Shown piece after piece: positions 1 to 38,549 of a stretch of 38,549 bases of DNA. Made by a program: the position numbers and the translations under genes. The first letter of the stretch is position 1, and each line of letters starts with the position of its first letter. The stretch lies in the IMG/VR virus record IMGVR_UViG_3300018080_000333, positions 1 to 38,549 of that record. One strand, 5' to 3'. Source of the stretch: a virus. The notes below the pieces were generated by a model. The model made no database searches. It was not told the DNA's origin and saw nothing but the letters and a program-made list of their open reading frames with translations.

Positions 1-104
1 CGATGTGTGAGGCGGCTGATAAGGCGGGTCGGGGGATCGCGCATTACGGGGACAACATTGTCGAGTTGGCCGTGGCCTACTTGGATAGTTCATCGGATAA
101 GTAA
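1..104 (+). CDS. Partial CDS, C-terminal end of an upstream gene
   Basis: An open frame enters from the left edge and ends at TAA 102-104, giving about 33 residues that end DSSSDK. A ribosome site (AAGGAGGT) overlapping and following the stop serves the next gene, the normal arrangement in this genome. The visible piece is too short to assign to a family. An internal ATG at base 3 could be the true start, but no ribosome site can be checked because the sequence begins there. Confidence 0.55.
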   Translation, partial: MCEAADKAGRGIAHYGDNIVELAVAYLDSSSDK

Positions 105-114
105 GGAGGTTCAA

Positions 115-987
115 ATGACGGAGATCAACACCGAGATGATCGCGAACCACAAGGAGCGGTGGGAGGAGACTACCACGTGGCTCCGTAAGCATAATGCGGG
201 GAACCCGCACATCAAACGGACCGAGGTCGAGGAAGAGGAGATCGAAACACGCTATGCCCTGAAGGCGGTGCAGGAGTCCGAGCTTTTCAGAGAGTACCTT
301 CCGTTGTTCCAAGAGCTGGAACAGATGTGGGATGACAGTGGTTTGTCGAAGGAGGAGCTGGAGCTGCGGGTTCGCATCGGTGTCGATAACAACCGAAAGA
401 ACGGGGGGACGGTAGCTGCGTATTACGGTTTCCAGCTGGCGCATCACTACCGCTCCTTCTCGATCTCGCTGGTCAAGCAAGATGCTGGTGATCTCAACTA
501 TCGCGCCGTGCTGCGCATCGCCTGCGATCCGTTTGACAATAGTCGGACGCTCCGCTTCGGGGTCACCAGTGCCGACAAGATTGTGGAGTGGTCTCGGGAG
601 CAGATGTGCCAGATGATCGCGTATGTGGAATCCAGCATTCGGGAGAAGCAGTGGATCACGGAACGTGACGAGGGCGCTGCGGAACTGGAACGCGATCTGC
701 TGAAGCAGGGCTACAACGTCAAGGTCTCGACGAACGACCGCTACTATCGCAGCGAGTATCGCGATCTGCGGTATGTCTATCTCAGCCTGTACAACACGGA
801 TGACTTGGAGATCGCTTCGATGGGGGTCGAGTGGAGCGAGAGCCGGGTGCGTCAGGCCCGCATCAACCACGTCGAATCGTTTGCGCTCGGCCCGTTCGGA
901 GGTTTGGATACCGTAGAGCTGCGGTTCCGGGGGGTGGGTCAGGATGTGGCGAAGGTTCTCGACGGAATCTTGGCGCTCAAGTATTAG
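115..987 (+). CDS. Hypothetical phage protein, 290 aa
   Basis: The start at 115 is chosen because a strong AAGGAGGT lies 4-11 bases upstream; an open frame extends further left but overlaps the end of the previous gene. The protein is soluble-looking and rich in Glu and Arg, with an acidic helical N-terminal third (residues 1-85) and a mixed alpha/beta remainder. I see no catalytic motif, membrane segment or signal peptide. It is followed after 9 bases by the next gene (GGAG at 988-991), so they are probably co-transcribed. I do not recognise the family. Confidence 0.75.
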   Translation: MTEINTEMIANHKERWEETTTWLRKHNAGNPHIKRTEVEEEEIETRYALKAVQESELFREYLPLFQELEQMWDDSGLSKEELELRVRIGVDNNRKNGGTVAAYYGFQLAHHYRSFSISLVKQDAGDLNYRAVLRIACDPFDNSRTLRFGVTSADKIVEWSREQMCQMIAYVESSIREKQWITERDEGAAELERDLLKQGYNVKVSTNDRYYRSEYRDLRYVYLSLYNTDDLEIASMGVEWSESRVRQARINHVESFALGPFGGLDTVELRFRGVGQDVAKVLDGILALKY

Positions 988-996
988 GAGATACCG

Positions 997-1416
997 ATGA
1001 CGGAGACGATCGATACCATGTTGAAGCAGGCGCGGCGCGAGCGGCACGACGGGGCCGAGGCTCGGCGTCGCGGGGAGCAGCTGACCAATGAGGAGGTGCG
1101 ACAGCGGCGTCGGCGCGAGCACTTCGAGAAGTATGATGCGCTGGCCAAGCAGCTTGGTCTGGGCCAGCTGATCGATAAAGTTTACCATTTGAAATTTCAA
1201 GTGGAGAAGGCGTTGCGCGACGGCGACCACCACCTCAACACGATTCCACTGCGGAGCTGGGACTATCTCGCCGGGGTGGAGCCTACTCAGTTCGACCACC
1301 GTGTGGGCGATGTCAAACATGAGGGTGTCTGGCGTGGGCAGCAACGCCTCTCGATCGCTCAGCGGGTCTGTGTGCTCAAACATGTGGCGCGGCACTACGT
1401 CGCAGAGGAGGACTGA
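997..1416 (+). CDS. Hypothetical protein, 139 aa, Arg-rich N-terminus
   Basis: The start follows a GGAGATACC ribosome site and the stop overlaps the next ATG by one base (TGATG), which points to coupled translation. Residues 8-45 form a very basic and acidic helical stretch with many Arg, suggesting nucleic-acid or protein contact, but this is inference. The remainder has His and Trp but no ordered metal motif. Family not recognised. Confidence 0.7.
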   Translation: MTETIDTMLKQARRERHDGAEARRRGEQLTNEEVRQRRRREHFEKYDALAKQLGLGQLIDKVYHLKFQVEKALRDGDHHLNTIPLRSWDYLAGVEPTQFDHRVGDVKHEGVWRGQQRLSIAQRVCVLKHVARHYVAEED

Positions 1417-1820
1417 TGGACTCGAAAATCATGGTTCGGATGATGGGCTTCAGTCGAAACGACGATGGTACGATCGTGGATCGCTTCACCTACGAGATCG
1501 ACGGAGTCGCCCAGCTGACCTGTCCCTGTCAGCACGGCACGGCAATTGTCACGGCGGAGCTGAGCGGTGCCGGTCGGATCGTTCCGGCTCACCACGTCGA
1601 CAAGCAGACCGATGGCATGTACTCGCGGATGGTCTGTAATTGGATCGCGGTGTTCCTGCTCGACGTGCTGCGCACCGAGTTGGATACCCAGCAGCTGGGG
1701 CAGTCGTTCCACACCGCACTCACGTGGCGCATCATGGCTCCGCACAACGATCAACTGGACTGGGAAGCGTTTACGTTCGCCAGAGGCTACGTTCAATCGC
1801 TTCAGGACTTCGTATTCTAG
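1416..1820 (+). CDS. Hypothetical protein, 134 aa
   Basis: The ATG overlaps the previous stop by one base, and GAGGA just upstream can act as its ribosome site. The sequence reads as a compact alpha/beta domain, with an early pair of strands (residues 1-45) and two later helices. Cys28 and Cys30 sit in a TCPC segment but no partner cysteines follow, so I do not call a zinc site. Family not recognised. Confidence 0.7.
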   Translation: MDSKIMVRMMGFSRNDDGTIVDRFTYEIDGVAQLTCPCQHGTAIVTAELSGAGRIVPAHHVDKQTDGMYSRMVCNWIAVFLLDVLRTELDTQQLGQSFHTALTWRIMAPHNDQLDWEAFTFARGYVQSLQDFVF

Positions 1821-1830
1821 GGAGATCAAC

Positions 1831-2421
1831 ATGGCCAAGGATTACGGACAGCAAAACGAGAAGTACTACCCGGCGACCTCCGGACCGTGGGTGATGCAGT
1901 GGGACAATATCAACCGGGTCTGGGACATCACGGCAATGGACGGTGAGGACGGGATGATCTACGTGGCTGAGGTTCCCCAGAAGGAGAACGCACGGCGCAT
2001 CATCGGTCTGGTCAACGGTTATCTGATGCCGCGTCCCTGCTTCTTCTGGATCAGTGATATTTCCGATGCGCTGCGGATGCCGGGCGGACTCGTTGTACGC
2101 CACGTTGTGGTCGAGACCCCTGTGGGGACGGTAGCGGTAGGTGTGGAGAGCCGTCCGCGTCACAACAAAGCCGTCTTCGTCTATCCCCACGATCCGACGG
2201 AGCGAGTCAGCTGGGCAGCTTGTCTGGTTGTCAAACTGATGTTGGTCGGTCTGCATAACTGCGGGGCGGAGAGCAATTGGTTCCCCGTTCTGGTCAGCCC
2301 GAATGAGTGGGATCACGAGGTCCGCGACAACGTGGAGCGGTGGCGTGACGAGGGGGCAGTATTCCTTTCCGCGCTGATCGCCGCAGGGAACGTGGCCGGA
2401 ATAGGGAAAGCCGATGTTTGA
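1831..2421 (+). CDS. Hypothetical protein, 196 aa
   Basis: The start at 1831 is preceded by GGAGATCAAC, the same leader that precedes several other genes here; the open frame extends upstream to 1567 but that part only shadows the previous gene. The protein is rich in Trp, Pro and Val and looks like a soluble beta-rich domain, with a helical C-terminus (residues 150-190). No known motif is visible. It overlaps the next gene by 8 bases. Confidence 0.7.
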   Translation: MAKDYGQQNEKYYPATSGPWVMQWDNINRVWDITAMDGEDGMIYVAEVPQKENARRIIGLVNGYLMPRPCFFWISDISDALRMPGGLVVRHVVVETPVGTVAVGVESRPRHNKAVFVYPHDPTERVSWAACLVVKLMLVGLHNCGAESNWFPVLVSPNEWDHEVRDNVERWRDEGAVFLSALIAAGNVAGIGKADV

Positions 2422-2716
2422 CAAGCTGCAACAGATCAAGGACTGGCCCGGTGTTACCCGATTCGAGTGTTGGATCGGTGTGGAGATCGGCCCGAAGCAT
2501 GGGATGCTTGATGAGCCGGAGGAGGCGTACGAGGTCTTTCGGATCAGCGTGGTGCGGGGCGGGCAGCTCTATCGTACCCGGATCATCCGAAACGATATGG
2601 AACACCAGATGAACCCCAGCTATCGACCGACTCACTGGCTGCGTCGCTGCGAGTTGGCGGTAGAGGAAATGTTAGATATGCTGGGGCACGAGGAGTTCAA
2701 TCATGCAAACCGCTGA
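2414..2716 (+). CDS. Hypothetical protein, 100 aa
   Basis: The ATG lies 8 bases inside the end of the previous gene and follows GGGAAAGCCG. The C-terminal part (residues 70-100) is a likely amphipathic helix containing a short Glu/Met-rich run. It overlaps the next gene by 14 bases. No family recognised. Confidence 0.65.
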   Translation: MFDKLQQIKDWPGVTRFECWIGVEIGPKHGMLDEPEEAYEVFRISVVRGGQLYRTRIIRNDMEHQMNPSYRPTHWLRRCELAVEEMLDMLGHEEFNHANR

Positions 2717-2960
2717 TGGGTACAGGATTCATGCCGGTCTTGAGGTCTGGTGGCCCGGCGGCGGCTACGATCCGCACCATGGTCAGCGCGTGCTCCACGG
2801 CACCGTGATCGGGACCGGTCGAAAATGGGTTAAGATCGCTCGTGCGAAATCAAAGGACCGCGAGAAGTGGAACCGCCCACATGCGATCACCAAACAGGCT
2901 CCGACCAGCCTGTACACTACGAAACGGGGCGCACGGAGCGTCCGCAACGATGAGGAGTAA
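2703..2960 (+). CDS. Small basic protein, 85 aa
   Basis: The start follows GAGGAGTTCAATC, a good ribosome site within the end of the previous gene. The protein is basic, with Gly/Trp-rich residues 10-25 and a central strand-rich part (residues 30-47) that could be a small SH3-like barrel, followed by a Lys/Arg-rich tail. This is a shape impression only. No family recognised. Confidence 0.6.
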   Translation: MQTADGYRIHAGLEVWWPGGGYDPHHGQRVLHGTVIGTGRKWVKIARAKSKDREKWNRPHAITKQAPTSLYTTKRGARSVRNDEE

Positions 2961-2963
2961 GAG

Positions 2964-3377
2964 ATGACGGGACAGGAATTTATCGAGAAGTATCGGGTCG
3001 AGGAGCGCCACGAGCGCATCGAGAAGCGGGACGACGGCTGCTGGGCCGATAACTCGGAGGCGAAACACTATCGGGTCAAGCTGACCAGCCTCGGTGGGGG
3101 CCGGGAGTTCGTGACGACCTACTCGATCGGATCGGCGTTGACCGAGGCCGATGTCAACGCGCACGAGGTTCTGGAGGCGATGGCCAGTGATGCGTCGGCC
3201 TACGAGAACGCCGAGGACGTGGCCGACTTCGTCTTCGAGTTCGGCTACGCGGTCAATGCGTCGGCGCTGCGCGAGGGTATGGCGGCGTACCGGGGCTGCG
3301 AGGAAAGCAAGAGCAAGCTCCAGCTGTTGTTCGGTCTGGAGGGCTACGAAGAACTGCTACAGGTGGAGTGGGACTAA
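2964..3377 (+). CDS. Hypothetical acidic protein, 137 aa
   Basis: The gene begins 3 bases after the previous stop, with GAGGAGTAAGAG as ribosome site. It encodes a Glu/Ala-rich, mostly helical protein. No cysteine cluster, nucleotide-binding loop or membrane segment is seen. It is followed by one base and then the next ATG. Family not recognised. Confidence 0.65.
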   Translation: MTGQEFIEKYRVEERHERIEKRDDGCWADNSEAKHYRVKLTSLGGGREFVTTYSIGSALTEADVNAHEVLEAMASDASAYENAEDVADFVFEFGYAVNASALREGMAAYRGCEESKSKLQLLFGLEGYEELLQVEWD

Positions 3378-3378
3378 C

Positions 3379-3657
3379 ATGAACTTTTCGGAACTGCCGC
3401 TTCAGGTGCAGGAGCTGCGTAAGGCAACGATGGAGCATAAGAAGGCGGGGACGTTTCCCGAGAGCTGTGTCGAGACCGTCAATGAGATGTTGGACCAGCT
3501 TGACGATGCGGAGGACAAGGTGGGGCGGCTCCAAGCATGGTGCGCCCAGCAGCAACGGATCATCCGGTCATCCCGGTTTCAGCTTCGGATGCTGAAGGAC
3601 GAGCAGCCCCCGGAACAAGATGAACAAGAGGAGGTCGAAGATGGCGAAGCGGGATGA
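3379..3657 (+). CDS. Hypothetical helical protein, 92 aa
   Basis: The start at 3379 directly follows the previous stop, with GGTGGAG upstream. An open frame reaching left to 3151 is a shadow of the preceding gene. The protein has two helical segments (residues 8-20 and 30-70) and a very acidic tail ending EVEDGEAG. It overlaps the next gene by 17 bases, and its acidic tail codons contain that gene's ribosome site (GAGGAGG). Confidence 0.6.
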   Translation: MNFSELPLQVQELRKATMEHKKAGTFPESCVETVNEMLDQLDDAEDKVGRLQAWCAQQQRIIRSSRFQLRMLKDEQPPEQDEQEEVEDGEAG

Positions 3658-4432
3658 TGTGATCCATCGGGTCAAGAACCTGATGGACCTCGCCAAATCG
3701 GAGAATCCGCACGAGGCAGAGCTGGCGGCGCAACGTGCACAGGAGATGATCGAGCGCCACCGGATCACTGACGACGAGATGCGGATCGAAGAGGACTACT
3801 CGCTGGACAACGCGATGGTTGTGGTCCTGATGCGATCTGGCCGGATTCTTCAGTGGCACCACACTCTCGCCGTCGGGGTGGCCACCGCAAACTATTGCCG
3901 CTACACGCAGGCCGGAGATCAACTGATCGCGCTCGGGCGCGACGTGGACCTGTCCTTCGTCGAGTTCCTCTGGGACTATCTCTACGAGGAGTGCGAGCGG
4001 CGCTGGAAGCAAATGGATCGCGACGCGAAGATCGCGATTCAGGTGAGTGAGGAGTGGGCCGTCAACTTCGGGGTGCAGCGGTTGCAAGGCGTCAAGGCCC
4101 GCAACTCGTTCCTCCTTGGCATGGCGGCGCGGCTGACCCGACGGCTCTTGGCCGCCAAGGAGAAGGCGAGTAAGGAGGCGCGGGAAGAGGCACATCAGGC
4201 TGATCCCAACACGGACAACTCGGAAGCCGTGATGCGGATCGATCAGCAGCTGGTGGCTCTCCAGAGCTGGGAAAACAAGCTCCAGAAGGAGATCGAGCGG
4301 AGCGGCAAGAAAAAAGAGTTCAAAAACGATGTGGATCATGTTGCCTTCTTTGTCGGACAGCAGGAGGCCGGTAAGGTTCACATCCCTGAGAACCGCCCGA
4401 TCGAGGCGGGGGAGGAGAATGAGGATGCGTAG
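3641..4432 (+). CDS. DUF2786-type protein, 263 aa
   Basis: Residues 6-42 carry the helix-turn pattern of the DUF2786 family: a helix containing NLMDLAKS, then the NPHEAELAAQRAQEMIERH segment and an ITDDEMR end. This family is common in phages and often precedes a longer domain, as here; its biochemical role is not known to me. The start at 3641 is preferred over ATG 3620 because GAGGAGG lies 7 bases before it. The C-terminal 80 residues are highly charged and probably helical. It overlaps the next gene by 8 bases. Confidence 0.75.
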   Translation: MAKRDDVIHRVKNLMDLAKSENPHEAELAAQRAQEMIERHRITDDEMRIEEDYSLDNAMVVVLMRSGRILQWHHTLAVGVATANYCRYTQAGDQLIALGRDVDLSFVEFLWDYLYEECERRWKQMDRDAKIAIQVSEEWAVNFGVQRLQGVKARNSFLLGMAARLTRRLLAAKEKASKEAREEAHQADPNTDNSEAVMRIDQQLVALQSWENKLQKEIERSGKKKEFKNDVDHVAFFVGQQEAGKVHIPENRPIEAGEENEDA

Positions 4433-5006
4433 GAAGATGACACGTCGGGACCGCAGTTATCGCGATGGTGTGATCCAACGGCACGTGCGCCGTCAGAAGC
4501 GCGGCATTGTCAAGCAGCACAAGGAGACCGAGGCGGAACGGCGGAAGCGCGAGGCAGCGGAGCGGCAGTACCTGATTCGGGTCGTGCTGAAACCGCATTG
4601 GTTGGCCGAGGAGCATATCTTCTCGACACGGAACGCGGAGTTCCTTCCGGTGCAGGGCTGCACCTGTGCGACCTGTGAGCGGGTCCGGGAGTGGAGGCCC
4701 GTCGATGTGGTCAACCCGTTGCAAGGCCAGCTGGACCGGCTCAACGGGTTCCGTCGCCGGGTCCGCGAGGAGATGGCTGAGATTCTGAATCGCCAAACCG
4801 ATCCGGTTGTCTTGATCGAGGAGCTGGAGCAGGAGGGACCGACCGAGGTGGTTCCGGCGGCTCGTTCTGTTTACTGGAATAACTATCTTAGGGAGCTCGT
4901 GCTCCAGCCGACAGGTCGGGGATTGAAGCTGATTGAGGGCGGTGCCCTGATTGACCCGTTCGAGGCGCAGGATACGGTGACCGGGCGGACGGAGGTGGTG
5001 CGATGA
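4425..5006 (+). CDS. Hypothetical basic protein, 193 aa
   Basis: Of three close ATGs (4419, 4425, 4437), 4425 has the best spacing (7 bases) from GGAGGAG at 4411-4417. The first 45 residues are extremely Arg/Lys-rich. A single CTCATC segment near residue 77 gives two or three cysteines, too few for a convincing zinc site. Later residues are acidic. A nucleic-acid role would be a guess. The stop overlaps the next gene by 4 bases (ATGA). Confidence 0.65.
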   Translation: MRRKMTRRDRSYRDGVIQRHVRRQKRGIVKQHKETEAERRKREAAERQYLIRVVLKPHWLAEEHIFSTRNAEFLPVQGCTCATCERVREWRPVDVVNPLQGQLDRLNGFRRRVREEMAEILNRQTDPVVLIEELEQEGPTEVVPAARSVYWNNYLRELVLQPTGRGLKLIEGGALIDPFEAQDTVTGRTEVVR

Positions 5007-5293
5007 AGAAACGTGAGATCACCGATGACCAACGGGTGAGCCGGGAGATGTATAGTCGGCTCTGGCACCTGATCGAGGACCACCCCTATCTCAGCGGCAT
5101 GATGTGCGACGAGTACCACTCCTACCTGTCAAGCCTTGCCTCGCTCCGGGAGCTCGGCGTGGCCCCCCGTTACGGTGAGGACGGGAACCTGATCGAGGAG
5201 GATGTGGGATTCAACATCAATAATCCGCCGAAGCCCAATCACGAGTGGGACGATCTCAGCTATGGGTGCCCGCCGCCCGAGGTGGAAGCATGA
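5003..5293 (+). CDS. Hypothetical protein, 96 aa
   Basis: Coupled to its neighbours on both sides by ATGA overlaps (5003-5006 and 5290-5293). The first 55 residues look helical, the rest is Pro/Asn-rich and probably extended. Its close coupling to the metallophosphoesterase downstream suggests co-expression, but I see no motif that gives a function. Confidence 0.65.
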   Translation: MKKREITDDQRVSREMYSRLWHLIEDHPYLSGMMCDEYHSYLSSLASLRELGVAPRYGEDGNLIEEDVGFNINNPPKPNHEWDDLSYGCPPPEVEA

Positions 5294-5811
5294 TCTGGTA
5301 CACCGCCGATCTCCACTTCGACCACGCCAATGTCATCCGGCTCTGTAACCGACCCTTTAAGACGGTGGGGCAGATGAACAAGGAGCTGATCCGACGCTGG
5401 AACGCGGTGGTCGAGCCGGATGACACCGTGATCGTGGCTGGAGACTTCAGTCTGCGGACCAAGGAGCACCTCGGGTTCTACCAGCGGACCCTACGCAAGT
5501 TGCGGGGCCGCAAGATACTGGTCCTCGGGAACCACGATGTCACCGATGCGGTCTGGCTCGTCGAGCACGCCGGGTTCCAAGAGGTGATCTACCCCTACAT
5601 GGAGTCCGAGGGATTCGTGGTGTGCCACGATCCGGCATTGTCCGAGGCGGCGCAGGATCGCTGGTTCCTCTGCGGTCACGTCCACACCTTGTTCGCGGAG
5701 CAGCGCAACGTCATCAATGTCGGCGTCGATGTTCGGGACTTCACGCCGATCAGCCGTGAGGAGCTTACCCAGATTCAGTATCGGATGAAGATGGAGAAGC
5801 GCGATGTGTGA
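5290..5811 (+). CDS. Calcineurin-like metallophosphoesterase, 173 aa
   Basis: A compact two-metal phosphoesterase. All the metal-ligand motifs are present in order: D7-x-H9 (ADLHF), G51-D52 (AGDFS), GNHD at 80-83, H113, and G129-H-V-H132. The family hydrolyses phosphomono- or phosphodiesters; its substrate here is unknown. The short length and the DLHFDH opening match small phage and bacterial phosphoesterases rather than SbcD, whose equivalent is the fusion gene at 20494. The start at 5290 overlaps the preceding stop by 4 bases. The gene overlaps the coiled-coil gene downstream by 8 bases. Confidence 0.9.
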   Translation: MIWYTADLHFDHANVIRLCNRPFKTVGQMNKELIRRWNAVVEPDDTVIVAGDFSLRTKEHLGFYQRTLRKLRGRKILVLGNHDVTDAVWLVEHAGFQEVIYPYMESEGFVVCHDPALSEAAQDRWFLCGHVHTLFAEQRNVINVGVDVRDFTPISREELTQIQYRMKMEKRDV

Positions 5812-6337
5812 AGAGCTGCAATATCGGATTCGCCAGCTGGAGGCGGAGAATGCACGGATCACCGGACAGTGCAACTATCTCCGCGAAGAGTCCGACGTTT
5901 TGCGTATGAAGCAAAAGCACATGGTTCCTCGAACACGGTTGGACGCGATGGCTCACGAGAATACGATACTGTCCGTTAGGATCGCAAAGACGGAGGGTCG
6001 ATTAGCAATTCTTGCGGGACGGGGAATCGATGTGGAATTAGAGCTAAACGAATACCGGACCGACGAGGAGCGTCGTTATGTAGCGTTGGAGAAGCGGAAC
6101 GACAAAACCGAGAAGGAGAATACGGATTTACGAGAGGAGGTCACTCGGCTACGCGCTGAGCTCTATACCGCCCAGAACGAGTACGGTGCCGGTCAATACA
6201 AGATCGGCACCTTACGCCAGTACATTATCGATCTTGAATTGGAAAACGAGAGGCTTCGGGAGTACAACTCGCGAATCGGCGAAGAGGTCGGGGTGTGGCG
6301 TGAGATCGCACACCTCGAAGGTCTTGATCGGCAATAA
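5804..6337 (+). CDS. Coiled-coil protein, 177 aa
   Basis: Almost the whole protein is predicted coiled coil by eye: heptad-spaced Leu/Ile with dense Glu, Arg, Lys and Asn, in two blocks (about residues 1-45 and 60-170). No enzymatic motif is visible. The codons are noticeably richer in A/T (TTA, ATA, AAT) than in neighbouring genes, which may reflect separate origin. It sits directly upstream of the two RAMP-like genes and overlaps the metallophosphoesterase. It could be a scaffold or oligomerisation partner, but this is inference. Confidence 0.7.
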   Translation: MCEELQYRIRQLEAENARITGQCNYLREESDVLRMKQKHMVPRTRLDAMAHENTILSVRIAKTEGRLAILAGRGIDVELELNEYRTDEERRYVALEKRNDKTEKENTDLREEVTRLRAELYTAQNEYGAGQYKIGTLRQYIIDLELENERLREYNSRIGEEVGVWREIAHLEGLDRQ

Positions 6338-6358
6338 TTGTCAACGAAAGGAAACGAT

Positions 6359-6805
6359 ATGCTGCACAGTACCAAAGCCCAAATCGAAAGCTTGTGGAAC
6401 CACGTATCGGTCAAACTACGTTTTTCCGAGATGGTCCGGGGAGAGGGCCACCGGTATAATGGTTTTCTGGAAGACGAGGTAGGAACCTACATCTTGAATC
6501 GTAGCATCAAATTGATGCTGGTTCATTCGGTAAAGTTCCTCCCTACGGAACAACATGGGTTGGAGATGCGCATCCGGGAGCGGGTCTACATTCGGGATTC
6601 CCGGACCTATTTGACCACCCCCGACGATGGGTCCGGCGAGACCGAGCTCAGTTTTACGATCTCGATCCTCGCGGGAGCCACGGTTGATGAGGTCGCCGAG
6701 GTGCTACGCTGTGGCCAGCGGTCTGGCTTCTCGCATCTCCAGTTTCGCGTTATCGAATTTCGACAAATTCTCAATCCGAGTTTGGATGTGGTCCCGTCGG
6801 CATAG
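6359..6805 (+). CDS. RAMP-like protein, short paralogue, 148 aa
   Basis: This protein is related to the next one. Both share an N-terminal LWNHV.VKLRF strand (residues 12-22 here), a YI.NR.IK.ML helix (44-54), an RERV.I.DRTYL region (73-85) and an ELSF...VDEVAE.LR region (96-117). In the larger copy the pattern resembles the RAMP (Cas7-like RNA-binding) fold. Here the C-terminal glycine-rich loop is degenerate (RSGFSHLQFRVIEF) and an insertion after residue 27 is missing. The start at 6359 follows AAAGGAAACGAT; an earlier TTG at 6338 is less likely. It could be a dimer partner or a decayed duplicate. Confidence 0.7.
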   Translation: MLHSTKAQIESLWNHVSVKLRFSEMVRGEGHRYNGFLEDEVGTYILNRSIKLMLVHSVKFLPTEQHGLEMRIRERVYIRDSRTYLTTPDDGSGETELSFTISILAGATVDEVAEVLRCGQRSGFSHLQFRVIEFRQILNPSLDVVPSA

Positions 6806-6859
6806 TGCCGGGGACCGTAGTTAAAACGGCAAACGTCAACGAATCATAGGAGAAACGAC

Positions 6860-7636
6860 ATGCCACCTAGTACAGAGCAACTCAAGAAATGGAACAAGAA
6901 GTTCACCGTGGACTTCTTCAACAACCACACCGACGGCCTCTGGAACCATGTGCTGGTCAAGCTCCGGTTCCACGATAAGCTGGCCGGAGGGATTCCCCGG
7001 AACGAGGAGGTGATCCGCAGCTGGATCGAGTCGAAGAACAAGGAGCTCAGTGCCACCGAGCGCGAGAAGCTGGTACAGGCCACGCTTGTGGAGCTCCCCG
7101 AGATGACCGAGGAGAAGAGCGAGAAGCACCGTGAGGGGTTCAAGTCGGACGGCCACGGACTCTACATCGAGAACCGCTGCATCAAGGCGATGCTGAAGGA
7201 GGCGGGCAACGTGATGAAGGGGGTGCTCGAAAAGAGCGGGCTGAAATCCAAGATTTCGGAGCGCGTCTTCGTACTCGGCGATCGGACCCACCTGCACCTC
7301 GACGCGCCGACCGGGACCGACGAGCGCGTGGTCCACGCGATGACGATGCAAGGGCCGCGCACCTCGATCCGGCTGGTCGATTATGCGGAGAACGCGGAGA
7401 TCAGCTTCGTGGTCGCCGTACTCGACGATCCGAGCAACAAGATGCGGGTCACGATCGACGAGGTCGCCGAGCTCCTGCGCTACGCCCAGCTCAACGGTCT
7501 GGGCGCGCTGCGCAGTCAGGGCTACGGACAGTTCAGCGTCGCCGAGTTCCGGGTGCTCGGTGAGGGCGAGTACGAGAAGGTTATGGCTGAGCTTCAGATG
7601 GACCCGGCGACGTGCCGTCGGGACAAGGCTGCCTGA
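6860..7636 (+). CDS. RAMP-like protein, long paralogue, 258 aa
   Basis: The protein opens with a strand-rich segment (LWNHVLVKLRFHDKLAGG, residues 27-44), then a charged helical insertion (48-95), a conserved YIENRCIKAMLKEA helix (102-115) and a C-terminal ferredoxin-like half. It ends in a glycine-rich loop at 213-225 (G.GALRSQGYGQF) leading into a strand. This combination, an ENR.IK.ML helix and a terminal G-rich loop, is what RAMP-superfamily proteins such as Cas7 and Cas5/6 show. No cas1, cas2 or repeat array is nearby. The ribosome site is AGGAGAAACGAC. The assignment rests on pattern only, so moderate confidence. Confidence 0.75.
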   Translation: MPPSTEQLKKWNKKFTVDFFNNHTDGLWNHVLVKLRFHDKLAGGIPRNEEVIRSWIESKNKELSATEREKLVQATLVELPEMTEEKSEKHREGFKSDGHGLYIENRCIKAMLKEAGNVMKGVLEKSGLKSKISERVFVLGDRTHLHLDAPTGTDERVVHAMTMQGPRTSIRLVDYAENAEISFVVAVLDDPSNKMRVTIDEVAELLRYAQLNGLGALRSQGYGQFSVAEFRVLGEGEYEKVMAELQMDPATCRRDKAA

Positions 7637-7704
7637 CATGTTGAGGACTGCGGCAACCAGACAGAGACGGGGCAGCCGCCGCTCCTCGGGCCACGCCCAA
7701 ATCA

Positions 7705-7724
7705 GGGGCCGGGAAACCGGCCCC
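7705..7724 (+). other. GC-rich hairpin with GAAA tetraloop
   Basis: GGGGCCGG (7705-7712) and CCGGCCCC (7717-7724) are perfectly complementary around a GAAA loop, an RNA-stabilising GNRA tetraloop. It lies about 70 bases after the stop of the RAMP-like gene. No T-run follows, so it is not a classical intrinsic terminator. It may protect or cap the 3' end of the operon transcript. Confidence 0.6.
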
Positions 7725-7741
7725 GAGTCCTCGTATCCGTT

Positions 7742-7809
7742 CGACAATCCGAACCTTACCCACCCGCGTGACGAATCAGCCCCGACCAGCTCGGGCGACA
7801 ATCCGAGCC
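7742..7809 (+). repeat. Imperfect direct repeat CGACAATCCGA(A/G)CC
   Basis: Copies at 7742-7755 and 7796-7809 differ at one base, with period 54. Weaker CGACAA and GACA variants recur through the rest of the C-rich stretch. They may be protein-binding sites or simply reflect the biased composition. Confidence 0.45.
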
Positions 7810-8089
7810 TGCCCCAACCGCGCCCAAACGACATGCCGCGACCTTTCGGACCAAATGACAAGCCCACCATGCCCGATACGCACCGCTCGACACCCCTCTC
7901 CATTCCTTACCAACCCTGCCCCCTTGACACTCCGGTCTACCCCAGACCAACCCGGACGACGTTCCTCAACCGTCCGAACCACTCGACAGACCAATCCAGC
8001 CCTCGCCAGCCCTTCTCCGTCCTTTCGACAAGTCGAGCCGCACCAACCCATGTCCCTGCGAGCGACGGTTCCAACCTTGCCACTCCACC

Positions 8090-8147
8090 GGACAAATCGG
8101 ATCACGCTACACCATCGGACTATCCAGCCCTCGGGACAAATCGGATC
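8090..8147 (+). repeat. Direct repeat GGACAAATCGGATC, two copies
   Basis: Identical 14-base copies lie at 8090-8103 and 8134-8147, 44 bases apart. The second ends 27 bases before the terminator stem and about 55 bases before the -35 box of the helicase promoter. They could be binding sites for a regulator or replication protein. Confidence 0.6.
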
Positions 8148-8173
8148 GTGTCGTGACGCGCCGCCCCGCCTAC

Positions 8174-8197
8174 AGCCCCCGGTTCTCCGGGGGCTTT
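8174..8197 (+). terminator. Intrinsic terminator
   Basis: A 9-base-pair stem, AGCCCCCGG (8174-8182) with CCGGGGGCT (8187-8195), closes a TTCT loop and runs into TTTACC. The T-tail is short but the stem is very stable. It would end transcription from the upstream early operon just before the promoter of the helicase gene. Confidence 0.75.
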
Positions 8198-8202
8198 ACC
8201 CC

Positions 8203-8231
8203 TTGTATCCTAGTGTAATCCGTGTTACTCT
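8203..8231 (+). promoter_or_regulatory. Sigma70-like promoter, possibly giving a leaderless mRNA
   Basis: TTGTAT (8203-8208) and TACTCT (8226-8231) are separated by exactly 17 bases. A start point 7 bases after the -10 box would fall on the helicase ATG itself (8238), and no ribosome site is present in the 20 bases before that ATG. An overlapping alternative -10 box, TGTAAT at 8214-8219, would give a leader of about 12 bases. Confidence 0.5.
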
Positions 8232-8237
8232 AGCCCT

Positions 8238-9710
8238 ATGAAAGTTTACTACGATCATCATCTGTGCCGAGTCGAGGCGACGCCTTACGAGTTACAGGAG
8301 CTCCATGCGTGGCTCACCGATACCACCAAGAAGGAGGTAGTGTCTGCGCTGCGTTGGAGTGGGGCGCACCCGTACTGCGGCGATCCATTGATCTGGACCG
8401 GCCTTCTCGATCAGACCCGAGACTGGGCAGCGGCCCACAACATCCCCTTCGAGGTTGAGGGGTACGTGGATCGGAGCGTCTCATTCTCCGAGATCGAACC
8501 ACCTGAGCTTAGGGGCATCGAGCTCCGGGACTATCAGGTCGCAGCGATCAAACAGGCGATCCACCGGGGCCACGGTATCCTCCAGATGGGAACCGGTGCC
8601 GGTAAGACCGAGATTTTCGTGGCGATCCTGAAGTGGTATCTGGACCACGGGAAGATCGAGAATGGTCTGATCGTGGTGGGAACCGAGCGGTTGCTGGAGC
8701 AAACCAAGCTCCGGCTCATCGAGCGTGGAGTCCCCGATGAGATGGTGGGCGTGCTTGGAAATGGTCGTCAGGCGCTCAAACAGCCGATTACAGTGGCGAT
8801 CTCCAATGGTCTGTATAACGGCGTCAAATCACGGCGATCGTCGTTCCTAGAGGCTCTCAGCGCCAAACAGGCGGTGATTTTCGATGAATGTCACCACCTC
8901 CGGAGCGAATCGTGGTCTGCGATCGCAGCGGAAATCCCGGCTCCCTACCGGTTTGGGGCATCAGCCACACCATTCAACAACCCACTGGCCGATGCGGTCG
9001 ACGACCGAATAGTGGTCGGGGCAACCGGGGAGGTGGTTTATTCATTGCCCGCATGGGTTCTGGTGCAGGAAGGTTTACTGGCCGAGCCGGAGGTGCGAAC
9101 CGTAGCGATTCACTCCACGGAGACCCCAGACGGAGTCGACGGCAAACTCTCGCATCTTATCCGGGACTGGGCCGATGTGTATCGCTACGGGATCGTCGCC
9201 AATCCTCATCGGAACGCCGAGATCGTTCATCTGACCCAACACTATGCGAATCAGGGATGTTCGGTGCTGGTCTTCGTACACCACAAGCGGCACGGACACG
9301 ACCTGCTGCGACGCTGCGCTGAAGACGGCTACGGAGAAGCCTCGATCTTCACGACCGGGAAAAAGGAGGTCTGGACAGCTCCCTACGGCACGGTCAAGAA
9401 GGAGAAGTGGGACTTGGAGCGGCTCCACGAGTTCATCAGCCAGCCCTCGATCACCTTTGCGACCCCGGTGCTGGACGAAGGCGTGGACATCAGTGGGATC
9501 AACGCGATCATCTACGCTGCCGCCGGACGCTCGCCTCGACAGCTGCTCCAGCGGCTCGGACGCGGGATGCGGGTCAAGGAAGGCTCGGTGCTCGGGAACC
9601 GGTGCCACGTGATCGATTTCATGGACCTGACCCATCCCTACCTGAAGCACCAGAGCCTGACCCGATTCAGCATCTATCGGAATCACCGCATCCCGGTGGC
9701 AGCACTGTGA
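8238..9710 (+). CDS. SF2 DNA helicase, UvsW-like, 490 aa
   Basis: A DEAD/DEAH-type superfamily 2 translocase. Visible motifs are the Q-like LRDYQ (96-100), Walker A GTGAGKT (118-124), DECH (216-219), SAT (242-244) and the arginine-finger motif QRLGRGMR near residue 455. The N-terminal 90 residues are a separate domain, as in T4 UvsW and related phage helicases that remodel D-loops, R-loops and forks. The gene stands apart, flanked on both sides by long non-coding stretches, with its own promoter and no visible ribosome site. It may act at origins or in recombination-dependent replication; a restriction-type helicase is less likely because no partner subunit is near. Confidence 0.88.
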   Translation: MKVYYDHHLCRVEATPYELQELHAWLTDTTKKEVVSALRWSGAHPYCGDPLIWTGLLDQTRDWAAAHNIPFEVEGYVDRSVSFSEIEPPELRGIELRDYQVAAIKQAIHRGHGILQMGTGAGKTEIFVAILKWYLDHGKIENGLIVVGTERLLEQTKLRLIERGVPDEMVGVLGNGRQALKQPITVAISNGLYNGVKSRRSSFLEALSAKQAVIFDECHHLRSESWSAIAAEIPAPYRFGASATPFNNPLADAVDDRIVVGATGEVVYSLPAWVLVQEGLLAEPEVRTVAIHSTETPDGVDGKLSHLIRDWADVYRYGIVANPHRNAEIVHLTQHYANQGCSVLVFVHHKRHGHDLLRRCAEDGYGEASIFTTGKKEVWTAPYGTVKKEKWDLERLHEFISQPSITFATPVLDEGVDISGINAIIYAAAGRSPRQLLQRLGRGMRVKEGSVLGNRCHVIDFMDLTHPYLKHQSLTRFSIYRNHRIPVAAL

Positions 9711-9750
9711 GCGGGGCGGGGCGAGCAGGAGGGGAGATTTGCTGCGGAGC

Positions 9751-9805
9751 GGGGAGGGTGGACTATTCTCATCAGCACGGAAAGGGGAGGGTGGATTATC
9801 AGCAC
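9751..9805 (+). repeat. Direct repeat GGGGAGGGTGGA...TCAGCAC
   Basis: The 12-base GGGGAGGGTGGA occurs at 9751-9762 and 9784-9795. Each copy is followed by a TAT-containing spacer and TCAGCAC (9772-9778 and 9799-9805), so the longer unit is repeated with a short deletion in the second copy. Confidence 0.65.
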
Positions 9806-9922
9806 TGATTTCTTCTCTCGGCTCTCCTCTCTCCTTTCCTCTCTCTTCTCTCTCTAAACACTAAAGAGTAAAAAGTAAATTTTTCCCGCCCGCGAACCTC
9901 CCCCCATTATAATAGAATGAAA

Positions 9923-9944
9923 AAGAAAAGTAAAGTCTTTTCTT
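9923..9944 (+). repeat. Inverted repeat AAGAAAAG / CTTTTCTT
   Basis: An 8-base perfect palindrome with a 6-base TAAAGT loop in the A/T-rich part of the intergenic stretch. It could be a protein site or a weak terminator for the preceding helicase gene. Confidence 0.5.
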
Positions 9945-10035
9945 CAACTCTCTACTCTCCCCTCTTTGCAAAATCTATACCAACCGAGCCTCCTCCTTCC
10001 GCCAGCCCTGTCCTCAGCCCTCCATTTCAGCCCAG

Positions 10036-10059
10036 TGTTCGGAGCTAATGTTCGGAGCT
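10036..10059 (+). repeat. Tandem TGTTCGGAGCT, candidate operator
   Basis: Two identical 11-base copies (10036-10046 and 10049-10059) with 13-base period end 14 bases before the -35 box of the replication promoter. Their position suits an activator or repressor; the RHH protein at 12146 is one possible ligand. Confidence 0.55.
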
Positions 10060-10073
10060 CAAACCGAAAACCC

Positions 10074-10102
10074 TTGACGTTCGCCAGAACCTAGTCTATT
10101 CT
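10074..10102 (+). promoter_or_regulatory. Sigma70-like promoter of the replication operon
   Basis: TTGACG (10074-10079), a 17-base spacer and TATTCT (10097-10102). Transcription would begin near 10109 and read through the 88-aa gene into the helicase operon. The match and spacing agree with the promoters at 12083 and 30552. Confidence 0.75.
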
Positions 10103-10138
10103 ATTGGGACGTTTTTCACTCACTAGAAGGAGATCAGA

Positions 10139-10405
10139 ATGAAAGTTACGGAAATCACAGTCAGTATGGGTCGGACCATGAATATGGGAAATTACGAATC
10201 GGCCCGGATCGAAACCAGCTTTACGGCGCAGCTGGAGAAGGACGACAACCCTGAAGCGTGCGCGTCCGAACTTTCACAAGCCGTAGCGGCGCACCTCAAG
10301 AACCATTCCAAGATCGTGGTGGAGGGCCACTTGATCGGGAAGTACGAGCGTGAGCAGTGGTTGGCTCATTTGACCACACAGGAGGTGGAGCACGACGGAC
10401 AATGA
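10139..10405 (+). CDS. Hypothetical protein, 88 aa, first gene of replication operon
   Basis: The start follows AAGGAGATCAGA. The protein reads as a beta-rich first half (EITVSMGRTMNMGNYES then ARIETSFTAQLE) and a helical second half. That pattern of a strand, MGNYES-type turn and strand is often seen in small phage proteins encoded next to SSB or helicase genes, but I cannot give a function. The stop overlaps the next ATG by 4 bases. Confidence 0.75.
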   Translation: MKVTEITVSMGRTMNMGNYESARIETSFTAQLEKDDNPEACASELSQAVAAHLKNHSKIVVEGHLIGKYEREQWLAHLTTQEVEHDGQ

Positions 10406-10725
10406 GCTCTCAGAACCAGCAAACGATCATTGTCTACTTCCGGGGCGGTCGGGTCTGGGAGATGGAACCGGCCTACGAAAGTAGCTACGATAAGTGGCGG
10501 TATAACACGAAGGACGGGTGCCGCTACTGGCTTAGCTTACAACCCCTAGCTCAGCCTTCAATGATCAGGCTTCAGCGGTCCACCCCGAAGACCGATCGGA
10601 TCACAGACGAGGAGATTGACATTGAGCGGATCGTGTTTCCGAACCACGGTGAGCTCTTCCCGAAGAGGTACACGCCGCCGTTCTGTCGCCAAGAGGTGCA
10701 GCGGAAGAGGAGGGAAGGACGTTGA
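10402..10725 (+). CDS. Hypothetical protein, 107 aa
   Basis: The start at 10402 (ATGAGC) overlaps the previous stop and has GGAGGTGGAG upstream. The early part has beta strands with Trp and Tyr; the tail is strongly basic (QRKRREGR). It overlaps the helicase start by 4 bases. No family recognised. Confidence 0.65.
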   Translation: MSSQNQQTIIVYFRGGRVWEMEPAYESSYDKWRYNTKDGCRYWLSLQPLAQPSMIRLQRSTPKTDRITDEEIDIERIVFPNHGELFPKRYTPPFCRQEVQRKRREGR

Positions 10726-12086
10726 GCGAGATCACCGCATATCCGTTTGACATAAAGTTCCAACGTAAAATACTCGCCCTGATGGTTCGGGAACCGCACT
10801 TCTTGGAGCGGTTCCCCGGCGTGATCCAGCCCCAGTTCTTTCAAAACGAAATCCTCCAGACCCTGTGTCGCCAGATCGTGCGGCATCGTGAACGCTACAA
10901 CGAGACCCTCTCGCTCCCAGTCTACATCGAGGAGCTGGATCGGCTGCGGTCCAGTGGAGCTTTGGCCGAGGAGCTCTATCAGTCTTTGGTAGAAGAGGGG
11001 AGTTACATCTTCGAGCGTGTCGAGCTGGCTGATCCTGTAACGGTTCGGGATCATGCGGTTGACTTCGCACGGGACGAGGCGATGCGTCTGGCCCTGATTC
11101 GGGTGGTTGAAGAGTTCAAGAAGGATAGTCGGGAGCGTGTACCACTCGACGAGCAGATCGATTGGTTGGTCTCGGCGGGGCGGACCGGGCAGGACGTGAG
11201 GGACATGGGGATGAGCTTTTCGCGGGAGGGGGCCGAGCTGCCGATGCGGCTGCGATCCTCGGCGTATGGGGAAGACCAGCGGATCAAGACGGCGTTTCCC
11301 CGGCTCAACACAATCACCTATGGCGGCTTGGGCCGTGGGGAGCTCGTCGTGGTCCTCGGTCTGAGTGGTGCGGGCAAGACGATGTGTTGCATCAATCTCG
11401 CGGCCTATCATCTTCAGTACGGAAGGGGGAAGGTTCTGCACTATGCGATCGGTGATCTGCATACCGAGGACGTGGCGCTTCGGTATGCGGCGCGGCTCAC
11501 TGGTTGCCGGATGTACGATGTGGTGCGGAACGAGGAGATGTTCCTGCGCCGCTACAAGGAGGAGCGTCTCGACGAGCTCGGCCTATGGATCAAGACATTC
11601 ACGCCGGGCACCACAACTATCGGAATGATCCGCAATCACCTGTCCGCACTCGTCGCCGCTGAAGGGTTTGCACCCGACATTATGATCCTCGACTACCCGG
11701 ATCAGCTGCGCGGTGCAACCGGGGAAAACATGTACGAGGCGATGGGGTCGATCTACGACGAGGTGTTGAACATTGCGTACGAGTACGATCTGGTCGCGAT
11801 TGTCCCCTCCCAGATCAGCCGAACCTCGCGCTTCGCGACGCGAGCCTTCAAGGGCGAGGTGCTCACGCAGGATCACGTTGCCAACAGTTCGCAGAAGACC
11901 TCGAAGGCCGATCTGGTGATGAGCGTGAACCAGTCACCGCAGGAGCGGGCCAACAACGAGGCCCGTATCTTCGTGGACAAGAATCGTCGTGGCAAGTCCA
12001 ATGTGGAGTTCAAGGTTGGCTTTCAGTTCGAGCACGCCTTCATGTGCGAGCTGGACGACGATTCCGAAGATGGCGAGGGGTCTTGA
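10722..12086 (+). CDS. Replicative DNA helicase, DnaB family, 454 aa
   Basis: An SF4 hexameric helicase that would unwind the fork. The N-terminal DnaB-like helical domain covers about 10-135. The RecA-like motor starts near 195 with GGLGRGELVVVLG, Walker A GLSGAGKT (213-220), Walker B MILDY (321-325, D324), and a sensor PSQISR (362-367). The C-terminal part has DKNRRGKS, matching the arginine-rich H4 region of the family. The start codon is TTG at 10722, chosen because GAGGAGGGAAGG lies just upstream and it overlaps the preceding stop; no suitable ATG exists near. The T4 counterpart is gp41. Confidence 0.92.
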   Translation: MSEITAYPFDIKFQRKILALMVREPHFLERFPGVIQPQFFQNEILQTLCRQIVRHRERYNETLSLPVYIEELDRLRSSGALAEELYQSLVEEGSYIFERVELADPVTVRDHAVDFARDEAMRLALIRVVEEFKKDSRERVPLDEQIDWLVSAGRTGQDVRDMGMSFSREGAELPMRLRSSAYGEDQRIKTAFPRLNTITYGGLGRGELVVVLGLSGAGKTMCCINLAAYHLQYGRGKVLHYAIGDLHTEDVALRYAARLTGCRMYDVVRNEEMFLRRYKEERLDELGLWIKTFTPGTTTIGMIRNHLSALVAAEGFAPDIMILDYPDQLRGATGENMYEAMGSIYDEVLNIAYEYDLVAIVPSQISRTSRFATRAFKGEVLTQDHVANSSQKTSKADLVMSVNQSPQERANNEARIFVDKNRRGKSNVEFKVGFQFEHAFMCELDDDSEDGEGS

Positions 12087-12111
12087 CATGTCTATCCTAT
12101 TCGACTACAAT
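12083..12111 (+). promoter_or_regulatory. Strong sigma70 promoter
   Basis: TTGACA (12083-12088, exact consensus), 17-base spacer, TACAAT (12106-12111, one mismatch). It overlaps the helicase stop codon and would start transcripts near 12118, 28 bases before the RHH gene. This is the best promoter in the window. Confidence 0.85.
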
Positions 12112-12145
12112 AGCCTGCGGACGAGTGCTGTATAGGAGATGCGAT

Positions 12146-12373
12146 ATGCCGAAATCAGTCAGTGAGGGGGAACGGAGCCATACGCTTCAGGTGATCGTTC
12201 CCGAGTCAATGGTCGATCAGATCGACGAGGTTTGGGAGGAGGCCGGATACCGGAGCCGGTCGTCCTTCCTCTACGATGTGCTCGCCGGTGTTATTGCCGG
12301 TAAGATTCGACCGGTGAAGTCCGGAACCACGGCGCAGTTATACGATGCCGTGCAGCGTTTGCAGGCATCCTGA
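12146..12373 (+). CDS. Ribbon-helix-helix transcription regulator, 75 aa
   Basis: The order is a short strand (residues 12-19, HTLQVIVP), helix A (20-33), a turn with GYRSRSSF (34-41) and helix B (37-52), the MetJ/Arc/CopG-type fold that binds DNA as a dimer through the strand. The start at 12146 follows TAGGAGATGCGAT. It has its own strong promoter and no toxin-like partner follows, so an autoregulated phage repressor or activator is likelier than an antitoxin. Its targets could include the palindrome at 30529 or the direct repeats at 10036; neither is shown. Confidence 0.8.
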   Translation: MPKSVSEGERSHTLQVIVPESMVDQIDEVWEEAGYRSRSSFLYDVLAGVIAGKIRPVKSGTTAQLYDAVQRLQAS

Positions 12374-12404
12374 TTCGACAACGACAGTGAAAAGGAGTGC
12401 AAGC

Positions 12405-12743
12405 ATGAGCGTTTTCAGTGACGATTTCAAGTTGAGTTTCGAGGCTCTACCGCTTCAGTTCGGTATTGTCCGCAACCCGGAACTGGAGAAGAATATCCGG
12501 GGGGAGTACGGCGGTAAGATTCAGATGACAATCAAAAAGCGGAGCGATGCCGGGAAGTCGCCGGTTGTCGGAATGCTCGTCGGCGTCGGTAATCTGCTTC
12601 AGCGTCTCGACGAGTCGGCTCCCGAGGGGCAGGGCGTGATGTTGCCCAACACTACTTCGATCGGTCTCGATGTGGGGGGGAAGCCGGTCGTCGTCGCGTG
12701 GGACGATGTCTCCGAGTTCACCTATACGAAGGTTCCCGAATAA
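12405..12743 (+). CDS. Hypothetical protein, 112 aa
   Basis: The start follows AAAGGAGTGCAAGC. The protein is a small mixed domain with a basic central strand pair (IQMTIKKRS) and a hydrophobic VVGMLVGVGNLL stretch (residues 49-61) that is too polar around it to be a clear membrane span. The C-terminal part appears beta-rich. No family recognised. It belongs to the transcript from the promoter at 12083. Confidence 0.7.
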   Translation: MSVFSDDFKLSFEALPLQFGIVRNPELEKNIRGEYGGKIQMTIKKRSDAGKSPVVGMLVGVGNLLQRLDESAPEGQGVMLPNTTSIGLDVGGKPVVVAWDDVSEFTYTKVPE

Positions 12744-12774
12744 TCCCAATCCCGCGTCATGCTGTCTGGGTGTC

Positions 12775-12823
12775 GGGGAGCGCCGGGTGGTCGTGCCACC
12801 GAAGCGCTGTGAGGCGCATCCCC
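12775..12823 (+). other. Structured RNA element between genes
   Basis: GGGGAGCGCC (12775-12784) pairs with GGCGC-A-TCCCC (12813-12823), leaving one bulged A. Inside lies a GGTGG/CCACC hairpin (12786-12800). The outer helix is followed by TTTT and then by the ribosome site of the zinc-ribbon gene (AAGGAG). It may be a weak terminator, an attenuator or a translation control element. Confidence 0.45.
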
Positions 12824-12840
12824 TTTTCAAGGAGAACGAG

Positions 12841-13020
12841 ATGCTGACAAAGACTTGTCCGAAGTGCGGGGGAATGATGGTTCCGGCGAATTACGACACC
12901 GGGGAGGGTAAGGTTATTTTGAAGTGTGCTTGGTGCGGCGGTTCCACAGAGGAGGTCGAGCCGCTCGACAAGGCTCCGAAGGAGCAGGAGAAGTCGGAGC
13001 GGAAACCACTCCATGATTGA
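12841..13020 (+). CDS. Zinc-ribbon protein, 59 aa
   Basis: Four cysteines form two knuckles, C6-x2-C9 and C29-x2-C32, in the spacing of a zinc ribbon; the rest is an acidic and lysine-rich tail. The start follows CAAGGAGAACGAG. The gene overlaps the primase start by 8 bases, so it may work with the primase or polymerase, or be a small transcription factor. No further function can be read. Confidence 0.75.
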   Translation: MLTKTCPKCGGMMVPANYDTGEGKVILKCAWCGGSTEEVEPLDKAPKEQEKSERKPLHD

Positions 13021-13990
13021 GTTCGATCCACGAGTCGTCGCGAAGCTGGGGACACCGCTTCGTGCCGGGGCAAACGAGCGGCGTTTCAACTGCCCGTTTT
13101 GCCCGCCGACCCGTCCGGACAAGAAGCACCATTTGTACTTCAATATCCAGACGGGTTTGTGGACCTGTCACCGCTGCGGTGCCAAGGGTGCGCGGCGTCA
13201 CTTCTACGAATTGCTGGGCATCCCGTATGGGGGGGATCACCCAGCACCTACACCCGATCAGTTTGACGGGTTGATCGATACACTGCGGCGTTCCTGCGGT
13301 GAGACGGAAGGGGTTGCCGAGATCAACCCATCGATCGGGATGCCACCATGTCAGCCGATCGGTCCAGAGTCTCCGGCGGCATATTATCTGCTGGATCGAG
13401 GGCTAACATGGGACGATATTAACTACTACAACATTCGAGAGGGGTTGTTGGAGCTGGCTGAACGGGTCGTTTTTCTGGAGCAGGCGGGTCCATCTCCAGA
13501 CGATCCCGTGGTGTTTTGGCAGGCCCGAGCCTTCACCGAGGCATTGTTGCGTGACATTAAGAACTATCCGGGTCGCGCCGACAAGTATCAGAGTGCTCCG
13601 GGGGTGAAGAAATCGATGTGTCTGTGGAACATGAACCGCATCGTCGATTTCACCCGTGTCTACATCACCGAGGGAATCTTCGATGCGATCGCGGTGGGCA
13701 AGCAGGCGGTTGCCGGGTACGGAAAAGACCTGAGTCAGGACCAGCGCTTCCGGCTGCTCCGTGCGAATTTCGATGAATACATCGTTGCCTTGGATAGCGA
13801 TGCGATGGACAAGGCGGTCAAGCTGTGCGAGTGGCTTCATAATCAGGGGTGTCGGGTCTCGCTGGTGCCGTTACCACCGGGGCACGATCCCGGTGATCTC
13901 GGTTACGAGCGGTTCCACCAGATACGACCAGTTCCTTTCGATCCGTGGACCGCGACAAGCGAATTTTTGATGCGAGGACGGCGTGGCTAA
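13013..13990 (+). CDS. DnaG-type primase, 325 aa
   Basis: The protein has an N-terminal zinc-binding domain with C27-x2-C30 and C52-H-x-C55 (FNCPFC and TCHRCG), then a TOPRIM fold. TOPRIM motifs are E220-G221 in VYITEGIFDA, D261-x-D263 in ALDSD, and a later HDPGD. It would make RNA primers for the DnaB-type helicase and the polymerase encoded nearby. At 325 aa it is shorter than bacterial DnaG because the C-terminal helicase-binding domain is absent, as is usual in phages. The start at 13013 has GGAGCGG upstream. The gene overlaps the polymerase gene by 8 bases. Confidence 0.9.
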   Translation: MIEFDPRVVAKLGTPLRAGANERRFNCPFCPPTRPDKKHHLYFNIQTGLWTCHRCGAKGARRHFYELLGIPYGGDHPAPTPDQFDGLIDTLRRSCGETEGVAEINPSIGMPPCQPIGPESPAAYYLLDRGLTWDDINYYNIREGLLELAERVVFLEQAGPSPDDPVVFWQARAFTEALLRDIKNYPGRADKYQSAPGVKKSMCLWNMNRIVDFTRVYITEGIFDAIAVGKQAVAGYGKDLSQDQRFRLLRANFDEYIVALDSDAMDKAVKLCEWLHNQGCRVSLVPLPPGHDPGDLGYERFHQIRPVPFDPWTATSEFLMRGRRG

Positions 13991-16900
13991 GAGCAAGAAA
14001 CCGAGGAAGCCGAAGCTGCTGAAGAAGTGGGACAACTGCTATACCGCTCCGTGGCTCGATCCGGGGACGGTGTATCGTCGCTGTTTCTACTGCGGTGCCG
14101 AGGTCGATCAGGCCAAGGGGCAGCCCGGCTGCGATCGCGAGGTCGTCTGCTCGATCTGTCGGGGCGACCAAGCTGTTGACCTCACACCGGGAACATGCCA
14201 GCGGTGCCCTCTGTGTGCTCAGCCCGAGTTGATGACTAATCGGATGCCGGGATACGGGGCGACCAAGCCGCGTATCCTGATCGTTGGGGAGGCTCCGGGG
14301 CGGACCGAGGATAAGTCGGGGATGCCGTTTGTCGGCAAGGCGGGTGAGCTGCTGCGTGGCTACCTACAAGAGGTTGGTATCCCTGACGAGGCGATCGCGT
14401 TTACGAACGTGGTGCGCTGCTGTCCGATCGAGGGTAAGGGGATTCGTTCGCCGGAGAAGTTCGAGATTATGGCCTGTCGCTACCATATCCAAAAGGAGAT
14501 CGTGCAATACGATCCGGAGATCGTCTTGGTCCTCGGTAACTCGGCGACCCAGAGCTTGCTCGGTAAGAAAAACATTACGCAGATCAGGGGGAAATTACAT
14601 ACATTAGATATTGCCCACTTCGGTAAGGAGTGGTTTAGCGGGAGCTATCGATGCCTTCCCGTGATCCATCCATCGGCGGTGCTGCGCGGTAACACGAAGT
14701 ACGGGGCGCTCATCGTTCAAGACCTGCGGTACGCATGGGATATGATTAACGGCACATTGGCAACCGTGGCCCGGACCGATCTTGAGGACATCGAGGCGAT
14801 CGAGGAGCAGGTGGATCGTTGGATTGCCGAGTATCAAGCCGGGAAGTGGGACTACCTCAGTGTCGACACGGAGGCTTCCAGTGAGGGGGAGAATGGTGGA
14901 CTCGAAATTTTCCATTCGACGTTTCGGATGCTGTGCGTGACAATCGCGCCGGGTTGGTGGGAGCACGCACCGCCGGACGAGCACGCCTATTTTATTCCGT
15001 ACCGGTACAAGCATGGACCGTTTGCAGGCGATCTGGTTGCCATTGCCCAGATCGACGCGGCGCTCAATCGTTTGTTTCGGGCGGTGCCGGTTGCCGGTCA
15101 AAACTTCCAGTACGATCATACCGTGTTCCATTCCCACACCGCGACCCGGATTCCGGGAAAGAATGTGGTGTGGGATACGATGTTGGCGGCGTGGTCGATT
15201 TCTAACGATACCGAGCAGCACGACCTCGACTACCTCGCAACGAATTATGGGGGCTGGAGCCACCCGAAGCAGGAGATGTACGAGGCGCAGATGAAGCTGC
15301 GGAAGGACCAAGACCCGTTCGAGGACGTGCCGCCCGAGGTTTTCAAGAACTATGCGTGTGGCGATGTGGTTGCGGTTAGTAAGATCATCCCGGTTCAGAA
15401 GCGGCTGATGGAGTCGGTTGAGATTCCGCCGGATAGCCTCGTTGAGTTGCACAAGATGCCGGGACTCTACGATCCGGAGATCGACAAAGGGCTGATCTGG
15501 GCCTATAAAAATCTCTCCCTGAAGAGTCACCCGTTCGCCGTGCAGATGCGGATCAATGGTGTTTTCGTGGATCGTTCGATTCTGAACGAGGTACGCGAGG
15601 AGCAGCGGCAGCAGGTCGAGGATTTTATCCAGTGGTTTGTGGATGCGGGATATGAACAAGCTTTGACGGAGATGTGCGACTACAAGTTGGTTCTGAACGG
15701 TTGGCAGTCGATGAACCTGATGTTGCACGGGGTTATGGGTCTGCCCTACATACCGGGGCATTACAAGGAGGCTACCGACAAAATCCTGACCAGTCGGGGC
15801 TACACGGTGCAGGGCGAGACCAACAAGGATACGATCGAGCTGCACATCGAATACCTCGCGAAGTGCCAGAAGCGCGATCCGGCGAACAATGCGTACTATG
15901 AGCAGTCAATCGCGGCGCTTCACAAGCTGTTGGATTACCGCACGCTCAATAAGCATTACACATCCTATGTGTTGCCGTTGGAGCGATTGATCGGTTGGGA
16001 CGGCTGCACCCACAGCTGCTACAATATTCGTTGCACGGGCACCGGTCGGTGGAGCGCGACCGACCCGGCGATTCAGACGGTCCCGCGAGAGGGGATTATT
16101 AAGAAGGTCTACATCAGCCGCTTCGTTGACGGACTGCTCTGTATGGGGGACTACAGTCAAATGGAGCTGCGTGAGGGTGCACGGAAAAGTGGGGAAGAAC
16201 GGTGGCTGATCCATTTTCGGAACCATGCCGACATTCATACGATGAACGCGGCGATGTACTTTGCGAAGCTGGCCGAGGAGGTTACGAAGGAGGAGCGCAG
16301 CTCGGGTAAGGCGACGACATTCGGGGTGATGTACGGGATGAAGCCTGCGACAATCGCGGCGACCTATCATATCCCGTTGGCCCATGCGGAAATGATTTAC
16401 GAGGCGATCATCGCGCAGTGTACTAACTATAAAAAGTATATGGACAACTGCGAGGATTTCGTTAAAACTCATAAGTGCATCTGGACCTCGTTGGGGCATC
16501 GGCGGCTCTTGCCCGACATCGACGACGACAACCGGTTTTTCAGCAGCGGGGCGGTTCGAGCGGCGATCAACACGCCGATCCAAGGCGACTCCAGCGATTT
16601 GGCGACATTGGCGCTTCAGCAGATTCACGAGGAGATCGAGGAGCGTCGGATGTGGTCGCGGCTCTGGGAGTTCATCCATGACAGTATCGGTGCGGATACG
16701 CCGATCTTCGAGCTCTACGATTACATGGCGTTGCAGCAATGGGCCATGGTGGAGAACCTGCCGCAGTGTCTTCCGATCCTCAACGTACCGTTGGAGGTCG
16801 AGTTCGATGTCGGTCTAAACTGGTATGAGACGATTGGGGCGGTCCTGTTGCCGGATCGCCAAGTCAAATTGAAGGCGAAGGGGGAGAAGATCGACGTGAT

Positions 16901-17045
16901 GAAGCAAATCTTGCGACACATCAAACAACACGATTCCGGCGTCGAGATGGTGTATTCCGAGCTGGAGGAGGAGAAGGCCGAGTCCGTGCTCACATTCCCG
17001 GAAGTGGCACCGGGTCGTGAGCCGGTGTGGCGGGAGGTCGTATGA
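13983..17045 (+). CDS. Fusion of family-4 uracil-DNA glycosylase and family A DNA polymerase, 1020 aa
   Basis: Residues 34-60 hold a four-cysteine knuckle (C34, C37, C56, C59). The UDG domain (72-255) shows GEAPGRTED (102-110), PFVGKAG, TNVVRCCP (141-148) and HPSAVLR (229-235); cysteines at 72/75, 146/147 and 165 suit the family-4 [4Fe-4S] site. The proofreading exonuclease has D295-x-E297, N374-x3-D378 and Y457-x3-D461, all intact. The polymerase has motif A DYSQMELR (723-730), motif B R772-x3-K776-x3-F780-x3-YG, and motif C HDS (899-901) where HDE is usual. There is no 5' nuclease domain; that is a separate gene at 19123. SPO1 DNA polymerase is the known precedent for the UDG-like N-terminus. 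The start is GTG at 13983. Confidence 0.93.
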   Translation: MAKSKKPRKPKLLKKWDNCYTAPWLDPGTVYRRCFYCGAEVDQAKGQPGCDREVVCSICRGDQAVDLTPGTCQRCPLCAQPELMTNRMPGYGATKPRILIVGEAPGRTEDKSGMPFVGKAGELLRGYLQEVGIPDEAIAFTNVVRCCPIEGKGIRSPEKFEIMACRYHIQKEIVQYDPEIVLVLGNSATQSLLGKKNITQIRGKLHTLDIAHFGKEWFSGSYRCLPVIHPSAVLRGNTKYGALIVQDLRYAWDMINGTLATVARTDLEDIEAIEEQVDRWIAEYQAGKWDYLSVDTEASSEGENGGLEIFHSTFRMLCVTIAPGWWEHAPPDEHAYFIPYRYKHGPFAGDLVAIAQIDAALNRLFRAVPVAGQNFQYDHTVFHSHTATRIPGKNVVWDTMLAAWSISNDTEQHDLDYLATNYGGWSHPKQEMYEAQMKLRKDQDPFEDVPPEVFKNYACGDVVAVSKIIPVQKRLMESVEIPPDSLVELHKMPGLYDPEIDKGLIWAYKNLSLKSHPFAVQMRINGVFVDRSILNEVREEQRQQVEDFIQWFVDAGYEQALTEMCDYKLVLNGWQSMNLMLHGVMGLPYIPGHYKEATDKILTSRGYTVQGETNKDTIELHIEYLAKCQKRDPANNAYYEQSIAALHKLLDYRTLNKHYTSYVLPLERLIGWDGCTHSCYNIRCTGTGRWSATDPAIQTVPREGIIKKVYISRFVDGLLCMGDYSQMELREGARKSGEERWLIHFRNHADIHTMNAAMYFAKLAEEVTKEERSSGKATTFGVMYGMKPATIAATYHIPLAHAEMIYEAIIAQCTNYKKYMDNCEDFVKTHKCIWTSLGHRRLLPDIDDDNRFFSSGAVRAAINTPIQGDSSDLATLALQQIHEEIEERRMWSRLWEFIHDSIGADTPIFELYDYMALQQWAMVENLPQCLPILNVPLEVEFDVGLNWYETIGAVLLPDRQVKLKAKGEKIDVMKQILRHIKQHDSGVEMVYSELEEEKAESVLTFPEVAPGREPVWREVV

Positions 17046-17509
17046 TCGACAAAGTCATTAAGCGTGTAAAGAGCGATGCAGACATGCTCCCGTTTGTCAA
17101 CGAGGAGGACCGGGAGATGCTGCTTGGCATCCTGTCCAGTCTGGAGATTGGGGAGATCAACGACGAGCTGGAGCGACAATCTAAGCTGGAGGCAGTGGCG
17201 GCGTATCTTTATGAACGATACCGGAACCTGTCGATGGTCGCCCGGAACGAGGCGGATGAGGTTTACGATAAACTGGTGATGACGGCTCTGAACCATAAGT
17301 TGAACGGGAAGGAGACCGAGTGGAAAGTGAAGAGTATGGTGCGGGGTAACGCGGACTATCGACCGCTCGATGAGCGGGCGTCTGCCTTCGAGAATCTGGC
17401 GTCCCTGCTCAGCCATATCAGGTGGGCGGTGCTCACGCGATTCAAATCGCTGGAGCAGCTCTCGAACAATCAACGTCAGGATCGGAAAGGGTCGCCTATG
17501 AGCGTGTAG
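17042..17509 (+). CDS. UvsY-like recombination mediator, 155 aa
   Basis: A small, almost all-helical basic protein. Its layout matches the UvsY-like mediators of T4-type and other phages: a helix rich in Leu/Tyr (LEAVAAYLYERYRNL), an EADEVYDKLVMTA helix, a KETEWKVKSMVRGNADYR segment and a last long helix ending in LEQLSNNQR. Such proteins load a RecA-like recombinase onto SSB-coated DNA. The gene lies between the polymerase and the gp32-like SSB, which supports the role. The start at 17042 overlaps the polymerase stop by 4 bases. Assignment is by pattern only. Confidence 0.6.
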   Translation: MIDKVIKRVKSDADMLPFVNEEDREMLLGILSSLEIGEINDELERQSKLEAVAAYLYERYRNLSMVARNEADEVYDKLVMTALNHKLNGKETEWKVKSMVRGNADYRPLDERASAFENLASLLSHIRWAVLTRFKSLEQLSNNQRQDRKGSPMSV

Positions 17510-17587
17510 TGGTGGTATGGATACGAACTATGACGTTAGAAGCAAAATGAGACGAATGAAACGAAAGTGACGAAGGAGAAGAACGTA

Positions 17588-18742
17588 ATGGAAGGTTATT
17601 TTCGACCGAATCAACAGACCTTGGAGGCCGATGCGAATCGAGCCAACCGGGAAGGGAATAGCGGGTATAAGCCCGCCGAGACCCGCATGTTCGATGCGCC
17701 GGGCCAGTACCACCTCTTTGTGATGCCCCCGTGGGATAACACCGGACAGATGCGGCGAGAGATCGGCTGGCATTGGCAGTGCCATCCGATGCGTTTTCCG
17801 GTGCCCTGCCTCAAGTTCTGGGATCACGACTGTCCGATCTGCAATGTGCTCGAAACGGCGATGATCGATTTCAGCGCGGATGAGGAGCGGCGGAAGGAGA
17901 TCATCCGGCGCATGGCGAAGACCCGTATCTATGTTAATGCGATCGAGGTGAAGATGCGGGACAACGATCCGGGCAACCTGCCGAACCTCGTGCAGGTCTG
18001 GGAGTTCCCGATCAAGGTGTATAATGCGGTGGCCCGTGTGCTCCACGACTACCCCGATGCGCTGGACCCCACAGCGGCGTTCATGTTGAAGGTAACGAAA
18101 ACCAAGCCCACCTCAAAAGACGGGTTTCCGGATTATCAGTCCGATTACATCCCGGCAGACAAGATGGTGAACAATCAGTTCCCTCCGCGTCTTCAGCCGT
18201 GGGTCGTCGATCAGAATGGGAATCCCCATTCTGAGCTGATTGCCCAAGCCCTGAAGGCGCTGCCGAATCTTCAGCAGCTCTATTACAACCCAAAGGACGA
18301 GTTGGAAGATGACATTCGGCGTGCCGCTGATGCGGTCAACAGTCAGTTCTACGGTTCCGCAAAGGTGGGTTCGGTTCCTCCGATGGGTCGGACCGGGAAC
18401 CCCGGTGGTGGGGCGAGTCCGGGCGGCTCCGCCCCGGCTGCTGGTGGCTCAACGGTGTCTGCCCCCGCATCCGCTCCTGCTGCCGGTGCCCCGGCGGCAT
18501 CCGCTCCTGCTGCCGGTGTCCCCGGAAACAATGGGGATGGGACCAAGGCACCGATCAGCCCGGATCAGGCACGGCGTTACCCGGAAAACGTGGACCCGAA
18601 CAAGTATCCGTGCTACGGCGGGATCGTCCAGAACGATGTGGCGACGATCGGGTTCACCCCGGATTCGGATACGTGCTTGAAGTGCCCGCATCAGGCGGGT
18701 TGTCAAGCCGAGATTCGTCAGGCGGGGAGGGCGCAGGCGTGA
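17588..18742 (+). CDS. gp32-like single-stranded DNA-binding protein, 384 aa
   Basis: The N-terminal half opens like phage gp32-type SSBs: GQYHLFVMPPWD (39-50), then a zinc-like cluster C65, H66, C74, H80, C82-x2-C85 (CPIC), then OB-fold strands. Residues about 265-320 are an Ala/Gly/Pro/Ser linker with internal repeats (SAPAAG). A second four-cysteine cluster follows: C342, then C363-x2-C366-x5-C372. T4 gp32 ends in an acidic tail, which is absent here. It would coat ssDNA and recruit replication and recombination proteins. ATG 17588 is chosen for GAAGGAGAAGAACGTA upstream. The 78 bases before it hold no clear promoter. Confidence 0.75.
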   Translation: MEGYFRPNQQTLEADANRANREGNSGYKPAETRMFDAPGQYHLFVMPPWDNTGQMRREIGWHWQCHPMRFPVPCLKFWDHDCPICNVLETAMIDFSADEERRKEIIRRMAKTRIYVNAIEVKMRDNDPGNLPNLVQVWEFPIKVYNAVARVLHDYPDALDPTAAFMLKVTKTKPTSKDGFPDYQSDYIPADKMVNNQFPPRLQPWVVDQNGNPHSELIAQALKALPNLQQLYYNPKDELEDDIRRAADAVNSQFYGSAKVGSVPPMGRTGNPGGGASPGGSAPAAGGSTVSAPASAPAAGAPAASAPAAGVPGNNGDGTKAPISPDQARRYPENVDPNKYPCYGGIVQNDVATIGFTPDSDTCLKCPHQAGCQAEIRQAGRAQA

Positions 18743-19083
18743 AGTATCTGATCCCTCTGCATTGGGTTCCGGTTGGCGAGGACAAGGTTGATGTCCGCCT
18801 GTTCAATCCGGATCATATCATGGTGCTGCGTGACTACCCTGAGGGGGAGACGGTCGAGCCGCATGGCCCTATGAAGATGATGGGTGCGCCGACGCGACAT
18901 TATCCGCCGCACACCGAGTTGAAGATGGCGAACGGGGACTGCTGCGCGGTCCGCGAGAAGTTCGATGTGTTGTGTACGCGGCTCATCGAGGAGTGTGGTG
19001 TGACCATCTTGGAGCGTACCGATCCCGATGGGTTGCATGAAGGTGTCATCACCAAAGAGACCAACGATCCGAACGCCAACTAG
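18739..19083 (+). CDS. Hypothetical protein, 114 aa
   Basis: Starts at GTG 18739, overlapping the SSB stop by 4 bases (GTGA), with GGGGAGGGCG upstream. It has a beta-rich first part and a helical last part. Two adjacent cysteines (DCCAV) and two later cysteines (DVLC and ECGV) do not form a recognised site. Coupling to the SSB gene suggests a replication-linked role, unproven. Confidence 0.65.
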   Translation: MKYLIPLHWVPVGEDKVDVRLFNPDHIMVLRDYPEGETVEPHGPMKMMGAPTRHYPPHTELKMANGDCCAVREKFDVLCTRLIEECGVTILERTDPDGLHEGVITKETNDPNAN

Positions 19084-19087
19084 AAAC

Positions 19088-19122
19088 AGGAGGCCGGGGC
19101 GCGATGCGCCCCGGTTATACTT
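19088..19122 (+). promoter_or_regulatory. Ribosome site bridged by a hairpin
   Basis: AGGAGG (19088-19093) is followed at once by a perfect 9-base-pair hairpin, CCGGGGCGC (19094-19102), loop GAT, GCGCCCCGG (19106-19114), then TTATACTT and the ATG at 19123. On the linear sequence the ribosome site is 29 bases from the start, too far. With the hairpin folded the effective gap is 8 bases. T4 genes 38 and 25 are known to use such folded ribosome sites. No T-run follows the stem, so a terminator is less likely. Confidence 0.65.
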
Positions 19123-20040
19123 ATGATTGCAATTATCGACGGGAACCATCTGTTTCACAGGGTTCGTCACATCAAGGCATTATCCAAGCTGCGGCGTTAC
19201 ACCGGACTCCACACCGGGGTTGTCATGGGCTTTGTTCGCAGTATTCACGGGCTACTGGTCAAGTTTCCGTCGATCGATCAGGTCCATGTCGTATTTGACG
19301 GTGGACATAGCGAGCGGCGCAAGGGGTGGCTTTCAGAATACAAGGTGAAGCCGCCGATGGGGGAGGAGGACCGGGAGCGATACGAGGACGATCTCGGCCA
19401 GCTGGCGATCCTGAAAAATGCGATTCTGTGGCGTCTCGGCTGTCGCATCTATCAATTCTATGGGCGAGAGGGAGACGATGTGATCTACCAGCTCTGTAAG
19501 ATGTCGGGGTCGGAAAAGGTCATTGTGATGAGCGGGGATAAGGATATGCTTCAGCTGGTCGATCTCGAAACGATGATCTATGACCCGCTCAAGGAGCAGG
19601 TCGTCACGTTCGAGAATTTCAAGGAGCTGACCGGGATCAATAACCCGAAACAATGGGTCTGGTATCGATCGATCATTGGCGATAAGAGTGACAACATCCC
19701 CGGTGTTCCGGGGGTCGGGGAGAAGACGATTAAACCGATTCTGGCGGATCGGTGGGAGACTAGCGGGGATTTCTTGGCAGCTGCGGAGGATGGTGATTTC
19801 GGAAAGCGGGCCGCGAAGCTGGCAACCGAGGAGAGTCAGGACATCTTATGTCGGAACATCGAGCTGATGCGGCTCGACGCCGAGGTGTTCGATGATAAGG
19901 AGCGCCGGGTGATGGAGCAGACCTACGTGAGCGAGACCTATGTGGACCTCGATCTGTTCCGGATATTCAAATCATTAAGTTTTCAGGAACTTTGTGACCA
20001 GTTCGATAGCTGGATCGCTCCGTTTCAGAGGCTGAAGTAG
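19123..20040 (+). CDS. 5'-3' exonuclease / flap endonuclease (PolA N-terminal family), 305 aa
   Basis: A FEN-type 5' nuclease that would remove RNA primers and flaps. Acidic metal ligands appear in order: D6 (IIDGNH), D59 (VFDGGHSERR), E116/D118/D119 (EGDD), D139 and D141 (SGDKDM). The helix-3-turn-helix DNA-binding motif is complete (GDKSDNIPGVPGVGEKT, 186-202). This is the domain that fused bacterial Pol I carries at its N-terminus and that the phage polymerase at 13983 lacks; T4 RNase H is the functional counterpart. Translation probably depends on the hairpin-bridged ribosome site just upstream. Confidence 0.92.
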   Translation: MIAIIDGNHLFHRVRHIKALSKLRRYTGLHTGVVMGFVRSIHGLLVKFPSIDQVHVVFDGGHSERRKGWLSEYKVKPPMGEEDRERYEDDLGQLAILKNAILWRLGCRIYQFYGREGDDVIYQLCKMSGSEKVIVMSGDKDMLQLVDLETMIYDPLKEQVVTFENFKELTGINNPKQWVWYRSIIGDKSDNIPGVPGVGEKTIKPILADRWETSGDFLAAAEDGDFGKRAAKLATEESQDILCRNIELMRLDAEVFDDKERRVMEQTYVSETYVDLDLFRIFKSLSFQELCDQFDSWIAPFQRLK

Positions 20041-20050
20041 GAGATGAGCG

Positions 20051-20287
20051 ATGACGTGGATGGAGGAGTATGTGCCCCCACCGTGGTACAAGCGGAGCTG
20101 GAGAACGTGGCCGATCCTTCGGCGATTCTTTGGTTTTCGTTTTAAGCGGTATTCTGTTCCACGGGTCAGGGCAAAGTTCCCGGAACTCGATGTGAGGGGT
20201 CTGATCGACGCACAACCAATGCAGGCGGAGGAGAGAGATGTCACAACGATTTTTGACCGGAGACGGTCCGGTCCCTCGGATCGCTGA
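20051..20287 (+). CDS. Small basic protein, 78 aa
   Basis: ATG 20051 follows GTAGGAGATGAGCG, giving a reasonable ribosome site. The protein is very rich in Trp, Arg, Lys and Pro in its first 40 residues. It overlaps the next gene by 50 bases, more than is usual here, which lowers confidence. A shorter frame from ATG 20044 (33 residues) competes for the same ribosome site. Function unknown. Confidence 0.45.
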   Translation: MTWMEEYVPPPWYKRSWRTWPILRRFFGFRFKRYSVPRVRAKFPELDVRGLIDAQPMQAEERDVTTIFDRRRSGPSDR

Positions 20288-20492
20288 GCGCGGGAGTACA
20301 GTGTATTTCCTATCTGGGTCGGCGCGTACCCAGAGGCGTCGTCTACCGGCGGACACCGTGTTGAGCGGTCGGGTCCGGCGGATTCATCGTAACTATGTTC
20401 GGGTCCAGCTCAAGAGCGGTCGGGTCGTCCGCTTGGACCGGGACACTGTGTACCGCAAGCCGATTGTTAAGCGGGTTGTGGTGGAGGAGTAG
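20238..20492 (+). CDS. Small basic beta-rich protein, 84 aa
   Basis: ATG 20238 follows GGCGGAGGAGAGAG. The second half (residues 39-80) alternates basic and hydrophobic residues in strand-like runs (VLSGRVRRIHRNYVRVQL, then GRVVRLDRDTVYRKP), resembling a small SH3- or KOW-like barrel that could bind nucleic acid. This is a shape impression. It ends one base before the Mre11-Rad50 start. Confidence 0.6.
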   Translation: MSQRFLTGDGPVPRIAERGSTVYFLSGSARTQRRRLPADTVLSGRVRRIHRNYVRVQLKSGRVVRLDRDTVYRKPIVKRVVVEE

Positions 20493-20493
20493 A

Positions 20494-23481
20494 ATGCGAA
20501 TTTTAATCGGGAGCGATCCCCACATCTACCCGGATACCGCGTTTAGCCGTCCGACCGAGGATGGTCTGACCACGCACCTGCACGACATCATTCAAACTTT
20601 TGAGTGGTTTCGTCTACACGTTGCGGAGAGCAAGCCGGACTGGGTCTTTATTACCGGTGATATTTTCCATACGCATGACTATATCGATGCGCGATCGCTC
20701 AAGGTGGCGCATCAGGTCTTGACCGATCTGCATAGGCACTGTCGCAGCATCGCGGGTATCCCGTTGGAGATCGTGCTTGGGAACCACGAGCTCTACAATG
20801 CGTCGCAGCAGATTCATCTCCTGCACTGGCTCAACGAGCTCGTGATCGATAAGATGGGGGTTCGGGACCCGTCGCAGGGCGACGGGGTGTGGTTTCACTA
20901 TGTGCCGTTCATGGACCATACTCCGGAGAACGAGGATAGGCTTCGCCAGCTGAGTCAGGATAGCTCGGCGAAGCTCAATCTGTTTTTTACGCATCTGGAG
21001 ATCGTCGGGGCGACGCGACAGGTCGGTAGTGCGTCGACAAAGGGGTTTCCGATCGATGTGTTCCCGCCCGGCGCGGTGGTTGTGAATGGGCACTACCACC
21101 ATCCCCATTCCCAGAACGGTCCGGATGGCCGGGTGATTCATCATGTGGGGAGCCTGATGACCCGTTCCTTCAGCGATACCGAGGGTGGCGCGGCCCGAGG
21201 CTTGCTCCAGCTCGACATCGATACGACGGGGGACGAGGTGCGGTGCGAGGCGACCCGGATCGAGGGGGTTCATCACAAGAAGTTCAAGACGATCCATATC
21301 CGCCAACAACAGGACGTGGCGAAGCTGGAGTTGATGGCGGATCAGGACCGGACCAATGTTAAGGTGATCTGCCACGACCAGCGGATGTTGGGGTCGAAGA
21401 CACTGGAGAAGGCGCTGGACCGTTTTCATGGCTCAATCGTCTCTCCGGGTGAGATCGAGAAGCCGGACGATACCTCGGTCAAGTTGAGCCTCGACACCTC
21501 TGTAGAGGCGAATCTGGACGCTTATCTGGCCGAATTGGACCATGAAACCCTGTCGCCGCTGGTCGATTTGGAAACGGTGCGGGACTCGTTGAAGCTCGCG
21601 GCCAGCATTGCCAGTGCCAACCAGCCTACGAAGAGTCGGTCCGAAGTGCGGTTCAAGCGACTGGTCGGCCACAACTTCCTCTCGTTCAAGGACTTTGACA
21701 TCGAGCTGGACGATCAGGGTTTGGTGATGGTGGAGGGGGAGAATCTGGACGATAGCGGATCGTCGAGCAACGGGTCCGGGAAATCAGCGATCTGGGAAGC
21801 CCTGTTCTGGGTGCTCTACGACAAGACGCTGCGGGGAGTCCGGAAGACCGAGGTGAAGTGGCGCAACGGTAAGGCGAGCAAGAAGACGCCGTGCCGCGTC
21901 CAGCTGGAGCTGGAGATCGGTGACATCTCTTATATCGTCGAGCGATACCGGGACGACCCGGAACGTGGGACCGGGGCCGGGGTGGTGGTCAACGGGGAGA
22001 CGATCAGCCCGCGCCTTGCCGGGGATGTGCAGGATCAGATCGATGATTTGATCGGTGTCGATGCGGATATGGCTCAGCATCTCTGGTTAATGACGCAAGG
22101 GCTGACCCACCGGTTCATGGGTCTGGGGGATGCGGATCGCAAACGGCTGGTTGAGTCAATGATCGATCTATCGATTTACGATCAACTCCATACGGAGATG
22201 CGGACCAAGTGGCGGACCACTGAGATCGGACTCCTGTCACGACAGGGTGAGGCGCAGCAGGTGGAGCGACAGCTCGGCTTGGAACGGGAGCGTCGAGTGA
22301 CCGTTTCGGAATCGTTGGCGCAATATCGATCTGAGGTCCGAGGGAACCGTGAGGAGGCCGAGCAGACCAAGACATCGTTAGAAAAGAATCTGGAGACGTG
22401 GCGGCTGGATATTGAATCGGCGCGTGGCTTGGTCAACGGCGAGCAGGCCCGGATCGATGAGCTGGAGGGGCGGCGTGATGACCCGACGTTGCGGGGGGAG
22501 TACGAGGAGGTGATTAGGAGGATCGCTCGTTTGAGCTCACAGGTCTCCACGGTGAAGGATCGTATCTGTGAGGCACAGCAGCTGTTGGACGCGGGGAAGT
22601 GCCCGACCTGCGGACAGAGCCTCGACAACGCGGATGCGATTCATCGACAGGTTGAGCAGGATGTTGGCCCGCTGGAGGCTGAGCTGGCGACTCTCAAAAC
22701 GTCTCGTCGAAACCTCGATGCGACACGGGACCAGATTGTCGAGGAGATCGCGGCTGCGAAGGAGCAACGTGATGTCTACCGTGCCGATGTGGGGCGGTTG
22801 GAGGGTTGGATCGCGTCGGGCGAGTCTCGGTTGCGGGAGGCCGAGACCTTCCTTTCCGGGATCGAACGGAGAGAATCTGATCTGGTCGCCGAGGCGAAGT
22901 TGATTGATGACCGCGTTGAAGAGTATATTAGACAGGTCGAACAAACGACCACAGAGGTACGAGATGCGGAGATTGAAGTGGCGAACCTAGACTTTACAGT
23001 GCAGCTGCTCGCGCCGACCGGGATGCGGTCATTGGTGCTGCGGTCTGCTGTGGAGTATTTGAACGGGAAGCTCGCGGAGTATTCCGACATCTTGCTCGGT
23101 GGGGAGCGGGTCGTCATCAACAACAAGACCGAGCTCAAGTCGGGGAAATCGGTCGATAAGTTCTCGGTTGATGTGCATGGTGGGCGTAGCTACGCGGCCT
23201 GTAGTTCCGGCGAACGCCGACGCGCTGACCTCGTGATTCAGTTTGCATTGAATGCGCTGGCACGTGCCACCACCAATCTAAAGATGAACCTGCTTGTTAC
23301 CGATGAGATCGATGACAAGCTTGATGTGACCGGGATGGAGAACCTTGTACGCCTCTTGCAGATGATCGCGAACGATGGGTTGTCGGTGTTTCTCGTCACC
23401 CAGCACAGCTTCTTGAAGGGGATGATTCCAAAGCGGTGGGTGGTTCGCAAGGAGCGGGGCGTCAGCCAGTTGATGGCGTAG
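20494..23481 (+). CDS. Single-chain Mre11-Rad50 (SbcD-SbcC) nuclease/ATPase fusion, 995 aa
   Basis: Residues 1-380 are an Mre11/SbcD nuclease: D8-x-H10, GD56, GNHE (96-99), H167, and GHYHH (199-203). A linker of about 20 residues leads into Rad50/SbcC from about 385. This part has Walker A in GSSSNGSGKS (422-431), long coiled-coil arms, a zinc hook C703-P-T-C706, the second arm, a signature-like SSGERRRADL, Walker B LLVTDEIDD, and an H-loop TQHS. In T4 these are gp47 and gp46, and in most bacteria two overlapping genes. The complex resects and processes DNA ends during recombination. The reading frame is continuous, with no stop at the junction. ATG 20494 follows GTGGAGGAGTAGA. Confidence 0.92.
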   Translation: MRILIGSDPHIYPDTAFSRPTEDGLTTHLHDIIQTFEWFRLHVAESKPDWVFITGDIFHTHDYIDARSLKVAHQVLTDLHRHCRSIAGIPLEIVLGNHELYNASQQIHLLHWLNELVIDKMGVRDPSQGDGVWFHYVPFMDHTPENEDRLRQLSQDSSAKLNLFFTHLEIVGATRQVGSASTKGFPIDVFPPGAVVVNGHYHHPHSQNGPDGRVIHHVGSLMTRSFSDTEGGAARGLLQLDIDTTGDEVRCEATRIEGVHHKKFKTIHIRQQQDVAKLELMADQDRTNVKVICHDQRMLGSKTLEKALDRFHGSIVSPGEIEKPDDTSVKLSLDTSVEANLDAYLAELDHETLSPLVDLETVRDSLKLAASIASANQPTKSRSEVRFKRLVGHNFLSFKDFDIELDDQGLVMVEGENLDDSGSSSNGSGKSAIWEALFWVLYDKTLRGVRKTEVKWRNGKASKKTPCRVQLELEIGDISYIVERYRDDPERGTGAGVVVNGETISPRLAGDVQDQIDDLIGVDADMAQHLWLMTQGLTHRFMGLGDADRKRLVESMIDLSIYDQLHTEMRTKWRTTEIGLLSRQGEAQQVERQLGLERERRVTVSESLAQYRSEVRGNREEAEQTKTSLEKNLETWRLDIESARGLVNGEQARIDELEGRRDDPTLRGEYEEVIRRIARLSSQVSTVKDRICEAQQLLDAGKCPTCGQSLDNADAIHRQVEQDVGPLEAELATLKTSRRNLDATRDQIVEEIAAAKEQRDVYRADVGRLEGWIASGESRLREAETFLSGIERRESDLVAEAKLIDDRVEEYIRQVEQTTTEVRDAEIEVANLDFTVQLLAPTGMRSLVLRSAVEYLNGKLAEYSDILLGGERVVINNKTELKSGKSVDKFSVDVHGGRSYAACSSGERRRADLVIQFALNALARATTNLKMNLLVTDEIDDKLDVTGMENLVRLLQMIANDGLSVFLVTQHSFLKGMIPKRWVVRKERGVSQLMA

Positions 23482-23488
23482 GAGATTT

Positions 23489-24016
23489 ATGGACCGCGAA
23501 GTTACGATCTACTCAATACCGGAGACCCCGGTTTCCTTGAATAACGCCTACCCCCAGAAGAAGGGGGGTGGGCGTGTGCTCTCGAAGGCGGCGCGTAAAT
23601 TGAAGCAGGCGTTGGTCAGGGAGATGTGGGTGATCGATAAGAAGCTGGGGCGTCGGCTCCCGCTATATGAGTATTACAACTGCCACTTCATTTTCTGGTT
23701 CCCCGAGGAGTCGTTTTTTACACGGGCCGGGAAGCCACGAAAGTTCGATGTCTTCAACCTTGTTAAACTTCCCGAGGATTGCGTCTTTCAGTTTATGCGT
23801 GAAGTAATTGAGGGGGCTGTGTCTGAGTATGTTGGCCCCCAGCCCGATGACTGTCGTTCGTTGACCGTAGTTGGGTGTAAACGTCCGTATAACCGAGATC
23901 GTTGTCTCATTCAAATTTGTGTCTCGGAAGCTCGTCTCGAAGACCCGTTTTGGATAAACGGGCAATGCTTCGATCAACACGAGATTCTGGAGATTGGCCA
24001 TGCAACGGATCGATGA
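23489..24016 (+). CDS. RusA-like Holliday junction resolvase, 175 aa
   Basis: The pattern matches RusA family endonucleases: an N-terminal P.TPVSLNNAYP strand-turn, a basic helix with Arg/Lys (31-45), the D87-x2-N90-x2-K93 motif in KFDVFNLVK, and a PDD pair (119-121) followed by a strand containing Lys. RusA dimers resolve four-way junctions and would trim packaging substrates left by recombination-driven replication. It lies between the Mre11-Rad50 fusion and the terminase genes, a sensible position. A few positions differ from textbook RusA (FxNLVK rather than DxDNxxK), so confidence is moderate. Starts at ATG 23489 after GGAGATTT. Confidence 0.65.
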   Translation: MDREVTIYSIPETPVSLNNAYPQKKGGGRVLSKAARKLKQALVREMWVIDKKLGRRLPLYEYYNCHFIFWFPEESFFTRAGKPRKFDVFNLVKLPEDCVFQFMREVIEGAVSEYVGPQPDDCRSLTVVGCKRPYNRDRCLIQICVSEARLEDPFWINGQCFDQHEILEIGHATDR

Positions 24017-25058
24017 GTATCTACGGAAACGATACAATGAAGCGGAGGCGTTCTGGCAATTTCAGGAGTACCGGGCGGGCAGGGTGCCTCGCGACTCGGC
24101 GATCTATGCGCTTATGCCGCTGGTGGAGCGGTTCGTCTCGTCCCGATGTCAGCACCTACCCTTGGGGGATCGTGATGACATTCGGGGGGAGTTGTTGGCG
24201 TTTATTGTTCGGTATGTCGATACGATGGAGGACGATCAGGAAGATGGGCGTGAGTTCACACGCCGCTTGTGGAAGCGGTTTGTCGAGGTTGCGGGACAAT
24301 GGAAAAAGTCGTTTCATGTTCGCCACTATCGCGATATTCACTTCGACGAGAACACTGATTTTGAGGAGTTGGGTGCCCCGTTTGCGGTGTTGGATAGTCT
24401 ATTTGTTGCGGCGGAGCGCGAGATTGATGAGGAGCGGATACCGCAACGCACAGTGGATCAGGCGAAGAAGTCGATCCGATTCACAGGTCGTGATCGCGAG
24501 GTGTGCTGCTCGATGTTGGACCGGATTGCTGAGGGGGGTATGTTGTCGTTCATCGATCACTACCTCCATGTGATCGGCGAGCGAGCTACGTTTTTTCGGT
24601 CTTACTGTATCGCACTCTACAAGATTATGGAGCTGAAGGTGAGGAGCGATATTCAAATTGGCGATATGATCGACCACCTCGATCAGGGTATCATGTATAT
24701 CTACCAGATATTCGAGCCGTACACCTTGGTGCAGGAGCTCTTGGGGTGGATGTGCGAGAACAATCCTGAGCACGGGGAGGACATGTTCCTCGACTTCCTC
24801 CGCATCTTCGGGGGGTCCGAGGTGACCTACCACGGGTTCGCATTTCGGATACCGACGATCGGTGAGTTTGTTCGCAATGTCGAGGATGTGGATATTTACT
24901 TAACATTAAAAGAGGACCCGCGTAACGAAGACGCGGTTGATAGGCTGGCGATTCGATTCGTGGATACCCCAGAGAACATCAAACAGCGGTATGCCGACAT
25001 CGCCGTGAAGTTTAATCGAGCAATAACCGAGCTGCCACATGCCCGAAAGAAAACGTAG
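24000..25058 (+). CDS. Hypothetical protein, 352 aa, sigma-region-2-like N-terminus
   Basis: ATG 24000 has GGAG with a 7-base gap. Residues 36-110 recall sigma-70 region 2: an LMPLVERFVSSRC helix, then DRDDIRGELLAFIVRY, then an acidic stretch and a REFTRRLWKRFVEVAGQWKK helix. No clear region 4 helix-turn-helix follows; the rest is helical and acidic with no motif. It could be a divergent phage sigma-like factor for late genes, lying just before the terminase genes, but the evidence is weak. It overlaps the next gene by 20 bases. Confidence 0.65.
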   Translation: MQRIDEYLRKRYNEAEAFWQFQEYRAGRVPRDSAIYALMPLVERFVSSRCQHLPLGDRDDIRGELLAFIVRYVDTMEDDQEDGREFTRRLWKRFVEVAGQWKKSFHVRHYRDIHFDENTDFEELGAPFAVLDSLFVAAEREIDEERIPQRTVDQAKKSIRFTGRDREVCCSMLDRIAEGGMLSFIDHYLHVIGERATFFRSYCIALYKIMELKVRSDIQIGDMIDHLDQGIMYIYQIFEPYTLVQELLGWMCENNPEHGEDMFLDFLRIFGGSEVTYHGFAFRIPTIGEFVRNVEDVDIYLTLKEDPRNEDAVDRLAIRFVDTPENIKQRYADIAVKFNRAITELPHARKKT

Positions 25059-25779
25059 AGTAGGCCAGAAGGCGAAACGCAAGGTGGCACCAAAAGCGAA
25101 ACGCAAGGCGGCACCGAAGGCGAAACGTAAGGAGTCCCCGGCGACCAAGCGGCGTTTGGTCGATCAGCTGCCCCCTCCTCGCCCGCCCCGCGAGGTCGAG
25201 ATTTCCGCTGTCAATGCTCGCCCTGTCGGTCGGCGCGGGGGGAAGGTTTTGGTGGAGATCGACGCTGGATACAACCGGGTTGTTGAGCCGTTCCTGAAGT
25301 TGTTGGATGGGACGTTTCGGGGTGCGATGGCCGATGCGGTTTTGGAGCAACTCTTCATCAACTTCGAGGGTCGGACCGCTGCGTTTGTCGCGGCGATGGT
25401 CGCGGCGAAGATGGACTCGGTGACGAAGTGGGCGCAACTCCGGAACAAGCTCGCTGAGATGGTCTCGCGGGAGGAGTCGTTGGCAGCTGCCAGTACGCAA
25501 GACTTACTGACCTTCACCGAGCTGGCTCGGCGCACCGAGAGTGGCGAGATGAGCTTCTTGATGGATGCAGCGAAATTTATGCAGGAGCTGTCTGATCGTG
25601 TTCCTGACATCGCGGAGTCGATGCGTGGGGGGATGTACAACCGGCAGGATGATCCAGAGACCTCGATTGTCGAACGTCTGTCCCCCGAGGAGCGTGAGGG
25701 GATGCGCGACATCCTGATGGCGTTGAGCTCGGCTGTCAGATCGGCACAGGAGGAGGGTGGAGATGACGGCGAAGATTGA
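25039..25779 (+). CDS. Lysine-rich protein, candidate small terminase subunit, 246 aa
   Basis: Residues 5-39 are tandem copies of a K-A-K-R-K-x-A/S-P unit, like the basic tails of histone H1. Residues 70-210 are helical with an Ala-rich segment (FRGAMADAVLEQLF, then AAFVAAMVAAKM), and the C-terminus is acidic. It overlaps the large terminase gene by 17 bases, the place where small terminase subunits usually lie, and the basic tail suits DNA binding. No recognisable TerS helix-turn-helix was seen, so the call is positional. Confidence 0.5.
   Translation: MPERKRRVGQKAKRKVAPKAKRKAAPKAKRKESPATKRRLVDQLPPPRPPREVEISAVNARPVGRRGGKVLVEIDAGYNRVVEPFLKLLDGTFRGAMADAVLEQLFINFEGRTAAFVAAMVAAKMDSVTKWAQLRNKLAEMVSREESLAAASTQDLLTFTELARRTESGEMSFLMDAAKFMQELSDRVPDIAESMRGGMYNRQDDPETSIVERLSPEEREGMRDILMALSSAVRSAQEEGGDDGED
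25069..25155 (+). repeat. 24-base in-frame tandem repeat, 3.6 copies
   Basis: Units at 25069-25092, 25093-25116 and 25117-25140 plus a partial fourth unit share an AAGGCGAAACGCAAGG core and encode K-A-K-R-K-x-A/S-P. Differences are mostly at single bases, so the expansion looks recent. Confidence 0.85.
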
Positions 25780-27763
25780 TCTGGGGAACCGGCACGATGT
25801 CCGCGTTGCAGTCGAGGCGATTTCGCGTGGGGACATCGATCTGCTGAAACAGCTGCCCGAGGAGCATCGGGCATTGTTTATGCGTGCGGCGAACGAGATG
25901 TCACGAACCGGGAACTGCTCTCTGCTCGATAAGTTGTGGGAGATCGACCGGACCGAGCAGCCCGTCGACATCGATACGTTCATTGACAGCCCGGATTATA
26001 TGGGATTCCCGAAGTTCTGGTCGTTCTGGCGCACCGAGCTCCGGTATGTCCTTGACCCAGACAACCGGATTGTTGAGTGGGCAATCGAGGGTGGTAAACG
26101 TGCAGGCAAGACCACGGCTTCGATCGTGGCGATTCTCTATAAGATTTATCTGTTGACCACCTACCGCGACCCTCAGTCGATGTACGGTTTACTTCCAAAC
26201 TCGCGGATCGCCTTCGGCCTGTTCAACTTGACGAAGACGTTGACGCAGTCGGTGGCCTACAACCAGATTCAGGCATACATGCAGAGCAGCTCGTACTTCC
26301 AGAAGGTATGTCGGAAGCGACCGGGGGCAACAGAACGTCTCGACTTTCCGAAGAACATCGCGTTGGCTCTGGGGTCGCAAGCTGTTCATGCCTTGGGTCA
26401 GGCGATGTGTGGGGGTTTGCTTGACGAGGCGAACCTCCATGCGGTGGAGGGCGGTCACGATATTCGGAAAACGTATGGTGAGCTTCGTACCCGTCTGATC
26501 GCGGAGTTCACGGATCGGATGGGGCCGCCGGGCCTACTGATCGTTCCCAGCCAGCCGGACGACGAGGATGGGTGGCTCACCAAGCATATCGAGGAGCACA
26601 AGAATGATCGCCGGACCCATGTAACCCGTGTGGCGACATGGGATACTCGCGAGGATGGTGCGGAGAAGGAGCGCCGGTTCTGGGTGATTGTAGGGAACCG
26701 GAACGAGCCGACCACGGTCCACACCGATGAGCCGAAGGAGCTGCCGCCGGGTCGGACGATTCTGCGCCCGCCGATCCGGTATCTCACCGAGTTCGAGCGT
26801 GATCCAGAGGGCAGTGTGCGTGACTATGGTGGTCTCCCGACATTCGGTGTGGATAGTCTGATTGCGCAGCGTGACCTCGTCGATGCGTGTGTCGACGAAA
26901 CTCTGGTCCACCCATTTCCAAAGGAGGAGGTGATGGTGGGTCTGGGGGATGGGGGTAACCCGCTGCGCGATCTCTTTAATTTGGATGTGATTTTTGAACA
27001 TGTGAGTGAGGCGCAGGACATCTGGCGGATGATCCGGTTTCCGGACTCTCCTCGTTTTATTCATGTGGACCTTGCCAAGAATCACGATGCGGCTGGTCTC
27101 GCCTGTGTTTGCTTGAGCGGTCTGGAGAATCAGGAGCGTCTTGACAAGGATCAACAGCCCTACACAGTTCCGGTTTATGCGGTGCATGTAGACTTTGCGG
27201 TTCGCATTGTAAATAAGAAGGACAGCGAGATCGACTTTGATGGGATCGTTGATTTCATCCTTTGGCTTTACGGGCGGGGTCTTCCCTTATTTCGGGTAAC
27301 GTATGACGGGTGGCAGAGCGTTGGCAGTCTCCAGACCTTCAAGAAAACTGGAATCGACTGCGGTGTGCGTAGTGTGGACCAGACGATTGAGCCGTATTCG
27401 ATGTACCGAGATTTGATTCTGCAACGTCGCATCGTGTTGCCTCCGCACCCTCGGGTGATCGAGGAGACCAAGCGTCTGCGGCTGGTCAGGGAGAAGAAAC
27501 GGTATAAGGTGGATCACCCGCCGAACTATACGAAGGACATATGCGATGCGGTTTGTGGTGCAAGTTTCGAGGCGGTAACGAACCGGAACGCGATTGCACT
27601 GCTGGATGCCGCGTTGCTCAAGCATCAGTCCGATCCGCTGGGCGACTTGATGGATGAGTCGGTGCATCACGTTGTGGTTCCACGGCGGGATTATGACGAG
27701 GCGATGCTGGGGAAGAAGAAACCGCAGGCGGAGGGCTGGGAGCATGACCCGTTCAAAGAGTGA
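25763..27763 (+). CDS. Terminase large subunit (TerL), 666 aa
   Basis: The DNA-packaging motor. The ATPase half has Walker A EGGKRAGKTT (109-118) and Walker B CGGLLDEAN (216-224, D221 E222). The RNase H-like nuclease half begins with FIHVDLAKNHDAAG, where D436 is the first metal ligand, and a late D in KDICDAVCGA suits the last ligand. The family cuts concatemers and drives DNA into the prohead. The N-terminal 95 residues are an extra helical region. The start is ATG 25763 after AGGAGGAGGGTGG; GTG 25757 is possible. Its place beside replication genes, with no portal or capsid gene downstream, is unusual. Confidence 0.92.
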   Translation: MTAKIDLGNRHDVRVAVEAISRGDIDLLKQLPEEHRALFMRAANEMSRTGNCSLLDKLWEIDRTEQPVDIDTFIDSPDYMGFPKFWSFWRTELRYVLDPDNRIVEWAIEGGKRAGKTTASIVAILYKIYLLTTYRDPQSMYGLLPNSRIAFGLFNLTKTLTQSVAYNQIQAYMQSSSYFQKVCRKRPGATERLDFPKNIALALGSQAVHALGQAMCGGLLDEANLHAVEGGHDIRKTYGELRTRLIAEFTDRMGPPGLLIVPSQPDDEDGWLTKHIEEHKNDRRTHVTRVATWDTREDGAEKERRFWVIVGNRNEPTTVHTDEPKELPPGRTILRPPIRYLTEFERDPEGSVRDYGGLPTFGVDSLIAQRDLVDACVDETLVHPFPKEEVMVGLGDGGNPLRDLFNLDVIFEHVSEAQDIWRMIRFPDSPRFIHVDLAKNHDAAGLACVCLSGLENQERLDKDQQPYTVPVYAVHVDFAVRIVNKKDSEIDFDGIVDFILWLYGRGLPLFRVTYDGWQSVGSLQTFKKTGIDCGVRSVDQTIEPYSMYRDLILQRRIVLPPHPRVIEETKRLRLVREKKRYKVDHPPNYTKDICDAVCGASFEAVTNRNAIALLDAALLKHQSDPLGDLMDESVHHVVVPRRDYDEAMLGKKKPQAEGWEHDPFKE

Positions 27764-28028
27764 ATCCCCACGTTGTGCGACACGTGAGCTGGCTTACTAC
27801 GTGGCGGATGAAACCGGTTACGGGGTCGAGGAGTCCCGTGAGATGATAAGCTGTGTGCGGCGCGGGATTATCGCTGCCCTTCGAGATGGCCGTCGGGTCT
27901 GGTTGCAGGGGATCGGTGAGCTATCGGTGCGGTTTGTGCCGAGTCGGAAGCTGCAATCGAATCTCGATGGGCGTATCTATCATTCAGGGTCAAAGAACGT
28001 GATTACGTTTCGAGGATTCAAACTGTAG
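27744..28028 (+). CDS. HU/IHF-like DNA-binding protein, 94 aa
   Basis: Size and layout match HU: helix 1 (residues 13-23), helix 2 (29-47, EESREMISCVRRGIIAALRDG), then RVWLQGIGELSVRFVPSRK strands, a short arm region and a final strand (VITFRGFKL). The beta-arm lacks the usual proline at its tip and appears shortened. It would bend or compact phage DNA; next to TerL it could assist packaging or be a transcription co-factor. Start at ATG 27744 overlaps TerL by 20 bases, after GGAGGGCTGGGAGC. Confidence 0.75.
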   Translation: MTRSKSESPRCATRELAYYVADETGYGVEESREMISCVRRGIIAALRDGRRVWLQGIGELSVRFVPSRKLQSNLDGRIYHSGSKNVITFRGFKL

Positions 28029-28037
28029 GAGATCAAC

Positions 28038-28994
28038 ATGAATGTAGCAGTGTTTGGTGGGTGTGGCTATCTGGGCCGTGCTGTTTCATTGATGCTGGCA
28101 CGGGCCGGTCATCGGGTTACAGTGGCCGATCGGTTCTTCTTCGGCGCATCTGGGTTTCCCCAGAATATGCCGATCGTGATCCGGTCCTGCGATGCCCGGC
28201 TCTACGAAGAGGCGCGGTCGGTGCTGCGGGATCAGGATGCGGTGGTCTGGCTGGTCGATATGCCAGTCGGGGTCAACGACGGATTCCTGTTCCAGAATGT
28301 GGTCGATGCGCTGAGGATGGTGCTGGAGGCGTGCGGGGAGCGTCGGGTGGATCGATTCGTGTTGCCCTCGTGGGTTCGGACCAACGGGACGGGGCGGGAC
28401 GGAGGGGTCTGGGGGTCAGAGGATAGGTTGGCGAATCTTCGTGAGGATACTCTCTGGAGCCATTGTCGGGGGGTGGGGCACGCGATCACTCTGCGGATGC
28501 CGGAGATCGTCGGTGCGATTTCTGAGGGGCGGCTCCGTCTCGACCTCGCGATGAACTCGTTTGTTGCACGGGCCTTGCAGGAGGGGCAGGCCGCGATCCC
28601 GGATGATGGATTGGAGCACCCGTATATCTCGTTGGGTGATGCCGCGTTGGCGATCAAGCTGGCGCTGTCGGCGGATGTCGATCCGGCTTGGAAGGATACG
28701 ACGACGTTCTCGGTGTCCGGTGGCTCGATCATCTATAGTGACTTTGCCGAGCTGCTGCGGAAGCGGCTGCCGGAATCACAGATTGTGGTGCAGGGGGTTC
28801 CCCTTGACCGTCAGTTTGAGCAGCCGGATACCGCGCCGTTCGAGAGGTGGTCTGGGTTCAAGCCGGGCGTCCTGCTTGATGCGTGCATCGGCGATGTCAT
28901 CAAGGTGATGTCGGCGAACCGAACCATGCTGTGGACCGACCCGGTGTTCCACAACAGCAAGATGATAAGGAGCTATCTCGGTGAAGATGACTAA
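28038..28994 (+). CDS. NAD-dependent epimerase/dehydratase-like protein, 318 aa
   Basis: An extended short-chain dehydrogenase fold. The N-terminal FGGCGYLGRAV (6-16) is the G-x2-G-x2-G dinucleotide-binding loop, and a D after strand 2 (VADR) would favour NAD. Substrate-domain features are present (LRMPEIVGA, HPYISLGDAA). However, the usual catalytic Y-x3-K is not seen where expected; the region reads ..REDTLWSHCRGVGHAITLR. It may use an altered active site or be a binding protein. Such enzymes modify nucleotide sugars. Start at 28038 follows TAGGAGATCAAC. Confidence 0.75.
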   Translation: MNVAVFGGCGYLGRAVSLMLARAGHRVTVADRFFFGASGFPQNMPIVIRSCDARLYEEARSVLRDQDAVVWLVDMPVGVNDGFLFQNVVDALRMVLEACGERRVDRFVLPSWVRTNGTGRDGGVWGSEDRLANLREDTLWSHCRGVGHAITLRMPEIVGAISEGRLRLDLAMNSFVARALQEGQAAIPDDGLEHPYISLGDAALAIKLALSADVDPAWKDTTTFSVSGGSIIYSDFAELLRKRLPESQIVVQGVPLDRQFEQPDTAPFERWSGFKPGVLLDACIGDVIKVMSANRTMLWTDPVFHNSKMIRSYLGEDD

Positions 28995-29292
28995 CGATGA
29001 GTGGAAGGCGGCGCGTGAACGGGTCACCCGTGACGCAATCGAGGTTGCTAATAGTTTTCGTGGCCTGCTGATGGAGTCCGTCGAGTATGCCAACGATAAG
29101 AGCCGCCCCCAGCGTTTGGAGATGCGGTTGCCAACTAACCTCGACAATGCGTCACTGAAGCTGGGGCTGGCGATGGTGGTGCGGAACTTGGAGGAGCAGG
29201 AGAACTGGGAGGATACGATGGACCTTGCCCGGATCATCGCGGAGGCCATCAACCAGCTGAATGAACAGGAAGGAGGAGAAGGTGGCGATTGA
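28981..29292 (+). CDS. Hypothetical protein, 103 aa
   Basis: GTG 28981 has AAGGAG with an 8-base gap and is preferred to ATG 28987. It overlaps the epimerase-like gene by 14 bases. The protein is helical and acidic, ending in a Glu/Gly run whose codons supply the next gene's ribosome site (AGGAGG). Family not recognised. Confidence 0.65.
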   Translation: MKMTNDEWKAARERVTRDAIEVANSFRGLLMESVEYANDKSRPQRLEMRLPTNLDNASLKLGLAMVVRNLEEQENWEDTMDLARIIAEAINQLNEQEGGEGGD

Positions 29293-29479
29293 ATATCCCG
29301 ATGAGGTGACCGTCGTGCAGATGGGGCGTGGCTCCGGTGCGGACGGGAAGTATAAGGTGGGCTGCGGCAACAGCTTTGTGATCCTAACGAAGGAGCAGTA
29401 TATCGAGGCGATCCGCAAGACCCCGGATGAGATTATCGAGGCGGCGGGGTATTTTCCGCCGTCGAAAATCGAGGACTGA
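29282..29479 (+). CDS. Hypothetical protein, 65 aa
   Basis: GTG 29282 has AGGAGG with a 5-base gap. A small alpha/beta protein with a YIEAIRKTPDEIIEAAGYF helical second half. The stop overlaps the next ATG by one base. Family not recognised. Confidence 0.65.
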   Translation: MAIEYPDEVTVVQMGRGSGADGKYKVGCGNSFVILTKEQYIEAIRKTPDEIIEAAGYFPPSKIED

Positions 29480-29871
29480 TGATGGTGATCGATAACGATT
29501 GTCGGAACCCCGGCGGGTTATCCGACGAGGAAATGGAGGAGATGGAAGCAATGTCGCAACAGGAAGAAAAGGCACCCTTGGTCGATCCCCGGATACGCCA
29601 GTGGGACGAGTTCTCGGCGCACATGCGTGAGTACATCGTGGATAAGACGCTGTCCAAGTACAAGACGACCGGCATGAACGATCTGGCCGGTCAGACTCCG
29701 GTGTCGATTAAGCTGTGGTGTGTTCAGAAGTATCTGACCCGTCTCTCCAACGGGATGGGCAAGGCGTTCGATTTCGAGAAGATGGCGCACTACCTCCAGA
29801 TGGCGTGGAGCGATACGCGGGAAAACCCGCACCTGATCGACAAGCCGTTGATGGCGAAGCAGGAGACCTGA
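29479..29871 (+). CDS. Hypothetical protein, 130 aa
   Basis: Begins inside the previous stop (TGATG) and ends sharing one base with the next ATG. The first 35 residues are acidic and Met/Glu-rich; residues 40-115 are helical with a YIVDKTLSKYKTTG segment and a CVQKYLTRLSNGMGKAF segment. This lysine/tyrosine pattern recalls small phage proteins that act with nucleotide-modifying enzymes, but I cannot assign it. Confidence 0.65.
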   Translation: MMVIDNDCRNPGGLSDEEMEEMEAMSQQEEKAPLVDPRIRQWDEFSAHMREYIVDKTLSKYKTTGMNDLAGQTPVSIKLWCVQKYLTRLSNGMGKAFDFEKMAHYLQMAWSDTRENPHLIDKPLMAKQET

Positions 29872-30221
29872 TGTTTACGACGCTCGACGACGATCTTGGG
29901 TTTGTCTCCTCGTTGGAGCTTGAAGAGGTGACGTTTCGGTTCTACGTTGAGAAGCCGATGGAGAGGGAATCGTTTATCCGTGTGGAGGTTTTCCTGACCG
30001 ATGAGTGCAAGGTCAGCGCCGGAGTGACATGTGTCTTGCATGATAGCGTTGCGTTACATCCGTTGGCGTACTGGGATTTAGCACTGTTCGGTGCGCGGCG
30101 ATTGGTTGCCGAGAACTTCGAGCGGCTACGGCGACGATACTTGATGGGTATACTAACCTCGGCGCAGGATAAGATTCTGCGGTCGATGGTTGGCGACGAT
30201 CTGGAGATATTAAAACCATGA
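29871..30221 (+). CDS. Hypothetical protein, 116 aa
   Basis: ATG 29871 follows GGAGACCTG. A beta-rich first half is followed by a basic helix (AENFERLRRRYLMGIL, residues 82-97). It overlaps the next gene by 4 bases (ATGA). Family not recognised. Confidence 0.65.
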   Translation: MFTTLDDDLGFVSSLELEEVTFRFYVEKPMERESFIRVEVFLTDECKVSAGVTCVLHDSVALHPLAYWDLALFGARRLVAENFERLRRRYLMGILTSAQDKILRSMVGDDLEILKP

Positions 30222-30520
30222 AGAAGGTACGGTTTGTGGAGGCACGACGGTTGGGCGAACACGCGGTGGCGGCGCACTTCTCGTTTCGGGGTCGGCGGTT
30301 CTGGGTGCCCCACAACCGTATCCTTTCATGGGAGCAGACGGAGCGGCGGACCATCACGCCGCGCAAGGGTGGGATGAAGACTCCGCAAGGTGTCCGCGAT
30401 CTGGCGCGGCAGAGCATCCACTACTTCCTCGATCCGGGCCAGCCGGGCATCCTCGAAATCCCCTACGACTATGCGAAAAAAACCGGGTTGGACCAGCTGC
30501 CCGGTGTTGAATTTGACTGA
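30218..30520 (+). CDS. Hypothetical basic protein, 100 aa
   Basis: Coupled to the previous gene by ATGA. Basic, with beta-like segments (HAVAAHFSFRGRRFWVP) and a central TPRKGGMKTP loop. It is the last gene of the block that begins after TerL; a palindrome and a new promoter follow. Family not recognised. Confidence 0.65.
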   Translation: MKKVRFVEARRLGEHAVAAHFSFRGRRFWVPHNRILSWEQTERRTITPRKGGMKTPQGVRDLARQSIHYFLDPGQPGILEIPYDYAKKTGLDQLPGVEFD

Positions 30521-30528
30521 GTTTCCGG

Positions 30529-30551
30529 GGAAAATCGGGTCAAGATTTTCC
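30529..30551 (+). promoter_or_regulatory. Palindrome touching a promoter, candidate operator
   Basis: GGAAAATC (30529-30536) and GATTTTCC (30544-30551) form a perfect 8-base inverted repeat with a 7-base gap. The right arm ends at the base before the -35 hexamer. The arrangement suits a dimeric regulator. A weak terminator for the upstream block is possible, but the stem is A/T-rich and lacks a T-tail. Confidence 0.6.
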
Positions 30552-30580
30552 TTGACAGGGCGATTATATTAGATTAGAAT
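30552..30580 (+). promoter_or_regulatory. Strong sigma70 promoter of the DUF932 gene
   Basis: TTGACA (30552-30557), 17-base A/T-rich spacer, TAGAAT (30575-30580). Transcription should begin near 30587, giving a leader of about 45 bases. Confidence 0.85.
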
Positions 30581-30632
30581 GGTTGGTGTATTTGATAGGG
30601 TATTGAGAACCATCAACCAAGGAGATCAACAG

Positions 30633-31451
30633 ATGCGAGCTACCAACCAATTCGACCCTTTCGCCAGTGTCGAGATCGAACCCGTCCTGACTTCCGAGGG
30701 CATCGAGACCAAACGCTCGATTGTCAAAGTGAAAGACGACGAGGGGAAGTTCCAGCCGGTATCGAGTGTGTCGTCCGGCTACCAGCTCATCACCAATGAA
30801 CAGGCGCAGCAGGTCGTCACCGATGTGCAGACCCGCTCGCGGTTCACGTGGCAGGAGCTGCGGCCCACCTTCTTCGACGGCAAGCGGTTCCTGAGTTACT
30901 ACATGAGCGAAGAAAACATCGGTAAGGTTTCCAACGGAATCAAGCGGACGATGCGCGTCGGGATGCTCGCTCGCAACAGCTATGACGGCAGCTGCCGATT
31001 CGGCATCCAGATGTTTATGGCGATGCTCGAATGCTCCAACCAGTTTATCCACCCCAACCTGTTCGGTTCCTTCCTGCTGCGCCACACCACCGGCGAGGGG
31101 GGTTCCAACATGCTCGACCCCGAGGATGCGGCGGAGCAGATCAGTCGGCAGGCCAACGTGATGTTGGAGCTGGCCCCGGCGATCGGTGCGATGAAAGAGT
31201 CGGGTGTCCTGACGATTGACGATCTGCGGGACGCGAAGCAGAAGGTGGCGATCGCCCCGACGAAGTGGGGCAACGTGCTCGATCATATCGAGGCCGACAA
31301 CCGGTTCGGGCTGATGAACGCTCTGACCTATGTGGCCAGTCACGACATCGACGGGATGGCCAGCGTGCGGGCCGGTGAGAGCATCGGTCGCTACTTCCTC
31401 GACAACGACGAGACGGTGCGTCAGACGGTAAGGGGGTCCAAAGTCGATTAA
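30633..31451 (+). CDS. DUF932-type phage/plasmid protein, 272 aa
   Basis: The sequence fits the DUF932 family found in phages and plasmids, with the SSGYQLITNEQAQQVV segment (residues 49-64), a central basic strand region and a helical C-terminal half. Biochemical role unknown to me. It is a single-gene transcription unit with a strong promoter and an intrinsic terminator, which implies a large amount of product and separate control. ATG 30633 follows AAGGAGATCAACAG; an ATG at 30579 lies inside the promoter and is rejected. Confidence 0.75.
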   Translation: MRATNQFDPFASVEIEPVLTSEGIETKRSIVKVKDDEGKFQPVSSVSSGYQLITNEQAQQVVTDVQTRSRFTWQELRPTFFDGKRFLSYYMSEENIGKVSNGIKRTMRVGMLARNSYDGSCRFGIQMFMAMLECSNQFIHPNLFGSFLLRHTTGEGGSNMLDPEDAAEQISRQANVMLELAPAIGAMKESGVLTIDDLRDAKQKVAIAPTKWGNVLDHIEADNRFGLMNALTYVASHDIDGMASVRAGESIGRYFLDNDETVRQTVRGSKVD

Positions 31452-31474
31452 CCCTCGATACCCTCCTTACTTTG

Positions 31475-31503
31475 GGGGAGCCGTAATGGCTCCCCAACTT
31501 TTT
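31475..31503 (+). terminator. Intrinsic terminator after the DUF932 gene
   Basis: GGGGAGCC (31475-31482), loop GTAAT, GGCTCCCC (31488-31495), then AACTTTTT. An 8-base-pair GC-rich stem with a T-run, a textbook form. Confidence 0.88.
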
Positions 31504-31516
31504 ACGGAGCGAGATC

Positions 31517-31741
31517 ATGGACGAACTCATAGCAATAACCAATTTGGTCAGTAGCATCCCGTCCCGCGAGACCGGGGAAACGATTTGGTGGGCGATCACC
31601 GAGTTGGTCGGTCTGCTGGTTTGGTTCCTCGGCAAGTTTGGTTTGGGGTTCGTGTGCGGGTTGGTGCTGGGCTTGTCGTGTCGTGCCCTCAAGCGTTGGC
31701 TGGATGCCTTTGAGGAAGCGGCGGAACGTAACGGATGGTAG
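31517..31741 (+). CDS. Small membrane protein, 74 aa
   Basis: Hydrophobic residues 23-56 (rich in Trp, Leu, Val, Gly) broken by Lys40 suggest one long or two short membrane segments; the C-terminal 18 residues are charged and cytoplasm-like. The start follows ACGGAGCGAGATC. It could be a holin-like or host-membrane-acting protein, but no endolysin is nearby and size alone is not enough. Confidence 0.65.
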   Translation: MDELIAITNLVSSIPSRETGETIWWAITELVGLLVWFLGKFGLGFVCGLVLGLSCRALKRWLDAFEEAAERNGW

Positions 31742-31750
31742 GAGAAGACC

Positions 31751-32110
31751 ATGATTGATGAGCACGGACGGTTCTACGAGTTTGGTGGGAAGATGCCGGT
31801 GGAGGAGTTGATCGCGTCGCATGTGGACGCGCTGCTCGATCGGCTCTCCGTCGGCAACGTGGGGTCGGTGATCGAGATCAAGATGCTGATGCTGGAGACG
31901 ATCAACGAGGTCTCTTTCCAGTTTGGTCAGTGGATCGAGGCGGCATTGGTGGAGGCTGAGTTAGAGGACCAGCCGCTGGAGGAGGACGAGCTCGATGTGG
32001 CAGCGGACTCCCACGATGACCATATCATTCAGCAGGAACAAGAGGTTGAAGAACAGCTCGATGAGGAGCAGGAAGAGAAGGCTCAGGATGACGACGCCAA
32101 GAACGGATGA
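31751..32110 (+). CDS. Hypothetical protein with acidic tail, 119 aa
   Basis: ATG 31751 follows TAGGAGAAGACC. The first 70 residues form a plausible helical domain; residues 70-115 are dominated by Glu, Asp and Gln. Acidic tails of this kind occur in DNA mimics and in proteins that bind basic partners, which cannot be decided here. It overlaps the RING-like gene by 23 bases. Confidence 0.65.
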   Translation: MIDEHGRFYEFGGKMPVEELIASHVDALLDRLSVGNVGSVIEIKMLMLETINEVSFQFGQWIEAALVEAELEDQPLEEDELDVAADSHDDHIIQQEQEVEEQLDEEQEEKAQDDDAKNG

Positions 32111-32267
32111 TGACGAGATCACTTGCCCCTGTTGCGGTCACCGGGTCGATATAATCGAGATGATGGCGTGCACGAAGGGGCATCACTTCTGCGAGGGGTG
32201 CTGGGAGGACGAGAACTATAAATGTCCGACTTGCGGCGAGGACAGCAAGGAGTGGTTGAAGCGATGA
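32088..32267 (+). CDS. RING-finger-like zinc protein, 59 aa
   Basis: Cysteine and histidine spacing is C13-x2-C16-x11-C28-x3-H32-x2-C35-x2-C38-x7-C46-x2-C49. This satisfies the C3HC4 RING pattern, a cross-braced two-zinc domain. Eukaryotic RINGs are mostly ubiquitin ligases; in a phage it may only be a structural or adaptor domain. A pair of zinc ribbons is the alternative. ATG 32088 follows GAGAAGGCTCAGG. It overlaps its neighbours by 23 and 4 bases, so it is a well-embedded gene. Confidence 0.65.
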   Translation: MTTPRTDDDEITCPCCGHRVDIIEMMACTKGHHFCEGCWEDENYKCPTCGEDSKEWLKR

Positions 32268-32800
32268 CGGAACCGGTAGCCATACGATACGAGACCGATG
32301 AGCACGGGGTCGAGTCGGCCTACGTGGCGGCGCGCTGCACCAGCGTCGGGATGTTCGGTGAGCGATTCTCGTTTCGTGTCCTCAAACGGATCGCAGTCGA
32401 TACGGCGCGTCGGTTGGGGCGGGGTGAGCAGATTTCGGTTTACGTGTTGCTCGGTGAGCCGTTTCGCAACACGGCGGATATGGCGGATCGTGTCACAGAG
32501 ATGGACGGTCAGTCCCTGCTACCGGTCGGCGGTCTTCGGCGGATCGCGGTTCATCATAATGTCCTCGCGGTCGAGCTGGAGATCAAGATGGATACGGTCT
32601 ATGGGGATGCCGCTGTCTGCTCGTTGCTGGATCGCCGACAGCCGTGGCTGTTGGGGTGGGGCGGGGTGTCGGCCTACAGTCCGGGGTGGCGTGGTGTCTG
32701 GGAGCGTATCCTGATCTACTTCGATCGGATCGAAGCATTGCCCCTGATCCATGTGACCGAGATGCACGTTGATCGGGTCGTGATTGAGTACGATCGATGA
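32264..32800 (+). CDS. Hypothetical protein, 178 aa
   Basis: ATG 32264 overlaps the previous stop by 4 bases; an open frame from 32222 is less likely. Mixed alpha/beta with no catalytic motif or membrane segment. It is coupled by ATGA to the next gene. Family not recognised. Confidence 0.65.
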   Translation: MTEPVAIRYETDEHGVESAYVAARCTSVGMFGERFSFRVLKRIAVDTARRLGRGEQISVYVLLGEPFRNTADMADRVTEMDGQSLLPVGGLRRIAVHHNVLAVELEIKMDTVYGDAAVCSLLDRRQPWLLGWGGVSAYSPGWRGVWERILIYFDRIEALPLIHVTEMHVDRVVIEYDR

Positions 32801-33255
32801 TCGAACAAGCACTACCAGAGATGTGCCCGGTGATGCAGTACGGCATCATGTATGGGGTGTGGGACGGGAGGAACTTGGCTCAGCGGGAAGAGATCAAGGC
32901 GGCTTATGAGGCCGGTGCCGAGATTCGCGTCGAACTAACATGGCTACGGGAGGGGAGGCGCAGCCTGCGTCGCCGGTTCGTCCTGTTCCACGCCCTCAAT
33001 CCACACATCTATGCGTTGTTCACCTACTACGCGAACGAGCTGCTCGATGCACGGGCCGCACAGGGCGGGACGCCACGAGGCAGTCATTGGCAGGTGATGC
33101 AGCGGGTCCGCTGGGACAGCTATCTCCAGACCACCGGTGATGACCCCTACAAGGTGAGCAATGATTTCATCGCTTTGTATGCGCGGATGTTGATCCACGA
33201 CGACCCCCGCTTCGAGAATTTCTTTACATTGAAATCAATGAAACCGGAGGAGTGA
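32797..33255 (+). CDS. Hypothetical protein, 152 aa
   Basis: Starts in an ATGA overlap and ends in a TGATG overlap with the DUF1937 gene. A basic helix with Arg runs (RRSLRRRFV, around residue 54) and a helical C-terminal half. No known motif. Confidence 0.65.
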   Translation: MIEQALPEMCPVMQYGIMYGVWDGRNLAQREEIKAAYEAGAEIRVELTWLREGRRSLRRRFVLFHALNPHIYALFTYYANELLDARAAQGGTPRGSHWQVMQRVRWDSYLQTTGDDPYKVSNDFIALYARMLIHDDPRFENFFTLKSMKPEE

Positions 33256-33764
33256 TGGCGGAGCGTAAAACACGAATCTATCTGGCGATCCCTTATACCG
33301 GGATGCACACGCTATCGTTTAATGTTTCGGCGTTCGTCGCCGGGCAGCTGTTGGCGACTGGGACGTATGACGTGTACAGTCCAATCACTCACAGCCATCC
33401 GATTGCGGGGGCGTATCCTCAGACCCAGCAGGAAGAGCTCTGGTTGCCGCTCGACGAGTCGGTGATCGAGAGCTGGGCCGACGAGGTCTGGGTGGTCTGC
33501 TTGCCGGGTTGGCAGCTGTCCAAGGGTGTGGCTCGCGAGATTGAGAGGGCGCGGGCGCTGGACAAGCCGGTGCACTATATCGGTGAGGTCCAGTTGGTCA
33601 CCTACAACGACCCGGTTTTCCTCTCCAGAGAATCGGAGCCTTTTGGGTCGTTGGTATCACATGTCTGTCGGCTCCCCGATGACTTCGTGGACGAGGCGGC
33701 GCGGGTCGCACGGGAGATCGACCGTACATCGAAACAGAAGACGGACGAGGAGAACGAAGGATGA
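33255..33764 (+). CDS. DUF1937 / nucleoside deoxyribosyltransferase-like protein, 169 aa
   Basis: The order of motifs matches DUF1937, a member of the nucleoside 2-deoxyribosyltransferase-like fold: YLAIPYTG near the start, an A..F..GQLLATG helix, SPITHSHPIA (residues 42-51), a central LDESVIESWADEVWVVCLPGW strand-loop, and SKGVAREIERARALDKPV. The fold handles nucleotides. It immediately precedes ThyX with a 4-base overlap, so a role in nucleotide metabolism is plausible. ATG 33255 is preferred over GTG 33252 for spacing from GGAGG. Confidence 0.72.
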   Translation: MAERKTRIYLAIPYTGMHTLSFNVSAFVAGQLLATGTYDVYSPITHSHPIAGAYPQTQQEELWLPLDESVIESWADEVWVVCLPGWQLSKGVAREIERARALDKPVHYIGEVQLVTYNDPVFLSRESEPFGSLVSHVCRLPDDFVDEAARVAREIDRTSKQKTDEENEG

Positions 33765-34513
33765 TTGTTGAACTGATTGCGAGGCCGGTCTACGACCACC
33801 TCCCGGAACGTCTCGGCTGCGCTCGGGAGGACCAGTTGCAGGGGAACGATGCAGACAAGCTGATCGAGACGGCGGGGCGCACCTGCTACGACTCGTTCGG
33901 TAAGGGTCGCAACAGTGAGGAGTACGCCGAGCATATCCTTGGTGTGGGGCATGGGAGTGTGTTGGAGCACGCGACCTACACCTTCTTTATCAGTGGGGTC
34001 AGCAGAGGCTTGACCCATGAGTTGGTTCGGCACCGGATCGGTGTGGCGATCTCGCAGCGATCGACGCGGTATGTCGATGAGACCGAGACGCCATGGGTGA
34101 TGCACCCATTGCTCCGCGAGTTCCTCCCGGACGATTTCTATAACTTTCGCATCCGGCCCGCGATTGTCCAGATGCAGCAGCTCTACTTCGATACGGTTGA
34201 GTTGCTCCAGACTCAGCTGAAGGAGCGGGGCGTGGACGGGTTGACCGCACGGAAGCAGGCCCGAGGCGCAGCCCGTGGTTTTCTCGGCAATGCGCTGATG
34301 ACCGAGTTGACATGGTCCGCAAATGTCCGGGCGCTCCGTAACATGATCGAGCAGCGGGCAAACCCGGCGGCGGATGCCGAGATCAGGCAGCTGGCCTTTC
34401 GTATCTGGGAGATCATGGTCGAGGAGCTCCCGGTGTACTTCTCTGATTACACCCCGGTCGACTGCCCCGATGGTTTGGTGCAGGGGCTGGAGACCACAAA
34501 TCGGAAGGTGTGA
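33761..34513 (+). CDS. thyX: Flavin-dependent thymidylate synthase, 250 aa
   Basis: Makes dTMP from dUMP with FAD and methylenetetrahydrofolate. GHGSVLEHATYTF (residues 63-75) and LVRHRIGVAISQRSTRY (88-104) are diagnostic; the latter is the ThyX motif in its RHR-x8-S form, one residue longer than the common RHR-x7-S. The C-terminal segment with NVRALRNMIEQR and an EIRQLAFRI helix also fits. The family works as a tetramer. It starts in ATGA overlap with the DUF1937 gene. The phage can make its own thymidylate in infected cells. Confidence 0.95.
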   Translation: MIVELIARPVYDHLPERLGCAREDQLQGNDADKLIETAGRTCYDSFGKGRNSEEYAEHILGVGHGSVLEHATYTFFISGVSRGLTHELVRHRIGVAISQRSTRYVDETETPWVMHPLLREFLPDDFYNFRIRPAIVQMQQLYFDTVELLQTQLKERGVDGLTARKQARGAARGFLGNALMTELTWSANVRALRNMIEQRANPAADAEIRQLAFRIWEIMVEELPVYFSDYTPVDCPDGLVQGLETTNRKV

Positions 34514-34623
34514 TGATCCTTCGTGATCCAATATTTGGGCCGGGGCGGGAAATCGTTGGTTGGGTCGTCTTCAACGAACGTGGAACGATCTTGGATTTCT
34601 GGTGGTATGACGAGGAGTTCTGA
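34513..34623 (+). CDS. Micro-protein, 36 aa
   Basis: The gap between thyX and the next gene is filled exactly by a 36-codon frame, ATG 34513 to TGA 34621-34623, overlapping both neighbours by one base. The product is Trp-rich (WWYDEEF at its end). A ribosome site (GGAAGGTG) precedes it. The exact fit into coupled overlaps argues that it is translated. Function unknown. Confidence 0.6.
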   Translation: MILRDPIFGPGREIVGWVVFNERGTILDFWWYDEEF

Positions 34624-35036
34624 TGACCAAGATCGACTACTCTAAGCTGCCGCCGGAGTGCGATGCGCTCTGCGCGTTCCGCCGGTGCCTCATGCGCGGC
34701 GAGGACAAAGGGTCGTTTACGCCGGGTGTTGGCTATACCAGCTATCACGACGAGTCTCAATATGTGTGCATGACGCGCCATGCTCATGGTTGCCCCCATC
34801 CATTCAGTGCGCCGGATGGAAGCGCAGCGGGGTCGGGGCGTCGGGTCGGTCGTCGTCCAATCCCGGACCACGAGAAGCTGCTGGCTCACTTCGACGAGGC
34901 GATATCGAAAGTGCGGTGCAGCCATAAGGTTCAGTCCATGTTTTCGGATATTCGGCAGGCACTGGTTTTGTACCATGAGCTTGGGGAATGGGTGGTGTGG
35001 TTCGGCGCACAGGAGAATAACGATGAAACAGACTGA
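34623..35036 (+). CDS. Cysteine-containing hypothetical protein, 137 aa
   Basis: ATG 34623 shares a base with the micro-protein stop. Cysteines at 13, 17, 22, 49 and 57 and histidines at 53, 55 and 59 in the first 60 residues (CDALC..., CMTRHAHGCPH) suggest a metal site, possibly zinc. The later half is helical. It overlaps the methyltransferase gene by 14 bases. Confidence 0.65.
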   Translation: MTKIDYSKLPPECDALCAFRRCLMRGEDKGSFTPGVGYTSYHDESQYVCMTRHAHGCPHPFSAPDGSAAGSGRRVGRRPIPDHEKLLAHFDEAISKVRCSHKVQSMFSDIRQALVLYHELGEWVVWFGAQENNDETD

Positions 35037-35820
35037 GGTGATTCAGGAGCTGCGGAAGGCGAACGTGCACCTGTTGCGGGTCGATGGGGCGTTCTACTGC
35101 GAGCAGGCGGTGTCGCAGGGCCTGCGCTTCGATACGATCTTTGCCGACCCGCCGTGGGGGATCAACCACGGGAAGGAGCGTAGAACGTACAACCGGCGCA
35201 GCGAGAAGGTCACGGGAGGCTACGTCGAGGTTGACGCGCTCCAGTATGCTCGTTTTACTCGGAAGTGGCTGAGATCGGCTGTCAGGGCGCTTAAACCGGG
35301 CGGTTCACTCTGGGTCTTGACGGCGTGGCAGCAGCTCGGGGACGTGCTGAACGTGGCTCGGGAGGAGCTGGAGTTGGTTCCGGTCTCCCATGTGGTCTGG
35401 AAATATCAGTTTGGAGTCTACACCAAGCGCCGCTTCGTGACTTCCCATGCCCACCTTCTGCTCTACGAGAAGGACGAGGGGGACGGGGCGCGTCGCTACT
35501 TTGACCGCTTCGCCTTGCATGGCGAGCAGGAGCGGACCGAGGACGGGCGATCCGCGCACTACCGGGACATCGAGGATGTCTGGACTATCAAGCGGCCCTA
35601 CAAGCCGAACGAGGAGCGGTATCCGACCGAGTTGCCCGAGGAGCTGGTGGACCGGTGCTTGGCGATCACGACGCCACCGGGTGGGGATGTGCTCGATCCG
35701 TTCTGCGGTTCCGGGACCGCCGGAGTCGTCTGTATGAAACGAGGTTTCTGCTATACCGGCATCGATGTAAATCCAAAGGCGATCCGTCTTGCGGGGCGGC
35801 GGATTCTGGAGGCGAGATGA
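35023..35820 (+). CDS. DNA methyltransferase (N6-adenine or N4-cytosine), 265 aa
   Basis: Motif IV DPPW (42-45) comes first and motif I DPFCGSG (225-231) near the C-terminus, the order of beta-class amino methyltransferases. A VVWKYQFG segment and the TELPEELVDRCLAITTPPGGDVLDPF block fit. It transfers a methyl from AdoMet to an exocyclic amino group. No restriction enzyme partner is near, so it is an orphan enzyme, probably to evade host restriction or mark phage DNA. Adenine and cytosine targets cannot be separated from this motif alone. Start ATG 35023 after GAGAATAACG. Confidence 0.9.
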   Translation: MKQTEVIQELRKANVHLLRVDGAFYCEQAVSQGLRFDTIFADPPWGINHGKERRTYNRRSEKVTGGYVEVDALQYARFTRKWLRSAVRALKPGGSLWVLTAWQQLGDVLNVAREELELVPVSHVVWKYQFGVYTKRRFVTSHAHLLLYEKDEGDGARRYFDRFALHGEQERTEDGRSAHYRDIEDVWTIKRPYKPNEERYPTELPEELVDRCLAITTPPGGDVLDPFCGSGTAGVVCMKRGFCYTGIDVNPKAIRLAGRRILEAR

Positions 35821-36077
35821 GTAAATCGACGATTATCGATGTTCGTAAGATCGTTCAGCAATATCTGTTGGAGCACGGCTACGACGGGTTGTACGCGACC
35901 CACGATTGGTGCGCCTGCGAGGCCGACGATCTGATGCCGTGTGACTACGATTGCGGCACCATCGGAAACTGCGAGCCGGGCTACAAGGTTCCTTGTGTGG
36001 ACGGGGAGTGCGAGATGGGTGGTGGTTGCAATTGGCACATCTCTGGAGAGGAGCCGGATGTGGATGGAGGTAACTGA
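35817..36077 (+). CDS. Cysteine-rich protein, 86 aa
   Basis: Starts in ATGA overlap with the methyltransferase. Cysteines are dense in residues 32-72 (CAC, PCDYDC, NC, PC, GEC, GGGC), with many Asp and Gly, in no spacing I can match to a known family. It may bind metal. The stop shares one base with the next ATG. Confidence 0.65.
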   Translation: MSKSTIIDVRKIVQQYLLEHGYDGLYATHDWCACEADDLMPCDYDCGTIGNCEPGYKVPCVDGECEMGGGCNWHISGEEPDVDGGN

Positions 36078-36616
36078 TGTCGGAACAACGTACACGACTG
36101 ATCTATAACCGTGGGCGGCTCTACACGTTCCCGTGGCGCGACGATATGTGGGTGCGGCGCGGGGAGAGGTGGATCGATTACGGCCCCGGTTGGTACACTC
36201 ACGATGCAGCGGGTCAATTGGTCCAGTTCGTTCCAGCTCTCAAGGATCGGTATGGTATCGGCTTGGTTGTCCCGGCGGGACGGTTAGTTCCATTTCGTCC
36301 CGATCCAGAATGGATTGCGTTGGATGTCGAGCAGGTCGTGAGGGATTCCACGGTTGGGCTGTTCCATTGGACGGAGTCGGATGCCGGGCCGGTGGTGGAT
36401 GAGGTGACGGCGGAGCTGGACTATGCCTACGCGAAGCATGGCGATTTTCAGAGTTCGCATGAGGGCTACGCGGTGATCCTCGAAGAGCTTGATGAGGCGT
36501 GGGAGGAGATCAAACGGAACGATAAAGGCCGCGCCCGCGAAGAGATGATTCAGGTTGCCGCGATGGCGATCAAGTTCCTCTTGTGGTGCGACAAGGAGGA
36601 TCAGGATGTTCGGTAA
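36077..36616 (+). CDS. MazG-like nucleotide pyrophosphohydrolase, 179 aa
   Basis: The C-terminal half (115-172) is a MazG-type helical domain: a KHGDFQSSHEGYAVILEELDEAWEEI helix pair with E136-E137-x2-E140 (EELDE), and AREEMIQVAAMAIKF with E155/E156. These acidic residues bind Mg and the triphosphate. The family splits nucleoside triphosphates, sometimes non-canonical ones. The N-terminal 110 residues are an extra beta-rich part of unknown role. A second metal-ligand Asp is not obvious in the last helix. Confidence 0.75.
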   Translation: MSEQRTRLIYNRGRLYTFPWRDDMWVRRGERWIDYGPGWYTHDAAGQLVQFVPALKDRYGIGLVVPAGRLVPFRPDPEWIALDVEQVVRDSTVGLFHWTESDAGPVVDEVTAELDYAYAKHGDFQSSHEGYAVILEELDEAWEEIKRNDKGRAREEMIQVAAMAIKFLLWCDKEDQDVR

Positions 36617-37964
36617 GAAAATGAAGTGCTCGGGTGAAGTGCCGATCAGCGTGGAGGTTGCAGAGCAGGTTGGCGCGGCGAAGCAGGAGCTGTTCGGTGT
36701 GCTCAAACAGTTTGTTCGCGAGTATGTGCGGGAAGAGCTGGGTGGTCGGTCCAAGATTGAGTTTTTCCCGTGGAAAGTAGAAATCGGGGCGGCGCTCGAT
36801 GAGATCGTGGGGGCTTGTCCGTTCCCCGATGATGGTGCGCGGAGGCTGGTTTCCACCGCGAACCATAACTTGGTGTGTTCCGAGACGCCCATGGAGTTCT
36901 GGCGGCGCAGCAGCTTCTTGGACCTCGCACTGGTCCACACGTCTCCGTTTTGCCCTCCGATCTCAGACCGGATGATGAAGCTTCGGCGCACGAAATGTGA
37001 CGCATCGCGGTGGTTGGCGTCGTCGGCATGGTCCAGCTATATCGCGCCAACATGGAATGCGATCAAGCCGTACAATCCGTGCTTGGGGTGGTTGGCGCGT
37101 CTGATCTTCCGTGTCGCCGCATATCAGGATGCGTTGGCCGATAACATTCCGGTCGGGGCAAAAACGGTATCGGACCTGTTGGGTCAGGTCACCACAGGGG
37201 ATGATTGGCAGTGGGCGATCACTCGTGTTCCTCGGAGCCGGTGGACCCCCGAGATGCTGGAGGCGCTTGGGAAGTCGGACTTTGTTCCTTTCGCCGCTAA
37301 GGTGTGGGGGGAGGGTGATACTTGGGGCAAGGAGGCGCGGATGCAGGAGAAGCTGGGTGGGGAGACAATGTACTACCCGGCGATGGAGAATTTGCAGCGG
37401 TCGTCATACATCAGAACTCTGATCCGTGAGGTCCGTCAGCGCGGTGGAACCTACATTGCCGATCAGGCGGAGCGCCTGTTGGGAGAGAGTGCAACACTCG
37501 AACAATTCTGGAGCCGCGTCCTGACTTTCTATCTTGCGATCTCTGCCGGTGCGTCACCGTATTATATCGAGTGGGCCGCTCCGAACGAGTATGCGAGGAC
37601 TCGGTTGCAGGAGGCGACAGGTGAAGCAGCACTGTCCGATATATGGCATTTGGTGCAGGCGGTTTGGAGGGAGGCCCACAAGGTTGAGTCGGATGAGCAC
37701 GCGATCCAGTATGTGATCGATGCGGTTGTCACGGCGGCGACCATGGAGGACCGTCCCAAGAACATGTCGCTGGTCCAGTTCGCATGGGTCGTCTTGCTTC
37801 AGAGGACGGGTGATTGGGTGGTCCCGGAACTGGTCCAGAAGATTCCGGTGTGGGAGATGAGTCCGGTGTTGCATGGTGCGCTGCGGCATACCTTCGAGGT
37901 GGAGTATAAGCGGGAGATGGAACAACTCTACGGCTCGGCGATGAAGAAGGGGTTGAAAGGGTGA
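36606..37964 (+). CDS. Large orphan protein, 452 aa
   Basis: The largest unassigned gene in the window. ATG 36606 lies inside the previous gene (11-base overlap) after AGGAGGATCAGG. The protein is largely helical, with cysteines at 8, 81, 103, 125 and 142, several Trp, and a basic KLRRTKCDASRW segment near residue 121. No ATP-binding loop, nuclease motif, membrane segment or signal peptide is apparent. The C-terminus is basic. Virion or host-takeover roles are both possible. Confidence 0.75.
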   Translation: MFGKKMKCSGEVPISVEVAEQVGAAKQELFGVLKQFVREYVREELGGRSKIEFFPWKVEIGAALDEIVGACPFPDDGARRLVSTANHNLVCSETPMEFWRRSSFLDLALVHTSPFCPPISDRMMKLRRTKCDASRWLASSAWSSYIAPTWNAIKPYNPCLGWLARLIFRVAAYQDALADNIPVGAKTVSDLLGQVTTGDDWQWAITRVPRSRWTPEMLEALGKSDFVPFAAKVWGEGDTWGKEARMQEKLGGETMYYPAMENLQRSSYIRTLIREVRQRGGTYIADQAERLLGESATLEQFWSRVLTFYLAISAGASPYYIEWAAPNEYARTRLQEATGEAALSDIWHLVQAVWREAHKVESDEHAIQYVIDAVVTAATMEDRPKNMSLVQFAWVVLLQRTGDWVVPELVQKIPVWEMSPVLHGALRHTFEVEYKREMEQLYGSAMKKGLKG

Positions 37965-38152
37965 TGGATCAACGTAAACTTAATACCCGTTTCATGCGGC
38001 TACAGGTCTGGTGGCACCTGTGGATGGATCGAGTCGAGCATCGATACGGGATGCCACGACTCGCCGGGGCCGGGCGTTGGCTCTGGACCACCACGATCAG
38101 AATCGCGACCTATCCGTTGCGGATCAGGTTACAACAAGAAATAAAGGATTGA
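37964..38152 (+). CDS. Small basic Trp-rich protein, 62 aa
   Basis: Shares its start (TGATG) with the previous stop; GTG 37961 is an alternative. Rich in Arg and Trp (QVWWHLWMDRVEHR, then GRWLWTTTIRIATYPLRIRL), with amphipathic helices that could touch membrane or nucleic acid. Function unknown. Confidence 0.55.
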   Translation: MDQRKLNTRFMRLQVWWHLWMDRVEHRYGMPRLAGAGRWLWTTTIRIATYPLRIRLQQEIKD

Positions 38153-38165
38153 CAGGAGAACGACG

Positions 38166-38441
38166 ATGGGTGAAGAACACGAGTGGACCGAACGGATCGA
38201 GGCGCATGTGCGTGGCTGGCTCGAAGCGTTGCAGGACAAGCTGGCGGATGCGCAGGACGAATACGCCGCCGCGCAGGGTGCGGGGGACGAGGAAGACGAG
38301 GAGAGCTGGGACAATGAGATTGACGATCTCAACTGTCGCATCCACAATTTGGAAGCGATGATCGACGAGTGCGATGTCGCCGACTATCTGGAGGAGTGTG
38401 AGCGGTGCGGTGCAACCCCGGAACTTGAGGAAGCAGGATGA
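38166..38441 (+). CDS. Acidic helical protein, 91 aa
   Basis: ATG 38166 follows GACAGGAGAACGACG. Heptad-like helices rich in Glu, Asp and Ala (residues 5-40 and 50-75), then CERCG (81-85) near the end. Too few cysteines for a clear metal site, though C70 could join. It overlaps the last gene by 4 bases. Confidence 0.65.
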   Translation: MGEEHEWTERIEAHVRGWLEALQDKLADAQDEYAAAQGAGDEEDEESWDNEIDDLNCRIHNLEAMIDECDVADYLEECERCGATPELEEAG

Positions 38442-38549
38442 TCGCGGTTACCAACAGCAGCAATGTCGCCAGCGTTGGCTGGACCTTCGTCTTCGAGGAT
38501 GATGGTCGGCGGTTCGGCGATCTCTATATCAGCTTCAAGGGCGGCGGCG
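38438..38549 (+). CDS. Partial gene, KTSC-like domain
   Basis: Starts in ATGA overlap and runs off the right edge after 37 codons. The visible part (NSSNVASVGWTFVFEDDG, then LYISFKGGG) resembles the start of the KTSC domain, which has S-S-N-I-x-x-I-G-Y then a hydrophobic V-x-F-x-x-G strand. The diagnostic KTSC residues lie beyond the edge, so this is tentative. Confidence 0.5.
   Translation, partial: MIAVTNSSNVASVGWTFVFEDDGRRFGDLYISFKGGG

Follow-up and report, generated by a model that had tools for sequence, protein, structure and literature searches.

The window analysed here, that is, the whole stretch of 38,549 nt of the IMG/VR virus record IMGVR_UViG_3300018080_000333, contains two tandem genes for related RAMP proteins and a non-coding repeat array. 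The features of this locus, with the evidence for each, are as follows.

6359..6805, plus strand: short RAMP (Vipr) paralogue of 148 aa (open reading frame, paralogy, predicted structure, family HMM, codon GC).
6860..7636, plus strand: long RAMP protein of 258 aa, homologue of Vipr (predicted structure, Foldseek, conserved columns).
7705..7724, plus strand: GC-rich hairpin 3' of the vipr stop codon, ahead of the array (folding compared with shuffles).
7737..8165, plus strand: non-coding, vrRNA-like array with a 5-nt register, in which GAC markers mostly recur at 27, 32 or 37 nt (lag tests, array model).
8171..8198, plus strand: GC-rich hairpin and short T tract closing the array (inverted repeat with 12-nt arms, 92% complementary; predicted stem).

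Both genes are intact open reading frames with ATG starts on one strand, separated by 54 nt; an alternative TTG start is possible for the short gene at position 6338. The two proteins match each other in BLASTP with an E value of 2e-15 and have the LWNHV.VKLRF, YI.NR.IK.ML, and VDEVAE/IDEVAE segments in common, which upholds the relatedness that an earlier interpretation of the DNA (hereafter the sequence-only reading) had deduced from these segments. The short protein also matches the family HMM (4e-18). As that reading stated, the long protein ends with a G-rich loop, GLGALRSQGYGQF, followed by a strand, and the short protein lacks this loop. The loss is more extensive than was then described, as the thumb beta-hairpin and the N-terminal helical insertion are also gone.

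In their predicted structures, both proteins have a single-RRM RAMP fold resembling that of Cas7 and Csm3. The AlphaFold models have a pLDDT of 89.2 for the long protein (70 aligned rows) and 88.0 for the short one (38 rows), with a pTM of 0.81 in each case, and fold searches place an RRM/ferredoxin-like core in both. For the long model, the best Foldseek match has an E value of 3.9e-9, and the PDB matches listed are all class 1 Cas7/Csm3/Cmr proteins or Cas7-11; VIA-align gives a Z of 13.9 both to Csm3 (6xn3_F) and to the type VII Cas7 (8yhd_O). The best VIA-align match of the short model is also Csm3 6xn3_F, with a Z of 10.1. In the long model, the thumb hairpin corresponds to residues 152-176 and the glycine loop to residues 209-225, of which G209, G213, G215, G221, and G223 are conserved across the family (74- and 70-row alignments). 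At the sequence level, the long protein alone gives weak matches in curated libraries, to the Cas6 C-terminal domain (0.06) and to Csm4 (9e-4), whereas the profile of the family matches the type VII CRISPR Cas7 (9.4e-6) and Csm4 (2.3e-5) in the PDB. The PADLOC matches of family members are mostly RAMP proteins. The sequence-only reading had called both proteins RAMP-like and had proposed structure prediction, fold search, and an HMM search as checks; the call is borne out by all three, through the RRM core, the best structural matches to Csm3 and Cas7, and the remote RAMP matches of the profile. Neither an invariant aspartate nor an invariant histidine is present in the 74- and 70-row family alignments, and a single glutamate, E69, is conserved at 90% or more. 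As no invariant Asp or His is found, these alignments suggest that a binding function fits the family better than a nuclease function.

It had also been claimed that there is no CRISPR near the two genes. Indeed, no CRISPR-like exact repeat, tRNA or Rfam family was found within the window, and the 25 best-ranking PADLOC families matched by 52 window ORFs include no Cas family, these negative results covering the window only, which is a genome fragment. The neighbourhood is nevertheless not empty: directly 3' of the long RAMP gene lies the repeat array at 7737-8165, which the sequence-only reading did not report. The lag-5 excess of this array is higher than in all 2000 dinucleotide shuffles, and its lag-27 excess is reached in none of 1000. 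An array model trained on the arrays of six relatives (L003, L008, L009, L012, L013, and L014), with the window excluded, was scanned over the whole window on both strands, and its 14 highest-scoring slices all fall at 7621-8220 on the plus strand. With this model, the array scores a z of 6.5 against dinucleotide shuffles, each half being above 4, and the controls (a coding stretch within vipr, the helicase gene, and the window's second G-poor stretch) score about zero. Compared with the arrays of its relatives, that of the window is weaker and less regular, and its conserved triplet is loose. A coding function was rejected, as the ORFs across the array have no gene-like codon-position GC.

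Repeated hairpins were also considered as the functional unit of the array. Folding of the array in the window and in the closest relatives is near that of shuffles or weaker (z from -0.9 to +3.9), so this idea was dropped. The 120 nt past the vipr stop codon of the window fold with a z of -2.6 (dinucleotide shuffles); the corresponding z is -4.6 in L008, -2.6 in L012, and about -1.7 in L009 and L013, four relatives with a similar hairpin in this position, whereas none is seen in L003. The hairpin at 8171-8198 is possibly the 3' end of a precursor RNA; it was not called in a terminator scan. A second G-poor, non-coding stretch, which contains tracts of pyrimidines and of purines, is located at 9711-10138 of the window, 3' of the helicase gene. 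As an array, its 9800-10120 portion was rejected: its lag-5 score is high, but its 5-nt lag series is not clean and the array-model z is 0.6.

A single-sequence search of IMG/VR revealed no relatives of either protein; an alignment query was required. The alignment-based scan yielded 130 viral loci, 80 of which were kept, and 31 bacterial contigs, mostly of Clostridia, and no relatives were found among plasmids. With tblastn, Microcystis phage Mae-JY09 (WWT39994.1) and four fecal phage contigs were retrieved. Mae-JY09 carries the closest named relative (32% identity), with a C-rich, CGAC-marked array after it; unlike the window, this phage has a single RAMP copy, directly preceded by a gene of about 180 aa from another family. 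By fold, the protein A0A8S5R426 of Siphoviridae sp. ctcMb1 (BFVD) belongs to the same phage family (Foldseek E 4.7e-13, 25% identity); its name, 'Cas system-associated RAMP superfamily protein', is a database name only, and neither a function nor an array has been described for it. Judging from their sequences, the neighbours of the relatives' RAMP genes include SSB, RusA-like, NinB-like, RecT, YqaJ, and helicase genes. In three relatives, a weakly conserved gene of about 180-206 aa overlaps the start of the RAMP gene from upstream (L003 7456-7995, L012 3217-3777, and L033 7297-7917). It has no Pfam match and is a candidate accessory (vap) gene. In L033, the RAMP homologue itself is split over two frames about 145 nt apart (7914-9062), possibly by a frameshift, an insertion or an assembly error.

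The DNA 3' of the RAMP stop codons of the relatives is skewed and non-coding. There, the autocorrelation of G at lags 5, 10, and 15 averages +0.23, +0.15, and +0.13 over 104 loci, and falls to approximately zero at lags 5 and 10 when measured 2 kb away. In a Fourier scan, 99 of 106 homologous loci have a 5-nt array at most 350 nt away from their RAMP gene, more often downstream than upstream; at distances above 1.5 kb, 8 period calls were made in 1.03 Mb. Among the distant calls, those in L018 and L047 were rejected as arrays since they resembled repetitive coding sequence or simple repeats. For each of the 98 arrays that were modelled, the RAMP-gene strand gave the better fit. In a cyclic model of the arrays, the units are G-[CA]-A-N-N, a 6-nt unit GCAANG recurs every 26, 31 or 36 nt, and 90% of the 1620 gaps between markers equal 5n+1. 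The closest relatives (the six used to train the array model) exhibit NN-G-Y-C units with a CGAC marker, which is often spaced by 38, 43 or 48 nt, by 33 nt in L003, and by 49 or 54 nt in L008. Marker spacing is of the form 5n+2 nt in the window, 5n+3 or 5n+4 in its relatives, and 5n+1 in Clostridia. In L026, the stretch with a period-5 signal is about 4.2 kb long (9090-13285), compared with a median array of about 500 nt. Extra array-like sequence is also present on the strand of the RAMP gene, 1.3-4.7 kb from it, at 4165-5135 in L068, 10090-10535 in L085, and 13340-14085 in L118.

The same layout, a RAMP gene bordered by pentanucleotide repeats, is found in VIPR (Viral Interference Programmable Repeat), described in a preprint of April 2026 (version 2, June 2026; PMC13142463). 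According to this preprint, Vipr is a phage RAMP protein with a single RRM, a thumb, and a G-loop, the vrRNAs alternate a conserved triplet with NN, dsDNA is recognised via the NN with one skipped base, and competing phages are silenced. Seven types are distinguished there, staggered arrays with overlapping vrRNAs are mentioned, some systems are said to be aimed at other VIPR systems, and an accessory gene (vap) beside vipr is presented as typical, not universal. Compared with the VIPR of Escherichia phage SUSP1 (type II), the window likewise encodes, in a virus record, a single-RRM RAMP protein with a predicted thumb and glycine loop, and the gene adjoins long non-coding DNA with pentanucleotide repeats of triplet plus NN on its own strand (7737-8165), as in the 99 relatives mentioned above. 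The consensus is GYC/NN-like or GMA/NN in the window and its relatives, that of the window being looser, versus GGY/NN in VIPR. In addition, the arrays found here are continuous with register-shifting markers, which may match the staggered arrays of the preprint. The third difference is the truncated RAMP copy, which is the immediate upstream neighbour of vipr in the window; no vap gene of a described kind was identified beside vipr, and the helicase gene downstream of the array (8238-9710) could be either a vap or an ordinary replication gene. Among the ORFs in the first 50 kb of SUSP1, a phage used in the preprint, our family profile matches ALH47069.1 best (E 0.0086), and this gene is flanked by GGTNN repeats. 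Direct similarity to ALH47069.1 is weak and mainly confined to the glycine loop.

The long protein also resembles Csm3 and type VII Cas7 in its fold, thumb, and glycine loop and, by analogy, may be a filament-forming RNA-guided subunit like them. In contrast to these, it occurs in a window where neither a CRISPR array nor other cas genes were found, the alignments of its family show no invariant aspartate that could be catalytic, and the linked array is in a 5-nt register. Cas7 filaments accommodate 6 nt per subunit.

As the pentanucleotide array adjoins the RAMP gene, we consider that the locus is very probably a VIPR-type system for RNA-guided DNA recognition. The sequence-only reading had regarded the pair as an undescribed system, a view that has to be abandoned since the preprint already describes the architecture. 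By analogy with the mechanism given there (PMC13142463), the array would be transcribed and its RNA coated by Vipr protomers, one per pentanucleotide, with the conserved bases held by the thumb and the glycine loop. The variable NN pairs of successive units would then pair with the dsDNA of a competing phage or satellite, and this binding would silence transcription without cutting. We would guess that the short copy, with its RRM core and neither thumb nor glycine loop, enters the filament as a cap or a spacer that does not read the guide, and put the chance of this just below even. In a 1.4-Mb search for natural targets, which found none, the array units did not outperform shuffled units under the skip rule: a raw excess at skip 1 in some frames resembles that expected for codon-periodic GC-rich targets, and shuffled NN units did as well. 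One 20-base spaced pattern from the window array had zero exact matches in IMG/VR.

Two other explanations of the locus dispense with a guide RNA. According to the sequence-only reading, the proteins would be an RNA-binding pair acting against or in place of the host CRISPR, or in RNA protection or repair. The RAMP fold of both proteins and a window in which neither a CRISPR array nor cas genes were seen agree with this. It leaves unexplained, however, why the gene has an array beside it in almost every locus (99/106), and we regard a guide-less pair as very unlikely, the adjoining array pointing to VIPR instead. Even less credible is an explanation in which the G-poor stretch 3' of the gene has nothing to do with the RAMP proteins and serves as a Rho-type terminator or a replication origin. 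Its strong excess of C over G (skew of about -0.48) is like that of Rho sites, and the relatives are often near recombination and replication genes. Against this, neither Rho sites nor origins are characterised by spaced markers in a 5-nt register, the array model does not recognise the second G-poor stretch (9800-10120), and the arrays accompany the RAMP gene in 99 of the 106 loci, whether they lie upstream or downstream of it.

Within the VIPR-type reading, the tandem second RAMP protein without thumb hairpin or glycine loop may be a new part, as nothing in the available part of PMC13142463 matches such an arrangement. Our tentative proposal, which we hold to be possible rather than probable, is a two-RAMP VIPR in which duplication of vipr produced a specialised subunit that lacks both thumb and glycine loop and partners the guide-reading Vipr, modelling a Cas5/Cas7-type split, and in which the register-shifting markers are punctuation setting the length of the filament or the processing of the RNA. 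The heteromer that the sequence-only reading proposed for the long and the loop-less protein is likewise possible. There is also a serious, if somewhat less than even, chance that the short copy is a decaying, non-functional duplicate of vipr and that the system is an ordinary single-protein VIPR. Two RAMP copies are present in the window only, among 117 loci, and a search for relatives of the tandem gene pair found none; moreover, the RNA-contacting elements are gone, and the third-position GC of the short gene (0.66) is below that of vipr (0.87). Decay is, however, at odds with an intact ORF whose losses are loops and hairpins and whose core is confidently folded in the model, and the codon-position GC of the short gene is gene-like, the gene preceding it having a similarly low third-position GC (0.62). 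In the remaining explanation, which we judge unlikely, VIPR complexes are poisoned or capped by the short copy, be they those of this phage, for self-control, or those of a competitor, as an anti-VIPR factor. The predicted core is the part that packs in RAMP filaments, the RNA-reading parts are missing, and VIPR systems targeting other VIPR systems are reported in PMC13142463. Nevertheless, free-standing short copies were not found elsewhere, either in the IMG/VR search or in the gene-pair search.

VIPR has been proposed to predate the RAMP proteins of CRISPR. A phage in which a complete Vipr sits next to a stripped-down paralogue makes the passage from a single RAMP protein to a set of specialised ones, an unsettled point, accessible to experiment; if the two-RAMP VIPR is true, it would be a present-day model of an ancestral RAMP protein splitting into Cas5/Cas7-type subunits. 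The RAMP-linked arrays of Clostridia phages and prophages constitute a large natural set whose grammar is clear, with units of G-M-A-N-N and GCAANG markers spaced by 26, 31 or 36 nt, and are a possible source for decoding targets and processing rules.

Two further ORFs of the window were observed. One ORF at 13983-17045 encodes a uracil-DNA glycosylase domain fused to a family A DNA polymerase, a fusion that is uncommon. A single ORF at 20395-23481 comprises an SbcD-like phosphoesterase and an SbcC-like ATPase, and is apparently a fused SbcD-SbcC.
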